A DNA stretch of 64,000 nt from a bacterium (lineage in GTDB: Bacteria; SZUA-182; DTGQ01): NCBI GenBank assembly GCA_023512255.1, contig JAILZY010000010.1, positions 1-64,000 on the forward strand, read 5' to 3'. The notes under the pieces are model-generated. The model was not told the origin of the DNA and made no database searches. It saw nothing but the letters and a program-made list of their open reading frames with translations. Every line of letters begins with the position of its first letter. Position 1 is the stretch's first letter. A program made the translations under genes and the position numbers. Positions 1 to 64,000 of the stretch are shown piece after piece.

Positions 1-92
1 AACTTTCTTCTCTCTTTATTTTCTCTCCTCCCCTTTATATTTTCAACATTATTTTTTCAACATGGGGAACATCTGTATAGTTTGTAAATAAT

Positions 93-121
93 TTGACAGA
101 AATGTAATTAACCTCTATAAT
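93..121 (+). promoter_or_regulatory. Sigma70-type promoter of the helicase gene
   Basis: A perfect TTGACA (93-98) and a perfect TATAAT (116-121) are separated by 17 bp in AT-rich DNA, about 50 bp before the helicase start. The expected transcription start is near 128. Inference from sequence only, but the match to consensus is exact. Confidence 0.75.
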
Positions 122-154
122 GCAAAAATCTATAAAAATGTTGTGAAGGAGAGA

Positions 155-190
155 ATGATAGTTAATTCCCTATGGATTTTGCATCACTGA
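155..190 (+). CDS. Possible 11-codon leader ORF overlapping the helicase start
   Basis: The good Shine-Dalgarno sequence AAGGAG (147-152) is ideally spaced for the ATG at 155, not for the helicase ATG at 172. The 155 frame reads MIVNSLWILHH and stops at 188-190, inside the helicase gene in another frame. It could feed ribosomes to the helicase by coupling or act as a leader. No conservation can be judged here. Confidence 0.3.
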   Translation: MIVNSLWILHH

Positions 191-1656
191 ATTTACCAGA
201 AGCGGTTCTGAAAGGGATTAAAGCTGTTGGTTTTACTGAATGTACCGCCATCCAGGAAGCAACCATTCCCTTAGCCTTGAAGGGGAAAGATATTGCCGGA
301 CAGGCCCAGACCGGAACAGGAAAAACAGCGGCTTTTTTGATCGTCATGTTTACTAGGCTCCTGGAAGACCACATTCCCCCTGATGGTCCCCAAAAGCATG
401 CCCGAGCGCTGGTCATTGCTCCCAGCCGGGAGTTAGTGGTCCAAATCTATAAAGATGCCCTGGCTCTTGGTCAATATACTGGATTGACCATAGCCCCTGT
501 CTTTGGAGGGATTGATTACCAGAAACAAGCCCAAATCCTGCAACAAGGTGTGGATATTATTATTGGCACCCCTGGGCGGCTGATTGACTACTACAATCAG
601 AACTTATTCAGTCTCAAGCACATTAAGATCTTGGTCGTGGATGAAGCAGACCGGATGTTTGACATGGGATTTATTCGGGATATTCGGCGCATCATGCGAA
701 AGCTCCCTCCCTATGATCAGCGGCAAAGCCTGCTGTTTTCAGCCACTCTGAGCACCAGAGTGATGGAGCTGACCTATGAATATATGAACATGCCTGAAAA
801 AATTGTGATCAATCCAGAACAGGTAACCGTTGACCGGGTTGAGCAATGCCTTTATCATGTGGGAAAAGGCGAGCGGTTCAGTCTCCTGCTAGGCATTTTG
901 AAAACGGATGGATGTGATCGGACCATGATCTTTTCCAATACCCGGCGTGAGGCCCAGCAGATTACCGATTATCTGAGAGCCAATAATTATCAGGCTCAGG
1001 CAATTACTGGGGATCTTCCCCAGAAGAGGCGACTGCGTATCCTAGAGAGCTTCAGACAGGGGCGGCTCCCTATTCTGGTAGCCACTGATGTGGCCTCCCG
1101 CGGCATCCATATTGATGATGTAACTCATGTTATTAACTACTGTCTACCACAGGATCGGGAGGATTACGTCCACCGCATTGGCCGAACAGCCAGGGCTGGA
1201 GCAGCCGGAAAAGCAATCAGCATCGTTTGTGAGGACTGTGCCCTGTATCTGGAAAATATTGAAAAGTTTATCAAAAAGAAAATCCCCGTACTTTGGGCTG
1301 AGGACGAACTCTTTTTACCATACCAACGTCCGGCTAGGAAAAAAGATAAATTATCACCCAAAAGAGAGGGGAAAAACCGAAACCGCAGATCCCGCGCTAG
1401 GAAAAAGCGAGCCCAAAGACCAGCAGAGGCGGCCGCGGCTCACTCAGGGAGTGAGCAAGGTGAAAGTATTTCTGCCCATAAACCACAGACAGAGAAACCA
1501 GAGGTCTCTCTCACTGTAATCCCTGGCCAATCGGCCTCTGCCGGAGAGGCCGCGGTGAAGAAGAAACGGCGGCGGCGACGTAGGAAACGAAGCCGAAGCG
1601 ATCAGCTCCAGAAAAAACTCGAGGTGGACCTTTCGAAAGCAAAAGCTGAAAGCTAA
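172..1656 (+). CDS. rhlB: DEAD-box ATP-dependent RNA helicase, RhlB-like
   Basis: ATP-dependent RNA duplex unwinding in the cytoplasm, probably in mRNA decay. Both RecA-like domains are complete: Q motif around residues 21-28, Walker A AQTGTGKT 45-52, APSREL 83-88, TPGR 133-136, DEAD 157-160, SAT 190-192 and HRIGRTARAG near 334. Local phrases such as DEADRMFDMGFIRDIR resemble E. coli RhlB more than RhlE or SrmB. After about residue 395 the protein becomes a long basic, low-complexity tail ending in KKKRRRRRRKRSRS, a likely RNA- or partner-binding extension. An in-frame stop lies just upstream of the ATG, which fixes the start. That ATG has no close Shine-Dalgarno sequence of its own. The family is certain; the RhlB label is by resemblance. 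Confidence 0.93.
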   Translation: MDFASLNLPEAVLKGIKAVGFTECTAIQEATIPLALKGKDIAGQAQTGTGKTAAFLIVMFTRLLEDHIPPDGPQKHARALVIAPSRELVVQIYKDALALGQYTGLTIAPVFGGIDYQKQAQILQQGVDIIIGTPGRLIDYYNQNLFSLKHIKILVVDEADRMFDMGFIRDIRRIMRKLPPYDQRQSLLFSATLSTRVMELTYEYMNMPEKIVINPEQVTVDRVEQCLYHVGKGERFSLLLGILKTDGCDRTMIFSNTRREAQQITDYLRANNYQAQAITGDLPQKRRLRILESFRQGRLPILVATDVASRGIHIDDVTHVINYCLPQDREDYVHRIGRTARAGAAGKAISIVCEDCALYLENIEKFIKKKIPVLWAEDELFLPYQRPARKKDKLSPKREGKNRNRRSRARKKRAQRPAEAAAAHSGSEQGESISAHKPQTEKPEVSLTVIPGQSASAGEAAVKKKRRRRRRKRSRSDQLQKKLEVDLSKAKAES

Positions 1657-1776
1657 AGTGGTTTTTTTCGCTAAGCGCGAGAGCAGATCAAATTACCCAA
1701 TGTAGGTGCGGATGTAGGGGCAAGACCTTGTGCCGCCACAGCTTTTTGCGCACTCTTTGTTAGCGATAGGACCACT
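1657..1776. repeat. MITE-like element, family A, copy 1
   Basis: About 120 bp starting directly after the helicase stop. The left end AGTGGTTTTTTTCGCTAA (1657-1674) is an imperfect inverted repeat of the right end TTAGCGATAGGACCACT (1760-1776). The core holds a GTAGGGGC stretch. Related ends occur at 22866-23017 and 48479-48600, and a half copy at 56377-56441. It has no coding capacity, as expected of a non-autonomous element. Confidence 0.65.
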
Positions 1777-1822
1777 AAAAAGTCAACGGCCCAAATATTT
1801 ACTTCAAATCATGAGCAGGGAG

Positions 1823-2854
1823 CTAGCTACCTCTTATGAGCAGGGATTTGGCTACCTCACGGGCACATCGGGCCAACTTAGGGCTGATCAGCCCGCAAGC
1901 TACAGCTCTATCCAACTTTTCCTGATCGATGAGTCGAGGTGCCTCACCTGACCTTTGAACTACATCAATATGAAGGTCTAGGTAGCGGATACGATCAGGA
2001 TAAAACTCAACGGGCGTATTAATATTCCAGTAGGTTCCCCTTAATAAGCCATCTTGCGAGTAATAACTGTGTTGCAAAAACCAGCCGTTTCGGCTCACTT
2101 GCGTGATCCCGTAGTCTCCAGGCTCGATAGGAAGCTCAAGTCCGTCGTATTGCTGGCCGTTTGCTTCGGAAAATTCTCTTCGCACGAGCAGGCAATCCCT
2201 TTCCAGGTGAAGGATTTTTCCCCCTCGAAGTGAAAGCTCCCTGCCTTCGGGATGAACATGGATCAGGCCGATTAATTCTCTCTGTTGCCTCAAGGGGCGA
2301 AGAATTATATCTTCCCATAGCTTGTCCTCCAGCTCTGCCTTACGCCAAGGGGTTGAGCGGATTGCCTCCTCAACGAGATCAACCCATGATGGGGAAACAA
2401 TTTTCAGCAGGTGATGGTTCTTTACGGTTGGCGTAACCTGCTCCCGAATGGCATCAAGGGTAGCTTTTGAAACTGCGGGAAACTCTATCTCAAGCTCCAT
2501 CTCGGCTTCTTCACCTGCTATCTCGGCCTCAAGCTGCTCGTTATCCTCCCAAAACAGCCCCTCTTCTGCCTGCCAAGGCTTGAATCCAGCAGGCCGCACC
2601 ACCATATCGAGTAGGCAGTTTCTGAGCAGAGATATGAGGCGTGCGACCTGCTCTCTATTCCCCGAAATGAGCACTCCTTGATGATCCCTGCGGTCCCTGA
2701 TCAGAATATCCTCCGGGGAATTTGTCCCCATAAGGGCGAATCGCTGCTGAATCTGAGGGGATGGTCGGGTGATCTTATAACCATGATCAAGGAGAAGCCT
2801 GGTCAGGGCGGTAGTATAGATACCGCGAATTTTGACATATACTGATGCAGCCAT
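1823..2854 (-). CDS. FAU-1-like ribonuclease / RNA-binding protein (DUF402)
   Basis: Predicted RNA-binding ribonuclease of the FAU-1 family, best known from archaea. The N-terminus VYVKIRGIYTTALTRLLLD matches the start of that family. The C-terminal part, about residues 220-330, carries the DUF402 pattern, including LELPIEPGDYG and WNINTPVEFYPDRIRYLDL. The middle is acidic. At 343 residues it is shorter than archaeal FAU-1, which also has a fuller S1/RNase E-like part. I chose the ATG at 2854: it follows AGGGAG at good spacing, while the upstream in-frame GTG at 2872 overlaps that site. It lies between family A and family B repeat elements. Family assignment is by recognition and function is inferred. 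Confidence 0.72.
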   Translation of the reverse strand: MAASVYVKIRGIYTTALTRLLLDHGYKITRPSPQIQQRFALMGTNSPEDILIRDRRDHQGVLISGNREQVARLISLLRNCLLDMVVRPAGFKPWQAEEGLFWEDNEQLEAEIAGEEAEMELEIEFPAVSKATLDAIREQVTPTVKNHHLLKIVSPSWVDLVEEAIRSTPWRKAELEDKLWEDIILRPLRQQRELIGLIHVHPEGRELSLRGGKILHLERDCLLVRREFSEANGQQYDGLELPIEPGDYGITQVSRNGWFLQHSYYSQDGLLRGTYWNINTPVEFYPDRIRYLDLHIDVVQRSGEAPRLIDQEKLDRAVACGLISPKLARCAREVAKSLLIRGS

Positions 2855-2986
2855 TTTTCTCCCTAAAATCACGTGAGTCCGATATAACTATGGCAAAAAA
2901 GGCTAAGTAAATCAATTGGATAAATATTTCAGTACTCACTAAAGTCGAAAATACTATCTAAATGTCGAACTCGCGTTAAAATCAGC

Positions 2987-3143
2987 TTACTACCGGACAC
3001 ATTTTATCTTCCGGTTTTGTATATGCACTGTAGGTGCAGGCATTTCATGTCATTCCCCCGTAGGCGGGAATCCAGAGGGTTGCTGCAACCATATATGGAT
3101 TACCACCTTCGAGGGAATGACGATAAAAGTGTCCGGTAGTGAA
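2987..3143. repeat. MITE-like element, family B, with inverted termini
   Basis: The left end (2987-3008) contains CTACCGGACACATTTTATC and the right end (3122-3143) contains GATAAAAGTGTCCGGTAG, an inverted repeat with one extra base. The interior has two further inverted stretches, including GTCATTCCCCCGTAGGCGGG against GAGGGAATGACG. It ends 7 bp before the rtcA stop codon. A related half copy lies at 20751-20805. Confidence 0.65.
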
Positions 3144-3150
3144 AAAATCA

Positions 3151-4206
3151 CTAGCTATTAGGGTATGGCCAAAAGCCGATTCCCTCTATTCTGATCAGAC
3201 GGCCATCTTGGGAGGTTTTGGCTCCAAGGATCTTGTTTACTAGCCACAGATTGGTCTCTACATGCGGGGTCATGTGAGGAATAAGGTATTCTGTGGTTCC
3301 CCGAGCCAAGCTGGCAAAGAGAATCAACTGGTCAGCCAGATGGCGGTCAACCGAGGCCCCAGAGCGAAGGTCCTCAAGGAGCATGTGGGCTACCTGGGCA
3401 GCAATCCACTCAGATCTTCTGCCAGGTTTTCCCGCCATATCAGCCCCAAGAAGGCAGCCAGATCGGGTAGAGGCTACGGCAAAGAGCGCCGCTCCCTTCT
3501 GAGCAGCTTTGGTATCATTGATGATTTCAATGTGGGCTTCAAGGCCGCTTTCTTGCAGCAGCTTGCGGCAGGTGTCAGCCATACGCTGGCTAACTTTTTG
3601 CTCTTCGAGATGAGAGGAAAGAGATATTCCCCAGACCCGCTCGATCTCACCCTGGGTAGGGAGAGAGAGGCCGCAGAGGGGATGGTCCAAAGGAGAGGTA
3701 ACAAGCTCGATCTTTCCCTCGCCTTGCGGCACATAGCCTGGCTGGAGAATTCTCAACTCGGCCCTTACTCCCATTCGGGCCAAAAGGGGCAAGAGAACAT
3801 GCTGAAGGTGATAGGCGCTGGGGGCAAAGTCCTGGAAAAGCCCGCCACAGATAGTAAAGCTGTGGAGCTGGCGGGAGAAGATAGCCAGGGGAAGAATACT
3901 GAAGGCTAACATGGTGGTTGATCCGGCTGTGCCGATGTTCCAGGAAAAATCCCGCCGCGAGATTTTAGATGAGCCCGGATAGTAGAAAATTTCTCCAGAC
4001 CCAACCTGCGCCCCCTCAACCCGGCCTCCGCTCATCTCACAGCAGGCAAGGAGTGCGGTAAGGTGCTGGGGACGAAGCCCGGGTTTGTCCCGCTTAGCCC
4101 TGATGTTGACTAGATGAAGCTTTTCCCCAAGCAAAGAGGCAAGGCTGACTGCATAGCGCAGGATCGTTCCGCTCCCTGATTTTGTCGCCCCGTCAAGCTC
4201 AATCAT
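3151..4206 (-). CDS. rtcA: RNA 3'-terminal phosphate cyclase
   Basis: Converts RNA 3'-phosphate ends to 2',3'-cyclic phosphates using ATP. Family signatures are clear: IELDGATKSGSGTILRYAVS at the N-terminus, then KRDKPGLRPQHLTALLA, and RHLADQLILFASLARG near the C-terminus, which probably carries the nucleophilic histidine. The 351-residue length is normal. I chose the ATG at 4206 because GGGGAGG lies about 10 nt upstream. The longer open frame reaching 4416 merely reads through repeat family C. No RtcB ligase or RtcR activator is present nearby. Common in archaea and scattered in bacteria. Confidence 0.93.
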   Translation of the reverse strand: MIELDGATKSGSGTILRYAVSLASLLGEKLHLVNIRAKRDKPGLRPQHLTALLACCEMSGGRVEGAQVGSGEIFYYPGSSKISRRDFSWNIGTAGSTTMLAFSILPLAIFSRQLHSFTICGGLFQDFAPSAYHLQHVLLPLLARMGVRAELRILQPGYVPQGEGKIELVTSPLDHPLCGLSLPTQGEIERVWGISLSSHLEEQKVSQRMADTCRKLLQESGLEAHIEIINDTKAAQKGAALFAVASTRSGCLLGADMAGKPGRRSEWIAAQVAHMLLEDLRSGASVDRHLADQLILFASLARGTTEYLIPHMTPHVETNLWLVNKILGAKTSQDGRLIRIEGIGFWPYPNS

Positions 4207-4230
4207 AGAAAATTGCCTCCCCGAAAATGG

Positions 4231-4318
4231 CCTAATTAAAGTTTTAGGAGGATGGATTGGAAGGAACCCTTTTTCAAAAGGGTTCCTTCCAAAATCACTA
4301 CGATAAGTTCCTTCCAAA
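4231..4318. repeat. Palindromic repeat family C, copy 1 (half element)
   Basis: Central arm ATTAAAGTTTTAGG (about 4235-4248) followed by a perfect hairpin with arms GGAAGGAACCC and GGGTTCCTTCC (4259-4290) and a degenerate tail. It sits about 25 bp upstream of the rtcA ATG. Full copies are at 10236-10382 and 13071-13191. Confidence 0.75.
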
Positions 4319-4546
4319 TCTTTCTTCCCAACTCTCCCTTCAAGAATTACCTTGATGCTCAAGCCCTTATCGGTTTCATACAGTGTAACTATACGAATAA
4401 TCATAAGCATTGTCAATGAATTATGAATTTTTCACGACATAAGGATTAAACAGTAAACTTGGCTTAGACATAAAACAATTTCCTCGAAAGAGGGCAAAAT
4501 TCAATTTGATGTGAGAGTTTTAGATGAGAAAGAGAGTAAAGCGATT

Positions 4547-5308
4547 ATGCTGGTCATTGAGAATCTAAGTGTTCGTCTTTTTAACCGGATTATCCTACAC
4601 GGTGTTAATTTGCACATCCCCGCGGGTGAGGTTCACGTTCTGTTTGGCCCAAATGGATCGGGCAAGACAACCCTGCTGATGACCATTATGGGATTTGCCG
4701 ACTATGAAGTTATTTCAGGCCAGATTATTTTTAATGGTAAAGATATTACTAATCTTCCTGTTTATGAGCGGGCTCAAGCAGGGCTTGGGCTTTCATTTCA
4801 GCGGCCTCCAACCATAAAGGGAGTAAAGACCCAGCAGATGCTCGAAATTTGCAATCGCCACAGCCAACAGGATTATCGACCATTGGTCGAAGAGCTAAAT
4901 TTCCAGGATTTTTTGGGCCGTGATGTCAATCAGGGATTTTCAGGTGGGGAAATCAAAAGATCAGAGCTCCTACAGCTCCTAGTACAATCTCCCACCTTAG
5001 CCCTTTTGGATGAGCCAGAGTCAGGCGTAGACCTTGAGAATATCGCTCTCATCGGTAGGGGTATCAACAAGCTGCTCCGTCGACAGTGGCCTGCAGAGGA
5101 ATCAGCCGAATGCCGGCGCAAGGTACGGGAAGAGCGCAAGATCGGCGGCCTGATCATTACCCATACTGGTTATATCCTTGACTATGTGGATGCAGATCGG
5201 GGGTATGTGATGATGAACGGAACAATCGCCTGCCAGGGGAATCCGCGGGAGATACTGCGCTGCATCAAGGAGGTAGGATATGAGGAGTGTGTGCGATGCA
5301 TGATCTAG
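4547..5308 (+). CDS. sufC: SufC-type Fe-S cluster assembly ATPase
   Basis: ABC ATPase that powers the SufB scaffold. Walker A is GPNGSGKTT. The signature motif is the SufC-like FSGGEIKRSELLQLL instead of the transporter LSGGQ. Walker B is ALLDEPESGVDLENIALIG, with the SufC hallmark DEPESGVD. About 253 residues from the ATG at 4547; an upstream in-frame GTG at 4511 is possible but has no better ribosome site. It overlaps the next gene (ATG at 5296), which indicates translational coupling. With only sufC and sufB it looks like the minimal SmsCB-type arrangement. Confidence 0.92.
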   Translation: MLVIENLSVRLFNRIILHGVNLHIPAGEVHVLFGPNGSGKTTLLMTIMGFADYEVISGQIIFNGKDITNLPVYERAQAGLGLSFQRPPTIKGVKTQQMLEICNRHSQQDYRPLVEELNFQDFLGRDVNQGFSGGEIKRSELLQLLVQSPTLALLDEPESGVDLENIALIGRGINKLLRRQWPAEESAECRRKVREERKIGGLIITHTGYILDYVDADRGYVMMNGTIACQGNPREILRCIKEVGYEECVRCMI

Positions 5309-6516
5309 AAATGAAGAAGAGGGCGCAGGCGGCCCTAGACAAACCAGCCCAATACGGCCCTGATGTTGATCTTAGCCGCTTTACCCTGATAGCTCCCCAA
5401 GAGTCGTATCAGGAGGATCTGAGCCAGCTTCCGGCTGAGCTGTCCAGGCAAGTACTATCGGCTGGTATTGAAACGGGAGAAAAGGGCCGCTCAGGAACCT
5501 ATTTTCAGAAAAACCACTCAGTAATACACTGCCAGATTCACCAGGAGGGAGTCGAGATTTTAACCATCGACCAGGCCCTGGCCAAATACGACTGGCTAAA
5601 GGATTACTACTGGAAGATGATCCCGCCGGATCAGGACAAATACACAGCCTGGGCGTATCTTAATCCGCATCATGGATACTTTATCCGCACCCGGCCAGGG
5701 GTCAAAACCCTGTTTCCCGTTCAAGCCTGCCTTTATATGGAGCAAGACAACCTGGTACAAAACATACATAATATCATCATTGCCGAAGAAGAATCTGAGC
5801 TTGACATAATAACTGGCTGTGCCGCCCGGCCGCGAATGAGGCAAGGGCTGCACGTAGGAGTGTCTGAATTCTATATCAAAAAGGGGGCTCGACTCACCTT
5901 CACCATGATTCACAACTGGGCCGAGGAGATGGATGTTCGCCCACGCTCGGCAGCTTCTGTGGGACCTTCGGGTATTTTCATCTCCAATTATGTTTCCATG
6001 AAGCCTATTCACTCGCTCCAGATGTATCCGACAACCTGGCTAGAGGGGAAAGATTCCCTGGCCCGCTACTATAACATCCTGGTGGCCAGCAGAGGCTCTG
6101 AGCTCGATGTTGGCTCACGGGTTATCCTTAAGGCTGAGGGCGGCCGGGCTGAGGTAGTGAGTCGGGCTATTTCAGCCGGAGGCAACATCCGGGCCAGGGG
6201 ATGTCTAGTCGGAAAGGAAAAAGATATCAAGGCTCACCTTGAATGCCGTGGTCTGATTCTTGAGCGGGGAGGAATGATTCAGGCTATTCCAGAGCTTGAG
6301 GGCTATCTGCCAGGCATAGACCTCTCTCACGAAGCCGCGGTAGGAAAGATTGCCCAGGAAGAGATAAACTATCTGATGGCCAGGGGACTTCCTGAATCAG
6401 AAGCCATTGCCGCCATTGTGCGGGGATTTTTGACCGTCGATATTGCCGGGCTTCCGACCGAGTTGCAAGCGGAATTGAATCGGGTGGTGGAGGAGAGTGA
6501 AAAAACCCTCCTATAG
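5296..6516 (+). CDS. sufB: SufB/SufD-family Fe-S scaffold protein
   Basis: Scaffold partner of SufC for building Fe-S clusters in the cytosol. The C-terminal half has the SufBD beta-helix and the end motif LSHEAAVGKIAQEEINYLMA. The cysteine in HLECRGLIL falls where E. coli SufB has its scaffold Cys405, and the glutamate in LSHEA where Glu434 lies, so this is SufB-like. The 406-residue length is shorter than proteobacterial SufB. ATG 5296 lies inside the sufC end after AGGAG. No sufD, sufS, sufE or sufU follows. Confidence 0.87.
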   Translation: MHDLEMKKRAQAALDKPAQYGPDVDLSRFTLIAPQESYQEDLSQLPAELSRQVLSAGIETGEKGRSGTYFQKNHSVIHCQIHQEGVEILTIDQALAKYDWLKDYYWKMIPPDQDKYTAWAYLNPHHGYFIRTRPGVKTLFPVQACLYMEQDNLVQNIHNIIIAEEESELDIITGCAARPRMRQGLHVGVSEFYIKKGARLTFTMIHNWAEEMDVRPRSAASVGPSGIFISNYVSMKPIHSLQMYPTTWLEGKDSLARYYNILVASRGSELDVGSRVILKAEGGRAEVVSRAISAGGNIRARGCLVGKEKDIKAHLECRGLILERGGMIQAIPELEGYLPGIDLSHEAAVGKIAQEEINYLMARGLPESEAIAAIVRGFLTVDIAGLPTELQAELNRVVEESEKTLL

Positions 6517-6890
6517 AAGGACAAAAAAGAGTATATGGGACCATAGTGCTCAATGGATAGTGCCAGTCGATTTATTGAGATATTACACTATTTAACTGCC
6601 CTGATCGGGCAGTCAATTAAACTGAACCAGTGCCGACTCAGGGCTTCATAATTCTAGATGTTACCTGCATTCCAATACCCCACACCCCGGCTTACACCAC
6701 TTTCGAAGAGGAAAAATTACTCGTGGCTTTTGATCAGGATATTTTGTAGGATAGAGAAAAAAATGGGGGTTGATTTGATCAAAGAGATTTGCTAAGGTAG
6801 GTATGTAAGTATTTTAAACTAAAAAATATATATACTTATACGTCTTTTAGGTATCTAAATTGAATAATTTTTGATTATTTTGCGTGAGGA
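6517..6890. other. Non-coding gap between sufB and treS
   Basis: 374 bp without a credible gene. It holds one small hairpin with arms ACTGCCC and GGGCAGT (6595-6613), which lacks a T run and is at best a weak terminator for sufCB. The last 100 bp are very AT-rich and probably carry the treS promoter, but I see no clear -35/-10 pair. Confidence 0.5.
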
Positions 6891-9800
6891 ATGGAATTGA
6901 TATCACTCCAAAAAACTGCTTACCTGGAAGATGATCCCCTGTGGTATAAGGATGCAGTCATCTATGAGCTTCACGTAAGGGCCTTTTACGATAGCAATGG
7001 TGATGGTATCGGAGACTTCCCAGGGCTTACCCAAAAACTTGATCATCTAGAAAATCTCGGCATAACAGCCATCTGGCTCCTCCCTTTTTATCCATCACCC
7101 CTGCGCGATGATGGATATGACATCGCTAACTATTTTGATGTCCATCCTGACTACGGCACGCTGCGAGACTTTAAGGAGTTTCTCAAAGAGGCTCATCGTC
7201 GTGGAATCAGGGTTATTACGGAGCTGGTCTTAAACCATACCTCCGATCAGCATGAGTGGTTTCAAAGGGCGAGAAGAGCAAAACCCGGCTCTAAGTGGAG
7301 AAATTTCTACGTCTGGGATTCACCGCAAAAGTATCAAGACGCCAGGATCATCTTCAAAGACTTCGAAACCTCCAATTGGGCTTGGGATCCGCTAGCCAAG
7401 ACTTATTATTGGCACCGCTTTTATTCCCATCAGCCAGATCTTAACTACGACCATCCCCCCGTCCAGAAGGCCATGCTGAGGGTAATCGACTACTGGCTTA
7501 ATATGGGTGTAGATGGCTTGCGTCTTGATGCCGTCCCCTACCTCTTTGAGCGGGAGGGAACCAATTGCGAGAATCTGCCAGAAACTTTCGAATTTTTGAA
7601 AAAACTGAGGGCTCATATTGATAGCCGATTCAAGGGCAGGATGCTTCTAGCCGAGGCTAACCAGTGGCCGGAGGATGCGGTTAACTATTTCGGACAGGGT
7701 GATGAGTGCCATATGGCCTTTCATTTTCCCCTGATGCCCAGGATGTTTATGGCTATCAGGATGGAAAACCGATACCCGATCATAGAAATCCTCGATCAGA
7801 CACCGCCGATCCCTGATGTGTGTCAGTGGGCACTTTTTTTACGAAATCATGATGAGCTTACCCTTGAGATGGTAACCGATGAAGAGCGGGATTATATGTA
7901 CAGGATTTACGCCAAAGACCGCACAGCCAGGATCAATCTTGGGATTCGAAGGCGTCTGGCCCCGCTCCTTGAAAATGACCGCAGAAAGATAGAGCTGATG
8001 AATTTCCTTCTTCTTTCTCTGCCGGGGACTCCGGTGATCTACTATGGTGATGAGATCGGTATGGGAGATAACTATTACCTCGGAGACAGGAATGGGGTCA
8101 GAACCCCCATGCAGTGGAGTGGAGACAGAAACGCCGGATTCTCGCGGGCTAATCCCCAGAAGCTCTATTTGCCCGTGATTATTGATCCTGAGTACCACTA
8201 TGAAGCCGTTAACGTGGAGAATCAGGACAGAAGCCAATCCTCCCTGCTATGGTGGATGAGACATTTCATCGCTATGAGAAACAATTTCAAGGCCTTTGGT
8301 CGGGGGAGGATTGAATTTCTCTACCCTGAGAATATGAAGATTTTGGCTTTTATCCGCCAGTATCAGGATGAGAACATTCTGGTGGTCGTGAATCTGTCGC
8401 GGCATCCTCAACTGGTCGAGCTAGACCTTTCTAAGTACGCCGGTTATGTACCGGTAGAGGCCTTCAGTAAGAATCCCTTTCTGGCCATTAGGGAGCATCA
8501 TCCTTACGCCCTGACCCTCGGATCATACGGCTATTACCTGTTTCTGCTAGAGAGGCAGAAGGAGGGAGGAGAAGTGCGAGCCACGAGGGCTCTGCCCCAA
8601 ATCCAAGTAAGCCGAAAGTGGGAGATGCTTTTTGAGGGGAAAGCAAAAGAGGTGCTCGAGGAGGAGATATTGCCTCTTTTCCTGAAAAACGCCCGCTGGT
8701 TTGGAGGTAAGATGAGGCGGATTCAGCAGGTCAAGATAGTGAAAGATATTTCGGTTGGCAAGACCCCTCCGGCCACTCATCTCCTCTTCCTTGAGGTTCA
8801 GTACACAGAAGGGGTCCCTGACATGTATCTGCTGCCGCTCAGTTTTGCCCAAGAAGATCAGGGGCAAAAAATTATCGAGGAATCACCGCAGGGAGTAATA
8901 GCCAAGTTGGCGGTTGATGAGACCAGAGGAATAATCTACGATGGCCTCTATAGCCCTAAATTTCGCCATGATCTTTTGATGATGGTGGTCAAAAGGCTTA
9001 AAGTTAAGGATAAAGAAGGTGAGTTGGCTGCCTATCCAGGAAAGGCGCTTCGGGATTTCATCAGACGGGAGCAAATCCCTTCCGAATCCCAGGTGTTGCG
9101 GGCAGAGCAGAGTAACTCCTCCATTCTCTACGGGAATAAATTTTTCCTTAAGCTGTTTAGACGGCTTGAGGAGGGAATGAATTCAGAGCTTGAGATGCTT
9201 TGGTTTCTGACTGAAAAGTTATCTTTCCCCCATGTGCCGCCCTTTGCTGGAGTGATTGAGTATCGAAAACCAAAGGCAGAGCCGCTTATCTTGGCTATTG
9301 TTCAGGGGTTTGTGCCTAATGCAGGAGATGCCTGGAGTTATACCCTCGATGCGCTGGAGGGGTATTTTGGCATGGTACTTTCCAAGGTAGGCGAGATTCA
9401 AGAGCTTCCGAAAGCCCCAGCTTCGCCTCTTGAGGCGGCTTATCAGGAAATTCCACCGCTTTTTCAGGAGCTTATGTCAGCTTATCTTGACATGATTAGC
9501 ATCTTGGGCAAAAGAACAGCAGAGCTCCACCTTGCTCTGGCCTCAGACCCAGAAAATCCTCATTTTGCCTTAGAGCCTTACTCGCTTCTTCACCAGCGGG
9601 CCGTTTATCAATCATTGCAAACCGGGGCCTTGCACACCCTTCAACTTCTGGAAAAAAGCCTATCGGTGCTTCCTGCTGAGGAAAGAAAGCTGGCTGAGGA
9701 GATTCTCAGCTCAAAGAAACAGGTAATTAGTAAGTTTAAGGCTATTCTCCAAAAGAAGATCTGCAGTGGAAAGATCAGGATTCACGGGGATTACCACTTA

Positions 9801-10232
9801 GGACAGGTGCTCTATACAGGGAAGGATTTTGTGATTATTGACTTTGAAGGCGAGCCAGCTAGATCTTTGAGCGAGAGGCGCATCAAACGATCCCCCTTGC
9901 GGGATGTGGCAGGTATGCTAAGATCACTTCATTATGCAGCCTACACCGCTCTGCTGAAAAAAGCCCTGATCAGGGCCGAGGATCGGATACAGCTTGAGCC
10001 CTGGGCCGAGCTGTGGTACAAATATAGCGGAGGCACTTTTCTAAGATCATATCTTGATACGGCCAAGGGGGCGCCTTTTATCCCCCAGGAAAGAAATGAG
10101 CTGCGGATCATGCTCGATGCCTTTCTCCTCGATAAGGCGATTTATGAGATTGGATATGAATTAAATAATCGGCCTGATTGGGTAGCTATCCCCTTGAGAG
10201 GAGTAAAACGATTGCTTGAGGAAAAAGAGTAA
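6891..10232 (+). CDS. treS: Trehalose synthase - maltokinase fusion
   Basis: Residues about 1-550 form a GH13 trehalose synthase that interconverts trehalose and maltose: DPLWYKDAVIYELHVRAFYD at the start, nucleophile region GLRLDAVPYL, acid/base region LLAEANQWPED, and LRNHDELTLEMV. Residues about 590-1113 form a maltokinase (Pep2-like) that makes maltose-1-phosphate: IHGDYHLGQVLYT and FVIIDFEGEP are its kinase motifs. Such fusions are known. The usual next enzyme, GlgE, is not in the window, but branching enzyme GlgB follows about 170 bp downstream, so the pair fits trehalose-to-glucan metabolism. GAGGA directly abuts the ATG, an unusually tight ribosome site. Confidence 0.95.
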   Translation: MELISLQKTAYLEDDPLWYKDAVIYELHVRAFYDSNGDGIGDFPGLTQKLDHLENLGITAIWLLPFYPSPLRDDGYDIANYFDVHPDYGTLRDFKEFLKEAHRRGIRVITELVLNHTSDQHEWFQRARRAKPGSKWRNFYVWDSPQKYQDARIIFKDFETSNWAWDPLAKTYYWHRFYSHQPDLNYDHPPVQKAMLRVIDYWLNMGVDGLRLDAVPYLFEREGTNCENLPETFEFLKKLRAHIDSRFKGRMLLAEANQWPEDAVNYFGQGDECHMAFHFPLMPRMFMAIRMENRYPIIEILDQTPPIPDVCQWALFLRNHDELTLEMVTDEERDYMYRIYAKDRTARINLGIRRRLAPLLENDRRKIELMNFLLLSLPGTPVIYYGDEIGMGDNYYLGDRNGVRTPMQWSGDRNAGFSRANPQKLYLPVIIDPEYHYEAVNVENQDRSQSSLLWWMRHFIAMRNNFKAFGRGRIEFLYPENMKILAFIRQYQDENILVVVNLSRHPQLVELDLSKYAGYVPVEAFSKNPFLAIREHHPYALTLGSYGYYLFLLERQKEGGEVRATRALPQIQVSRKWEMLFEGKAKEVLEEEILPLFLKNARWFGGKMRRIQQVKIVKDISVGKTPPATHLLFLEVQYTEGVPDMYLLPLSFAQEDQGQKIIEESPQGVIAKLAVDETRGIIYDGLYSPKFRHDLLMMVVKRLKVKDKEGELAAYPGKALRDFIRREQIPSESQVLRAEQSNSSILYGNKFFLKLFRRLEEGMNSELEMLWFLTEKLSFPHVPPFAGVIEYRKPKAEPLILAIVQGFVPNAGDAWSYTLDALEGYFGMVLSKVGEIQELPKAPASPLEAAYQEIPPLFQELMSAYLDMISILGKRTAELHLALASDPENPHFALEPYSLLHQRAVYQSLQTGALHTLQLLEKSLSVLPAEERKLAEEILSSKKQVISKFKAILQKKICSGKIRIHGDYHLGQVLYTGKDFVIIDFEGEPARSLSERRIKRSPLRDVAGMLRSLHYAAYTALLKKALIRAEDRIQLEPWAELWYKYSGGTFLRSYLDTAKGAPFIPQERNELRIMLDAFLLDKAIYEIGYELNNRPDWVAIPLRGVKRLLEEKE

Positions 10233-10235
10233 AAA

Positions 10236-10382
10236 GGGGAAAACCCTTTTGAAAAAGGGTTTTCCCCTTGTAACCCCTTTCCTAAAACTTTAATAACTAT
10301 AGTTATTAAAGTTTTAGGAGGATGGTTTGGAAGGAACCCTTTTTCAAAAGGGTTCCTTCCAAAGAATAAGGGTTCCTTCCAA
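10236..10382. repeat. Palindromic repeat family C, copy 2 (full)
   Basis: It begins 3 bp after the treS stop. Order: hairpin X with GGGGAAAACCC/GGGTTTTCCCC arms (10236-10267), a central palindrome CCTAAAACTTTAAT / ATTAAAGTTTTAGG, then hairpin Y with GGAAGGAACCC/GGGTTCCTTCC arms (10329-10360), and an extra GGGTTCCTTCC tail to 10382. It fills the treS-glgB gap and could attenuate transcription or stabilise the upstream mRNA. Confidence 0.8.
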
Positions 10383-10402
10383 AAATATAGTGGAGATTAG
10401 AT

Positions 10403-12409
10403 GTGGAGAGAGTGAGTCTTTTAACTGAGAATGATATTTATTTATTTAGGGAAGGGAGCCATTTTAGGCTTTATGAGAAGCTTGGCTCGCATTTGCTCAC
10501 TGTTGATGGAACCAGTGGAGTTTACTTTGCAGTCTGGGCTCCGAATGCTGAGCAGGTTACAGTGATGGGAAAATTCAACGACTGGAACCCTGACTCCCAT
10601 CCCTTGGCCCTGCGAGCGGATGGCTCAGGGATTTGGGAGGTGTTTATTCCGGGGATCGCTCACGGAACTCCTTATAAGTACCATATCAGATCAAGGTATG
10701 AAAACTACCGCGCTGATAAGGGAGACCCATTTGCTTTCTTTTGGGAGCCTGCCCCAGAGACAGCCTCGGTAGTCTGGGACTTAAAGTATGAGTGGGCAGA
10801 CAGTGATTGGATGAAAAACCGCAGCCAGGCCAATGCTCTCAATGCGCCTATAGCTATCTACGAAGTGCATCTTGGATCGTGGAGGCGGCATCCAGAAGAT
10901 GGAGGCCGACCACTCACCTATCGGGAGATAGCCGAGCCCCTGGCTGATTATGTCAAGAAGATGGGGTTTACTCACGTTGAGTTTCTGCCGATTATGGAGC
11001 ATCCCTTCTATGGCTCCTGGGGATATCAGATCGTCGGCTTTTTTGCTCCTACCAGCAGATTCGGCACTCCTCAGGATTTTATGTATCTGATCGATTATCT
11101 CCACCAGCGCGGGATAGGGGTTATCCTTGACTGGGTGCCTTCGCATTTTCCCGATAATATCCAGGGGTTGGTCTACTTTGATGGTACGCATCTTTATGAG
11201 CATGCTGATCCGCGAAAGGGATTCCATCCCGAATGGAAGAGCTATATCTTTAACTATGGTCGCCACGAGGTCAGGGCGTTTCTGATTAGCTTTGCGCTCT
11301 TTTGGTTTGACCGCTACCATATTGATGGCATCAGGGTAGATGCCGTAGCCTCCATGCTCTACCTTGACTATGCCCGGAAAGAGGGCGAGTGGATCCCGAA
11401 TGAGTATGGCGGCAAGGAGAATATCGAAGCCATTAGCTTTATCAAACGGCTGAATGAGGCTATCTACCGGGCCTACCCTGATGTTCAGACCATAGCTGAA
11501 GAGTCAACCGCCTGGCCGATGGTTTCTCGGCCGATTTATATCGGAGGGTTAGGGTTTGGCCTAAAATGGAACATGGGCTGGATGCATGATACTCTGTCTT
11601 ATTTTTCCAAAGACCCTGTCTATCGAAAGTATCATCATAATCAGTTGACCTTCAGCATCTGGTATGCTTTCTGGGAAAACTTTGTTCTGCCCCTCTCTCA
11701 TGATGAAGTGGTCTATGGGAAAGGCTCTCTACTTAGCAAAATGCCTGGGGATGATTGGCAGAAATTCGCTAATCTGCGCCTTTTGCTAGGTTATATGTAT
11801 GCTCATCCGGGCAAAAAGCTCTTGTTTATGGGCGGAGAGTTCGCCCAGTGGCGAGAGTGGAACCATGATGAAAGCCTTGAGTGGCATCTTCTGGCATATT
11901 TTCCCCATCAAGGGGTGCAGAGGTGGGTCGAAGACCTAAATCACCGCTATGCTTCAGAGCCTGCACTCTATGAGCTTGACTTTAGCAGCCAAGGGTTTGA
12001 ATGGGTAGATTTTCATGATGCTGAATCAAGTGTAATTAGCTTTATCAGGCGGGGGAAAACAACCCTTGATCAGATCTTAGTAGTCTGCAATTTCACTCCA
12101 GTGCCTAGAGAAAATTACCTAGTGGGAGTGCCGCAAGGCGGCCTCTGGAAAGAGATCCTAAACAGCGATGCCACGATTTATGGCGGAAGCGGCTGGGGGA
12201 ATTTCGGTCAAGTCGAGGCTACCCCATTTCCTGCTCATGGTCGGAACTACTCTCTGTCGCTGGTGCTGCCCCCTCTTGGCATTATTTTCCTCAAGAAAGA
12301 GGCAGGAGAACCAGAGGTTAAGGCGGAAGGAGAGCTTGCAGAGCTAGGAGAGGTTGCTGTGCCGGAGCAAAAGGAGCAAGAAGCGCCGGAAAATGAAGGC
12401 TGTGAGTGA
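10403..12409 (+). CDS. glgB: 1,4-alpha-glucan branching enzyme
   Basis: Transfers alpha-1,4 chains to form alpha-1,6 branches in glycogen. The N-terminal CBM48 domain contains [12 protein letters not shown]. The GH13_9 catalytic core has [20 protein letters not shown], nucleophile region [15 protein letters not shown], acid/base IAEESTAWP and [13 protein letters not shown]. The last 35 residues are a Glu/Ala-rich tail beyond the normal end. Start is the GTG at 10403 or the nearby GTG at 10412; no in-frame ATG fits the conserved [13 protein letters not shown] start. Its stop overlaps the first possible start of the endonuclease V gene. Confidence 0.96.
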
Positions 12410-12417
12410 GAGAGTGT

Positions 12418-13119
12418 ATGCACTATCAGGATATTCATCCCTGGGCGGTTAGTCCTCAAGAAGCAGCTGAGATTCAACGAAGGCTTAGCCAGATGGTTGA
12501 GTCCCGACCCATTACCAAGCCGATAGCCTTGGTCGCCGGAGCAGATATCTCTTACTCAAAGAGAGATAATCGCCTAGTGGCTGCGGTGGTAGTCATGACC
12601 TTCCCGAAGCTTGAGATCGTAGAGCAGATCGAGGTCGAGGGAGAAACTGCCTTTCCCTATATTCCGGGCTTTCTTAGCTTTCGCGAAGCACCAGCCATGC
12701 TCGAAGCTTTTAGCCGGCTGCGGCATGAGCCTGATGTTATCATGGTTGACGGCCAAGGCATAGCCCATCCACGAGGCTTGGGCCTTGCCTCTCACCTTGG
12801 GGTAATCCTTGACCATCCGACCATTGGTTGCGCCAAGACCAGACTAATTGGAAAATACGCCGAGCCTGGAGAGCAAAAGGGAGAAAGATCTCCTCTCTGG
12901 CAGGGTGGAAAAATAATCGGCATGGTGCTTAGAACTAGACGAGGGACCAAGCCGCTGTTTATCTCCATTGGCCACAAGATCGACCTAGATACAGCAGTGT
13001 CAATAGTTTTGGCCTGTACCAGAGCCTTTCGTCTTCCAGAACCTGTACGACAAGCTCACCTTTTTTGTAAGGGGAAAACCCTTTTGAAAAAGGGTTTTCC
13101 CCTTAAACCCTTTTCCTAA
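12418..13119 (+). CDS. nfi: Endonuclease V, with a repeat-encoded C-terminus
   Basis: Cleaves DNA (or RNA) near deoxyinosine and other deaminated bases. Typical motifs are VAGADISYSKRDNRLVAAVV, IPGFLSFREAPAMLEA, IMVDGQGIAHPRGLGLASHL (metal-binding D and H) and GCAKTRLIGKY. The ordinary fold ends around LPEPVRQAH. The following GKTLLKKGFPLKPFS and the TAA stop are encoded by repeat family C copy 3, so an element has replaced or extended the native C-terminus. ATG 12418 is preferred; a GTG at 12406 overlapping the glgB stop is possible. Operon with glgB is likely. The catalytic core appears intact. Confidence 0.93.
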   Translation: MHYQDIHPWAVSPQEAAEIQRRLSQMVESRPITKPIALVAGADISYSKRDNRLVAAVVVMTFPKLEIVEQIEVEGETAFPYIPGFLSFREAPAMLEAFSRLRHEPDVIMVDGQGIAHPRGLGLASHLGVILDHPTIGCAKTRLIGKYAEPGEQKGERSPLWQGGKIIGMVLRTRRGTKPLFISIGHKIDLDTAVSIVLACTRAFRLPEPVRQAHLFCKGKTLLKKGFPLKPFS

Positions 13120-13191
13120 AACTTTAATTAAATTAATTAAAGTTTTAGGAGGATGGTTTGGAAGGAACCCTTTTTCAAAAGGGTTCCTTCC
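13071..13191. repeat. Palindromic repeat family C, copy 3, partly coding
   Basis: Hairpin X (13071-13102), central palindrome CCTAAAACTTTAATTA / TAATTAAAGTTTTAGG (about 13115-13148) and hairpin Y (13160-13191). Hairpin X and the start of the palindrome are read as codons of the endonuclease V gene, and the stop codon TAA lies in CCTAAAAC. The rest forms the gap before the SAM synthetase gene. Confidence 0.85.
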
Positions 13192-13268
13192 AACTTAATC
13201 CTTTTTCTGCCGATACAAAATCAGAGTAGAATCCAATATTAACCATTAACACTAGGGGTATCTTTTAT

Positions 13269-14513
13269 ATGCCAGCAGCTAGCCAGCCAAGGTCATTATC
13301 CATTCGGATTGGGGAGCGTCTGCCTATGAAGGATCAATCCCTTGAGATTGTGGAAAAGAAAGGGAAGGGGCACCCTGACTCAATCTGCGACTGTCTGATG
13401 GAGGAGGCCTCTTGCGCCTTAGTGCAGCTTTATAAGAAATACACTGGCCGAATCCTCCACTATAATCTCGACAAGGGGCTGCTATCTGCTGGCCAGGCAG
13501 CAGTAGCTTTTGGCGGGGGGAGGATTATCACTCCTCTTCGGATGATCATCGGGGATCGGGCCACGCTTCACTACCTTGGGCAGGAGTTGCCGGTCTGGGA
13601 TACTGTGGTTGAATCAGCCCGCAATTGGATCAGACGAAACCTAAGATATTTTGATCCGGATCAGCATATAACTTTCCAAAGCGGCCTTAATCCTGGATCA
13701 AGGGAGCTTATGGGTATCTTTACGCCAAGTGAAAGACAGGTGCTCAAAGCGAATGATACCTCGGCCACCGTAGGATTTGCTCCCTTCACTCCGACTGAAG
13801 AGCTGGTCGTCTCGCTAGAGCAGTATCTTACCTCAGTCTGTTTCCAGGAAAAATTCCCATCTGCTGGTGAAGATATCAAGATCATGGCTGTCCGATCAGA
13901 TCAAGCGTTAGACCTGACCATTGCCCTGGCTATGGTGGACCGCTTCATAGCCAGTGAGAGTGACTACTTTGATCAGAAGGAAGCTATAAGACGGTCCATA
14001 GCTGACTTTGTCCGCTCCCGCTTTGATGCCTCCCCTTTGCAGATCCATCTCAATACCCTGGATGAGCGGGGGAGGGGTGAGGATGGAATTTACATTACAG
14101 TAACCGGAACATCTGCCGAGCAGGGTGACAGCGGACAGGTTGGTCGGGGAAACCAGGTGAGCGGCCTTATTTGCCTGATGCGGCCGCAGAGCGGTGAGGC
14201 TTCAGCCGGAAAAAATCCCATCAGCCATGTAGGGAAAATTTATAATTATCTGGCTCATATATTGGCTGCTGATATTTATCAGCACTTTGAAGAAGCAGGG
14301 GAGGTTATGGTTTGGTTAGCCAGCCGAATCGGAGAGCCGATTGATCGGCCGGCACTGGTTGCGGTTGAGCTCATTCCCCAGAAGGGGAAGAAGCTGGCTG
14401 CTGGCTACCAGAAGGTTATTGCCTGGCGGGTAGAGCAGCATTTGGAAGGAATTGCCGATCTTTCCCAGAAGCTGATTTTGGGGGAGGTATCTTTATCTCA
14501 TCTTTCATTCTGA
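13269..14513 (+). CDS. mat: S-adenosylmethionine synthetase, archaeal type
   Basis: Makes S-adenosylmethionine from methionine and ATP. It belongs to the archaeal AdoMet synthetase family (PF01941 type), not bacterial MetK: VEKKGKGHPDSICDCLMEEA near the N-terminus, HYNLDKGLLSAGQAAVAFGG, and GDSGQVGRGNQVSGLICLMR. The 414-residue length is normal for the family. The type is sporadic in bacteria and suggests ancient transfer from archaea, though codon use does not stand out by eye. The preceding gap holds repeat C, so this gene probably has its own promoter. Confidence 0.94.
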   Translation: MPAASQPRSLSIRIGERLPMKDQSLEIVEKKGKGHPDSICDCLMEEASCALVQLYKKYTGRILHYNLDKGLLSAGQAAVAFGGGRIITPLRMIIGDRATLHYLGQELPVWDTVVESARNWIRRNLRYFDPDQHITFQSGLNPGSRELMGIFTPSERQVLKANDTSATVGFAPFTPTEELVVSLEQYLTSVCFQEKFPSAGEDIKIMAVRSDQALDLTIALAMVDRFIASESDYFDQKEAIRRSIADFVRSRFDASPLQIHLNTLDERGRGEDGIYITVTGTSAEQGDSGQVGRGNQVSGLICLMRPQSGEASAGKNPISHVGKIYNYLAHILAADIYQHFEEAGEVMVWLASRIGEPIDRPALVAVELIPQKGKKLAAGYQKVIAWRVEQHLEGIADLSQKLILGEVSLSHLSF

Positions 14514-14516
14514 CCG

Positions 14517-14547
14517 TAATATCCAAGCATCTTCTAATATCCAAGCA
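14517..14547. repeat. Short intergenic direct repeat
   Basis: TAATATCCAAGCA occurs at 14517-14529 and 14535-14547, just after the SAM synthetase gene. It is one of many such duplications in this window. Confidence 0.7.
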
Positions 14548-14626
14548 GCCCTACTACCTTGCTCATCGTGAACTTGTCGATAAAAGGACGAATAAGAATC
14601 AAAAAGGCAGTTACTTAAGGTTCAAG

Positions 14627-16399
14627 ATGAGGAAGGGTATGAAAATCGATCTAGGGCCATCAATACCGATCCAGCAATTGTCAAAAGCCATCCATAAGAC
14701 ACCGGAAGAAATTGAAAACTCTCTGCGGGGCAGGGGAAAAGTGCTCAGAGCTGGAGATGGCCTAAAGGTTGATCAGGCTATCTGGATTGCCGAGCAGGAG
14801 GGTTTTAGGGTCAGGATCTTGAGCCGGGGCAAGGAGGAGGCTCTATCCATAGAGCCGGAGAAAAAGTCGCTGATTCAGCCTCGGCCTCCGGTTGTAACAG
14901 TCATGGGGCATGTGGATCATGGCAAAACCGTTCTCCTTGATGCCATTCGGCATACTAACCTGGCTAGCCAGGAGCCGGGTGCTATAACCCAGCATATTGG
15001 AGCCTACAAAATTCATTTGCCGGGCGGAGATATTGTCTTTTTGGACACTCCTGGACATGAGGCCTTTGCAGCTATGAGGGCCAGAGGTGCCCAGCTGACA
15101 GATATTGTGGTCCTGGTTGTGGCCGCGGATGAGGGGGTTAAGCCTCAGACTATTGAGGCGGTGCAGCATGCCCAGGCGGCACGGGTTCCCATAATCGTAG
15201 CTGTGAATAAGATCGACAAGCCCCAAGCCAATCCCGCTCGCGTCAGGGAGGAGCTAGCTCAATATGGGCTGATCCCTGAGGAGTGGCAAGGTGAGACCAT
15301 TTATGTGGATATTTCGGCCAAGTATCATCAAAACCTGGATAAGCTGCTTGAGATGATTTTGCTTTTGTCTGAGATGATGGAACTTAAGGCTGACCAGAGC
15401 AGAGCGGCTCGAGGAACGGTTTTAGAAAGTAGAATCGATCCGCAGCTTGGCCCGACAGCAACCGTCCTGGTTCAGGATGGAACCTTGAGGATTCGGGATT
15501 TTTTTGTCTGCGGCCAGACCTTTGGCCGGGTTAGACTAATGATGAATGAGTGGGGCAAGCGGATGGAGACAGCTCCTCCTTCGACTCCGGTTCAGATTTC
15601 CTCCTTTTCTCAGGTCCCAAGAGCCGGTGATCCCTTTTTGGTTATCTCCGGCGAGAAAGAAGCTAGAAAACTGGCTGATCTAATTGGCAGGCAGGAGCAG
15701 GGGGCAAAGAGACTAAGACCAAGGCCAACCACTCTGGAGGAGGTTCAGCGGGAAATCCGAAAGGAGGCCATCCCTGAGCTGCCGATTGTTCTAAAAGTGG
15801 ATGTTTACGGATCCTTGCAGCCCATTGTTCAGTCTTTGCAGAGCCTAGCCATCCCTGGGGCCAGGATAACCATAATTCATAGCGGAGTGGGAGCAATCAG
15901 CGAATCGGATGTACTCTTGGCCTCAGCGACTTCTGAACGCGGGATCATCATCGGCTTTAATGTCAAGCCAGACAGCAAAGCCGAGCTCCTTGCCCGTCAG
16001 GAGCGAGTCGACATCCGGCTATACAGTGTCATCTATGATTTGATCAATGAGGTTAGCAGACTGGCTCAAGGGCTGGTCATTCCCCGCTACCGGGAAGAGA
16101 TTATTGGCCGGGGTGAGGTGATTCGGGTTTTCCACATTCCCAAGGTGGGTGTTGTAGCTGGCTGCCTTGTTCAGGAAGGGAAATTTGTCAAGGGCCGCCA
16201 GGGTAGAGTGATTCGCCGAGGGATTATTATCCACACCGGTGAGATCGTTTCCCTGAAGCACTATGATCAGTTTGTAGATGAAATTGGCCAGGGGAAGACC
16301 TGTGGTCTGATGCTATCTCGGGGGTTTACCCGCTATCAGGTCAAGGATCAGGTTGAAGTTTTTATCAGAGAAGAATTACCCAAAGGAGGAGAAGAGTGA
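14627..16399 (+). CDS. infB: Translation initiation factor IF-2, short form
   Basis: GTPase that delivers initiator tRNA to the ribosome. Residues about 10-70 are a single IF2_N domain. The G domain has [30 protein letters not shown] and VNKIDKP; domains II-IV follow. At 590 residues it lacks the long Lys/Ala-rich N-terminal region of most bacterial IF-2. G1 reads GKTVLLD where GKTSLLD is usual, and the switch I region reads [10 protein letters not shown] in place of [10 protein letters not shown]. The gene is outside the usual nusA-infB-rbfA context. It could be the sole IF-2 or a divergent paralogue. AAGG lies 6 nt before the ATG. Confidence 0.93.
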
Positions 16400-16465
16400 A
16401 CTTTCTGTTGAATAGAGCTGTTCGATGCCCTATAATAATCTAAGTTGCGCTCGAAATCATCGACC

Positions 16466-16507
16466 GCTTCTTTTCAAGTAAGAGAGGCTTCTTTTCAGGT
16501 AAGAAGA
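16466..16507. repeat. 21-bp tandem duplication carrying a ribosome site
   Basis: GCTTCTTTTCAAGTAAGAGAG (16466-16486) is followed at once by a near copy beginning at 16487. The second copy and the bases after it supply the AAGAGAGGA ribosome site of the Nudix gene. Confidence 0.7.
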
Positions 16508-16512
16508 GAGGA

Positions 16513-17067
16513 TTGAGAGATTTGGCCAGGACAGAGAAAGAGGCTGATGAATACCTTGAGATTGTAAACCAGCAGGGAGAAATTGTAGGCCGCGCTCTGT
16601 GCTCTGTCTGCCACGGCCATCCTGAGCTGATTCACCGGGTGAGCCATGTTTTGGTGTTTAATGAGGCTGGCCTGATACTGCTGCAAAAAAGATCGGCAAG
16701 CAAAGATATCCAACCTGGCAAATGGGACAGCTCTGTAGGCGGTCATCTAGCCATTGGCGAGACATTTGAGGAGGCGGCCTATCGGGAGATGGCGGAGGAG
16801 CTGTCCATTAGGAATGTTCCTATTTTTTTCTTGTATGATTATCTCATTCGAACCCCGATGGAAACAGAACTGGTGAGAACCTTCTCTTGCTGTTTTAACG
16901 GGCCGATCTTTTTCAATGAGGAGGAAATAGAAGAGGTGAGGTTCTGGGACCTTGAGTATCTTTACTCACAGATTGAGACAGACCTTTTTACTCCTCATCT
17001 AAGAGAAGAAATATACAGGTATTTTCCCTGGAAAAAGTTGATTAATCGATCATGGGAAAAGGAATGA
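16513..17067 (+). CDS. Nudix hydrolase, IDI-like
   Basis: Predicted Nudix enzyme of the isopentenyl-diphosphate-isomerase-like group, here more probably a nucleotide or coenzyme pyrophosphohydrolase. The Nudix box starts GGHLAIGETFEEAA (about residues 76-89) and continues REMAEEL; the usual glycine after the EE pair region is absent. LQKRSASKDIQPGKWDSSVG is typical of this subgroup. The start is a TTG at 16513 behind AAGAGAGGA. The next gene starts 4 bp after the stop, so the two are probably co-transcribed. Substrate unknown. Confidence 0.85.
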   Translation: MRDLARTEKEADEYLEIVNQQGEIVGRALCSVCHGHPELIHRVSHVLVFNEAGLILLQKRSASKDIQPGKWDSSVGGHLAIGETFEEAAYREMAEELSIRNVPIFFLYDYLIRTPMETELVRTFSCCFNGPIFFNEEEIEEVRFWDLEYLYSQIETDLFTPHLREEIYRYFPWKKLINRSWEKE

Positions 17068-17071
17068 GAAG

Positions 17072-17878
17072 ATGCTCTTTCATACATTTTTGCACATTCC
17101 GGGTGTTGGAGACCGAATCGAGCAGATGCTTTGGCGTAACCGTATCTTTACTTGGGATGATTTTCTTGAATCTCCACTCAGTCAACGGTTGGTTGGCCGA
17201 AGATACAGGACTATGGTGAAATACATCGAAAGATCGAAGCAGCATCAGGATAATGTTTACTTTTTTAAAAAACTCCTCCCCTCACGGGAGTTGTGGAGAC
17301 TTTTCCATCACTTTCGTGAGCGGGCAGCCTGCCTCGACATCGAATCAATCTATGTCAATTCTTCTCATCAGGTTACGGTTATTGGTCTTTATGGCCAAAA
17401 CCAGATGAAAAGTTTTGTCAATGGACAAAATATTGAAGATTTTAAAGATGAAATCGCTCGCTATGACCTCCTGATCACCTATAACGGGGTCTGTTTCGAT
17501 CTGCCGGTGTTACGACAGCAATTTAAGATGAGTTTCCCCCATGTTCATGTTGACCTGCGCTTTTTTCTAAAGCGCCTGGGGTATACTGGAGGGCTTAAGG
17601 GGATTGAGCGGGAATTTGGCATTATTCGGCCTGATGAGGTCAAGGGGCTTTCTGGCTATGATGCTGTTCTACTTTGGAAAAAGTATCAGAAGGGAAATCA
17701 GCAGGCGCTCTCTACCCTGCTGCAATATAATACCCATGATACTCAAAACCTGTACTACCTGATGGCCAGATCCTATGAGCTGATGTTCAGGAGAATCTTC
17801 GCCGGGCATGACCACAGCTTTACTCTGGGACCTGAAGAAACCACCATTGCTTGCCTGCCTACCTGTCGTCAGAGTTAA
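17072..17878 (+). CDS. RNase H-like 3'-5' exonuclease domain protein (YprB-like)
   Basis: Predicted nuclease of the RNase_H_2 (YprB) family. The DEDD-type acidic residues are visible: CLDIES (about residue 90), LLITYNGVCFDLPVLRQQF (about 130) and QYNTHDTQNLYYL (about 225). The N-terminal 80 residues include a helix-hairpin-helix-like HIPGVGDRIEQMLW, a common DNA-contacting feature. It is cotranscribed with the Nudix gene and converges on hisF with only 21 bp between the stops. Substrate unknown; a role in nucleic acid repair or turnover is inferred. Confidence 0.8.
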   Translation: MLFHTFLHIPGVGDRIEQMLWRNRIFTWDDFLESPLSQRLVGRRYRTMVKYIERSKQHQDNVYFFKKLLPSRELWRLFHHFRERAACLDIESIYVNSSHQVTVIGLYGQNQMKSFVNGQNIEDFKDEIARYDLLITYNGVCFDLPVLRQQFKMSFPHVHVDLRFFLKRLGYTGGLKGIEREFGIIRPDEVKGLSGYDAVLLWKKYQKGNQQALSTLLQYNTHDTQNLYYLMARSYELMFRRIFAGHDHSFTLGPEETTIACLPTCRQS

Positions 17879-17899
17879 ACGGGGCCTTCATTTCAAAGA

Positions 17900-18658
17900 T
17901 CACATCCTTACTGGAATGCCCCGCTCTTTCAGATATGCCTTGGCTTGATGAATAGTATAGGTACGGTAGTGAAAGATAGAGGCGGCTAGCACCGCATCTG
18001 CCCTGCCTTTGACTAAGGCCTGGTAGAGGTGCTCAAGGGTGCCTGCTCCGCCAGAGGCGATGACCGGGATATTTACCCCCTCAGACACGCTGCGAGTCAG
18101 CTCAAGGTCATATCCGGTTTGCTGTCCATCCTGATCCATACTGGTTAGGAGGATTTCGCCAGCTCCAAGGGATTCAACCTCCTTTGCCCAGTCCACGGCA
18201 TCAAGCCCACGGGCCACTCGGCCGCCGTGAGTGTATACCTCCCAGGAGCAAGGCCCGCTCCTTTTGGCATCTATAGCTACCACAATGCACTGACTGCCAA
18301 AGTATTCGGCTGCTTGGCGAACAAGCTGTGGGTTATCGACTGCTGAGGTATTGAGTGAAATTTTGTCCGCTCCAGCCTTCAACAGCCGCTCGATATCTTT
18401 GAGGCTGCGGATTCCACCGCCAATGGTCAGGGGCATAAATACCATCTCAGAAGTCCTTCTGGCCACATCGATGATGATCTCCCGCTTCTCATGCGAAGCG
18501 GTAATGTCTAAAAAGACAATCTCATCGGCTTCCTCAGCTTCATAAGTTTTGGCCACCTCAACCGGATCTCCCGCATCCCGCAGGTTAACAAAACTGACCC
18601 CCTTGACTACCCGGCCATCCTTGATATCCAGACAGGGAATAATTCTTTTAGCTAGCAT
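17900..18658 (-). CDS. hisF: Imidazole glycerol phosphate synthase subunit HisF
   Basis: Cyclase half of IGP synthase; it uses ammonia delivered by HisH to form IGP and AICAR. Catalytic regions are [19 protein letters not shown] at the start and [18 protein letters not shown], with both essential aspartates present. 252 residues is standard. Last gene of hisC-B-H-A-F. Its ribosome-binding region lies in an imperfect 18-bp tandem duplication (18659-18696). Confidence 0.97.
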
Positions 18659-18696
18659 AGAGATAATCTATCCTCTGAGAGATAATCCATCCTCTC
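18659..18696. repeat. Tandem duplication in the hisA-hisF gap
   Basis: AGATAATCTATCCTCT and AGATAATCCATCCTCT lie side by side in the 48-bp gap. On the minus strand each copy offers an AGAGGAT ribosome-site-like motif before hisF. Confidence 0.65.
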
Positions 18697-18706
18697 TGGT
18701 CTGGTT

Positions 18707-19468
18707 TCAATGCTCCCAACAGGTTGGCCTAAAAGCTGGCTGATGATCTTGATATATCCTAATTGCCTCTTGCAAATTGATACTTCCGGTATAGATTGCT
18801 TTGCCAATAATGACTCCCTCAAGACCCAGGGGCTCTAGCTCAGCCAGATTCTGAAGATCATTCATACTAGATATGCCGCCTGAGGCGATCAGTGGAATAT
18901 TAATGTTTTCAACCATTTTTCTGATAGCTTCAATATTTGGCCCTTGCAAGGTACCGTCCGTTCTGATATCAGTAAAAATAATGTTTCTGACCCCCCAGCT
19001 CTCTATCTGTTGGCAGAACTCAAGAGCTTGTGACTGGGTCGTATCCTTCCATCCGTGAATAGCTATCCTACCATCCCTGGTGTCGATTCCAACCGAGATC
19101 CGACCAGGGAATTCTTGGCACAGGCTCTTGACCTGCATGGGCTCAATAAAAGCGATTGTTCCGAGGATAACCCGATCGATCCCTGATTCCAAGAGCTTGC
19201 GAGCCATGGCTGAGGTCCTGATTCCACCGCCGAGCTCGATTGGAATATCAAGCTCCTGAACAATTTGCATAATGATAGAAAGATTCTGGGGACTGCCTGA
19301 AAAAGCTCCATCCAGATCCACAATGTGGATAAGCTCAGCCCCCTGCTCTTGCCACCTCTTGGCAGTTTCCAGAGGAGAAGAGGAAAACACTGTTTTTTCC
19401 TCCTCTCTACCCTGATACAGCCGAACACATTCTCCTTTAACAAGGTCAATTGCTGGTATAATGAGCAT
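18707..19468 (-). CDS. hisA: ProFAR isomerase HisA
   Basis: Phosphoribosylformimino-AICAR-P isomerase, the step before HisHF. TIM barrel with catalytic aspartates in IIPAIDLVKGECVRLYQG at the N-terminus and FTDIRTDGTLQGPN mid-protein. LIASGGISSMNDL is the phosphate-binding loop. 253 residues is slightly longer than usual. It lies between hisH (78 bp upstream) and hisF in the operon. Confidence 0.97.
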   Translation of the reverse strand: MLIIPAIDLVKGECVRLYQGREEEKTVFSSSPLETAKRWQEQGAELIHIVDLDGAFSGSPQNLSIIMQIVQELDIPIELGGGIRTSAMARKLLESGIDRVILGTIAFIEPMQVKSLCQEFPGRISVGIDTRDGRIAIHGWKDTTQSQALEFCQQIESWGVRNIIFTDIRTDGTLQGPNIEAIRKMVENINIPLIASGGISSMNDLQNLAELEPLGLEGVIIGKAIYTGSINLQEAIRIYQDHQPAFRPTCWEH

Positions 19469-19546
19469 ATTCCCCCCAGAATTCTCTTACGATAATTTTT
19501 GGGTCAATATCCATAATCGTAAATATCCATGAATCGTGAAATCCTG

Positions 19547-20146
19547 CTAGAGCTCAGCAAACGCTTTTAGGATCTTGAGCCCGCTTGATTGGCTTTTTTC
19601 CGGATGAAACTGAGTGGCAAACAAGGCACCCTGACTAATAACCGAGGGGAAGCAAATTCCATATTCGGTAGTAGCTGCAATGCAATCCGGATCTTCTGGC
19701 TCCCCGTAATAGGAGTGAACAAAATAAAAGTACTCCCCTTGAGTGGAATTCCGTAGAAGGGGAATTGGTTTCTTAATATCAATGGAATTCCAGCCCATGT
19801 GAGGAACCTTAAGATTGATGGCAAATCGCTTTACCCTGCCAGCAATAATACCCAAACCTTGGGTTAGGCCAAACTCCTCGCTTTCCGAAAAGAGCAATTG
19901 CATCCCCAGGCAAATTCCCAAGATCGGCTTTCCTGCCTCTACTGCGTTATAAATCGGAGTGATCAGATTATAGCGCTCAAGGTTTCTCATCCCATCCCTG
20001 AAGGCTCCAACGCCAGGGAGAATCAGTTTGTGGGCTGATTGAATCTTTGCCCGATCACGGGTAACCACAGCCTTATGACCAACCTGCTCAATCCCCTTTT
20101 GAATACTTCGCAGGTTTCCCATGTCAAAGTCGAGAATAGCGATCAT
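19547..20146 (-). CDS. hisH: Imidazole glycerol phosphate synthase glutaminase subunit HisH
   Basis: Glutaminase half of IGP synthase. The triad is visible: nucleophile Cys in GICLGMQLLF and His/Glu in TQFHPEKSQ. The PGVGAFRDGM oxyanion region is also present. 199 residues is standard. Its start directly abuts the hisB stop, consistent with coupling. Confidence 0.97.
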   Translation of the reverse strand: MIAILDFDMGNLRSIQKGIEQVGHKAVVTRDRAKIQSAHKLILPGVGAFRDGMRNLERYNLITPIYNAVEAGKPILGICLGMQLLFSESEEFGLTQGLGIIAGRVKRFAINLKVPHMGWNSIDIKKPIPLLRNSTQGEYFYFVHSYYGEPEDPDCIAATTEYGICFPSVISQGALFATQFHPEKSQSSGLKILKAFAEL

Positions 20147-20731
20147 TTAAAGCTTACCCTTAGTGGACAAAACTCCATTCAGAGCTGGATTGATGCGAGT
20201 AGCCTGGCTCAAAGCCCGGCCGAAGGCCTTAAATATGGCCTCGGCGATATGGTGAATGTTGCTTCCGTAAAAGAGATTGATATGTAGGGTAATCATACTA
20301 TTGCTGACAAAGGCCATAAAAAATTCTTTGAGCAGATCAATATCGAAATTTCCAACCATGCCGTGCATATTTACGTTATAGACTAGAACGGAACGGGAGC
20401 AGATATCCAAAGCCACAGTAGCCAGGGCCTCATCCATTGGCAGCGTCGCTGCCCCATAACGCCTGATTCGACTTTTGTCCTCCAAAATTTGACGAAAAGC
20501 AGTGCCAAAAGTTATGCCGATATCTTCTACAAGATGATGGTAGTCGACCTCAATATCTCCATTAGCTTGAAGTTTTACATTGAAAACACTATGCTTGCAC
20601 ATTGAGGAGAGCATATGGTCCATAAAAGGAATGGAGGTGGCGATTTCATATTTCCCCTCCCCATCAAGTTCAAGCTCTAGTCGTATGTCCGTCTCGGTGG
20701 TTTTCCGCTCAATCTTTGTGTTGCGGCTCAT
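20147..20731 (-). CDS. hisB: Imidazoleglycerol-phosphate dehydratase HisB
   Basis: Manganese-dependent dehydratase, monofunctional at 194 residues with no phosphatase domain. Metal-binding motifs are YHHLVEDIGIT and IHHIAEAIFKAFGRAL. The usual MLDQ-type loop reads MDHMLSSMCKHS. Second gene of the operon, about 93 bp after hisC; that gap contains a family B repeat remnant. Confidence 0.96.
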   Translation of the reverse strand: MSRNTKIERKTTETDIRLELELDGEGKYEIATSIPFMDHMLSSMCKHSVFNVKLQANGDIEVDYHHLVEDIGITFGTAFRQILEDKSRIRRYGAATLPMDEALATVALDICSRSVLVYNVNMHGMVGNFDIDLLKEFFMAFVSNSMITLHINLFYGSNIHHIAEAIFKAFGRALSQATRINPALNGVLSTKGKL

Positions 20732-20750
20732 AATATCTTATCCTTTTTAT

Positions 20751-20805
20751 TACTACCGGAAATTTTATTTCTAACTTTGCATCTGCACTTTGTAAGTGCA
20801 AGTAT
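20751..20805. repeat. Family B repeat remnant in the hisC-hisB gap
   Basis: TTACTACCGGAAATTTTAT followed by TGCACTTTGTAAGTGCA resembles the left part of the family B element at 2987-3040 (TTACTACCGGACAC... then TGCACTGTAGGTGCA). No right end is visible here. Confidence 0.5.
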
Positions 20806-20824
20806 AGCGCGTTTTGGCTTTTAT

Positions 20825-21913
20825 TCAAGCTGAAGATAAGATTTTCTTCAGTCCGTTCAAAAAACACTCACATTCCTCTCTAGTGCCGACTGTTACTCGA
20901 AAATGTCCTCTCAATCTTCCCTGGCTGCTAAAGCCTCGCACGAGAATCCCTTCCGCCAGCAGTTGCTCAAAAAATTTTTCAGCCTCCAAAGAGCGTACCT
21001 TAAAAAGAAGAAAATTAGCACTCGATGGGTAAACCCGCACCGCGCCGATATTCTTCATCTGCTCATACAACCAGTCCCTATTTTGCTTGATCTGAGCGAT
21101 GCTCGGCTTGATAGCCTCTTTTTGAGATAGGGCGACTTTGGCTACAGTTTCAGACAGAATGTTAATATTGTAAGGGAGTTTTACCCTATTTATATGTTGG
21201 ATGATAACTGGGCCAGCCAGCAGAAAGCCCATCCTGATTCCGGCCAGACCAATCTTAGAGAGGGTGCGCAGTATAATCAGGTTGGGATGCTTGGGCAGAA
21301 GGTCAAGATAGTTGCTGTCAGCAAAATCAACATATGCCTCGTCAATACAGACGATGCCCGGAAACTGCTCAATAATTTCCTCAACCGCCAGCCGGGAAAA
21401 ACAATTTCCCGTAGGATTGTTCGGCACAGCCAGAAAAATCAGATGGCCGGCCTGAGACAGACTATACATCCGCTCTCGCCAGAGGTCTGATAGAGCCAGA
21501 TCAAAATCATCGGACAGGGGAATTTCTTCTACGTTTTCGCCCATAGATTTAGCAATTATCCGATACATGGCAAAGGAAGGATCAGGGACAAAAACCGTTT
21601 TCCCTGCTCCACCAAAGGTAACGATAATTGCCTGAATCAATTCATCTGACCCATTTCCAGGCAGGATCTGCTCTGCAGGCCACCCCCACTCTTTGGCCGC
21701 CATCTGACGCAGTTCCCAATAACTCGGATCAGGGTAGCGATTTAGGCGGGCCTGCTCAAGACTTTGAAAAATCTGTCTCATAATATCAGCAGGTAGTTCA
21801 TATGGGCTCTCATTGGCATCCAGTTTGATTACTTTTGGGAAGACAGGAAGATCATAGGTTGAAGCTTGGCTCGGATCAACTCGCAGAAGTTTTTGAATAT
21901 CAATTGATTTCAT
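20825..21913 (-). CDS. hisC: Histidinol-phosphate aminotransferase HisC
   Basis: PLP-dependent aminotransferase converting imidazole acetol-phosphate to histidinol phosphate. The PLP lysine lies in LRTLSKIGLAGIRMG. Other class II signatures are LDANESPYELP, LPGNGSDELIQ, PNNPTGN and CIDEAYVDF. 362 residues is normal. First gene of the operon, behind the promoter at 21990-22017. hisG, hisD and hisI are not in the window. Confidence 0.96.
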   Translation of the reverse strand: MKSIDIQKLLRVDPSQASTYDLPVFPKVIKLDANESPYELPADIMRQIFQSLEQARLNRYPDPSYWELRQMAAKEWGWPAEQILPGNGSDELIQAIIVTFGGAGKTVFVPDPSFAMYRIIAKSMGENVEEIPLSDDFDLALSDLWRERMYSLSQAGHLIFLAVPNNPTGNCFSRLAVEEIIEQFPGIVCIDEAYVDFADSNYLDLLPKHPNLIILRTLSKIGLAGIRMGFLLAGPVIIQHINRVKLPYNINILSETVAKVALSQKEAIKPSIAQIKQNRDWLYEQMKNIGAVRVYPSSANFLLFKVRSLEAEKFFEQLLAEGILVRGFSSQGRLRGHFRVTVGTREECECFLNGLKKILSSA

Positions 21914-21953
21914 GCAAATTTTTCCATACTACAAGAAGAGAGAAAAGCTTAAC

Positions 21954-21992
21954 AAATAAAAACAGACAATTTAAATAAAAACAGATAATTTT
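21954..21992. repeat. 19-bp tandem duplication in the his leader
   Basis: AAATAAAAACAGACAATTT (21954-21972) is followed immediately by AAATAAAAACAGATAATTT (21973-21991), between the his -10 box and hisC. Confidence 0.75.
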
Positions 21993-22017
21993 ATAATCAA
22001 TTTTAGGAAGTTGTCAA
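21990..22017 (-). promoter_or_regulatory. Sigma70-type promoter of the his operon
   Basis: On the minus strand TTGACA (22017-22012), a 16-bp spacer and TATAAA (21995-21990). This gives a transcript starting about 70 nt before hisC. No histidine-rich leader peptide or T-box was recognised. Confidence 0.65.
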
Positions 22018-22186
22018 GAATTTTTGAACGGTAAAATTCACTCTTTTTAAGCGTGCACTCCTTTTGAGGGCGAATCTTTTCAAGTACTAAAAATCTTAAC
22101 TTTTGTGATCTTATATATCTGGACATCTCTGATGGAGGGGCCGTTTATTCGCCGCCCTCCATCAGCAGCCAGTGATCATTAAAGAA

Positions 22187-22212
22187 AAGATCAATTTCTA
22201 AGATCAATTTCT
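22187..22212. repeat. Perfect 13-bp tandem duplication
   Basis: AAGATCAATTTCT occurs twice in succession (22187-22199, 22200-22212). The second copy contains the stop codon of the response regulator gene. Confidence 0.8.
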
Positions 22213-22605
22213 CTGGAATATGCCAGAGGCAAAATATCGGTTTTGGCCTAGAACCTTGGCTACCATAATTTTTAACATCTCAATGTTCAGTGGCTTAGTA
22301 ATATAATCAAAGGCTCCATCGTGCATAGCCTTGAGATAGGTTTCTAGCTCGCCAAATCCAGTCATGATAATGAACTGGATATCAGGGTGAAGACTTTTTA
22401 CCTCGCGCAGCAGCTCTAGTCCTCCCATGCAGGGCATGTTGATGTCGGTAATGATTAAATCAGGGGTAATCTCACGGACAATCTGCAGGGCTTCGCTTCC
22501 ATTTTCAGCCACCATCACCTCATATCCCTCATCGGCCAGGATATCCTGCATAATGCTGCACATATTGGCTTCATCGTCAACAATCAAGATTCGCTTGGTA
22601 TCCAT
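22204..22605 (-). CDS. CheY-like single-domain response regulator
   Basis: Stand-alone receiver domain of 133 residues. Acidic pocket DDEAN near the N-terminus, phospho-acceptor Asp in LIITDINMPCMGG, Thr in IIMTGFGE and Lys in YITKPLN are all present. It has no output domain, so it must act through a partner protein. No kinase gene is adjacent. A strong sigma54-type site lies about 85 bp upstream, which ties it to the cytochrome region. Confidence 0.93.
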   Translation of the reverse strand: MDTKRILIVDDEANMCSIMQDILADEGYEVMVAENGSEALQIVREITPDLIITDINMPCMGGLELLREVKSLHPDIQFIIMTGFGELETYLKAMHDGAFDYITKPLNIEMLKIMVAKVLGQNRYFASGIFQRN

Positions 22606-22689
22606 AACGTTAGCCCCTTTGCATTAAGTAAGAATGTAATAGGTAATTGGTGGATTTCGCGTCTTTCCCAGTTTTCTTGATTTAAGAAA

Positions 22690-22705
22690 AGCAAATTGGA
22701 TGCCA
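22690..22705 (-). promoter_or_regulatory. Sigma54-type (-24/-12) promoter of the response regulator
   Basis: The minus strand reads TGGCATCCAATTTGCT, with GG and GC exactly 12 bp apart, as in the TGGCAC-N5-TTGC consensus. The untranslated leader would be about 75 nt. Confidence 0.75.
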
Positions 22706-22865
22706 GGATTTTTGAGAGATCAAAAGAGGATGGTTTCCTATATAAGTCTTTGAAATATAATATTAATAACTCTTAACGCCAGATCTTAAGATCAGGTGAA
22801 ATTTCGCACAACTCTGACCAAATGTTTATCAATTCGCTCAATCATCTATATTACACACTACTAAC

Positions 22866-23017
22866 AGGTCTTTTCGCTAATAAAGTGCACAATAAGGACG
22901 AAACAAGGTCCGCTCCTACAATTAGCTTATCTGCCCCTACAATTTAACGTAATTGATATCCTGATAGCGTAATTTATTCGCTGCGCAACTTGTGTTAAGT
23001 ACTTAGCAAAAGAACCT
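22866..23017. repeat. MITE-like element, family A, copy 2
   Basis: Left end AGGTCTTTTCGCTAA (22866-22880) and right end TTAGCAAAAGAACCT (23003-23017) are imperfect inverted repeats. The core contains GTCCGCTCCTAC and CTGCCCCTAC stretches. It lies in the 661-bp gap between the response regulator and the next gene. Confidence 0.6.
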
Positions 23018-23047
23018 CTAAAACACCCTGCTGGTTAGGGGAGGTGT

Positions 23048-23130
23048 CCACTGCCGCCTGTCCACTGCCACCTGCCACTCCTGCCCACTGCCGCCTGCCA
23101 CTCCTGCTCACTGCCGCCTGCTCACTGCCG
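23048..23130. repeat. GC-rich minisatellite
   Basis: Irregular tandem repeats built on CACTGCCGCCTG and CCACTCCTGC, about six units. Its composition is unlike the surrounding AT-rich spacer. No gene is supported here. Confidence 0.7.
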
Positions 23131-23156
23131 ATAAAACAGCCTGCTTGGTGAGGGAA

Positions 23157-23182
23157 GGTGGGAGATTTTTGAATCTCCCACC
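23157..23182 (-). terminator. Hairpin after the secreted propeller gene
   Basis: Arms GGTGGGAGA and TCTCCCACC form a 9-bp stem with an 8-nt loop, about 85 bp after the stop at 23267. There is no long T run, so it is terminator-like rather than certain. Confidence 0.45.
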
Positions 23183-23266
23183 TCAAGTCTAAGAAATCGC
23201 ATCTTAAATCGCACCTTCCTGCCGTGTGCTCTTTTTAGCACAATGACAGGCAACTACTAGCTTGGC

Positions 23267-26200
23267 TCAATGACGATTTGAACTCAATGATGAATAAAGT
23301 GATTTATAGAGCCAGTTTGCCCAAAGGTCGTTTGGAGTCCCTGATAATGAGAAATTTGAGAGCCCAGGATAAGAGTTTGACAAGTTGTACAGGCCGCTAT
23401 TAGCGTCATATAACCAGTTGGATAGCCAGTTTGATAGGTTGCTGTAAGGAGATAGGGAGCTAGTTGATGACCACAAGAAGCTGTACGATGGCCACGAGCT
23501 TAAGCTATACGATGGCCACGAGCTTAAGCTGTACGATGGCCACGAGCTCAAATCATACGAAGCTGGCCACCAGCTTGAGCTATAGGCTGTTCGCCAGTCT
23601 GCATCATACAACGACCACCAGTTTGAGCTATACCAAGGCCAGCTCAAGGCGGGGTAAATCGGCTGAGTGGTAGGAGTAGTAGGGGTAGAAGGAGTAGACG
23701 GAGTGGAAGGAGTAGACGGAGGAGAAGAGGGGCCGGCAGGAGCGGCCTGAGTTTTGAAAGAGCTGGTTCTAGCCGCACTCAGCCGATTGCCGGAAATATC
23801 TGTCGCTCCCTCATCAATCTTGATCTGATAAGTAGTGTTTGGGGCTAGCTTTGACTTTGGGGCCACAAAGGTAATCGAGGTCAGGTCCGGCGATAGCTTG
23901 ACTGTGAAGTTTGGATCATCCGGGCTGATGGTAACGTTAGCCAGCAAAGAGGCCCAATCCATCGGCTCACTGAAGGTAACAGTCAGCTCCTGTGATAAGC
24001 TGACCTCGGTGGCATTGGGATTGGGCGTAATATTGACCACGATCGGAGGCGTAATATCTAACCTGCTGACCCCGCTATCTGTGCCAAACCATAAGTTTCC
24101 ATAGGCATCCTGCTGAATGCACCTTATCTGATCAGTCTGTGAAGAGGATGGAGTTGTAAGATTAGGAAAGCTTCTCCAGAAATTCCAATCAGTGGTAGCC
24201 AAGACCCCAGCATCAGTAGCAAACCAGTACCGCTCGCCCGGATAGTTTTGGCCAGCTAGGGAATAGATCTCATTGACCGCGCCGTCCAGCGGGGCAGCTA
24301 TCTTCGACCATCGGCCATTTTGATATCGATACGCGCCTTCTCCGGTAGCTACCCAAAGGGTGTTTTCCACCGGGTCAAAGGTGAGCGAGTTAATGGTTAG
24401 CCCATAGGCGATAAAGGGGAAGAAAGATCTATCCTGGGTTGAGTTATAAATCAGTTTACCGGCTGCATTAAATTTATAGATATCCCCCCAGATGGTAGCC
24501 AACCAGATATTGCCTTTATCGTCCGGGGCCGCGGCCTTAACCCAATTATCGCTTAGACCTGAATTGATGTCGAACACAACTTGCCACTGCTGATCGTACA
24601 GCTTGAGGAGGCCATGATTTTGGGTGGCTACCCACACGCCACCGTTAGGATCAATCGAAAGATCATGAATCGGATCATCAGGCAGCCCGTTTTCTCCCCT
24701 GGGGAAGAACTTGACCACTGCCCCCTTGGCTGGATCAAACTTGACCACCCCGCTTCCGCCGCTACTGCTGCCGTCTTGTGGCTGAGTGCAGAGCCACAGA
24801 TACCCTTGCCGATCCACAGCCAGGCGGGTAATGAAATTACTGGGCAGGCCGTGTTGTACGGTATATGGGTGGCTCATCCAGTCGGTCCAAAAATCAGGCT
24901 CTTGTGAATTACCTTGAGTCTTGGGAGCATAGGTGAATAACCCAGCTCCCAGGGTGGCTATCCAGAGTCTGCCGCTATTGTCCAAGGCAAGATCAGATAC
25001 TGGCTTATTGATCTGAAAATGGGTCCAGCCCTGATTACATATCATGTAGCCGAAATTAGCCTCCAGGCTGTTTGGGGATGCTGCTTGGTCTTTAGCAGTT
25101 ATTTTAACGAAAATCCACTGATTGTTTTTAAAGGGAATAGCTGGAGTGTAGGAGATAGTGTATCCCTGCGCATCGGCAGCAGTAATGATTGCTTTGGCGG
25201 TTACATCAACTCCATTCACTATAAGTCGCAAGGAGCTTGGATCTACTCCTGTTTCAAAATCGCTGACCGTATAGGTAAAGGTAGCCTTGGCCGGGATACA
25301 GGATTGGTTAGGAGGGGTAGAGCTGGCTATGAATGGCTTGCAGGAGTCCTCAGTATAGAGGAAATAGCTGCGTTCTGTCCTATGGCCAGCCTGATCGCTG
25401 ACCTCAATCCTGATCGGGATAATGGTCGAGCACTCAAAAGGCGTCTTAGGTTGGTAGCTTAGGGTAAGCCCCTGGGGAGTGTCAGAAATGGTAGCTGCCT
25501 CGGTAACGTTTTGCCCATCGACGAAAAACTGGATAGAGGACCTGTCAAGTTCAGCGAAAAGAGCCTTGATATTCAAAGTAATTTTTGGGCTAGTCGGCAC
25601 ATTCACAGAATTAGGTGCTGGATTTATGGCCTCGATGATAATGGGCTTGAGAGCCTGGCTGTCTCCTCCAGCAGGTAAGGCTTCACCATTGGCCGCACTA
25701 CTGCCACCACCAGGGGGGGGGAGGACATTGCTGCCGCCGCTAGCCGAGCTATCGGATGAGGCGGGAGCACCACCACTAGCGCCACTTCCGCCAGCCGGAA
25801 GATCACCGGCTGGTGCGCCGCCGCCAGATCCTGGGCTGCCGCTATCAGAGCCTGTTATATTCATCTGGTAGACCTTGGGGATAAATTGGGCAGCCTGATT
25901 AAAAGAGATAGCCATTCCATTGCTCAGGGCATCTTTAGTATTATAGGAATACTGTCTGGCTATCTGATCGTGATACTTTAGGCCGACTGTGGCCCAAGCC
26001 CCACGGCTTGAGCGCGTGCTCCCCGTATCCACATCTTTATACTGGAAGACAATCTCGCCGCTTTCCTCATACAGGATGGCCTCGAAGGTAACGGTATCTG
26101 AGCTAATTTCGCCGCTGTAGTGGCGCATGGGAATCTCACGCCACTCGACAATCAGCCGGGCTGGTTTATTGGCCCTATCGACGAGGTAGCAGATGGTACC

Positions 26201-26626
26201 TGCGGCCGAGGGGTCAAGATCGGTCCACAGGGGAGCAATAATATCACTGGGATTTCCGGCACGGGCCTTGTTAGGATCGAGCAAATCAGCCAGCGGTTCA
26301 TTTCCCCACTTGGTAGCATCGTTATTGCCGAAGGTGATATAACCGTTCGAGGAGATGGTAATTCGAGTCAGCGGCTCCCCGAAGAAATAAAATCGAAATC
26401 CAAGGTTTTCAAGATCAATTGATTGACAATCATCATCTCCTAAGGGCAGAATAACTTTTGCTGGCTGTGACCATACCTCTATCCATTCATATGGATATGG
26501 GTTGCTGCCTGCCACTGCTGCCGCCGCAGACTGCACTCCGATTGAGGAACATCCTAGGGGCAAGCTCCAAAAGAATAGAGTTAAGAGTATGAAACAACAG
26601 ATATTTTTTAATAATCTAACCTTCAT
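23267..26626 (-). CDS. Secreted multidomain protein: Ig-like domains, reg_prop propeller, SbsA-like domain, Trp/Ser/Tyr tail
   Basis: Predicted exported protein of 1119 residues. A hydrophobic leader ends near residue 38; SLPLGC is a poor lipobox. Order: all-beta N-terminal domain (about 45-240), Gly/Ser/Pro linker (255-330), two Ig-like segments, a propeller of two-component-regulator-type repeats (about 545-860, e.g. DRQGYLWLCTQ and DPNGGVWVATQNHG), a Big_5/SbsA-like domain (about 875-965, VTFSEPMDWASL), a Pro/Thr linker, and a tail of about 130 residues dominated by Trp, Ser and Tyr with SLSSWPSY repeated. Ribosome site GGGAGGAAG precedes the ATG. Function unknown; surface sensing or adhesion beside the cytochromes is inferred. 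Confidence 0.88.
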   Translation of the reverse strand: MKVRLLKNICCFILLTLFFWSLPLGCSSIGVQSAAAAVAGSNPYPYEWIEVWSQPAKVILPLGDDDCQSIDLENLGFRFYFFGEPLTRITISSNGYITFGNNDATKWGNEPLADLLDPNKARAGNPSDIIAPLWTDLDPSAAGTICYLVDRANKPARLIVEWREIPMRHYSGEISSDTVTFEAILYEESGEIVFQYKDVDTGSTRSSRGAWATVGLKYHDQIARQYSYNTKDALSNGMAISFNQAAQFIPKVYQMNITGSDSGSPGSGGGAPAGDLPAGGSGASGGAPASSDSSASGGSNVLPPPGGGSSAANGEALPAGGDSQALKPIIIEAINPAPNSVNVPTSPKITLNIKALFAELDRSSIQFFVDGQNVTEAATISDTPQGLTLSYQPKTPFECSTIIPIRIEVSDQAGHRTERSYFLYTEDSCKPFIASSTPPNQSCIPAKATFTYTVSDFETGVDPSSLRLIVNGVDVTAKAIITAADAQGYTISYTPAIPFKNNQWIFVKITAKDQAASPNSLEANFGYMICNQGWTHFQINKPVSDLALDNSGRLWIATLGAGLFTYAPKTQGNSQEPDFWTDWMSHPYTVQHGLPSNFITRLAVDRQGYLWLCTQPQDGSSSGGSGVVKFDPAKGAVVKFFPRGENGLPDDPIHDLSIDPNGGVWVATQNHGLLKLYDQQWQVVFDINSGLSDNWVKAAAPDDKGNIWLATIWGDIYKFNAAGKLIYNSTQDRSFFPFIAYGLTINSLTFDPVENTLWVATGEGAYRYQNGRWSKIAAPLDGAVNEIYSLAGQNYPGERYWFATDAGVLATTDWNFWRSFPNLTTPSSSQTDQIRCIQQDAYGNLWFGTDSGVSRLDITPPIVVNITPNPNATEVSLSQELTVTFSEPMDWASLLANVTISPDDPNFTVKLSPDLTSITFVAPKSKLAPNTTYQIKIDEGATDISGNRLSAARTSSFKTQAAPAGPSSPPSTPSTPSTPSTPTTPTTQPIYPALSWPWYSSNWWSLYDADWRTAYSSSWWPASYDLSSWPSYSLSSWPSYSLSSWPSYSFLWSSTSSLSPYSNLSNWLSNWLYDANSGLYNLSNSYPGLSNFSLSGTPNDLWANWLYKSLYSSLSSNRH
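23480..23551. repeat. 24-bp coding tandem repeat
   Basis: Three nearly identical 24-bp units, each containing TACGATGGCCACGAGCT, start at 23480, 23504 and 23528; a decayed fourth follows. On the minus strand they encode the 8-residue repeat SLSSWPSY of the aromatic tail. Confidence 0.9.
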
Positions 26627-26820
26627 AGCGCTTCCTCCCGTTTACCTTTGTTTTATTAACTGTTCATTATTTTATTCTTTGTCTATCTAAATTTTTTCTA
26701 ATATAAATTTTAATCATATTTTTGAGTTTAATCGTATTCAAGTTATTTGTACTGAGAGAAATTTCTATCTGGAGTGTTACCAAGGTCTGCGTTAGTGCAA
26801 GAGAGGAGTGGTCGGAAAAC

Positions 26821-26855
26821 ACCCTGGGGCTTCTGTCCGTCAGAAACCCCAGGGT
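26821..26855 (-). terminator. Strong hairpin after the 15-haem cytochrome gene
   Basis: Arms ACCCTGGGG and CCCCAGGGT, extended inward by TTCTG/CAGAA with one mismatch, lie about 85 bp after the stop at 26940. On the minus strand GTTTTCC follows. It probably ends the cytochrome transcript and separates the secreted propeller gene, whose own promoter I could not identify between 26627 and 26820. Confidence 0.6.
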
Positions 26856-26939
26856 ATGCTTGGCAGAATCAGGCCCTTTTAGAGAATGGGTGCCCGCAAC
26901 TACGACTCAAAAATCGAAAATCAACATCAAGCTCAGTCA

Positions 26940-29210
26940 TTAGAATTGATCATGACAAGCCCGGCACATGTTACTGCCCGGTGCTTCCGAATAATTATCC
27001 TGAACGAGCAATTGGCCATGTTTGCCTTTCTGTCCTGGAGCGGGACGTGGCTCTCCGGTAATGGTTCCATCCCAGGCGGTTGCGGCTGCATGGACATTAT
27101 GGCAGGTCAGACACAGCACACCATCTGTAGCTGTATTGTTTCCAGCAGTAATCCCCAGCGGGGAGCCGCTCTTTCCGCCATAAAATTGTTTTGGAAATGC
27201 CGTGCAGGTATTGCGTCCATTGGGAACCTTATCAGCTCCAACCGGATGAGTCGTCCCCTGAGCCATTGGGTCAGGATTAGTTGCCGTGCAGTGGCATTGC
27301 TCGCAGTAGCCATTAGCCTCGTACGGGGAGGCCTTGTCATTTTCGCTCAACCGATACAAGTAAGGCGGTTTGGTATTGATATGGACATCATGGCAGGTGC
27401 CGCAGAAGATCTGTCCATCGACTGTGCCGTAATCATCCATGACTCCGCCTGCTGAACCAGGCTTGCCATCGGCTTTTAGGAATTTTGGAACACCAACACC
27501 TCCGGCGGAAATTATATTCTCGCGGGTATTGAAGCTGACCGGTTTGCAGGCAAAACGGTGACTTTGCCGACCGGTTGTATTCAGGAGAGAGCCGTTTTTC
27601 TCATAACTGCCGACAATATTAGAATTACCATGACAGCCGTAGCACATGGCTTCATAGCGGTCAAGAGGATCGGGTCTTAAGGCAATGTCTCCCTGGCTTC
27701 CCCAATTCAGTTCTTTGGCTGGAACCCTCATCAGGGCGTCAATATCAGCGCGCAGAGGAGACACAACCTTCATGTCTCTTGGATCATCCTTGTCATTGGA
27801 ATGGATAAAATGGCAGAACATACAGCCGCCGCATTTAACCACCTTTTCTCCTCTAGCAGATGTGGCCTTGAAGGTTCTGGTAACCCGGTTCTTCGGATCG
27901 GTTCTGGTTTTAAAATGCAGCCCGCCATTGGCTTCAAGCATTGCCCGGCTTTTCGGATGCTTAGGATCGTTATGGCAATATTCGCACAGGGCAGTATCAT
28001 CATCTTTAAAAGATGCGTAACGCAGGAAGCTCGGATTGCCCTCTATCTCAGAGGTATGGGCTCCGTGGCAAGAGGTGCAGCCGAAGATCTGCTGATCGAA
28101 AGAAGCAGAGGAACCATCTGCGTAGGAGCCGTCTAGTTTAAAAATAAGACCATTCCCCGGTAGTTTTCCTTCATGGCATCCAGAGACTCCGCAGGAGGTC
28201 TTAGCCCACCGCTGGCCCAGTGGGTGGTGAGCACGGTTTGCTTGCAATTTTGGAGCATTTGGCCAAGTAGTAGTTGACAGGTGGCAGGAGGTACACTTTT
28301 GTGATTCATAGATCACACTTGAAGCCCCGGCATTCCTTAATACTGTCTTGAATCCTGGGTCGGCTGTTCCAAAGGTGAAGACTCCCAGCGGTTCCAGCCT
28401 ATCGATGAATATCAAAGCATCATTTTCAGGATTTTGAGTATCATGATATCCATCATGGGGACGGTGGCAGGCTTCACACTGAGGATCGGTCGCTTCACCA
28501 GAGTGGATATGGACGAGGGGCCTACCATTAATGTCTTTGGCCTTGCTAGCTTTTGGGTGGCATTGGCGGCAGAATTGCCTTCGGTCATGAGTTTCTCCCG
28601 CACTGGCAGTTGTTGAATTCAGCCGCAGATAATCACCATGCCCTGATTCATCCTTGTTTGGCTGCTTGTGGGGATTGTGGCAGGAGCCGCAATAGAAACC
28701 CTCGGTTTTTGAGAAGGGAAAGCCGATAACCTCAGCCTCTCTGCTTCCATCTCCTTCGGTGGTGCTGATATAGCTGGTTCCTCCATCTGCATTGGGTTGA
28801 AATCTGGCCCCCATGACATGGTTGGCACTGCCTCCCAAGAAAACATTACCATTGGCATTATTCAGATCACTGAATCTGCCTCCATATTGGCCGGTTCCCT
28901 TCATCCGCAACCCAGATTCAATCTGGGGAAAATCTTTATTACCCTGATAGTGGCAGCTGGCACACAGGTCTTTGACCGTTGTCTGCTTCCCCTGGACTTC
29001 TCCTCGTGCCCAGATTCTGGCCCCTTTTCCAGCGTGAGGGATGTGGCAGTTGGCGCAAACCTGCTTGGTTGATCCTGAGACCTCACACAGGTGCCCGTTG
29101 TAGGGTGTTTGCTTTGATCCATCGACTGCGTAAGCTGTGGGGGAACAGCAGAACAAGATAAATAGACAAATTCCGAAAAAAGATAGTCTCGCTTTTAGTC
29201 TTTTATTCAT
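26940..29210 (-). CDS. Secreted multihaem c-type cytochrome, 15 haem motifs
   Basis: Predicted periplasmic or extracellular electron carrier of 756 residues. A signal peptide ends near SPTAYA. I count 14 CxxCH motifs plus one CX4CH (CGVSGCH). Several have the paired pattern CGSCHNPH seen in doubled-CXXCH cytochromes, and many extra His can serve as distal ligands. ATG 29210 is preferred over the longer frame because GAGAGGGG precedes it and the signal peptide starts there. Its partner NHL gene lies 244 bp upstream on the same strand. Low but real resemblance to the 14-haem protein nearby suggests duplication. No CX2CH-specific physiological substrate can be named. Confidence 0.95.
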   Translation of the reverse strand: MNKRLKARLSFFGICLFILFCCSPTAYAVDGSKQTPYNGHLCEVSGSTKQVCANCHIPHAGKGARIWARGEVQGKQTTVKDLCASCHYQGNKDFPQIESGLRMKGTGQYGGRFSDLNNANGNVFLGGSANHVMGARFQPNADGGTSYISTTEGDGSREAEVIGFPFSKTEGFYCGSCHNPHKQPNKDESGHGDYLRLNSTTASAGETHDRRQFCRQCHPKASKAKDINGRPLVHIHSGEATDPQCEACHRPHDGYHDTQNPENDALIFIDRLEPLGVFTFGTADPGFKTVLRNAGASSVIYESQKCTSCHLSTTTWPNAPKLQANRAHHPLGQRWAKTSCGVSGCHEGKLPGNGLIFKLDGSYADGSSASFDQQIFGCTSCHGAHTSEIEGNPSFLRYASFKDDDTALCEYCHNDPKHPKSRAMLEANGGLHFKTRTDPKNRVTRTFKATSARGEKVVKCGGCMFCHFIHSNDKDDPRDMKVVSPLRADIDALMRVPAKELNWGSQGDIALRPDPLDRYEAMCYGCHGNSNIVGSYEKNGSLLNTTGRQSHRFACKPVSFNTRENIISAGGVGVPKFLKADGKPGSAGGVMDDYGTVDGQIFCGTCHDVHINTKPPYLYRLSENDKASPYEANGYCEQCHCTATNPDPMAQGTTHPVGADKVPNGRNTCTAFPKQFYGGKSGSPLGITAGNNTATDGVLCLTCHNVHAAATAWDGTITGEPRPAPGQKGKHGQLLVQDNYSEAPGSNMCRACHDQF

Positions 29211-29389
29211 CTTTCGATCCCCTCTCTTCCATAAGCACTCTCTCCCAACCAAGGTTAAATATTGTTTATCACTCGAACCTAACATTAACAAACCACTTTA
29301 TCACTTTTAAAATCACTTTTAAAATTCTAAAAATTGATCGCTGGTTAAGTTATCATTATCCCACTCCTTCCCTTAATCCTTATAGAATT

Positions 29390-29415
29390 ATATAGCCGTT
29401 TAATATAGCCGTTTA
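29390..29415. repeat. Perfect 13-bp tandem duplication
   Basis: ATATAGCCGTTTA occurs twice in succession (29390-29402, 29403-29415) in the gap between the NHL gene and the 15-haem cytochrome gene. Confidence 0.8.
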
Positions 29416-29453
29416 TCAATCGCTACCTAAGCTAACGCTTATTTAAGGCTTAC

Positions 29454-30536
29454 TTATTTAAGATTTGTATCCTTAATGATATAAATCTGATTGACTTCCT
29501 GATCAGTCAGGTAAATGGTGTCATCACGGCCAATGAATATTCCAGTTGGCATCTTGAAATATATTTTGCCCTCTTTTCCATCCAGCCATTTGATTGCACC
29601 AATAAATTTTCCATCCGGCCCAAATACCTGGATACACTTCAGTAGAAGATCGGTTACATAAGCCCGGCCTCGACGGTCGACACCGACTCCTGTCAGCCGA
29701 GAGAACTGACCAGCTCTTTCCCCGCTTTCACCTCCAATCTGAAAAAGCTCAGCTCCATCCGGCTGAAAAACCCGAACCCGGGCGCACATACCTTCAGGAA
29801 CGAAGATCCGATTCTGATCATCAAAACAGACTATCCCAGGCGTACAAAACATACCCTGTTCCTTGCCTTTAAAATAGCGTAAAAATTTGCCATGCAAGTC
29901 ATAAATCCAGATATGGCCGTTTGAGGCATCACTGACATAAAGCTGATTACTCTTTTTATCAATGGCAATACAGCCGGGCGAGGCGTTTTGATATTTGTCA
30001 TCTGGGGATAGAGCTGATTTAGAGGAAAATTCTTCTACAAACTCACCTCGAGGGGTAAAAACCAGGATTTTTTCCCGCTTGACATCACAGATGTATACTT
30101 TGTCTTGGCTGTCTATGGCAATGCTGAACGGCTGGAGAAACTGCCCTGGCCCTTTTCCTTCCTTGCCGAATTTGGATAAGAATTTACCATCACGGCTATA
30201 AATCAATACCTCGGAGGGGATATTTTTTAGGACATAGAGATCTCCTTGGGAATTCTGGACCATATGAATTATAATGCCGCTGCTTTTGCCGCCCACCGCG
30301 GCAGATGGTCCGGAATCGCCCATGGTCCCGATCAGCTTAACCGTCCTGTTTTCAACCTCCTGCTCCACGGTCTGCTCATCGGTGCGGTCGCTTGCTTTTT
30401 GTTTAGTCGCTTGCTCGCCGGCTACAGCCTGCTCTTTGGCTTCAGCCTTGGCCAGCGTAGGCCGTGGAGCAAGCAAAAAGTGGAGCAGCAGACCACTCAG
30501 CAGGAAAATCCATAACATGGATGAAGATTTTTTCAT
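29454..30536 (-). CDS. Secreted NHL-repeat beta-propeller protein 1
   Basis: 360 residues: signal peptide (to about 30, ending PTLAKA), a charged Glu/Lys linker to about 65, then an NHL six-bladed propeller. Typical blade phrases are FLQPFSIAIDSQDKVYICDV and FSRLTGVGVDRRGRAYVTDL. It lies upstream of the 15-haem cytochrome in the same direction, as its homologue does for the 14-haem gene. A sigma54 site is about 190 bp upstream. Propellers of this type usually bind proteins or ligands; a scaffold or docking role for the cytochrome is inferred. Confidence 0.9.
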   Translation of the reverse strand: MKKSSSMLWIFLLSGLLLHFLLAPRPTLAKAEAKEQAVAGEQATKQKASDRTDEQTVEQEVENRTVKLIGTMGDSGPSAAVGGKSSGIIIHMVQNSQGDLYVLKNIPSEVLIYSRDGKFLSKFGKEGKGPGQFLQPFSIAIDSQDKVYICDVKREKILVFTPRGEFVEEFSSKSALSPDDKYQNASPGCIAIDKKSNQLYVSDASNGHIWIYDLHGKFLRYFKGKEQGMFCTPGIVCFDDQNRIFVPEGMCARVRVFQPDGAELFQIGGESGERAGQFSRLTGVGVDRRGRAYVTDLLLKCIQVFGPDGKFIGAIKWLDGKEGKIYFKMPTGIFIGRDDTIYLTDQEVNQIYIIKDTNLK

Positions 30537-30726
30537 AATTTTTATCCCCCTCGAGGTTTTTCCTTTAATCGTAAATCATAAATCATAAATTTCCATTAAT
30601 CGTAAAGATGGTTTAAGCCGATTTTTAGATTAGAAGCAGAGCGCCTTTTTGCCCTTGCTGTTTAACCATCACTATTTTTTTACACGTTTCTTTTTACACG
30701 AGCTTACACAGCATAACCTACAAAAA

Positions 30727-30742
30727 TGCAAAAGAAGTACCA
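30727..30742 (-). promoter_or_regulatory. Sigma54-type promoter of NHL gene 1
   Basis: The minus strand reads TGGTACTTCTTTTGCA, with correct 12-bp GG-GC spacing. A decayed duplicate (AAAGAAGTACCAT, 30754-30766) keeps the -24 half only. The 464-bp gap from 30537 to 31000 shows no gene. Confidence 0.7.
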
Positions 30743-31000
30743 TCCATATTTTTAAAGAAGTACCATACATCTTTTTATAGTGTTAAGGCAGATGTCATGT
30801 TAAGCCCTAGGAAGCCAATGATCATTTATTTACAAATGATATACTGTTACATTATAATACGAAAGAAAACCCAATATCAACATCCAGGTTGCGAGGTTGC
30901 CGACAAAAAGAAAAGAAAGGGGTTTGTGGCTATTAGACATATATCGGTCATTTCAACAATAGAATATTACCTGAAAATAGAAATTACCTGGCTGGGACTC

Positions 31001-33061
31001 CTAAAGCATCCCATAATGGCAATTAAAACATAATCCGCTGCCATGCTCATACACTTGGCCTTGAAAGCTTCCACCAATGGCATTATCAATAATTAAAAGT
31101 TTTCCGGCATTTAATCTTCCGCTTTGACTGATACCATCATGCCTAGTTACGGCTGAATGAACGCTGTGGCAGGACTGACAGGTGATATCTCCCTCCAGGG
31201 TATCATTTGATGTTTGCCCGCCAAACCCACCACTGAAGCCTGAGATAACATAGCCTTGAAAATTATCGCCAAATTGAACCGATTTTTGCTTCAGAGGCCT
31301 GTTGACCGGATGGGAGGATTCGCACTCGGCAGATGCGGGTTTGCTGGTATGGCAGGCGATGCACAGGGCAGAGCCAGAATAGTCCCGGGTTGCGTTCGGC
31401 TCTCGAAGGTAAGCTGTGCGCCGATCAATAAATTTCTCGGAGGAGCGGATAGGGGGCGAGTCCTGCCGGTGGACATTGTGGCAGCTTCCGCACCAGATTC
31501 TCCCTTTCTCGACTCCGTAATCATTCTGACACTTTTTTTCCCAACCATCGGAAACAACCTGTTTCCCATCCCCAAAAGGATTAATAATATTGATATTTTT
31601 GGAAGGCACTACATTAAACCGATGAGAGAAGTAATGGTCCTCTACATTATCGAGCAGCAGAGCATTTTTTTCATTGTCCGTATCTTTTGCTCCTACGATT
31701 TCGGCTCGTGAGTGGCAGCCGTAGCAGGCATCCTCGTAATCACGACTATCCTGATCCTGCAATTTGTCAGCCCACTGAAGATTTACTGGTGCAATCCGCA
31801 TGATCACATCCACCGAAGCAGAGGAATTTTCTTGGTTAGCTCGCTCATCATCTGTCTGATATAGAGCCGCAGGATCATTCGGTGATTTATGGATAGAGTG
31901 GCAGAATAGGCACTCATTTTCATTCTGGGGCGGCCCGATCGTGCGCCCGACCTGATAATGTCCGCGGCCTGGAGTGGATTCAAGATCACCGACCGCTTTA
32001 TCAGAATGGCAGGCAGCACAAAAGGCCCCGGGATGAGCCGGATCGTAGTTGCTGATAATTTGCGGGTTGAGATACTTATCATTAGTGCCCTGATGAGGAT
32101 CATGGCAGGATTTGCAATACAGCTCTCCCTGAGGGGAGAGTGGGCCAGATGCGGTCTTCTGATGTCCTTCGACTGTAGCCTCAGCTCCTTTCCCCATCGG
32201 GTGGTGCTCATACCGGACCAGGCAATCATCGCCATTCAGCGGAGCGTTTAGCGCCCCCTCACCCCCCCCTTGAGCTCGATGGCAGCCGTAGCAGCTAGCT
32301 GCATAAGAGTCAGCCACAGGATCGGAAAATTCGCTAACATTAGGGACTGCTCTGAAGGGGATGCTGCTTTCAGTCTTAATGATCTTTTTCCCTCGATTGG
32401 GGGAATAATGCGGAGTATGACAGTCAAAGCAGCCATCTTTGGTTCCATGCCCCTTGGCCTTACCCTGAACCAGGGGAGCGTGGCATTGGATACAAAATTC
32501 ATAATGCTTTTGTGAGGTAGTTTTGATTAAACCAGGCACTGACTCCCGCAGGTAATCGCCCCCCTCAAAGGGATCGGTATGAGGATTATGACAGCTTCCA
32601 CAATAAAATCCATCTCCTCCCTCCTTAGGCCGCAGGGGAAAGGTTTCACCCCACTCTTTGCGGGTTACCGCCGGACCATTAATTAGAGCATTGGCTCCCA
32701 TGGGATGATCATTACCTTCCTCAATGAATATATAATCCCTAGCTCCGAAAAGATGAGTACCATGACAGGTGCTGCACAGTCTTTTTGTTCCGGTAAACTC
32801 ACCACTTGCCGCCCTAGCCCACAGAAGGTCATCAGCGGCATGGTGAGGCAGATGACAGGCTCCGCACGGATCTTCCGGTACACACCAGGCATGAGGCCCA
32901 TTCAGCGCCCAGGCGAACTGAAAGCCGAAGACGACCAGCAGGAGGGAAATAATAAGGCCTATTATCCCTTTCGAAATACCTATACCGATTATCCACCGGA
33001 GAGCGATTCTCAGAAAACTACTTCGATACATCGAATACTGAAACAACTTTTGTCTCCGCAT
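31001..33061 (-). CDS. Secreted multihaem c-type cytochrome, 14 haem motifs
   Basis: 686 residues with an N-terminal hydrophobic export segment (about residues 25-52, ending FAWA) and 14 CxxCH motifs, several as CGSCHNPH or CQSCHSVH pairs. The last one, CFNCHYGML, ends the protein. The start lies inside the end of the upstream NHL gene: either the ATG at 33061 or the one at 33031, so the two are translationally coupled. Predicted role: electron transfer outside the cytoplasmic membrane, perhaps to extracellular acceptors. No outer-membrane porin gene is in the window, so a porin-cytochrome conduit is not shown. Confidence 0.95.
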   Translation of the reverse strand: MRRQKLFQYSMYRSSFLRIALRWIIGIGISKGIIGLIISLLLVVFGFQFAWALNGPHAWCVPEDPCGACHLPHHAADDLLWARAASGEFTGTKRLCSTCHGTHLFGARDYIFIEEGNDHPMGANALINGPAVTRKEWGETFPLRPKEGGDGFYCGSCHNPHTDPFEGGDYLRESVPGLIKTTSQKHYEFCIQCHAPLVQGKAKGHGTKDGCFDCHTPHYSPNRGKKIIKTESSIPFRAVPNVSEFSDPVADSYAASCYGCHRAQGGGEGALNAPLNGDDCLVRYEHHPMGKGAEATVEGHQKTASGPLSPQGELYCKSCHDPHQGTNDKYLNPQIISNYDPAHPGAFCAACHSDKAVGDLESTPGRGHYQVGRTIGPPQNENECLFCHSIHKSPNDPAALYQTDDERANQENSSASVDVIMRIAPVNLQWADKLQDQDSRDYEDACYGCHSRAEIVGAKDTDNEKNALLLDNVEDHYFSHRFNVVPSKNINIINPFGDGKQVVSDGWEKKCQNDYGVEKGRIWCGSCHNVHRQDSPPIRSSEKFIDRRTAYLREPNATRDYSGSALCIACHTSKPASAECESSHPVNRPLKQKSVQFGDNFQGYVISGFSGGFGGQTSNDTLEGDITCQSCHSVHSAVTRHDGISQSGRLNAGKLLIIDNAIGGSFQGQVYEHGSGLCFNCHYGML

Positions 33062-34028
33062 TAACTACATAGATTTTATTGTTTGTCCAGGCCAGACCGA
33101 GAGGCTGGCTGAACAGCCTGGGATTGCTCGACTGGCGCATAGAGTCAAGATATTCCCCCTTCTGGTTGAATACCTGGACCGAATTTGAGATAAAATCAGA
33201 AACATAAATCCGATCTCTGGCATCAATAGCCAGGCCATAGGGTCGAATAAATTCTCCCTCTTTGGTGCCGTTTTTGCCAAAAGCATAGCGAAATTTAAAA
33301 TCAGGACTAAAAGACTGGACCCTGAAATTACCCGCATCAACGACATAAATATTTCCTCGGCTATCGAAAGCAATATGAGCCGGACCGCTCAATCCTCCGT
33401 CTCCTCCGCCGGCAGTGCCGAAGGTGGCTTTTAATTCTCCAGAGAGTGTGTAGACTCCGATCTGGTGATTGCAGGCATCAGAGATATATAGCCGATTATC
33501 GAATGGATTGTAAGCGATAAAAGGGGCACAAAGATCGCGGCCTTTCTCTGGCTGGTGAAGGGGAAATTGCCCTTTAAGTTCGCCATCTGAGCTATAAATC
33601 AAAATCTTGTCTGTGGCCAGATCCGATACGTACACCCGATCCTGCCTGTCAATCGCTATCCCTGACGGCTCGCTCAGGTTTACTCCTTTGCCTTTTCCCT
33701 TGCCCTGCTTGGTCGGCTCTTGGCCAAAAGCAAACAGTAGCCGACCCGAAGGATCAAATACCCGAATCTCATTGGTCAGCGAGCAGACAACAAAGAGGCG
33801 ACCTTTGGAATCAAGGGCCAGCGCCGTGGGCTTGCCAGATGCTGGGCCTTGAAAACCAAGCTGAATCTGCCGCTCAAGCTGATAAAAGCTTTCTTTGCCG
33901 GCAGGTTGGCCAGCAGCCAGAGCTGAGCTGCTCAAGAGGAAGAGGGGAAAAAGCAGCGTCGCCAAGACAGATGCCAGAAAACCTTTTGGATTCAAAATCG
34001 GCTGGACAGTCATTATAATAGTCATCAT
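33018..34028 (-). CDS. Secreted NHL-repeat beta-propeller protein 2
   Basis: 336 residues: hydrophobic leader ending near SSSALAAG, then an NHL propeller (e.g. LSEPSGIAIDRQDRVYVSDL and FIRPYGLAIDARDRIYVSDF). Paralogue of the NHL protein at 29454-30536. Its end overlaps the 14-haem cytochrome gene by at least 14 bp, strong evidence that the two products are made and probably work together. A near-consensus sigma54 promoter lies about 155 bp upstream. The start could be a little downstream of 34028, where further Met codons occur. Confidence 0.9.
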   Translation of the reverse strand: MMTIIMTVQPILNPKGFLASVLATLLFPLFLLSSSALAAGQPAGKESFYQLERQIQLGFQGPASGKPTALALDSKGRLFVVCSLTNEIRVFDPSGRLLFAFGQEPTKQGKGKGKGVNLSEPSGIAIDRQDRVYVSDLATDKILIYSSDGELKGQFPLHQPEKGRDLCAPFIAYNPFDNRLYISDACNHQIGVYTLSGELKATFGTAGGGDGGLSGPAHIAFDSRGNIYVVDAGNFRVQSFSPDFKFRYAFGKNGTKEGEFIRPYGLAIDARDRIYVSDFISNSVQVFNQKGEYLDSMRQSSNPRLFSQPLGLAWTNNKIYVVNAETKVVSVFDVSK

Positions 34029-34182
34029 AATATAAAATATTTTGATAATATAAAATATTCGATAAATATTCGATAAAATATTGCCCCCGCCACTGAGGGT
34101 TAAAATTCAAGCTTTCTGCTTGCTGAGGTCATAATTTTTCATCTTGAAAAACATCAATTATCTTCATTTTGAAGCTATAGTA

Positions 34183-34198
34183 AGCAAAAGATGTGCCA
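34183..34198 (-). promoter_or_regulatory. Sigma54-type promoter of NHL gene 2 and the 14-haem cytochrome
   Basis: The minus strand reads TGGCACATCTTTTGCT, a near-exact TGGCAC-N5-TTGCW match with 12-bp GG-GC spacing. A weaker tandem site, TGGTACATTTCTTGT, lies at 34231-34245. The activator gene is immediately upstream at 34419. Confidence 0.8.
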
Positions 34199-34262
34199 TA
34201 ACCAAAACAAGATGCTATAACCAGCAGTAAACAAGAAATGTACCATAACAAATAAGACCTTA

Positions 34263-34299
34263 CCCTAAGACAATTGGCCGGGGAGAGTGTCTCTTAGGG
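34263..34299. promoter_or_regulatory. Inverted repeat upstream of the sigma54 promoter
   Basis: Arms CCCTAAGACA (34263-34272) and TGTCTCTTAGGG (34288-34299). It lies about 75-100 bp upstream of the -24 box, where activators often bind, but it also lies after the activator gene and could be its terminator. Confidence 0.4.
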
Positions 34300-34418
34300 T
34301 TAATCCCTGATACCTTGTATTACACATATTATGAAAAAAAAATATAGATTTAGTCAATACTAATCTTGCTCTTTTTAGGGGAGAGCAAAAACAAGCCACA
34401 CAGCTTTAGCACTTGTTT

Positions 34419-35972
34419 TTAGCTTGGCTCGTCAAGGCCATATCGTTTGATTTTCTTGTGTAAACCCTGCCTGGTAATCCCAAGCAAAGAGGCTGCTTTG
34501 TTCTTATTGCCCTGGGCTTCTTGAAGCGCTTTTCGGATAAGTCTAATTTCCAAAGCCTTAACCTGCTCAGGGAGTGAATAATCAACGGCATCTTTCTCAT
34601 GATCTTGCAGACTCTTGCTGAAATTTTGCAGCTCCCGTGAGCATTTGTCAATGGTAATTCGCTCCCCCTCAGGAGTTAGCGCAACCAGATGTTCTACCTC
34701 CCGCAGCAATTGGCGAACATTGCCCGGCCATGAATACTCCTCAAACAGCCGCAAGACTTCAGGCGCAAAGCCAGCTACCCTTTTTTTGAATCTACGGCTT
34801 ACTCGATCCAGAAAGGCTAAGGCCATAGTTACAATATCCTCCCGCCGCTCCCTGAGAGGCGGAATGTGGATCTCGACTGAAAACAGACGGAAGAAAAGAT
34901 CCTCCCTGAAACGCCCCAAGGCCACCTCCTGGCGCAGGTCCTTGTTGGTTGAGCTGATGATCCGCAGATTATAGCGCATTACCTTGTTGCTTCCCAGCCG
35001 ACAGCCTTCCCCCTCCTGAATGGCCCGCAAGAACTTAGGCTGAATAGCCAGAGGCATATCAGCTACCTCATCCAGAAACAGTGTTCCGCCGTCAGCCTCC
35101 TCAAATCGACCCTTGCGGCTGGTAACCGCACCGGTGAACGCCCCTTTTTCATAGCCAAAGAATTCGCTTTCCATAAGATTTTCGAGAATCGAGGCACAGT
35201 TTACAGCCACAAAGGGTTTGTCGCGGCGGTCACTGCCTTCATGGATCATTCGAGCAATAAGCTCCTTGCCGGTCCCGTGCTCGCCGTGGATGAAGACATT
35301 GACCGGAGTTTTGCTGATCATCCGCACCTCATCCATGATATTTCTCATAATCGGGCTTTCGACAATAAAGGGTATATCCCGAAAATAATTTCTTTCGAAC
35401 CACTCGACCTCGCAGTTTAACTGGCTAGAGATTTGCAGAATCTCTCGGCTTAAAAGGATGCCCTCGATAGAGGTTGCAAGGAAAGAGGCGATTTCCTGCA
35501 ATTGCTCCACATCTTCTGCGCTAAATCGCCCATCTCCCTTCTTGTTTAGTACCTCGATGGCTCCGATTACACCACGGCCAGTCAGACTTCTGATCGGAGC
35601 ACAGATTAGACTGTGGGTAACAAAGCCGGTCTTGGCATCAATTTCAGTATGGAAACCGTGTCGCTTGTCCAGGTCATGCTCTACAATGCATTGATCGGTA
35701 GAGATAACCTTGCCGACAACACTTTCATCTTTGGGAGGCTCAATCTTCATTCCTTCTAGACCAGTGCCGAACATCGACCAGATTGTCCCCTTTTGTGCAT
35801 CAGCCACAAAAACAGTGCAGCGTTCGGCATCCATAATTTTGGGCAGAATGGCTACGTAAAATTTCAGCAGGGCCTCATAATCGCCGACTGTCCAGGATTG
35901 GGTAACCTGCTCCAGACGAAATCTAAGGTTGGCAAGTCGCTGATGAATCATTTCAGGTTCATTGGCAGCCAC
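34419..35972 (-). CDS. Sigma54-dependent transcriptional activator (GAF-AAA+-Fis)
   Basis: Bacterial enhancer-binding protein of 517 residues. The N-terminal GAF domain (about 20-175) senses a small molecule or redox state. The AAA+ domain (about 210-445) has Walker A GEHGTGKE, the sigma54-contact loop GAFTGA, Walker B GGTLFLDE and the arginine-finger region [21 protein letters not shown] Fis-type HTH ends the protein ([20 protein letters not shown]). It opens RNA polymerase-sigma54 promoters. Four candidate -24/-12 sites in the surrounding 14 kb make it the obvious local regulator. Its ligand is unknown. Confidence 0.96.
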
Positions 35973-36011
35973 TCTTGTTCCTCCACCTTTGTGTAAATAA
36001 TGTTTACTATT

Positions 36012-36046
36012 GTAACCTGGTTGACATATTATAACCTGGTTGACAT
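36012..36046. repeat. 15-bp direct repeat upstream of the activator gene
   Basis: TAACCTGGTTGACAT at 36012-36026 and again at 36032-36046. It may be a duplicated operator, or one more of the short intergenic duplications common here. The 36050-36388 stretch shows no gene. Confidence 0.65.
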
Positions 36047-36388
36047 CTCACCTTCTGCATGATAACTCATGGAGGTGATGCCTCATCAAGACTCTTGGCT
36101 AATAACCTCGAGAGGCTATTTTTATTGTCTTTATATTTTACCATACTACTACATTTATTGAATACTTGCCAGACAAAGTCAAAAAGAATTTTGAAGTGTT
36201 TATAAGTTCTAGGCTTGGCCGTCTTAACTATCTGTGGAATAAACTAGGGGTATTTTCGTCAACACTGTTTACAGCAAAATCCATATCCTGCCCTTCCCAG
36301 ATAATCCTGATAACTGTGGTTGAGCGCTGAGTTTTTATCATAATTTCAGTTAGTTACCGGTATACTACAACTGAAGAGACAGGTTTAT

Positions 36389-36404
36389 TGGCATGTGGTT
36401 TGCA
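36389..36404 (+). promoter_or_regulatory. Sigma54-type promoter facing the small membrane protein and giant protein
   Basis: TGGCATGTGGTTTGCA, with GG and GC 12 bp apart, matches the consensus. The predicted start is near 36415, leaving a leader of about 90 nt before the ATG at 36505. Confidence 0.78.
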
Positions 36405-36504
36405 TCCGATATAAAGTAGTTTGCATCGGGAGATCATGGCTGTAATTGCTGTAGTTCAAAATGCACTCTCATCACAGCGGATCAAAGAAGGAGGATTTCA
36501 CATC

Positions 36505-36630
36505 ATGGCAAGCTCATTAATTAATATGGCAGGTATTATTTCCGCAGAGCAGGTTATTTTCTTGGTAATGATGATCAGCCTTTCCTTTATCCTAGTTAAA
36601 CGAAGAAAATTCCCCGTACTGATCAAGTAG
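36505..36630 (+). CDS. 41-residue single-span membrane protein
   Basis: Begins MASSLINMAGIIS after the strong ribosome site GAAGGAGGA. Residues about 10-33 form one hydrophobic helix, followed by KRRK. It is the first gene behind a sigma54 promoter and lies 340 bp before the giant Cys-rich protein. The open frame reaches 36421 from a TTG, but that is too close to the expected transcript start. No family is recognised. It could be an anchor or accessory subunit of the surface system. Confidence 0.65.
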   Translation: MASSLINMAGIISAEQVIFLVMMISLSFILVKRRKFPVLIK

Positions 36631-36755
36631 GCTTAGGCCAGTTTTTTTCTAGGTATATGAGTGTAGATTGATTTGCGTAGTTTATTAGGCAAACCCAAAG
36701 ACACACAGAATACAGAATGAGGAGGAGGGGAGAGTTTGGGGGATTTCAAAAAATT

Positions 36756-36828
36756 CCCTCTTTCCTTAAAGAGGGATCGAGAGGCAAAGCTTGAAAAAAA
36801 GCCTCTCGATCCCTTCTCCAAAAGAAGG
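36756..36828. repeat. Cluster of three hairpins before the giant gene
   Basis: Successive hairpins: CCCTCTTT/AAAGAGGG (36756-36775), a 13-bp stem GGGATCGAGAGGC/GCCTCTCGATCCC (36773-36785 with 36801-36813), and CCTTCT/AGAAGG (36812-36828). They share bases, so alternative folds are possible. This may be a repeat element, a partial terminator or an mRNA-processing site between the 41-residue gene and the giant gene. Confidence 0.6.
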
Positions 36829-36973
36829 TTTTAAGAGAAGATCTTCTGGCGAAGGAGGTGAGCTTATAGAGGGGAGAGAGAGTAAAAATTTTTCATAGTA
36901 GTAGCAAGAGGTTAGGTTTGTGAGGTCAAAGAGCAAAGAATTTTTTTCAGATCAGAAAGGAGTGCTAAGAATC

Positions 36974-39900
36974 ATGTCTAAGGTAAAAGACAACTGGTGG
37001 GCCAAGTTAGTAAGCTCATCCTGTCTTGTGCTCTTTACCATAATAGCCCTTAGTGTTGGGTGTATGGGGATTTGGGTTAGCAAGACAGAGGCAGGAGGGG
37101 TAAACCTTTCGCTGAGTGGACAGGCGATTTATCCTCAGCCCGTGGATCAGGAAGTGCCGGAAATTTACGGGACCAAGGTCGTCTGGATGCAGCAGGGGAA
37201 TGATTATTATTACAAAGTATTCCTTGGCGATCTTGAGACCGGCACCAGCAGGCAGCTTGGGAGCAGCCCGGCTGCGGAAAAGTATCCGGCCATCTGGGAG
37301 AATAAGGTTATCTGGATGGATTATCGAAGCATCATGGATGATCCAACAGTAGAAAACAAATATGCATACATTTTCAAATACTATGATATGTATGGATATG
37401 ACCTGGAGAAAAATCAGGAATTTCCCATTTGTACCAATCCAGAATGGCAGGGATATGGAGATATCCAGAAGGATCGGGTTGTGTATGCTGATATGCGTAC
37501 CGGCAGCCCGGATATCTTCCTCTATGACCTGAGAAGCAGTCAGGAATACGCCATATGTATTCATCCCGCCTGGCAGGGAAATCCGGTCATTTATGATAAT
37601 TATGTCATCTGGATGGACGAGCGCTCAGGCAATTATGATATCTACGGCCTTGATCTAGCGACCGGTAAGGAATTTCCCATTTGCACCGCGGCTGATAACC
37701 AGGCTTATCCAGCTATCAGCGGCACAAAAGTGGTCTGGCAAGACAAAAGAAGTGGCAACGACGATATCTACCTCTATGATCTGGCCACAAAACAGGAAAT
37801 CGCTATCTGTACCCATCCAGGAAAGCAGCAGGTGCCTGATATTTGCGGCAATATCATTGTCTGGCAGGATGACCGTAATGGGAATTGGGACATCTATGGT
37901 TATGATCTGACTACCTATCAGGAATTTCAGATTACTAACCAGAGCGGCGATGAGACCTTCCCTGCCATATCTGGTGATCGGATCGTCTGGGTGGATTCAA
38001 GGAGCGGCCACAAAAATATTTATGCGGCTACTTTGCCGTCTGGCTTTGCTCCACAAGCCAATAATCAGGTCAGAAATCGGGAGTCAATCACTGCTGCTAG
38101 CTCACTGGGTGACTCTATCACGGCCATGTCATTTGCTGCTAGCTCACTGGCTAGCTCTATCGCCACCACGATTGCTCCGAATATCGAGATCTTAATACCC
38201 GAATTAATACCTGAAATCACCATACCCGCGATCACCTCTCCCATCATCGAAGTGCCAAAAACCGGCCCCTCAATTATAGGCTACGAAAATAGCGGTTGTA
38301 AAAAAGAGATTACCTCTACCACCATCCGCGCTCCTGAGGAAGAGAAATTTACCTATAAGTATCAAGACAATATCCTTTATCTTTTTCATGAGAACGCCTC
38401 TTACAATTGCTGTATTGAGGAAATCGCCATCACTATGGAGGTGGTAGGAAATATCATCAATATTTATGAAGATGAAAGGCTTGAGGGAGGCGGCTGTCGA
38501 TGTCTCTGCACCTATGATATAACCACTAAGATCGGCTGTCTTGAGCCTGGCACCTATGAGGTGAAATTCTTCAACAAGCAAACCGGCAAATTGCTCGGCG
38601 TGATCAAAGAGGTGGTTATTCCCCCGATTCCCTGTCTTCTTTCTGCCGCCGCACCGGTACAAAAATGCTGTCCACTTCCCTGCACCGATCCCATAAACCG
38701 CTGCTGTCCGTATGCCTCTGCTGTGCCAGAGCAAAGATGTGTGGTCTGTCCGGTGCCTTGGTGGCCATGTCCATGCAGCTATTTCGATGATATGGAGCAA
38801 GATACTTGGACATTCAGCCGAGGGATCAGCTCTTCTTCGTCCATCTCTACGCCGCTGCCACCTCCCCCAATTCAAGAGATTGATTATTCAACTGCCCAAT
38901 ACGTTTCACCGAAAAGATCAATCTGGGCCTATGTAGCCAGCTATCTTGAGACCGCGACCGATGCCAGTATTACTGGAGCAGGATACCGCACCCTTGGGGA
39001 AGGAGCAGAGCTTGCTACCGCTTCCAGCACCTCAGCATCCCTAGCGGCAGCAGCCAATGCCAGGGTAAGTGCTTCTCGGTCGTTTGAGCTTTGCGGCTGT
39101 GAGAATCTCAAGCTGAAGCTTTCTTACCAGATCCGCTACTCCATAAGCAAAATTAATCAATATCTCTATCGCCGCGTCGCGGTTGAGGTGATGGCTTATG
39201 ATGCTGCTGGCAATCAGATGGGCAAGCGCACCTATGTCCTGTTTAGGAATCCTATCCAGGTATTGAGTCAGGAAGATATTGATATTGTGCTCCCTGCTCA
39301 GTCTGCATGGCAGACCCTGGCAAGATCCCTCCAAAAAGATATACCGATCAAATGGTGTGAGGCGAGAAAACTTCAGGTAATTTTAAAAGCCGAAGGATAT
39401 TTCCCTGCTGGTCAGGGTGACTTTGTAGAAACATTCTGGGATGATCTGGCCATTGAGGGGCAAAACTGTAATATCATCCTGCCGTGCTGTCCGCTGGCTC
39501 AGGCTGAGGTTGGGGCGGCAGATGCCCTGTGGTGTCGGCCCTGTCCTGTGGCTACGACGACAGCAGCCAGCCAGGCTCTGTGGTGCTGGCCCTGCCCGGT
39601 GGCTTCTGTTGATGCGGCAAGTGCAGATGCTCTGTGGTGTCGGCCATGTCCCTATGAGATTCATATGCCAGATGGGACGATTAGGCGTTGCTGTCCTGTG
39701 GCTACGACGACAGCAGCCAACCAGGCTCTGTGGTGCTGGCCCTGCCCGATAGCGACTGGTGTTGAGGTCAATGTTCAGAGCTGGTGTTGTCCGCTGGCTA
39801 AGGCCGAGGTAGATACCCAGGTTTTGTGGTGTCGGCCCTGTCCTGTGGCCACTCAGCTTGATAATAACCTGATTCGCTGGTGCTGTCCGCTGGCCAAGGC

Positions 39901-42900
39901 TGAGGTGGATAGTCAGTCTTTGTGGTGCTGGCCCTGTCCGTATGTAGTGGAAAAGGATGGTCAGCTTACCCGCTGGTGTTGTCCTGTGGCTCAAAATGTA
40001 GACACGCAACTTTGGTGCAGGCCATGTCCTTATCCCAAGGCTACTGATAAGGAGCTTAATATATACTGCTGTCCTGTGGCTACGGCGACGGCGGCTGGCC
40101 AGGCAATGTGGTGTCGGCCTTGTCCTTTGGCTTCAGATGTAGCAGATGAGGCACTCAAGCTTTGGTGCTGTCCGCTGGCTCAGGCTGAGGTTGGGGCGGC
40201 AGATGCCCTGTGGTGTCGGCCATGCCCTGTGGCTACGACGACGGCAGCCGGCCAGGCTCTGTGGTGCTGGCCCTGCCCGGTGGCTTCTGTTGATGCGGCA
40301 AGCGCAGATGCTCTGTGGTGTCGGCCATGTCCGGTTCCGATAACTCCGCTGCCTGACAATTGCCTAATTGGAACGGTTAAAGAAATTCAACATCATGTCT
40401 CGGTCGGACGATCTGATCTAAAGGTAGTGGATGAATCGGGAAATATTAGGGAGATATCTGTACCGCTTACCCAGGCCGAAAATCTCAAGGTTGGCGATAA
40501 GGTTAAAGTTTGCATTGAGACGGATAAAAATGGCGAGATTATTTCAATCACCATTGAAAAGTACGATCCTAACGCACAGGTAGTGCCTCCAGCTCAGATT
40601 TGCTGTCCGCTGGCTCAGGCTGAGGTTGGGGCGGCAGATGCTCTGTGGTGTCGGCCATGCCCGATAGCTTCTGTTGATGCGGCGAGCGCAGATGCCCTGT
40701 GGTGTCGGCCATGCCCTGTGGCTACGACGACGGCAGCCGGCCAGGCTCTGTGGTGCTGGCCTTGCCCGATAGCTTCTGTTGATGCGGCGAGTGCAGATGC
40801 CCTGTGGTGTCGGCCATGTCCCTATGAGATTCATATGCCAGATGGGACGATTAGGCGCTGCTGCCCTGTGGCTACGGCGACGGCAGCCAACCAGGCTCTG
40901 TGGTGCCGGCCTTGTCCTGTGGCTTATGTTGATGCGGCGAGCGCAGATGCCCTGTGGTGTCGGCCCTGTCCTGTGGCTACGACGACGGCAGATGGCCAGG
41001 CCCTGTGGTGTCGGCCCTGTCCTGTGGCCACTCAGCTTGATAATAACCTGATTCGCTGGTGCTGTCCGCTGGCCAAGGCTGAGGTGGATAGTCAGTCTTT
41101 GTGGTGCTGGCCCTGTCCGTATGTAGTGGAAAAGGATGGTCAGCTTACCCGCTGGTGTTGTCCTGTGGCTCAAAATGTAGACACGCAACTTTGGTGCAGG
41201 CCATGTCCTTATCCCAAGGCTACTGATAAGGAGCTTAATATATACTGCTGTCCTGTGGCTACGGCGACGGCGGCTGGCCAGGCAATGTGGTGTCGGCCTT
41301 GTCCTTTGGCTTCAGATGTAGCAGATGAGGCACTCAAGCTTTGGTGCTGTCCGCTGGCTCAGGCTGAGGTTGGGGCGGCAGATGCTCTGTGGTGTCGGCC
41401 CTGTCCTGTGGCTACGACGACGGCAGCCGGCCAGGCTCTGTGGTGCTGGCCCTGCCCGATAGCTTCTGTTGATGCGGCAAGTACAGATGCCCTGTGGTGT
41501 CCGCCCTGCCCGGTGGCTACGACTACGGCAGCCGGCCAGGCTCTGTGGTGTCGGCCCTGCCCGGTGGCTTCTGTTGATGCGGCGAGCGCAGATGCCCTGT
41601 GGTGTCGGCCCTGCCCTGTGGCTACGACGACGGCAGCCGGCCAGGCTCTGTGGTGCCAGCCAGGAGTAGTTACCGAATGTTTAGAGGAAACCTCAGGAGC
41701 CTTGGACATTGAAGGCGCTCAGGCAGATGTGGGTGATGAGGTCAAGATCAAGATTCGGATTCAGAATGCGCCCGGTGTGGTATCTTCCTTCGGCTTTGAG
41801 GTTATCTACAGGTCGGATATTTTAGAGTATCAAGGCTTTGAGCGCGGAAATCTCGTACTTTCCTTCCCCATGATTGATGTTAGCCCAAGCGGCCCAGACA
41901 GGCTCAAGGTGGGAGGATTATCAGCGAATCCTATACCGCAGGGAGCAAGTGGTTCGGTTGTGGTGCTAAAATTCAAGGTCATAGGTGGTGTGAAAGATGA
42001 ATGTTATCCCTTGAGTCTGGAAAATCTGGTAGATGATCTAGTCAAATTCTCCAAAACTGGCGGCTGTCTATGCATCAAGGATACTGTACCACCTCAGATT
42101 ACCTGCCCGGGAGATAGGGTTATCGGCCAGATAAATAGCGATGGTACGCCTGCTGACGATCCTGAGGTAGTTGCCTTCCTCGCTGAGGCCAAAGCATGGG
42201 ATGCAGTTGATGGTGAGGTTGCGGTTTCAGCCACCTTCCAATTTGATCAGACCAGTGGAGTTACCAGCACTAGTGAGCCTGTCCCTGGAGCTGAAATAAT
42301 TATAGATGCAGACGATCAAGCCAAGATATTTTCTGGCAATCCTCTTATCCTTCCTCCTGGCCAGACCACAGTAATCTTTACCGCTAGAGACAAAGCTGGC
42401 AACAGCTCTTCCTGCACAGCTACGATCACCATTCAGCCAATGGTATGCGAGGAGGATGAGTCCGGGCAGCTCGATATTAAAGGCACGGAAGGCAGGATAG
42501 GAGAGGAAGTGAAGATTCCGATTCGGATTCAGAATGCGCCCGGTGCCATCTCTGCTCTTGGCTTTGAGGTAAGCTACAAACCCTCTGTCCTTGAGTATGT
42601 TGGGTTTGAGCGAGGAAGCCTGGCGGCCTCTTTCTCTGTCTTCGATGTCAACCCAATTGCCTCTGGCAGGCTCATTGTAGGTGGATACTCCACCCGAGGT
42701 ATCCCGCAGGGAGCAAGCGGCGATCTGCTTATCCTGAAGTTTAAGGTTAAGGATGGTATGGAAGGTGGATGCTATCCCTTGAAGCTGGATGGGCTGACGG
42801 ATGATGTGGTTAACTTTACAGCCAGCCCGGGTTGCTTCTGTATCAAGAGCTGCAACGGCGATCAAAATGGAGATGGAGTTATTACTCCTGCTGATGCGCT

Positions 42901-43099
42901 CATAGTGTTCAAGTGTTACCTTGGATCAGGACCTTGCGGCGATTGCGCTGATGTTGATGGCAACGGCAGTGTTACTCCGGCTGATGCCCTGTGTCTGTTC
43001 AAGAAATACCTGGGTCAGCCTTCTTGTCTGGATAACCTTATTAAGCTTAATGCTCAAAATAAGGGAACCTTTGCCGTAAGTGGAAAATCAGACGCCTAA
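36974..43099 (+). CDS. Giant secreted protein: TolB-like propeller, WCxPC/CCP arrays, two cohesin-like domains, dockerin
   Basis: 2041 residues from ATG 36974 (AGAAAGGAG upstream; a GTG at 36920 is also open). Signal segment to about 38. TolB-like propeller about 45-355 (repeated VWMDERSGNYDIYGLDL-type blades), an Ig-like segment about 430-555, a first Cys-rich patch and a carbohydrate-binding-like beta domain about 605-830. Array 1 spans 836-1124 with 11 WCxPCP and 7 CCP motifs; an OB-like insert follows to about 1205; array 2 spans 1209-1563 with 15 WCxPCP and 6 CCP. Then cohesin-like domain 1 (about 1573-1700), a HYR/Ig-like domain, cohesin-like domain 2 (1826-1959) and a dockerin with two DxNxDG-type calcium loops (1961-2017). 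WCxPC resembles the thioredoxin active site, but no thioredoxin fold is seen. Function unknown; a surface scaffold is inferred. Confidence 0.9.
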   Translation: MSKVKDNWWAKLVSSSCLVLFTIIALSVGCMGIWVSKTEAGGVNLSLSGQAIYPQPVDQEVPEIYGTKVVWMQQGNDYYYKVFLGDLETGTSRQLGSSPAAEKYPAIWENKVIWMDYRSIMDDPTVENKYAYIFKYYDMYGYDLEKNQEFPICTNPEWQGYGDIQKDRVVYADMRTGSPDIFLYDLRSSQEYAICIHPAWQGNPVIYDNYVIWMDERSGNYDIYGLDLATGKEFPICTAADNQAYPAISGTKVVWQDKRSGNDDIYLYDLATKQEIAICTHPGKQQVPDICGNIIVWQDDRNGNWDIYGYDLTTYQEFQITNQSGDETFPAISGDRIVWVDSRSGHKNIYAATLPSGFAPQANNQVRNRESITAASSLGDSITAMSFAASSLASSIATTIAPNIEILIPELIPEITIPAITSPIIEVPKTGPSIIGYENSGCKKEITSTTIRAPEEEKFTYKYQDNILYLFHENASYNCCIEEIAITMEVVGNIINIYEDERLEGGGCRCLCTYDITTKIGCLEPGTYEVKFFNKQTGKLLGVIKEVVIPPIPCLLSAAAPVQKCCPLPCTDPINRCCPYASAVPEQRCVVCPVPWWPCPCSYFDDMEQDTWTFSRGISSSSSISTPLPPPPIQEIDYSTAQYVSPKRSIWAYVASYLETATDASITGAGYRTLGEGAELATASSTSASLAAAANARVSASRSFELCGCENLKLKLSYQIRYSISKINQYLYRRVAVEVMAYDAAGNQMGKRTYVLFRNPIQVLSQEDIDIVLPAQSAWQTLARSLQKDIPIKWCEARKLQVILKAEGYFPAGQGDFVETFWDDLAIEGQNCNIILPCCPLAQAEVGAADALWCRPCPVATTTAASQALWCWPCPVASVDAASADALWCRPCPYEIHMPDGTIRRCCPVATTTAANQALWCWPCPIATGVEVNVQSWCCPLAKAEVDTQVLWCRPCPVATQLDNNLIRWCCPLAKAEVDSQSLWCWPCPYVVEKDGQLTRWCCPVAQNVDTQLWCRPCPYPKATDKELNIYCCPVATATAAGQAMWCRPCPLASDVADEALKLWCCPLAQAEVGAADALWCRPCPVATTTAAGQALWCWPCPVASVDAASADALWCRPCPVPITPLPDNCLIGTVKEIQHHVSVGRSDLKVVDESGNIREISVPLTQAENLKVGDKVKVCIETDKNGEIISITIEKYDPNAQVVPPAQICCPLAQAEVGAADALWCRPCPIASVDAASADALWCRPCPVATTTAAGQALWCWPCPIASVDAASADALWCRPCPYEIHMPDGTIRRCCPVATATAANQALWCRPCPVAYVDAASADALWCRPCPVATTTADGQALWCRPCPVATQLDNNLIRWCCPLAKAEVDSQSLWCWPCPYVVEKDGQLTRWCCPVAQNVDTQLWCRPCPYPKATDKELNIYCCPVATATAAGQAMWCRPCPLASDVADEALKLWCCPLAQAEVGAADALWCRPCPVATTTAAGQALWCWPCPIASVDAASTDALWCPPCPVATTTAAGQALWCRPCPVASVDAASADALWCRPCPVATTTAAGQALWCQPGVVTECLEETSGALDIEGAQADVGDEVKIKIRIQNAPGVVSSFGFEVIYRSDILEYQGFERGNLVLSFPMIDVSPSGPDRLKVGGLSANPIPQGASGSVVVLKFKVIGGVKDECYPLSLENLVDDLVKFSKTGGCLCIKDTVPPQITCPGDRVIGQINSDGTPADDPEVVAFLAEAKAWDAVDGEVAVSATFQFDQTSGVTSTSEPVPGAEIIIDADDQAKIFSGNPLILPPGQTTVIFTARDKAGNSSSCTATITIQPMVCEEDESGQLDIKGTEGRIGEEVKIPIRIQNAPGAISALGFEVSYKPSVLEYVGFERGSLAASFSVFDVNPIASGRLIVGGYSTRGIPQGASGDLLILKFKVKDGMEGGCYPLKLDGLTDDVVNFTASPGCFCIKSCNGDQNGDGVITPADALIVFKCYLGSGPCGDCADVDGNGSVTPADALCLFKKYLGQPSCLDNLIKLNAQNKGTFAVSGKSDA
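39483..40345 (+). repeat. Coding repeat array 1 (16-18-residue units)
   Basis: About 17 units of 48-54 bp, each encoding WC(R/W)PCP or CCP followed by a short Ala/Val/Thr/Asp stretch such as VATTTAAGQAL or VASVDAASADAL. The units are so alike at DNA level that recent unequal recombination or gene conversion is likely. Confidence 0.93.
40600..41661 (+). repeat. Coding repeat array 2
   Basis: About 21 units of the same type as array 1, separated from it by a unique OB-like segment (40346-40596). The last unit is degenerate (WCQPG). The block 41004-41384 reads by eye as identical to 39825-40205 in array 1, an offset of 1179 bp. Confidence 0.93.
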
Positions 43100-43130
43100 A
43101 GATTACTATTAGCTCTGAAGATCAGACAGC

Positions 43131-43168
43131 GAGAGGGCGATCCCAACAGGGGCCGCCCTCTCTTTTTT
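43131..43168 (+). terminator. Rho-independent terminator of the giant gene
   Basis: Perfect 9-bp stem GAGAGGGCG / CGCCCTCTC followed directly by TTTTTT, about 30 bp after the stop codon. Confidence 0.9.
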
Positions 43169-43312
43169 CCCCATCCACAAATTATAAAATCCATGCTCCA
43201 TATTTTGACAAAAAAAGATACTTATGATAAATTTTAGCGGTAAATTTTCAAAATCTATAATTAACAACATCAACCAATTAATTACTTTTCCAAAGAGGAA
43301 GATAGAATCGGT

Positions 43313-43717
43313 ATGATCATCCAGACAGAGGTATCTTGGCAAAATTTTGATTTACCCTCTCTTCTGCAAAGGTTCGAGCAGAAGGAGAGCTATCTGACGG
43401 GAAGTATCATTATCCATCGGGGGAAGGTAAAATCTCCGGGCAAGAAAGTAACTCATCTCTCTTCGGTCATGCTGAAAGAGCGGCTTGAGGGATCTGGCCA
43501 ACAAGAATTAGCCAAAATCGCAGATGAGGCCGCGGCGAAATTTCCTCACCTTCAGCAGATTTATATCAACCATAGATTGGGAGAGGCCAAAGTGGGCGAT
43601 GATATTCTCCTGCTTATTGTTTCGGCTGCGGACCGCAGAAGCGCTTTTTCCGCTGCCCAATGGATAGTCGATGAAATAAAGAAAGAAAAGATCATTACCT
43701 TGACCGAGATAGCCTGA
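43313..43717 (+). CDS. MoaE-like protein (molybdopterin synthase large-subunit family)
   Basis: 134 residues resembling the MoaE fold: GSIIIHRGKV, IYINHRLGEAKVGDDILLL and the AF-A helix RSAFSAAQWIVDEIKKEK. In MoaE the C-terminus PFWKRE supplies a catalytic lysine; here it reads IITLTEIA, so that lysine is missing while the preceding DEIK lysine remains. No MoaD or other molybdopterin gene is nearby. It may be a divergent or non-catalytic relative. It starts a likely run with the receiver gene 22 bp downstream. Confidence 0.65.
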   Translation: MIIQTEVSWQNFDLPSLLQRFEQKESYLTGSIIIHRGKVKSPGKKVTHLSSVMLKERLEGSGQQELAKIADEAAAKFPHLQQIYINHRLGEAKVGDDILLLIVSAADRRSAFSAAQWIVDEIKKEKIITLTEIA

Positions 43718-43739
43718 AAAAGCGTGGAGAGATGAAGAC

Positions 43740-44675
43740 ATGGAACAGAAAAGGGACTGTCCCAAAACCAAAATACTCATGGTGGATGATGAGCCTACGA
43801 TTGTAAGCATCTACCAGCACTTATACCAAGAAAATCTGTTCCCTTGGTTTGATTCGAGAATCACCGTATCAACAGCTAATTCAGGAGATCGGGCTTTAGA
43901 TCTTCTTCAGAGAGAGCGGTTTGATTTACTGGTTACTGATTTTAACCATCCCGGGCCAAGCGGCATCGAGTTTATCGGTGCAGTCAAAAAGATATGCCCT
44001 GAGCTACCCATTATTGTCTGCTCTGGACTAAACAGCGTAGGCGCTCGGATTAAAGAGTTATTCTCTGCCGGGGTGAAGGATTTTCTCTCAAAGCCTTTTC
44101 ATATCTCCGAGCTTAGTCAGGCAATTTACCGCGTTCTAATCGAGGATAAGACAGGCTCATTCTATATAAGGCAATGTATGGCTAGCCTCTGCGGTCATAT
44201 CTCTTTTCTGCTGGCACCGAAGGCTAAATTGGAATGGGGTCTGATACGGCTCAGCAGACAGCCGGATTCGCTCAAGATTGAAGATTGTAGTGAGGCGCTG
44301 ATACTGGGGTATAAAATTTCACCTCCGCCATATTTGGCTAAGGCGGCGGAAGTTATCGGCGATTTTCCCCTAGAGCGGTTTATTTCAGCAACCCTAGAGT
44401 GTATTCAAAGGCAAGATGTGGTAGCTTTGGATTTTCCCCCTGTTCAGATCGTTAACAAAGATGACCATCAGGCCATAACAACCATGAATCTTTCTACCTT
44501 GGCTTGCATTCCCCCTCCTCCTCAATTATCAAAGATAGATTGCATTCATCTTTTCCCTCACTCTTTTGATTGTTCGCTGCCGGCGAACTGGAGCAATATT
44601 CTGAAAGGGGTAAAAAAAGAGCTCTCTTCCTACTTTCACCCTATTTATGGCCTCACTTATGGCCTCAGCGCATAA
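43740..44675 (+). CDS. Response regulator with receiver domain and unknown C-terminal domain
   Basis: 311 residues. The N-terminal receiver (about 10-135) has VDDEPT, phospho-acceptor Asp in LLVTDFNHPGPSG, Ser in IVCSGLNS and Lys in FLSKPFH. The C-terminal 170 residues match no output domain I recognise: no HTH, GGDEF or HD motif, though the end is Cys/Pro-containing and alpha/beta in character. The next gene starts inside its end, which suggests coupling to the sulfatase-TPR protein. No histidine kinase lies nearby. Confidence 0.85.
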   Translation: MEQKRDCPKTKILMVDDEPTIVSIYQHLYQENLFPWFDSRITVSTANSGDRALDLLQRERFDLLVTDFNHPGPSGIEFIGAVKKICPELPIIVCSGLNSVGARIKELFSAGVKDFLSKPFHISELSQAIYRVLIEDKTGSFYIRQCMASLCGHISFLLAPKAKLEWGLIRLSRQPDSLKIEDCSEALILGYKISPPPYLAKAAEVIGDFPLERFISATLECIQRQDVVALDFPPVQIVNKDDHQAITTMNLSTLACIPPPPQLSKIDCIHLFPHSFDCSLPANWSNILKGVKKELSSYFHPIYGLTYGLSA

Positions 44676-47600
44676 AAAAATCATGCCCGAAAAAAATTCC
44701 CCATTCCTCTTATGGTTTTCCTTACTCTTCATCTGCCTCTTCATCTTCTTTCTCCTTTGCTGTCCAGCCCAGGCAGAGAAGCAGCCTTTGGGCAATGTGC
44801 TGCTGATCACCATTGATACCCTGCGGGCAGACCACCTTGGCTGCTTTGGATATCGGGTTATTCAAACCCCTAATATTGATTCCCTGGCTAGGCAGGGAGT
44901 GCTATTTCAGCAGACCTTTACTCCGGTTCCGATTACTCTTCCCTCACATGCTTCCATTTTTACCGGCCTCTATCCCTACCAGCACGGAGTCTTGGATAAC
45001 GGCTCGTTTTCCCTGAAAAAAGAAGCTATCACCCTGGCCGAGATTCTGAAGAATAGTGGATATAAGACCGCAGCCTTTGTAGGGGCCTTTGTCCTTGATT
45101 CGATCTTTGGCCTGGATCAGGGATTTGACGATTACGATGACTATATGCCTAAGCAGGATGACCATACGGCTAAGCAGGATAAAGTGATGGCTATTCACTT
45201 CGCCGAGCGACCGGCTAGCCAAGTAACCGAGAGAGCCATTTCCTGGCTCAGGAAGCAGCAGGTGGCAAAAGCCGCGCCTTGCCCCTTTTTCCTCTGGCTC
45301 CACTACTTTGAGCCTCATGCACCCTATGAGCCGCCTGAGCCATTTAAAAGCCGCTACAGCCACTCTGCCTATGATGGGGAAATAGCCGCGGTTGATCATT
45401 GGCTCGGTATCTTGGTGCAGGAATTGAAAAGGCTGGGGCTTTTTGACAAGATCCTCATTGTGGTTACGGCTGATCATGGAGAGGGGCTGGGGGAGCATCA
45501 GGAGAGCACTCACGGAAACTTTCTCTACGATTCCACGCTCAGGGTACCTCTTATTTTCAAGCTTCCGCAAAGCCGATTCTTTGGCCTTATCCCAAAGCGG
45601 ATAAATTCCCTTACTAGAACTATAGATGTTATGCCGACCATTCTTGACCTGCTTGGACTCTCAGCCCATATCCCGCAAGGGATCGATGGCCAGAGTTTGC
45701 TGCCGCTCATTCAGGAGGAGAGAGCCTGGAGCCGAGGAGCCACAGGGTCGGAAGGAGGCAAAGATTTTGAAGATGTTAAGGGATTTGAAGACCTTAGGGG
45801 AAAAGATTTAAAAGGAGACAAGGGGAGAGGAGATAAAAGAGATAGGAGAGGAGATAAAAGAGACAAAAGAAATGATAGCGATAAAGGAGATGATGGCGCC
45901 GGGCGGCGATACCTTTTGTGCGAAACCTATTATCCTTTTTTTCACTATGGATGGAGCCCTGAATTTGGTTTGCGTACAGAGGAGTGGAAATATATCGAGG
46001 CGCCAAAACCAGAGCTTTATTATCTGAAAGATGATCCGGGAGAGAGGGTTAATCTCTATGAGCCAAAGCATCCTGTGGTTTCAGAGCTTCGCCTTCGGAT
46101 GGAGAGGGGGCGAGTTGAGAGGGACCGAGATTTTAGGAAAATTTCACCCTCTGCTTCCTCCGCTCCTCCTAAACTCACTCAGTTGATGAGAGAGCAGCTT
46201 GCAAGCCTTGGTTATCTTCAGGTCAATAGCTTGTCTTCTTTCGGGAAATTGGCCAGACTGCCGGATGTCAAGGACAGGGTAGCTGTGCTTCAAGGTATTG
46301 ATGAGGCAGTTTCGGCCATAAGCCAAGGTAGGTATCAGGAGGCGCTCGGGAAGCTAACCTCAATCCTTCGCTCTGATTCGGAAAATATTTCCGCGCTCCT
46401 CTATCAGGCCTGCCTATATCGCAAGCTGGGCCAGTATCCTTTGGCCATAGCCGCTTTTAGGAAAATTCTGGCCATAGATCCCACTCATATTGATATTCAT
46501 AATCACTTGGGCACTATTTACCATGAGATGCACGATCCCAATCAGGCTATCCGAGAATTTCTCCAGGAGATCAAACTCCACCCCAATCATGTCGAAGCTC
46601 ATTATAATCTGGCCTTAGAGTATGCTGATCAGGGGAAAATCAAAAAAGCCCTGGAAAGTGTGCTCTCGGTGCTTCGGCTAGATCAGACCTATGCCGAGGG
46701 GTATAATCTGCGGGGCAAGCTCAGGATCCGAGAGGGAAATATAGTTGGAGCAGAGGAGGATTTTCAAAAGGCGATTGCTCTCTTTCCTGAATGTGCTGAT
46801 GCTCATAATAATCTTGGTGTTCTCTACGGCCAGCAGGGAAAGCTGGCTCAGGCAATCAGAGAGCTGACTGTGGCCAAAAGCTTTGATCCTCAGAACGCGG
46901 CTATTTTGGTTAACCTAGCTAATGTCTGTCTTCAGCAAAACCAATTTAGCTTAGCTGAGGAGCATCTTCAGCAGGCGCTTGTCTTGCAGCCGGCCTCAAT
47001 TGAGGCAAAAGAGGCGCTCGGCCGCGTTTTCCTTCAGGCGGGGCGCACCGAAAAGGCTAGGGAGTTGCTAGAGCAGGTAGTGAAAACCTGTCCGCATCGG
47101 GCTAAAAGCAGGCTATTGCTTGGCCAGGTTTATACAATCCAGGGTTTGGGGCCAAATGCCCGAAAAGAATTGGAAGAGGCTATTCGACTCGATCCTCAAG
47201 ATGAGCAGGCCTATGTTAAGCTGGCTAATCTGCTATTTCAGCAGGGGGATGTGTCCGCGGCCCTCAGCAGATGGGAAAAGGCCATTAGCCTGAATCCCAA
47301 AAATCTTGAGGCTTACCATAACCTTGGGGTTGCCTTATACCAGCAGGGAAAGATGAGCGAGGCGGTTAAGAGCTGGGAGAGTGCTCTTCGGCTAGATCCC
47401 AATTCTGCCGCGGTACGTCTTCATCTTGGCTCGGCTAGGTTTCAGCAGGGGAAGATCCAAGCGGCTATTTCAGAGTGGAAAAAGGTGTTAGCGATTGAGC
47501 CTGGGAACTTTGAGGCCCTATCAAACCTTGGCTCGGCCTATATTAGGCAGGGAGATGTGGAAGAGGCGAAGCGATATTGGCAAAAAGCGGTAGAGATCAG

Positions 47601-47781
47601 ACCGCAGAGTGCGGATCTACACTTCAATTTAGCTATCCTCTTTTTGCAGCAGGGAATGATGGCTGAAGGAGAAAGCGAACTTATCAAAGTGCTCAAGATC
47701 AATCCCCACTATCCCAAGGCCCCTGAGCTGCTGGAGAGGGCCAGAGCAGGGAGGAGGGCCAGAGGGGGGACTTGGCAGTGA
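44647..47781 (+). CDS. Sulfatase-like alkaline-phosphatase-superfamily protein fused to TPR repeats
   Basis: 1044 residues. A membrane or signal segment at about 15-42, then a sulfatase-like domain (about 45-480) with VLLITIDTLRADHLGCFGY, the nucleophile region ITLPSHASIFTGLYP and metal site VVTADHGEGLGEH. The usual C/S-x-P-x-R is T-x-P-x-H, so the formylglycine mechanism is not supported; a threonine-nucleophile phospho-transferase or hydrolase is more likely. A Lys/Arg/Asp/Gly-rich insert (about 370-420) has purine-rich repetitive DNA. The C-terminal half holds about 13 TPRs. The start overlaps the upstream gene by 29 bp; ATGs at 44659 and 44683 are alternatives. Probably faces the periplasm. 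Confidence 0.9.
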   Translation: MASLMASAHKKIMPEKNSPFLLWFSLLFICLFIFFLLCCPAQAEKQPLGNVLLITIDTLRADHLGCFGYRVIQTPNIDSLARQGVLFQQTFTPVPITLPSHASIFTGLYPYQHGVLDNGSFSLKKEAITLAEILKNSGYKTAAFVGAFVLDSIFGLDQGFDDYDDYMPKQDDHTAKQDKVMAIHFAERPASQVTERAISWLRKQQVAKAAPCPFFLWLHYFEPHAPYEPPEPFKSRYSHSAYDGEIAAVDHWLGILVQELKRLGLFDKILIVVTADHGEGLGEHQESTHGNFLYDSTLRVPLIFKLPQSRFFGLIPKRINSLTRTIDVMPTILDLLGLSAHIPQGIDGQSLLPLIQEERAWSRGATGSEGGKDFEDVKGFEDLRGKDLKGDKGRGDKRDRRGDKRDKRNDSDKGDDGAGRRYLLCETYYPFFHYGWSPEFGLRTEEWKYIEAPKPELYYLKDDPGERVNLYEPKHPVVSELRLRMERGRVERDRDFRKISPSASSAPPKLTQLMREQLASLGYLQVNSLSSFGKLARLPDVKDRVAVLQGIDEAVSAISQGRYQEALGKLTSILRSDSENISALLYQACLYRKLGQYPLAIAAFRKILAIDPTHIDIHNHLGTIYHEMHDPNQAIREFLQEIKLHPNHVEAHYNLALEYADQGKIKKALESVLSVLRLDQTYAEGYNLRGKLRIREGNIVGAEEDFQKAIALFPECADAHNNLGVLYGQQGKLAQAIRELTVAKSFDPQNAAILVNLANVCLQQNQFSLAEEHLQQALVLQPASIEAKEALGRVFLQAGRTEKARELLEQVVKTCPHRAKSRLLLGQVYTIQGLGPNARKELEEAIRLDPQDEQAYVKLANLLFQQGDVSAALSRWEKAISLNPKNLEAYHNLGVALYQQGKMSEAVKSWESALRLDPNSAAVRLHLGSARFQQGKIQAAISEWKKVLAIEPGNFEALSNLGSAYIRQGDVEEAKRYWQKAVEIRPQSADLHFNLAILFLQQGMMAEGESELIKVLKINPHYPKAPELLERARAGRRARGGTWQ

Positions 47782-48431
47782 TCTTGCTTTCCATGACCAA
47801 TACCTGGGGGACCAATATCTGGGCAACCAATACCCCCAATATCTATGTGATCACTATCTATGTAGCTATTTTGCTTTGTGTCTGCACCCTGGTTTTGTTG
47901 GCCCCTCTTTCTTTGAAAGTCAACAGTCGTGAGCATGAATATGCCGTAAGCTTAGGCTGGATATTCCAAATCAGCTCTGAGGCGCCTCAACATCCGACTT
48001 GGCTGCGGTTTTCTCTCTTTGGCTGCTCATGGATCAGGGAAATCAGGTGGCCTGCGAGGTGGGACTTGAGTCAGCTAACCCAAAGCGGGAAGGTATGGAT
48101 GGGTCGTCTGATTCAGGATGGAGAGACTTTCTTGGCCGTGGCTGCCAGACTTAAAGGGGCATTTTTCAGCCTAATGCAGCTTGCTAGCCAAAGAGTAGAC
48201 ATCAGCCTAGATGCCTCCGATGCTATGGCCAATGCTATTCTTGGGATTATTTTTACTCATTGGACGCTCAGGGGAGTTAGGGTAAGGGTGAATTACTTAG
48301 GAGAAAATTGGCTAGTCGGCTACTTCAGGCTCCGTCTGTGGGTATTAATCTGGGTAGGTTTAAAATTTTTCCTTTCCCGGCCAGTTTTGAAGCTAGGGAG
48401 GGCGGTCTTATGCTCACTAGAGCTTTGGTGA
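47772..48431 (+). CDS. DUF2953-like membrane-associated protein
   Basis: 219 residues with one N-terminal membrane helix (about 22-45), then a hydrophilic stretch and the DUF2953-like part, including DASDAMANAILGIIFTHW and VRVRVNYLGENWLVGYFRLR. In Bacillus-type genomes a DUF2953 gene (ytfI) sits next to ytfJ/gerW, and here a GerW-family gene follows, which supports the call. The start is TTG 47772 or GTG 47778 overlapping the sulfatase stop, after AGAGGGGGGA. The opening codons contain a short duplicated ACCAATA motif. Confidence 0.7.
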   Translation: MAVILLSMTNTWGTNIWATNTPNIYVITIYVAILLCVCTLVLLAPLSLKVNSREHEYAVSLGWIFQISSEAPQHPTWLRFSLFGCSWIREIRWPARWDLSQLTQSGKVWMGRLIQDGETFLAVAARLKGAFFSLMQLASQRVDISLDASDAMANAILGIIFTHWTLRGVRVRVNYLGENWLVGYFRLRLWVLIWVGLKFFLSRPVLKLGRAVLCSLELW

Positions 48432-48478
48432 AGAGGCCAGAAAAGAACCAGAAAAGAATATGAGGAGGCTAGAAAAAA

Positions 48479-48600
48479 TGGTTTTTTCGCTAAGTGCGAG
48501 AGCATATCCCAATTATCCAATCAATTTTAGGGGTGTTCAATCAATTGTAGGGGCGGCCCTTGTGTTCGCCCAAAGTGAGTATTTTTCAGCGATAAAACCA
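48479..48600. repeat. MITE-like element, family A, copy 3
   Basis: Left end TGGTTTTTTCGCTAA (48479-48493) and right end TCAGCGATAAAACCA (48586-48600) form an imperfect inverted repeat. The core is GTAGGGGCGGCCCTTGTG. It fills the gap between the DUF2953-like gene and gerW. Confidence 0.65.
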
Positions 48601-48650
48601 GAGAATAATAGAGAACCAAAGAATAATATAGGGGGGATAAAAAGATAGAT

Positions 48651-49028
48651 ATGGAAAATCAGACTGTTGAGACGCTGTCCCTTTTATTGCAGGAGTTTCA
48701 AAAATATGGAGCTGCCGATAGTGTGATTGGCAAGGAGCTGCATATCGGAGAGGTAACCATTGTGCCGATCAGCAAGCTTAGCCTAGGAGTTGGGGCAGGG
48801 GCAAGCACAAGCAGTAAAAAGGGAGAGGAGAAGGGGGGAGGATGTGGGGGCGGGCTTAAAGTGGAGCCGATAGCTTTTTTGGTGGTTCAAAAGGAGCGGG
48901 TTTCTCTGCTTGGTTTGGGAAAGAAAGGTCCGCTTGATGCGCTCTCTGAGCAAATACCGGATTTGATTGACAAATGGATAGGGAAAAGAGCTTCTCCCGC
49001 GCCGGCTGACAGAGAGAAGGAAGGGTAA
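48651..49028 (+). CDS. GerW/YtfJ family protein
   Basis: 125 residues of the YtfJ (GerW) family, named for a spore protein of Bacillus but found well beyond spore formers. Signatures are VIGKELHIGEVTIVPISKLS and a Gly/Ser/Lys-rich loop ending GGGCGGGLKVEPIAFLVV. Role outside spores is unknown. Its pairing with a DUF2953-like gene mirrors the Bacillus neighbourhood. No other sporulation gene is in the window, so sporulation is not implied. A GGGGGGAT ribosome-like stretch precedes the ATG. Confidence 0.9.
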   Translation: MENQTVETLSLLLQEFQKYGAADSVIGKELHIGEVTIVPISKLSLGVGAGASTSSKKGEEKGGGCGGGLKVEPIAFLVVQKERVSLLGLGKKGPLDALSEQIPDLIDKWIGKRASPAPADREKEG

Positions 49029-49048
49029 ATCTTCTACAATTTTCCTTC

Positions 49049-49078
49049 TTGGGTATTGACTGACAAATATGCTATAAT
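49049..49078 (+). promoter_or_regulatory. Candidate sigma70 promoter with extended -10
   Basis: TGCTATAAT (extended -10, box 49073-49078) with a weak TTGGGT 18 bp upstream, ahead of the zinc-finger gene. A 10-bp tandem duplication (AATCTGAATG twice) follows at once. Confidence 0.45.
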
Positions 49079-49234
49079 CTGAATGAATCTGAATGAATAA
49101 AATGGCTGTGCCAGCATGAGTTACATGCTGTCGCTGAAACATCTAGTTAACTTTAGTATATTTTGGCGGCAGAGGCCTCCCTAAATTATTTCGATCAAGC
49201 AAAAATATCCAAAGACATAGAAAGGATAAAAAAA

Positions 49235-50104
49235 ATGCGAGAACAACTAAGAAAAGAAATACCAAAGGGAAGATGTTTTTTTTGTAATTCTGTCTTTAGC
49301 AAGGCAGCGATGACTAAACACATAACCTCATGCAAGGCCAAGGCAACTTCTGAGGCAGCGCTTCAGAAGAGTCGAAGGTCGAGCAAAAATAACAAAAGTT
49401 TTCATATCCTGGTTGAGGGGAGGTATCTGCCTGAGTACTGGATGCACCTTGAGGTGAAAGCCAAGGCTACTCTGGATGATTTGGATGAATTCCTGAGAGA
49501 CATTTGGCTTGAGTGCTGTGGGCACATGAGCGCTTTCACCATTGGGGGGCGAACCTTCATCTCAGGGCCGGAGCGAGAGAGCGGCGAGGAGGGATTTGAT
49601 ATTGAGTTGGACAAACTCCTCACTCCCAAGATAACGTTTTATCATGAATACGACTTTGGTACCACCACGGATTTGACTCTGAAGGTCCTGTCAGAGCGGG
49701 AAGACAGTACCAGTGAATGGCCGGTTCAATTGCTGGCCAGAAATGAGGCTCCGCAGATAAACTGTGATATATGCGGAAAACCTGCTACAATGGTATGTAC
49801 TCAGTGTATTGAAGAGGGTGGATGGCTGTGCAGTGAGTGCGCTGAGGAGCATGAATGCGGCGAGGATATGCTCCTGCCGGTAACTAATTCCCCGCGGGTT
49901 GGAGTGTGCGGATATACTGGAAATGGTGATGATGAGGAGGATGATGATCTTGACTGGGAGGATGAAGATGATGAGGGGTTCTTTGATGATGAGGATGATG
50001 ATTACGGTGAAAATGGTGAGGATGATGATGATTTATTTGCTGATGATCTGATGTTTGATGAAGAGGATGAAGAGGATCTATTTGAGGACGATGAAGAAGA
50101 GTGA
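49235..50104 (+). CDS. pRiA4b ORF-3-like protein with zinc fingers and acidic tail
   Basis: About 289 residues from ATG 49235 (AAAGGAT upstream; the frame is open from a TTG at 49163). Order: a C2HC-like finger (CFFCNSVFSKAAMTKHITSC), a pRiA4b ORF-3-like domain (YWMHLEVKAKATLDDLDEFL, FYHEYDFGTTTDLTL), a B-box-like cysteine cluster (CDICGKPATMVCTQC, then CSECAEEHECG), and a tail of about 60 residues nearly all Asp/Glu. The family occurs on plasmids and mobile elements but also on chromosomes; no transposase lies nearby. Function unknown. It overlaps the next start by 4 bp. Confidence 0.82.
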   Translation: MREQLRKEIPKGRCFFCNSVFSKAAMTKHITSCKAKATSEAALQKSRRSSKNNKSFHILVEGRYLPEYWMHLEVKAKATLDDLDEFLRDIWLECCGHMSAFTIGGRTFISGPERESGEEGFDIELDKLLTPKITFYHEYDFGTTTDLTLKVLSEREDSTSEWPVQLLARNEAPQINCDICGKPATMVCTQCIEEGGWLCSECAEEHECGEDMLLPVTNSPRVGVCGYTGNGDDEEDDDLDWEDEDDEGFFDDEDDDYGENGEDDDDLFADDLMFDEEDEEDLFEDDEEE

Positions 50105-51768
50105 ACCCTCAAGGCCGATTCTCTCAAAAAGTTAAAATCAAAGACAAAGATCAGCCATTTGTTGAGCAGAGGAGAAAAACTCCAGCATCAGCTAGGCTTC
50201 GTGCTCTTTTGATTGCGACCCCACTGGTTAGCGGCGCGGCGGTGATGATGATCGAACTTCTCGGCACGAGGATCATCAGCCCCTATTTTGGGGTTAGTCT
50301 TTATGTCTGGACCTCGCTGATTACGGTAACCTTGGTGGCTCTGGCTGCTGGTTACTGGTGGGGTGGGCATATAGCTGATAGGAAGAAAAGTGCGGGATTT
50401 TTGTATGTTCTGATTTTTCTTGCTGGAATCTTTCTCTTGCTTATCCCCGAGTTGAAAAAAACCTTCCTGCTGCTCTCCTCCCATCTTGGTTTGAGATTGG
50501 GCAGCCTGGTAGGTTCATTTTTGTTGTTTTTCCTTCCCCTCTTTCTTTTGGGTGCGGTTACACCTTATTTGGTTAGGCTCTATGCTTATGATCTTGGCCA
50601 TATCGGGAAGGTGGTTGGTCATCTTTACGCTATCTCTACTGCCGGCAGTTTTGTCGGCACTATTTTAACTGGCTTTTTTTTTATTCCTCATTTTCGGAAT
50701 GAATCGATTCTGCTCTTTGTCTCTGCTACCCTGATGGCTCTTTCTCTGGTTTACTGGCTTTTCTTCCAAGAGAAAAAGAGGGCTTCAGACCTGCTACTAC
50801 TAACCCTTGCCGTAAGTTTTGGGGTAGCTTCGCTGCTTGGCAGGCTTTATGCCAGCCCGCAGCAGCAAGCTGCTAAGGTGATCAATCAGACCAGGCTGCG
50901 GCTGGTGGCTGAGGAGAATTCTGCTTATGGTCAGATCAAGGTGATTGAGGCTAACGACCGGATCAGGGTTTTGGTTTTGGATGGTCTTACTCAGAATGCG
51001 GTTGATCTTTTATCTGGCCTCTCGGTCCATGAATATACTTATGCTTTGCAGCTTATTGCCCGCTCTTATAATCCAAAAGGCAGGACAGCCTTGGCCATTG
51101 GGCTTGGAGCTGGGACTATACCTTCTGAGCTTCGTCGGGATGGTTTTATGGTTGACTGTGTGGAGATCAATCCGGTCATGGCTAAGGTAGCTGAAAAGTA
51201 TTTTGGCTTTAATCCTGCTGGTATCAACCTGTTCATTCAGGATGCCAGATACTTTGTCAGAAATTGCCAAAAGAAATATGACTTAATTTTCCTTGATGCC
51301 TTTAATGGAGACTCTGTTCCTGAACATCTTCTGAGCTTGGAAATGTTTTCTGATCTCAAGAGGCTCCTTAGGCCGTCCGGGGTTTTGAGTATCAATTTTT
51401 TCGGCTCTCTGGCTCCTGGATATTCATTTGGCACATCTTCTCTATCAAGGACGCTAAGACAGGTTTTTGCTCAGGTTGTCGCTTTTGGCAATCCGCCACC
51501 GAATCAGATCGGGGGGAATATATATTTTCTGGCTACTGATGAGCAAAAAGATCCTGGTCAACTCATCGAGGTTGACCAAAATCGCTGTTTCCCTCCTCTC
51601 TATGAGAGTCTTAGTCGGCTTTGGGAACATAAAATTGATCTTAGTGCTATGAGCTCTTCGGGTTTAATCTTGACCGATGCCTATAATCCTATCTCCTTTT
51701 ATGATGCCAGCACTAGGGAGAAGGTTAGGGAAGGAATGCAGTTGTTGCTTGGGAAAATGCTTCTTTAG
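50101..51768 (+). CDS. Membrane-bound spermidine-synthase-like protein
   Basis: 555 residues. About seven membrane helices in the first 240, beginning LLIATPLVSGAAVMMIELLG, followed by a spermidine-synthase-like methyltransferase fold: ALAIGLGAGTIPSELRRDG (cofactor site), VDCVEINPVMAKVAEKYF and YDLIFLDAFNGDSVPEHLLS. Fused membrane/spermidine-synthase proteins are widespread. Aminopropyl transfer is only inferred, because the substrate could differ. Start is a GTG at 50101 overlapping the previous stop. Tandem duplications and a family C repeat follow the gene. Confidence 0.87.
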   Translation: MNPQGRFSQKVKIKDKDQPFVEQRRKTPASARLRALLIATPLVSGAAVMMIELLGTRIISPYFGVSLYVWTSLITVTLVALAAGYWWGGHIADRKKSAGFLYVLIFLAGIFLLLIPELKKTFLLLSSHLGLRLGSLVGSFLLFFLPLFLLGAVTPYLVRLYAYDLGHIGKVVGHLYAISTAGSFVGTILTGFFFIPHFRNESILLFVSATLMALSLVYWLFFQEKKRASDLLLLTLAVSFGVASLLGRLYASPQQQAAKVINQTRLRLVAEENSAYGQIKVIEANDRIRVLVLDGLTQNAVDLLSGLSVHEYTYALQLIARSYNPKGRTALAIGLGAGTIPSELRRDGFMVDCVEINPVMAKVAEKYFGFNPAGINLFIQDARYFVRNCQKKYDLIFLDAFNGDSVPEHLLSLEMFSDLKRLLRPSGVLSINFFGSLAPGYSFGTSSLSRTLRQVFAQVVAFGNPPPNQIGGNIYFLATDEQKDPGQLIEVDQNRCFPPLYESLSRLWEHKIDLSAMSSSGLILTDAYNPISFYDASTREKVREGMQLLLGKMLL

Positions 51769-51780
51769 GCTAGCCTGAAA

Positions 51781-51868
51781 TTTTTTATTTTTCATAACAT
51801 TTTTTATTTTTCATAACATTCTATCTTTTCTAATACCTCCTTTAATACCACATCTTTAATACCACATC
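51781..51868. repeat. Two adjacent short tandem duplications
   Basis: A 20-bp T-rich unit containing TTTATTTTTCATAACAT occurs twice (51781-51800, 51801-51820), then TTTAATACCACATC twice (51841-51854, 51855-51868), followed by a shorter AACACCTAAT-type duplication. Confidence 0.75.
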
Positions 51869-51894
51869 ATAACACCTAATAACACCTTTCTTGT

Positions 51895-52010
51895 AACTTT
51901 AATGTAAGGTTATTAAAAGTTTTAGGAAAGGGGTTTTGAGGGGAAAACCCTTTTTCAAAAGGGTTTTCCCCTCAAAAAAGGTTTTTTCCCTTAAGGGTTT
52001 TCCCCTCAAC
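51895..52010. repeat. Palindromic repeat family C, copy 4 (rearranged)
   Basis: Central arms AACTTTAAT and ATTAAAAGTTTTAGG, then hairpin X (GGGGAAAACCC / GGGTTTTCCCC, 51940-51971) where the other copies have hairpin Y, and a tail with another GGGTTTTCCCCTC. It fills most of the gap before the PRPP synthetase gene. The minus strand again encodes a GKTLLKKGFPLK peptide, but no gene uses it here. Confidence 0.8.
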
Positions 52011-52081
52011 TTAATGACATTACTCATGGAATTTTTTTCCGAAACGTTTATTTGTAGATTTTTAATGAGGAGGGGTGGTTT

Positions 52082-53197
52082 GTGGAACCCGGGGAGGCTT
52101 CTGGCAGCAGCAGATGGGTATTTTTTACTCCGCAGCGGATTGCTATTGAGCAAAGATTGCGACTTGAATCTTCGCGGGGAAGGCTTCTCATTGCGAGTTG
52201 CCGCTCAGGTTCTGCGCTGGCCTCACAAGTGGTCAGGCGCTACAGGGAGCTTCTTTCTGTCGAGGGGGGCAGCGAGGGTGAGGTTTTATATCTCGAAGGG
52301 GTTGATTTTAAGTTTTCTGATACAGAAACCTGTGTTCGGCTTGAGGCTGATGTTAGCGGCTATGATGTTTTTCTCTTTCAGGCCTTATATGATCCGAGCA
52401 CAGGCTCGACGGTTGATGAGAACTATCTGGCCCTACTTATTGCCGCCAGGGCCTTTCGGGAATGGGGTGCAAACTCACTTACCGCTATGCTTCCCTATTT
52501 GGCTTATGCCCGGCAGGACAAGCCGACCAAATTCAAGCGGGAGCCAGCCACGGCTAAGCTGATGGCAGATTTGGCTGCTGTGGCGGGTATTGATCGGCTA
52601 GTTACCTGGCATCCGCACTCTGATCAGATACGGGGATTTTATGGCTCAAGGCCTGTTGACGGAGTGGAATCACTCTCTTTATTCATTGAAGAATTTCGTG
52701 GCTTTCAGGGCAGGGAAGAGGTCATTGCTGTGGCGCCGGATGCCGGAGCATCGAAGTTTGTTACCTATTTTAGTCGGGCTCTTAATATCAGGAGCGCCAT
52801 TGCCTCAAAGTATCGGCCAAGGCCGGAAGAGGCTGAGGTTTCAGAGGTTATCGGGGATTTTTCCGGCAAGCGGACAGCTATTGTGCTCGATGACATGATT
52901 GGCACTGCTGGCACAGTGTATGCTCTTATTAGGGAATTGGTTGAAAAAAAGGGGATCGAAGAGGTCTATTTAGCTGTTTCCCATAACTTGTGTCTTCAAC
53001 CTGCCTATGAGCGGCTTGTGGACTTAGAGGCCCGCTATCATCTCAAAAGATTAATTCTTACCGACAGTATTCCACAGACTGAAAAATTTAAAACCCTGCC
53101 CTTTGTTACCATCAGATGTCTGGCCGATATTATGGCTCGGGTGATCAATCGGATTCACTACAATCGGGAGGTCAGCGAGTTATGTTACCAGATTTAA
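52082..53197 (+). CDS. prs: Ribose-phosphate pyrophosphokinase-like protein
   Basis: Predicted PRPP synthetase from ribose-5-phosphate and ATP. Recognisable are LTAMLPYLAYARQDKPTKFK, WHPHSDQIRGFYG in place of the usual DLHA-Q-QGFF, the pyrophosphate region VAPDAGASKFV, and the PRPP loop IVLDDMIGTAGTVYAL. At 371 residues it is about 50 longer than usual, mostly at the N-terminus and in loops, so it is a divergent subtype; a diphosphoribosyl relative with another role is possible. Start is GTG 52082 behind GAGGAGG. The aldolase gene follows after 26 bp. Confidence 0.85.
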   Translation: MEPGEASGSSRWVFFTPQRIAIEQRLRLESSRGRLLIASCRSGSALASQVVRRYRELLSVEGGSEGEVLYLEGVDFKFSDTETCVRLEADVSGYDVFLFQALYDPSTGSTVDENYLALLIAARAFREWGANSLTAMLPYLAYARQDKPTKFKREPATAKLMADLAAVAGIDRLVTWHPHSDQIRGFYGSRPVDGVESLSLFIEEFRGFQGREEVIAVAPDAGASKFVTYFSRALNIRSAIASKYRPRPEEAEVSEVIGDFSGKRTAIVLDDMIGTAGTVYALIRELVEKKGIEEVYLAVSHNLCLQPAYERLVDLEARYHLKRLILTDSIPQTEKFKTLPFVTIRCLADIMARVINRIHYNREVSELCYQI

Positions 53198-53223
53198 AAG
53201 ATGTTAGATGAGGAGGTTCACTC

Positions 53224-54276
53224 ATGATAGAACGCATTGAGGAACTTTTGGGTAGTGAAGCAGTATTGCTTTTGAGCTATAGGTGCCGGGGGATTTCCAA
53301 AGACCGGCTTCATTTGCCTGGCCCTGATTTTATCGAGCGGGTGTGTGTGCCTTCTGATCGGCCGATAGGCGTGTTGAGAAACCTTAGATGGATGTTCAAT
53401 ACCGGGCGGTTAGCTGGAACAGGGTATCTGTCCATTCTGCCTGTGGATCAGGGGGTAGAGCATTCGGCCGGCTCTGCCTTTGCTCCTAATCCAGATTATT
53501 TCGATCCGGGTAACATTGTCAAGCTGGCCATTGAGGGAGGATGCAGCGCTGTGGCCTCAACCTGCGGGGTGCTGGGGGCAGTGGCTCGATCCTATGCTCA
53601 CAAAATTCCCTTTATTCTTAAGCTTAACCATAATGAACTTCTGTCATATCCTAACACTTACGATCAGGTGCAGTTTGCCAGCGTGAAGAAAGCCTTTGAC
53701 TTGGGGGCAGTAGGTGTCGGAGCCACCATTTATTTTGGCTCGCCAGAGTCTAGGCGGCAGATAGTTGAGATTGCAAGGCTATTTGAGCAGGCCCATGATC
53801 TTGGGATGTTCACTGTGCTGTGGTGTTATCTCCGCAATCCAACCTTTAAGCAGGACAAAGACTATCATAATGCCGCAGACCTGACTGGGCAGGCAAATCA
53901 TCTGGGAGTGACTCTTCAGGCAGATATAGTTAAGCAAAAGCAGCCGGAAAACAATGGTGGATATCTGGCTCTGAAATTCGGAAAGACAGATGATAGGCTC
54001 TACTCGGAGCTTGTGCCGGACCATCCCATCGAGTGGACCCGCTACCAGGTGGCTGCTTGCTACATGGGACGGGCAGGGTTAATTAACTCGGGTGGCGCAT
54101 CAGTTGGCCAGGGGGACCTTGCTCAGGCCGTGCGCACGGCGGTCATCAACAAACGGGCAGGAGGCATGGGGCTGATTACGGGAAGGAAGGCTTTTCAAAA
54201 GCCTCTGAAGGAGGGGATAGCTCTCCTGAATGCGATTCAGGATGTCTACCTGTCAAAGGAGGTTACGATTGCCTGA
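53224..54276 (+). CDS. fbaB: Class I fructose-bisphosphate aldolase, DhnA/FbaB type
   Basis: Schiff-base aldolase of the archaeal/FbaB family. The N-terminal part contains [20 protein letters not shown]; the core has [20 protein letters not shown] and the C-terminal phosphate-binding [18 protein letters not shown]. The Schiff-base lysine is inferred from the family. 350 residues is normal. Cleaves fructose-1,6-bisphosphate or makes it in gluconeogenesis. GAGGAGG lies upstream of the ATG and the gene is probably cotranscribed with the PRPP synthetase gene. Confidence 0.92.
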
Positions 54277-54357
54277 AAACGAGTGAGTCCAGATCGGGGT
54301 AGCATTAGCTTTGGGCAGCATTGATGAGTTTAGGTCTTTAAGTCGAGAGGGCCCGCG

Positions 54358-54852
54358 TTAGGGGATAATCTTTTCTTCTTTCAATGTCTCTTGAATAGCT
54401 TTTCGAATAGCTTTCTGGGTCATCAGAGCGCTGTTTTGGTTTGGGTAGGGCTGGCGGCGCCAGATAAATCCTCTGGTAAACAGGCCGTCCTTATTCCACC
54501 GAGGGACGATATGAATATGAAGGTGCATAACCCTTTGGCTGATCCGGTTATTGATGGCTATGAAAGAGCCGTCGGCTTTAAGGCCAAGTTCCAGGGAGCG
54601 GGCTATGAGCTGGGCATTGCGAAAGAGGGGCTGAATGAGATCGGGCGGCAGGTCGAGAAAGTTTTCATAGTGCTGTCGTGGGACCAGTAGAACATGACCT
54701 CTGAGTAGGGGCTGGTGGTCAAGGAAAGCCAGCGAATCTTCATCTTCAAAGATGGTCAAGCTTTCGCTTTGGCCTTGAATGATCCTGCAAAAAGTACATT
54801 CAGGGTTCAGTATTTGGCTCTGAGAGGTAATTTTCTGATTTTGCTCACTCAT
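54358..54852 (-). CDS. HIT-family hydrolase
   Basis: 164-residue nucleotide-binding hydrolase or transferase. Contains CTFCRII near the N-terminus, RGHVLLVPRQHYENFLDLP and the histidine triad HLHIHIVPR. Similar to Hint or Ap4A-type HIT proteins. Substrate not determinable. Converges with the aldolase gene. Its upstream region contains a degenerate copy of the metallophosphoesterase 3' end. Confidence 0.93.
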   Translation of the reverse strand: MSEQNQKITSQSQILNPECTFCRIIQGQSESLTIFEDEDSLAFLDHQPLLRGHVLLVPRQHYENFLDLPPDLIQPLFRNAQLIARSLELGLKADGSFIAINNRISQRVMHLHIHIVPRWNKDGLFTRGFIWRRQPYPNQNSALMTQKAIRKAIQETLKEEKIIP

Positions 54853-54884
54853 TTATATCCTCATACTTTCTTTTAATGATAACT

Positions 54885-54970
54885 TAATGACAATCCTTAG
54901 GGTCTTGCTTTAGGGGCTTGTCTTATCCTTGTTGTTAGCTTCTATCCTCACTTTTCGCTCTTTTAAGCCC
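54885..54970. repeat. Degenerate duplicate of the metallophosphoesterase 3' end
   Basis: About 86 bp closely matching 56441-56527, including the shared GGCTTGTCTTATCCTTG and AGCTTCTATCCTC. The copy at 56441 covers the metallophosphoesterase stop and last codons; this copy has lost an open frame. The two flank the HTH-membrane/coiled-coil module. Confidence 0.7.
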
Positions 54971-55383
54971 TAATTTACTATCCTCATTACTTTTTTCCCC
55001 TCCTCCTCCCCCATCTCTCATCTCTACTACCTTGGGAATAAGGGGGCGGCTGTCCTAATAACTCAATCTGAGTATCAACATCTGTGGTCCCCTGCTTATC
55101 TATCTAGCCAGGGGGAATACTTGACGTCGATAGACTATACTGATAATAAAGAGCTTGAAATTATTGATAGTATTCCCCCTTATCCTCTTCCATGTTTATC
55201 TCCATTTCTGGTATCAACTTCATCTTCGGAAGATACACAAGCATAGGAAATGGCCCGCTTAGGTGTGTTTGGTGTGTGAGGGGGTATCTTGCCCTTATCC
55301 TGCTGTTTGGGCTATGATAGGAATACGCCTGGCCAATGAGCTCTTCATTGATCCGGCCGGGGTAGGCAGAGTGCTAGTGGCAC
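54971..55383. other. Gene-poor stretch
   Basis: About 410 bp with only short frames, e.g. 55192-55308 encoding a 38-residue peptide containing PLRCVWC. No family, promoter or strong hairpin is recognised. It could be decayed coding DNA. Confidence 0.4.
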
Positions 55384-55929
55384 TCACCGGTCCGACTTAA
55401 TTTTTTGTTTGCTCAATTCTACGAGCATTTGCATGATGGTATCAAGTCTTTGGTTTACTTGTCCAATCTGAGTATCGATCTTCTGATTTAGTTGTCCAAT
55501 CTGGGTATCGATTTTCTGGTTTAATTGTCCAATCTGAGTATCGATCTTCTGGTTTAGTTGTCCAATCTGAGTATCGATTTTCTGTTCAAGAGCATCTACT
55601 TTTTGATCTACCCTATCAATCTTTTGGTTTACTTGCCCTATGTAAGTATCAATCTTTTGGTTTACTTGTTCTATCTGAGTTTCAACTTTCTGCTCAAGAG
55701 CATCTACTTTTTGATCTATTCTCTGGTTTATCTGATCTACTCTCTGATTTATCTGGCTGATTTCTTGCCTGACTTGTCCAATTTGAGTATTGAGATATCG
55801 AAAGTCGGCCTCTTGCTTGTTTTTGAGCTCTGCTATATCCCTTTTAATTTCTGCCGTCCGCTCCTCTATGGCCTCATAGATTATTTCCAGCGATATCTTC
55901 TTGATTATCCTGTTAGCAAGCTCTTTCAT
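55384..55929 (-). CDS. Coiled-coil protein with 11-residue repeats
   Basis: About 181 residues from ATG 55929, two bases after the upstream stop, indicating coupling. Nearly all helical: a lead-in with KKISLEIIYEAIEERTAEIK, then hendecad-like repeats of the type IDTQIGQLNQK (four almost identical copies, DNA period 33 bp, roughly 55460-55590) plus related VDALEQK and QINQRVD units. No enzyme motif. Likely a filament-forming or bridging coiled coil, partner of the small HTH-membrane protein encoded just upstream. Confidence 0.8.
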   Translation of the reverse strand: MKELANRIIKKISLEIIYEAIEERTAEIKRDIAELKNKQEADFRYLNTQIGQVRQEISQINQRVDQINQRIDQKVDALEQKVETQIEQVNQKIDTYIGQVNQKIDRVDQKVDALEQKIDTQIGQLNQKIDTQIGQLNQKIDTQIGQLNQKIDTQIGQVNQRLDTIMQMLVELSKQKIKSDR

Positions 55930-55930
55930 T

Positions 55931-56179
55931 TCACAACTGCCTTGCTGAAAAAAGAAATAACGGTCTGAATCCAGGAGTTTGAAGCTGGGCAAAGCCGAAG
56001 AATATAGCGATAGCCGCAGCAATTAAGCCTAAAAAGAAGGTAATTGCACTTCCAAGTATCCGATAATGTCTACCTGCTTTGTTACTCCTAATCTTCCCCT
56101 CGGGGATTAATTTCATAAGAGTCTGCCTGGTAATTCTTAGATATTCTGCAGCCTCTTTTGTGGTTAAAACTTCGTGCAT
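55931..56179 (-). CDS. Small protein: excisionase-type HTH joined to a membrane helix
   Basis: 82 residues. Residues 1-42 are a MerR/excisionase-like HTH (LTTKEAAEYLRITRQTLMKL, then IRSNKAGRHYRI). Where such proteins normally continue into a helical end, this one has a hydrophobic span (about 46-66, FFLGLIAAAIAIFFGFA) and a short tail. A DNA-binding domain tethered to the membrane next to a coiled-coil protein suggests a local DNA-membrane anchoring pair, but a frameshifted excisionase-like gene is the alternative. The ribosome site is weak. Confidence 0.65.
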   Translation of the reverse strand: MHEVLTTKEAAEYLRITRQTLMKLIPEGKIRSNKAGRHYRILGSAITFFLGLIAAAIAIFFGFAQLQTPGFRPLFLFSARQL

Positions 56180-56376
56180 TTTTATTTACCTAGTCAACTA
56201 TATTGTTTTGCTTCAGTTACTAAAAATATACTTTGATTAACAGTCATGGTCAAGCAAATAATTCAGTTATTGTTATAGTCAATCAATATAGTCAAGCCAA
56301 AAATTCACCAGAAATAGAGTATGAGCCCGAGGTTGAGAGGCAAAGTCTGAGCAAGTTGCCAGAAGGGGGCCAGCGG

Positions 56377-56527
56377 TAGCCCCGATATTGATAGCGTAAT
56401 TGATCCACTGCACTTGTGCTACACATTTAGCGAAAAGACCAATGACAGTCTTTAGGGCCTTGCTTTATGGGCTTGTCTTATCCTTGCTGGCAGCTTCTAT
56501 CCTCGCTTTTTGCTCTTTTAAGTCCTC
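56377..56527. repeat. Half family A element plus duplicated metallophosphoesterase end
   Basis: TTTAGCGAAAAGACC (56427-56441) is a family A right end, with GATAGCGTAATTGAT to its left as also found in copy 2. It is followed directly by the 86-bp segment (56441-56527) repeated at 54885-54970. Confidence 0.6.
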
Positions 56528-57235
56528 TTCTCCCACAGTCAGGAGGCACCAGTCGCGGTGGCCAAAACGGCTTTGAACAAAGCGGGAAACGTTATGAACC
56601 GGAATACCGCCTGGAGTTAAAGCATAGGGTGAGCCATGATGGGCGTGAGCATGGACAACCACATCTACCTTGTGGCGGTCAAAGACATCGGCAAAGAGTG
56701 ATGAGCCGAGAAAAGGGTAGAGCTCGATCTCCTCGCCCAGCAGAGTCTCTTTGATCGGGGCATAATGCATAGCCGCTACCCTGAATGGGCAATTCAGCTC
56801 TGCCAGCGCCTTGTCAATTCGCGAGGCTTCATTGATGCTGGTCTTGATAAAGTTTTTCAGGGCCTGCTCGCCGAATGGCTGGACATGCAGTTTCCCAAAT
56901 CCACCGCAAAAGCCCTTAGTGCCGACAATTCCCACCTTATCTATCAGGCAACTGGTACCGTCTAGTACCAAGATGCCGCTTTCGGTCATCATCTTGATTA
57001 GGAGCTCTATCTGGTTACTCTCATGATCATGGTTTCCGATAACCGCGACTTTTGGCAGAGAAAAGAAGCTCAGCTCATCTAGCAGGACCTCCATTTCTTC
57101 GACTAACCCCAGGTTGGTGATATCCCCCGCTAGAAGCAGAATATCGGCTTCACGGTCTACTCCTTTCAGAAGCTGTCTAATCATTCCGGCAGAGTCGCTT
57201 TTGCAGTGGAGATCGCCGATAGCGGCGATTCTCAT
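56465..57235 (-). CDS. Calcineurin-like metallophosphoesterase
   Basis: 256 residues with the dimetal motifs in order: GDLHCKSDS (9 residues in), LLLAGDITNLG, VIGNHDHES, AAMHYAPI and VVHAHAHHG. Probable phosphodiesterase or phosphatase; substrate unknown. Its start overlaps the nucleotidyltransferase stop by 4 bp, so the two are coupled. The Lys/Glu-rich last 20 residues fall in a sequence repeated at 54885-54970. Confidence 0.93.
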   Translation of the reverse strand: MRIAAIGDLHCKSDSAGMIRQLLKGVDREADILLLAGDITNLGLVEEMEVLLDELSFFSLPKVAVIGNHDHESNQIELLIKMMTESGILVLDGTSCLIDKVGIVGTKGFCGGFGKLHVQPFGEQALKNFIKTSINEASRIDKALAELNCPFRVAAMHYAPIKETLLGEEIELYPFLGSSLFADVFDRHKVDVVVHAHAHHGSPYALTPGGIPVHNVSRFVQSRFGHRDWCLLTVGEEDLKEQKARIEAASKDKTSP

Positions 57236-58026
57236 ATCCGCTCCCCCTTATCGTTGACTAGGGGAAGCAGGTTGTAGCCATTTTCATATCCCCACAGCCG
57301 GCAGTCTACAGCAAAGGCGAACGGATCGAGCAGCATACCACGGAAAGCCTTTGTTTTCACAGGTCTCGACCACCCCTCCCGCATCTGTTCGAAAAGGGTA
57401 ACTATAAGCTCCTTGGGTAGATAATCTGAGTGAGAAGGATAGACAAAATCAAAGAGAATGAAATAGATCAAAATGATTTCCTGGTTGTCCTTAAGATGCA
57501 TGAGCACCCGCGGCCAATCGATTTTCCCCTGAACTCCCCGAATAAGGTGGACGATGTCTGCACCGTCAAAGCGGTCTCTTTTGAGCATGTAAACCTTTGA
57601 GGCGATCAATTCCTCAACTGCGGCCAGGTAAGTCTTGACCCCGAGGAGCTCAACCGGCTGGCAGCGCTCAAACCAGGTCTGGTCAATCGGGAACTGGCTG
57701 CTTGATGTTCCAAAGATCAGGTCCATGAGATATGGCTTCTGGTGTACCTTGGCTAGCCAATGAACATCCCTGACCTCGGTTTCAAATCCCATCCTGCTCA
57801 GGGCATCAAGGGCCTTTTTGAGATCGCTCGGCTGGAGAAAGATATCAACATCTTTTGTGTCCCGCCAGATGCCGGTATAAGCGTATACGGCAAAGGCTCC
57901 GCCTACCACGTATTTGACGCCTGCTTCATTCAGGATGGTCAGCCAGCGGGAGAAAACCTCAGCCTCCTTGGGCTCGATCTTGATATTGTCCATTGTTATT
58001 TGGTTTATCGGCGATTCTCTATCCAT
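57232..58026 (-). CDS. Nucleotidyltransferase-fold protein
   Basis: 264 residues with an N-terminal minimal nucleotidyltransferase core: VVGGAFAVYAYTG and the acidic pair in TKDVDIFLQP. Later EELIASKVYMLKRDRFDGAD resembles AbiEii-like or DUF-type NTases. Cotranscribed with the metallophosphoesterase gene. It is not paired with an AbiEi-like antitoxin, so a toxin role is unsupported. Substrate unknown. Confidence 0.82.
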   Translation of the reverse strand: MDRESPINQITMDNIKIEPKEAEVFSRWLTILNEAGVKYVVGGAFAVYAYTGIWRDTKDVDIFLQPSDLKKALDALSRMGFETEVRDVHWLAKVHQKPYLMDLIFGTSSSQFPIDQTWFERCQPVELLGVKTYLAAVEELIASKVYMLKRDRFDGADIVHLIRGVQGKIDWPRVLMHLKDNQEIILIYFILFDFVYPSHSDYLPKELIVTLFEQMREGWSRPVKTKAFRGMLLDPFAFAVDCRLWGYENGYNLLPLVNDKGERI

Positions 58027-58114
58027 GTTTGATTTGTAAGGGTTGTCCTTCAGAAGCCTCTTCTAGCATCCAGATGTTTCCCACATAATCTATAACTTTT
58101 TGCTAAAAAACAGC

Positions 58115-58636
58115 TTATGGTTTTTGAATAACCACACAATCCTCACCCTCGATAGGAGTACCATCAAATAGACTCCCAGTAATGGTTAGCACAGCTACAT
58201 CATCGTTGTCAACCTGGCCAATGGTAGAGACTACGTCCGATATATTGAACTCAAGTACTAAATCGATCATCCCGTCTTTCCCCTCAATGGTGCAGTCACA
58301 GATATCCTGGCGGTCAAAAACCGTCGTGCTCACATCCTCTCGCCGGTATTGGACCGCACGGACTCCTTCAAGCTCGATAGTTTGGGGATTGATCCTGGCT
58401 ATATTCAGGTCCAGGGTACCAAGGATGGCTACGGGTAAAGTGCCCTGGCTTTCCACATTGAGTGGATTAGGACATAATCCTGGTTCGATATCAATTTCGA
58501 CCTCTTTGATCTCTTGAGTAGCCATGATTTTCTGAGCCAAGCATCTTTGAGGGATAAACGTGGTCAAAAAGAAGGTAATCAGCAAAAAAACTAACCATAA
58601 GCTAAACATGGCTAGTATTTTGACCCCAGAGTTCAT
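58115..58636 (-). CDS. Secreted protein with a repeat-type beta domain
   Basis: 173 residues: signal peptide to about residue 35 (ending RCLAQ), then a domain starting VEIDIEPGLCPNPLNVESQG and continuing TLPVAILGTLDLNIARINPQ. This matches a short beta domain I know as recurring in many secreted bacterial and archaeal proteins, often in tandem; here it stands alone. The end contains GQVDNDDVAVLTITGSLFDG. Binding role unknown. Confidence 0.82.
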   Translation of the reverse strand: MNSGVKILAMFSLWLVFLLITFFLTTFIPQRCLAQKIMATQEIKEVEIDIEPGLCPNPLNVESQGTLPVAILGTLDLNIARINPQTIELEGVRAVQYRREDVSTTVFDRQDICDCTIEGKDGMIDLVLEFNISDVVSTIGQVDNDDVAVLTITGSLFDGTPIEGEDCVVIQKP

Positions 58637-59221
58637 CTTTTTATCTCCTTATAATGTATAAAATAATATTTGACAGTACATAAAATAATACTTGCATCAC
58701 TAAAGTCTTTTTTATATTATTTTTTATATATTATACGTTAAAGCGTTTTTATCAGTTATGGTCACCAAGTCATAGAAATTGTCTAACTATCTCTTTTCGG
58801 TTAAAGGGCAAAGATGTCATTTCAGACAGCACAATCCGTTTGCATCTATAGCTTTATATTATTATCTCATATTCTCTACTATTATTGTACCTCTGATTTA
58901 TCTAGAGATCGTATATATTTCGGCTGTTTCACTCTTTATCCACTTGCGTTTTTCATGAAAATTGCGTAATTCCCTGGGCATTTTTTATGACATGAGCCCT
59001 ACGGCCTTTAACATGTGGAGAATAAAGAACGGAATGTGAAATAAATTGCTTACCAGGTTGTAAAAAATTGCATAATTTTTCTAAGAAGAGCTACTTGAGT
59101 GGGAGGGGGCATTTGAAAAATTTTCTGAGCGAGAGGGTTATGTTTTTGATTTTATTATATAAATTTGATATGTTTGTTTTTATAAAAAAAGATAAATTAA
59201 AAAGTTTCTATGGTATAAAGA
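58637..59221. other. AT-rich gap
   Basis: Nearly 600 bp. A 21-bp imperfect tandem duplication lies at 58659-58696 (ATAAAATAATATTTGACA / ATAAAATAATACTTGCA). Otherwise AT-rich with short frames only; the 63-codon frame at 59068-59259 lacks gene-like features. Confidence 0.5.
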
Positions 59222-59839
59222 TTGCATTTTCTACAGAAGTTAGTTCTACTAGAAGTTAGTATTGATCATGAAACCCCCTTATTGCTAGCTATTGTTGCGA
59301 TGGAACTAATCAGAGTTATGAAAATAATATTGATCAGCCCCTTTTACCTGAAGAGAACGAGAATCTCTTGCCTGGTGGTGGGATTGTCGGTAGTGGGCTT
59401 TGTTTTTATGTTGAGTGGGCTTGATGCGCCTGAATATATTCGATGCAAACATATCGGGGTTTGTGAATTCCTGGAAATCTGCGGGGATGTAACTATTTCC
59501 CAGAAATCGAAAAATATGGTCAAGGCCATAGGCAGATTTACTTATCAGACGCTATCCTCAAAAATCTCGCTTGCCCGCCCTCCCTTTCTTTTTCCCCTGC
59601 CGATAAAAAGCCTTTATCCGAGAGATGTTACTAAGATTGGCAATTATATCTTAGCAAGTTTCGATCAGATTTTAGACCGATGTATACATCCTTCCTATAA
59701 TAAGGTCTTATTCCATCCTCCCCTTGGAGAAGGGAGCAATCTTGCATTCAATAATAAAGAATCATTATCTCCTTCGCCAGGAAGCGGCTTTTGCTCGCAA
59801 GCCTTCCTGATTATTACTACCTCTGTTATTAGATGTTGA
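59222..59839 (+). CDS. Hypothetical protein with one membrane helix (doubtful)
   Basis: Open frame of 205 codons; inner ATGs near 59300 and 59321 are more likely starts, giving about 170-180 residues. One hydrophobic span (ISCLVVGLSVVGFVFMLSG) follows a basic segment. Seven Cys in the rest. No family recognised, no strong ribosome site, composition is mixed. It could be a small exported protein or chance. Confidence 0.35.
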   Translation: MHFLQKLVLLEVSIDHETPLLLAIVAMELIRVMKIILISPFYLKRTRISCLVVGLSVVGFVFMLSGLDAPEYIRCKHIGVCEFLEICGDVTISQKSKNMVKAIGRFTYQTLSSKISLARPPFLFPLPIKSLYPRDVTKIGNYILASFDQILDRCIHPSYNKVLFHPPLGEGSNLAFNNKESLSPSPGSGFCSQAFLIITTSVIRC

Positions 59840-60232
59840 TTTTTCATCCCCTCCTATAAAAACTAGTCTTCAGTCTGCTGAAGACTAAGTAGCCTTTGGA
59901 CAAAAATAAGCTGTCTATACGACATAACCAGACATTCCCATTCCGGCTGTGGGAAGGCTTCTTAATTTATACTTTATGGCCGCGGCGGGAAGCCTTTCTT
60001 TCTGCGGCAGGAAGATAGGGAAATATCTGAAGAAACTCCCTTAGTTGGCTTGTTTTTAGTAATAAGTTGACTTTTGGCGAGGAGGGAAATTTCATAAGTA
60101 AGCTATCAATAGCTATTAATAATCTTTAGCTATTAAGTCTTTGTCAAATTTAAGGCAAAGATTTAAGGCAAAGATTAATTTTGAGGTTAAGGAAAGTAAA
60201 AAGTGATGTTTATGTTAAGGAGATAAGGAAAG
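59840..60232. other. Gap before the large secreted protein
   Basis: 393 bp without a gene. Contains an inverted repeat AGTCTTCAG/CTGAAGACT (about 59869-59888), duplicated GGGAAGCC and GCAGGAAG stretches, and a perfect 13-bp tandem duplication ATTTAAGGCAAAG (60148-60160, 60161-60173). No consensus promoter is obvious. Confidence 0.5.
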
Positions 60233-62596
60233 ATGAGGGAAACAGGAAAAAGGGTATGGTTATTAACCTTTATCATGGCTGCTATTTTGCCGCTGATAGG
60301 AAGTGGGTTGGTCATAGCTCAGAATTCTCCACCGGTCTATAATCTGCCTCCTCAGCTATCCCAGCAGACCACTGTGCCTATTCACTTGCCGAATTATAAC
60401 GATCCCACCGATCCCACAGGTGGTGATATCTTGATCGACAATTTCGAATACTGGGATGAGCCTAAAAATCATGGCTGGACTGTGGGAGAGCCACCATATC
60501 CAGTATGGGGATATGGCATCGGCTATGGGCAGATGCTGACAGTTTTGGATTTTCAAGAGGGGAGCCGAGTACTGGATATTTATCGGCCAGTTTCCACATT
60601 TCTGCCGTTCAATGAACCTCCGCTATCAGATCCTCAAGGGGATAAGTTTAGGTATATGCCCTATACGATCATAAGAAAGTGCAATATTGATTTTACTCAG
60701 GTTGGCCCACATCCCCTGCTGAGCTTCAAGGTTAGGGCTCCTCTGGCGGTAGAAATGTTTGACACCTTCCGGTTTATCGTTGATGTAGTAACCACAACTG
60801 ACCCTGCGGTCAACCCTTGTGGTGATCCTTGCAATCCTGGTGCTACGGCTGGTTTTGCCCGGATTGTTTTTATCCCCAGGGAAAAAAGCATTGGCTGCGA
60901 TATCTCCGCCTTGGATAGCATAACCCCCAAAAGCCCGGTTATTGATGGTGGAAATTGCAGACAAAGCCCCTGCAACAATCCACAGCCTGATATTATTGAA
61001 GTGTATCTAGGGAGAGAATTCCAGGATGGAAGCTGGCATTTAGTGATCCAGGATCTTCAGGCCATTCTTGACCGTTATGTCAGCAATAGCGCTACTCCAG
61101 AATACATAGCCGCGATTAGGCAGATTATGATCCGGGGGAATCAATACCGGCTGGATGATATCACTTTTAGTCGGGGAAGCACTCTTGGCCTAGGCTGCCC
61201 CTATCTCTTTAAAACCGGCCCATTTTTTGTCCAGTTGTTTGTGCCAACGGAAAAGCTTGTTTTTGCTGAAGACCACGTGGGTAATATTTACGATGTTATC
61301 ACTAACCCTGATGAAATTGCCCGAGCTTATGCTAAAGATTCGCGAGATGGTTTTGCCCCGGCCAGTATTTACGGATCTGCTGGCGATTGGACCGATCCTG
61401 ATCCTGACAATTGGACCCCGGCTGACCTTCAGACTGCTAAGACGCGGGTCACGGCCGCGGGTCTCAATCTGAATAGCCCAATTCTGGCCAATGAGGGGAT
61501 GAGGAGAGCAAATTCCCCCGGTCATCGAGAAGATATGCTTCGCTTTGACGCCTTCGTCGGCGGCGGAGCGGCTTCCGGCGCTTACTCTCCAATAATGATT
61601 GCCCATCTGCCGGTTGATCTTAATGATAATCGCCCCCTCTTTTTACCCATCTATTATCGTCTGCTGGATGAAAGCGGTGAGTGGAGTGAAGATTGCTGCG
61701 TAGAGGGCGATGAATGCGTGCCACGGGTGCCTCATGAAATGGGCCCGCCTCATTGCTCTGAAGGGAATCACTTTTATCCGCTTGAGCGAGTTCAGCTCAT
61801 TGAGCAAGCCCTGCAGAATGCCGGCTATACCCATTGGCCGAATGTCGCGGTCATGCGATTTCTGCCTCAATACCTGGAAGACCTGATCGTTACCGTAGAG
61901 GTAAGTAATGGTTTGACTAAGGATATTGAAACCTTCCCGGTGTCTGTAGTCAACTACCCGGTGGAGAATTATCCTCCCATCATGGAAGACCTGGATGATC
62001 AAATCGCCTATGTGGGGGAGGTTTTCAGATACGCTCTTACGGCTCTTGACCCAGATAGTTATCTTTATTCAGCCACTCATCCCAAACCGGATCAATATAC
62101 CTTAACCTGGAGAGCTTACATTGCTGGCTCCCCCGATTATCGATACGGTCCGTGGTCAGAGACGCTAATCAATCCACATACTGGGGTAATTAGCTTTGTT
62201 CCACAGTTTGAAGGGGTTTATCCGATAGTAGTTCAAGTTACAGATTCGAGAGGTTTTTCTAGTATTAATGAATTTAGTGTCTATTGCGTCAATCGGGGAA
62301 CATGGCTGAACCATCCGCCAGTTATGCTTGGTGATTGGGATCATCCGCAGGTCTGCCGTGCTGGCGAGCTGCTTATCCTGGATTCTGAGATCGATGTTCA
62401 GGATCCTGATGGCGATAAGGTGTATTTATCCTGCAACATAGGCTCTATCGGCAAAGATTCTGAGGGCAATGTGTTCTGGACATTCCAGACTCAGTTCCCC
62501 GGCTTCTATGTAGTTGAGATTTTCGCTATGGATGCTCGCGGGGCCTTTACGGTATTCACTATTGATCTTGAGGTCAGACCTTGGTGGTCGCTCTAA
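60233..62596 (+). CDS. Large secreted protein with C-terminal Ig/cadherin-like domains
   Basis: 787 residues. Signal peptide to about 29 (ending LVIAQ). N-terminal half contains a jellyroll-like domain beginning ILIDNFEYWDEPKNHGWTVG. Two Cys-rich patches (CGDPCNPG and DCCVEGDECVPR). The last 200 residues hold two Ig/cadherin-like domains with NYPPIMEDLDDQIAYVGE and IDVQDPDGDKVYLSC, common in bacterial surface proteins. AAGGAGAT precedes the ATG. No enzyme motif; probable surface or extracellular structural or binding protein. Confidence 0.85.
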   Translation: MRETGKRVWLLTFIMAAILPLIGSGLVIAQNSPPVYNLPPQLSQQTTVPIHLPNYNDPTDPTGGDILIDNFEYWDEPKNHGWTVGEPPYPVWGYGIGYGQMLTVLDFQEGSRVLDIYRPVSTFLPFNEPPLSDPQGDKFRYMPYTIIRKCNIDFTQVGPHPLLSFKVRAPLAVEMFDTFRFIVDVVTTTDPAVNPCGDPCNPGATAGFARIVFIPREKSIGCDISALDSITPKSPVIDGGNCRQSPCNNPQPDIIEVYLGREFQDGSWHLVIQDLQAILDRYVSNSATPEYIAAIRQIMIRGNQYRLDDITFSRGSTLGLGCPYLFKTGPFFVQLFVPTEKLVFAEDHVGNIYDVITNPDEIARAYAKDSRDGFAPASIYGSAGDWTDPDPDNWTPADLQTAKTRVTAAGLNLNSPILANEGMRRANSPGHREDMLRFDAFVGGGAASGAYSPIMIAHLPVDLNDNRPLFLPIYYRLLDESGEWSEDCCVEGDECVPRVPHEMGPPHCSEGNHFYPLERVQLIEQALQNAGYTHWPNVAVMRFLPQYLEDLIVTVEVSNGLTKDIETFPVSVVNYPVENYPPIMEDLDDQIAYVGEVFRYALTALDPDSYLYSATHPKPDQYTLTWRAYIAGSPDYRYGPWSETLINPHTGVISFVPQFEGVYPIVVQVTDSRGFSSINEFSVYCVNRGTWLNHPPVMLGDWDHPQVCRAGELLILDSEIDVQDPDGDKVYLSCNIGSIGKDSEGNVFWTFQTQFPGFYVVEIFAMDARGAFTVFTIDLEVRPWWSL

Positions 62597-62671
62597 GTTA
62601 GAGATTAGGCTTTGGATCGGTAAATTCGAATTTCCCGATCCATTAAAAGCCTTGTGGCTTTGTACCTAACC

Positions 62672-62807
62672 CAAGGGAGGGGAGCTTTTCTCCTTTCTCC
62701 AAGCCGCATGGAGGAATACTTCCACCTCCATGCGAAGCCTCCCTTCCATATCACGGGAGGGGCAGTAACCTTGCTTCCTCAAAGCTGCCCCTCCCGTGTA
62801 GTTTTTT
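62672..62807 (+). terminator. Nested hairpins ending in a strong terminator
   Basis: First an outer AAGGGAGG/CCTCCCTT pair enclosing GCATGGAGG/CCTCCATGC (62706-62733). Then a 14-bp stem CACGGGAGGGGCAG / CTGCCCCTCCCGTG (62752-62798) followed by TAGTTTTTTATT. The second is a convincing rho-independent terminator for the secreted protein gene. Confidence 0.8.
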
Positions 62808-63105
62808 ATTGGGGTTCTCCCTTTCACTATGCTTTTGTTGTCTGCCTCACCATGTCTGCTTTTTCATGTCTGCCTTTTTTATCTTTCTTACAGAATGTTT
62901 TTATGTTTCCCTTGACTGAACCTTATGCCAGAGCGAATGCTTGATTGCATTTTAAAATCAATCAGTTAACTTTCACAAAATGTGTGAGTTAATATTCTGG
63001 ATTTTGGAATATAAAGCTTTTCAGGTGTTCGCTCTGTATTCAGGCTGAAACAATCTGGTGAGAGATGAGAAAGTTACCGAAAAGGATGTAAGAGGGGGAA
63101 ACATT
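62808..63105. other. Gap with no recognised gene
   Basis: About 300 bp between terminator and hydrolase gene. AT-rich; contains the likely promoter region and the GAGGGGG ribosome site of the next gene. Confidence 0.5.
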
Positions 63106-63879
63106 ATGAAGATTCAAGTTTTGGGATGCTGTGGAGGGCGTCTGCCTGGCTTTTATACCAGCGGTTTCTTACTTAATGACCACCTTCTCCTTGATGCGGG
63201 AGAGATCGGAGGGGTATTAAAAGTTGAAGATCAATGCCATATTACTGATATTTTGCTCACCCATGCTCACCTAGATCATATTGTCGGGCTTCCCTTTCTT
63301 GGCGATACCATTTTCGGGCAGATCCGCAAGCCTATCTCTATCATCGGGCTTCAGGAGGTGCTCGATAGCCTCCATCATTATGTATTCAACGACCAGATTT
63401 GGCCAGACTTTACCCGGCTGCCTGCCGCTCAGGGAGAGCCGGTTTTTCGCCTGCAACTTGTTCAGCTCGGCACAGTCTGCTCCGTTGCTGAGTTTGAAGT
63501 TATCCCCTTTCCTGTGCGTCATACTGTCTCAAGCGCTGGTTACCTTATTCGCCAGCAGGAAACTACGATTCTCTATTCTGGTGATACTGGCAGTCTTCAA
63601 GAGGTCATTCAGGTGATCAGAAGGAGTGAAAAACTCGCCGCAGCCTTTATTGAAACCTCTTTCCCAAACCGATTAAGGAACCTGGCTGAAGAAACAGGCC
63701 ACCTTATTCCGAAAGCTCTCGACAAACTTCTGTCCGAACTCGATCCTCAGACTCAGGTCTTTCTCTTTGGCATGAAGCCGCAATATCTTGAAGAAATCAG
63801 TGCCGAGTGTCAGGCCATGCAGTCGAGGGCTAGAATACTGAAGCAGGGCGAGATTTTGTACCTGGGTGAAAATCCATAA
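63106..63879 (+). CDS. Metallo-beta-lactamase-fold hydrolase, class II cyclic-nucleotide phosphodiesterase-like
   Basis: 257 residues. Metal site THAHLDHIVGLPFLGD fits the HxHLDH pattern of class II cAMP phosphodiesterases; further ligands are PFPVRHTVSSAGY and LYSGDTGSL, ending FIETSFPN and FGMKPQY. ATG 63106 chosen because GAGGGGG lies just upstream; an upstream GTG at 63058 is open. Likely hydrolyses a cyclic nucleotide. The next gene looks like the start of a CHASE2 protein, a sensor often attached to adenylate cyclase, which supports this reading. Confidence 0.85.
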   Translation: MKIQVLGCCGGRLPGFYTSGFLLNDHLLLDAGEIGGVLKVEDQCHITDILLTHAHLDHIVGLPFLGDTIFGQIRKPISIIGLQEVLDSLHHYVFNDQIWPDFTRLPAAQGEPVFRLQLVQLGTVCSVAEFEVIPFPVRHTVSSAGYLIRQQETTILYSGDTGSLQEVIQVIRRSEKLAAAFIETSFPNRLRNLAEETGHLIPKALDKLLSELDPQTQVFLFGMKPQYLEEISAECQAMQSRARILKQGEILYLGENP

Positions 63880-63887
63880 ACCAGAAT

Positions 63888-64000
63888 ATGAGCGGAAGAA
63901 AAACTCTGTGCTGGGGATTCATTATTAGCCTTTCAATCAGCCTTGGCATGATTGGGCTCTATTTGAGGCATCCGCGGTTTTTGGAAGTTATTGAGCTGAA
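63888..64000 (+). CDS. Start of a membrane protein, probably CHASE2-type (partial)
   Basis: Only the first 37 codons are present. They read MSGRKTLCWGFIISLSISLG, a membrane helix, then RHPRFLEVIELK, which resembles the beginning of CHASE2 sensor proteins (LE-ELK before the extracytoplasmic domain). It begins 8 bp after the hydrolase stop, so the two are probably in one operon. Whether a cyclase, kinase or other output follows lies beyond the window. Confidence 0.5.
   Translation, partial: MSGRKTLCWGFIISLSISLGMIGLYLRHPRFLEVIEL

Follow-up and report, generated by a model that had tools for sequence, protein, structure and literature searches.

What is the role of a tandem array in which WCxPC, the pattern of thioredoxin active sites, recurs 26 times within a single, apparently exported protein of an uncultured anaerobic bacterium? 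The question is raised by a large gene in a stretch of 64,000 nucleotides (the window), for which a redox, metal-binding or disulfide-locked stalk had been proposed from the DNA alone (the original prediction).

Gene, domain layout and neighbourhood

The mechanical ORF (36920-43099, + strand) opens with a GTG at 36920 and comprises 2059 codons. The likely start is the ATG at 36974 (MSKVKDNWW...), which is preceded by AGAAAGGAG and is kept in the orthologue from a second genome of the same genus (G001). The N-terminus, judged by eye, is signal-like and the protein is read as exported, in agreement with its earlier description as secreted. The two repeat arrays make up the middle third of a single long ORF and are flanked on both sides by recognizable domains, so their reading frame is certain; antisense ORFs overlying the arrays (39383-40009 and 40544-41188) were rejected as shadows of the repeat. 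The whole protein contains 125 Cys, 81 of them in aa 853-1583. At the C-terminus, the domain order is cohesin-HYR-cohesin-dockerin (cohesin E 6.4e-21, dockerin E 1.1e-6), and the same domains are present in the G001 orthologue. The features of the gene and of its upstream region are collected in Table 1. The propeller, the cohesins and the dockerin had been missed at first, as had the orthologues and the missing DsbB and VKOR described below.

Table 1. Features of the large gene and its upstream region (positions in the window; limits of the propeller are approximate)
Feature	Position	Strand	Remarks
GAF-AAA-Fis sigma54 activator	34419..35972	-	Divergent; syntenic in G001
Sigma54-type promoter TGGCATGTGGTTTGCA	36389-36404	+	G001 counterpart TGGCATGCGGGTTGCA
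Conserved 41-codon ORF, small membrane-type peptide MASSLINMAGIISAEQVIFLVMMISLSFILVKRRKFPVLIK	36505..36630	+	Between promoter and large gene
Whole gene, likely ATG start	36974..43099	+	About 2041 aa; 57% identity to G001 orthologue
Beta-propeller, N-terminal (TIGR04275 / PD40 repeats)	37100..38090	+	TIGR04275 E 2.5e-81, 7 stretches
Cys-containing domain (NSGC..NCC..GCRCLC)	38333..38686	+	Array-free paralogues elsewhere in the genomes
FDDMEQDTW... WDDLAI domain	38813..39478	+	No database match
Repeat array 1	39476..40336	+	11 WCxPC and 7 CCP units
Inter-array domain, non-repeat	40331..40603	+	91 residues; present between the G001 arrays too
Repeat array 2	40592..41665	+	15 WCxPC and 6 CCP units; DNA ~92% identical to array 1 over 832 bases
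Cohesin domain 1	41699..42004	+	Domain match
HYR domain, C-terminal part	42350..42433	+	Domain match
Cohesin domain 2	42467..42793	+	Domain match
Type I dockerin	42857..43003	+	Domain match

The gene had been placed behind a sigma54 promoter; this promoter was located and is kept in G001, but it is separated from the large gene by the 41-codon ORF, which may be the transcript's first gene. Beyond the divergent activator, both species carry NHL proteins, two cytochromes with 14-15 haem motifs each and a propeller/Ig protein. The neighbourhood with two multihaem cytochromes is thus conserved in a second species, although the cytochromes do not adjoin the large gene as first described, being encoded on the opposite strand, past the activator and the NHL proteins, at a distance of ~4-8 kb. 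The large gene is followed downstream by a response regulator and a sulfatase/TPR protein.

The repeat unit

Taken together, the two arrays contain 26 WCxPC motifs (18 WCRPC, seven WCWPC and one WCPPC) and 13 of the 15 CCP motifs of the protein, making 39 units with 78 Cys, and the counts given in the original prediction proved to be exact. In shuffles of the protein, WCxPC occurred 0.014 times on average. The units, when split at the motifs, are regular and 15-18 residues long, a range slightly wider than the 16-18 residues given earlier. Their consensus is P-[VLIYF]-[AP]-x-x-phi-[D or V]-x-x-[LI]-x-x-[WY]-C-C-P; in a second version, x-P (mostly R-P) is inserted between the two Cys. This indicates that WCxPC and CCP are two forms, differing by two residues, of one basic unit ending in [W/Y]-C-(xP)-C-P.

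The gap that separates consecutive Cys pairs is 13 or 11 residues long in most cases. Of the 59 short gaps in G001, 45 have 13 residues and 11 have 11, and in the third carrier (G004) 13 of the 17 gaps are of 13 residues; the window protein also has 13 gaps of 14 residues, spread over three unit types. The alternation of WCxPC with CCP that had been reported is almost strict in G001 and G004, where it generates a 32-residue repeat, but is only partial in the window protein, in which up to five CxPC units follow each other. Since runs of CxPC units replace the alternation there, the single unit, not the CC/CxPC couple, looks like the building block.

Occurrence, conservation and copy number

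The array was found in three of 386 genomes: the window's own, where a single gene of this kind is present, G001, and G004, which belongs to another family of the same order. It was absent from two further genera of the window's own family and from four other genomes of the class, and no copy was found in the viral contigs and phages searched. The full-length, syntenic G001 orthologue has 2280 aa and 171 Cys in all, with 33 CxPC and 31 CCP motifs and about 60 units. The G004 sequence (JAFGSM010000075.1, isolate Zod_Metabat.896) is a fragment at a contig edge with 18 units, so that the number of units per carrier is 39 (window), about 60 (G001) and at least 18 (G004). In the G004 fragment, the array is followed by a MopE-type motif (Cu-binding_MopE, E 1.9e-12) and a Gly/Ile/Tyr/Phe-rich tail, and cohesins are not present there. 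The order of the units is common to all three carriers (72% and 59% identity over ~150 residues).

Codon comparisons indicate that the repeat units evolve under purifying selection. Between two unsaturated paralogous blocks of G001, dN/dS was 0.20; between species it was 0.07-0.15, values that are rough as dS is saturated. All 16 Cys columns of the compared segment were invariant in all six comparisons, with two to seven synonymous Cys-codon differences. Conserved Cys occur in the flanking domains as well as in the units. G001 contains 891-base DNA blocks that are 99.4% identical, which, like the similarity of the two arrays in the window, points to a rise in copy number through duplication of DNA blocks. 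The repeat is real, conserved and lineage-restricted, and it apparently constitutes a new family.

Comparison with known families

No reliable match to the repeat was obtained in Pfam, NCBIfam, PHROGs or PDB, as the original prediction had anticipated; profile and sequence searches of PDB gave a best E of 0.47, and nothing relevant on a described repeat of this kind was found in the literature searched, of which coverage was incomplete. A match to a known Cys-rich family, which would have spoken against a new repeat, was marginal at best and confined to array 2. This array alone scored 25.3 bits against Ephrin_rec_like (PF07699; cut-off 23.1), whereas array 1, the full-length protein, G001 and G004 did not pass the cut-off. 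Two of four controls in which the spacers were shuffled with C, P and W fixed reached 20.0 and 21.2 bits. The score thus stems mainly from the Cys-Pro grid, and membership of Ephrin_rec_like was not accepted. The families have in common a tandem C-x2-C-P grid, ~13 residues between pairs and an extracellular setting; the repeat described here differs in the Trp before the Cys pair and in the CC forms. Ephrin_rec_like proteins also have Gly-x-aromatic after CP, which is not found in the repeat, where column counts give P-[VLIYF]-[AP] and no conserved Gly. The likeness in spacing is a real lead towards a disulfide model, but does not amount to membership.

The likeness to thioredoxin is in the letters of the 26 WCxPC motifs only. 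As had been stated originally, no thioredoxin fold surrounds them, there being no thioredoxin domain match in Pfam or NCBIfam, and, unlike the thioredoxin active site, the motif returns at intervals of 15-18 residues and interchanges with CCP. Choline-binding, MORN and RHS/YD repeats resemble the array as short tandem units that would each form one beta-hairpin, but they lack paired Cys, and the large protein had no match to these Pfam families. The variant-specific surface proteins of Giardia also carry many CxxC motifs, without any demonstrated sequence relation, and have irregular CxxC spacing and a membrane anchor. Metallothioneins are small, intracellular Cys-rich proteins, whereas the protein described here is large and modular, with a signal-like N-terminus. 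Other candidates were rejected: the zinc ribbon PF02150 (20.1 bits in G004 and 14.1 in G001, both below the cut-off of 25.2), DUF2290, Cas9_b_hairpin and PHROG matches (weak or below cut-off), and a match to a Paenibacillus plasmid (27% identity, E 6e-3), which lies in an unannotated DNA tandem repeat and was taken to be chance translation.

With 19 dockerins and 21 cohesin matches, which frequently share a C-terminus, the window's genome recalls the noncellulosomal cohesin/dockerin sets of ANME archaea (PMC9012536). Those proteins too are described as large and exported, from anaerobes with multihaem cytochromes; they are not known to carry such a Cys-pair array.

Redox setting and habitat

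The nine genomes of the class yielded neither DsbB nor VKOR, in searches whose positive controls were detected. For DsbA, a single match of this type was obtained in the window's genome; it is partial and has the motif CPFA, in which the second Cys is missing. The isolate name of G004 belongs to the Zodletone bin series, and the source sediment of Zodletone spring is anoxic and sulfide-saturated (PMC8248873), so this carrier probably came from an anoxic, sulfidic spring. Uniform disulfides are doubtful because of these two circumstances. Some obligate anaerobes form disulfides without DsbB or VKOR (PMC12453122), and the missing enzymes and the probable sulfidic habitat are not proof of reduced Cys, but they make a uniform disulfide rod a less obvious choice here than in other settings. 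As obligate anaerobes are reported to tend to keep Cys out of the proteins that they export (PMC12453122), the presence of 125 Cys in one such protein needs a reason.

Proposed role of the arrays and alternatives

The reading to which about an even chance is given is that the arrays are a length-variable structural stalk, made of short Cys-clipped units, in an exported protein of scaffold type that could bind partners through its two cohesins and its dockerin. A unit of 15-18 residues (P-phi-A-x-x-phi-D-x-x-[I/L]-x-x-W-C-(xP)-C-P) would fold as a small hairpin or knuckle, the Cys pairs where two units meet would clip these neighbours into a stiff rod, and the rod would change its length through unit duplication. 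The hairpin is proposed from the spacing, a D-G/D-x turn and the positions of the hydrophobic residues. Gaps differ mostly in steps of two residues, which would be expected of hairpins whose two strands grow together, an argument that is weakened by the 13 gaps of 14 residues in the window protein. We infer, besides this fold, the stalk role, the nature of the clip and the surface location. The clip may be a metal-thiolate, with Zn or Fe held by the four Cys of two neighbouring junctions. The choice between it and a disulfide clip is close, and metal appears slightly more likely, given that DsbB and VKOR are missing from the class and that a sulfidic spring is the probable source of one carrier; against a metal clip, it would be unusual for CC pairs to chelate a single metal.

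The stalk reading is supported by the constrained spacing of the Cys pairs, the unit order common to the carriers, the purifying selection with its invariant Cys and the context, in that the propeller, the cohesins and the dockerin flank the arrays. AlphaFold2 was run on segments of 128 and 97 residues, for which the phased alignments had 11 and 8 rows, and yielded pLDDT of only 37.9 and 41.3; with alignments of so little depth and a program that takes no account of metals, these runs neither support nor refute the beta-solenoid suggested originally. The low pLDDT, which would be compatible with disorder but does not show it, counts against the stalk reading, as does the match of the Cys-Pro grid to a disulfide-bonded eukaryotic extracellular family. 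It is unlikely that the arrays go further and represent a new repeat fold, in the form of a long extracellular rod in which metal-thiolate sites follow each other in tandem, with roughly one site to each 32-residue repeat, and that would be the anaerobes' replacement for disulfide-braced stalks, possibly working with the adjacent multihaem cytochromes. Exported proteins with 125 and 171 Cys are under purifying selection in two species of a class without DsbB and VKOR, the usual pair of enzymes by which disulfide formation is regenerated, and the folding of such a protein outside the cell would provide a direct test of whether anaerobes brace by metal-thiolate instead of disulfides. The repeat, being short and regular, might also serve as a designable modular rod.

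Within the range of stalks put forward in the original prediction, a metal-binding or a disulfide-locked one is the best type of explanation, whereas a thioredoxin-like redox role is unsupported. A rod locked by disulfides is somewhat less likely: in it, each hairpin would be closed by a bond from the final Cys of a pair to the first Cys of the pair that follows, as in the cysteine-rich stalks of TNFR/Eph type, and DsbA-like proteins, polysulfide or low-molecular-weight disulfides would be the oxidant. The presence of exactly two Cys in each unit, the nearly constant 11/13 spacing, the conserved Cys of the flanking domains and the score of array 2 above the Ephrin_rec_like cut-off are consistent with such a rod, although that score was largely reproduced with shuffled spacers and missing elsewhere, and both the failure to find DsbB and VKOR in nine genomes and the likely sulfidic habitat of one carrier speak against it. 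It is quite improbable that the array is an extracellular trap holding Fe, Zn, Ni, Cu or As, with a capacity set by the number of units. The 78 to ~120 Cys in the arrays, the variable copy number, the fusion to the MopE-type motif in G004 and the weak zinc-ribbon resemblance there would suit a trap, but the conserved D, L and W residues and unit order exceed what a simple trap needs, the MopE-type motif is a putative metal site only, and the array gene was not seen to have genes for metal transport or resistance beside it.

The remaining two explanations are both very improbable. In one, the CxPC/CC dithiols would cycle with disulfides and so relay or store electrons near the multihaem cytochromes, as the resemblance of WCxPC to thioredoxin active sites and the conserved synteny with two 14-15 haem cytochromes might suggest; the interchange of CxPC with CC and the missing thioredoxin domain or family match argue against it, and the cytochromes lie on the other strand, with no link visible on the G004 contig. 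In the other, the array would be a low-complexity expansion with no folded role, retained merely as a flexible linker. Recent DNA duplications (99.4% and ~92% identical blocks) and the low AlphaFold2 confidence would fit such a linker, but purifying selection, Cys that stay invariant despite synonymous codon changes and a unit order kept between families speak against it.

Neighbourhood and C-terminal features

Repeats, tails and neighbouring genes
Feature	Location	Strand	Remark
Two cytochromes and NHL propeller proteins	window 26940-34028	-	14-15 haem motifs per cytochrome
Propeller/Ig protein tail, Trp/Ser/Tyr-rich, repetitive (SSWPSYSLSSWPSYSL...)	window 23267-23600; L058 10700-11109	- (window)	
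Direct repeat TATTATAACCTGGTTGACA	window 36008-36046		upstream of divergent sigma54 activator
41-codon ORF	window 36505-36630		conserved, counterpart in G001
Gly/Ile/Tyr-Pro-Phe repeat tail (GGISYPFGGI), G004 array protein	L015 1250-1740		
Coiled-coil-type tandem repeat	window 55384-55755	-	

Each of the two multihaem cytochromes adjoins one NHL propeller protein, and the cluster, which is syntenic with that of the same-genus genome G001, is a candidate extracellular electron transfer cluster. The propeller/Ig protein also adjoins the cytochromes; its tail has diverged in sequence in G001, yet retains its Trp-rich character.

GTTGACATCTCACC, a portion of the direct repeat, is kept in G001 and is a possible activator site. 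The 41-codon ORF, placed immediately 3' of the sigma54 promoter and 5' of the large gene, encodes a product with a single hydrophobic segment and a basic end.

In the array protein of G004, a genome from another family of the order, the repeat tail replaces the cohesin and dockerin at the C-terminus. Many large ORFs of G000 (contigs C38, C97, C122, C133, C9, C167 and others) end in a cohesin immediately followed by a dockerin, possibly a general surface-assembly cassette of the organism.

The coiled-coil-type repeat (QLNQKIDTQIG, 33-base units) lies within a 212-aa ORF.
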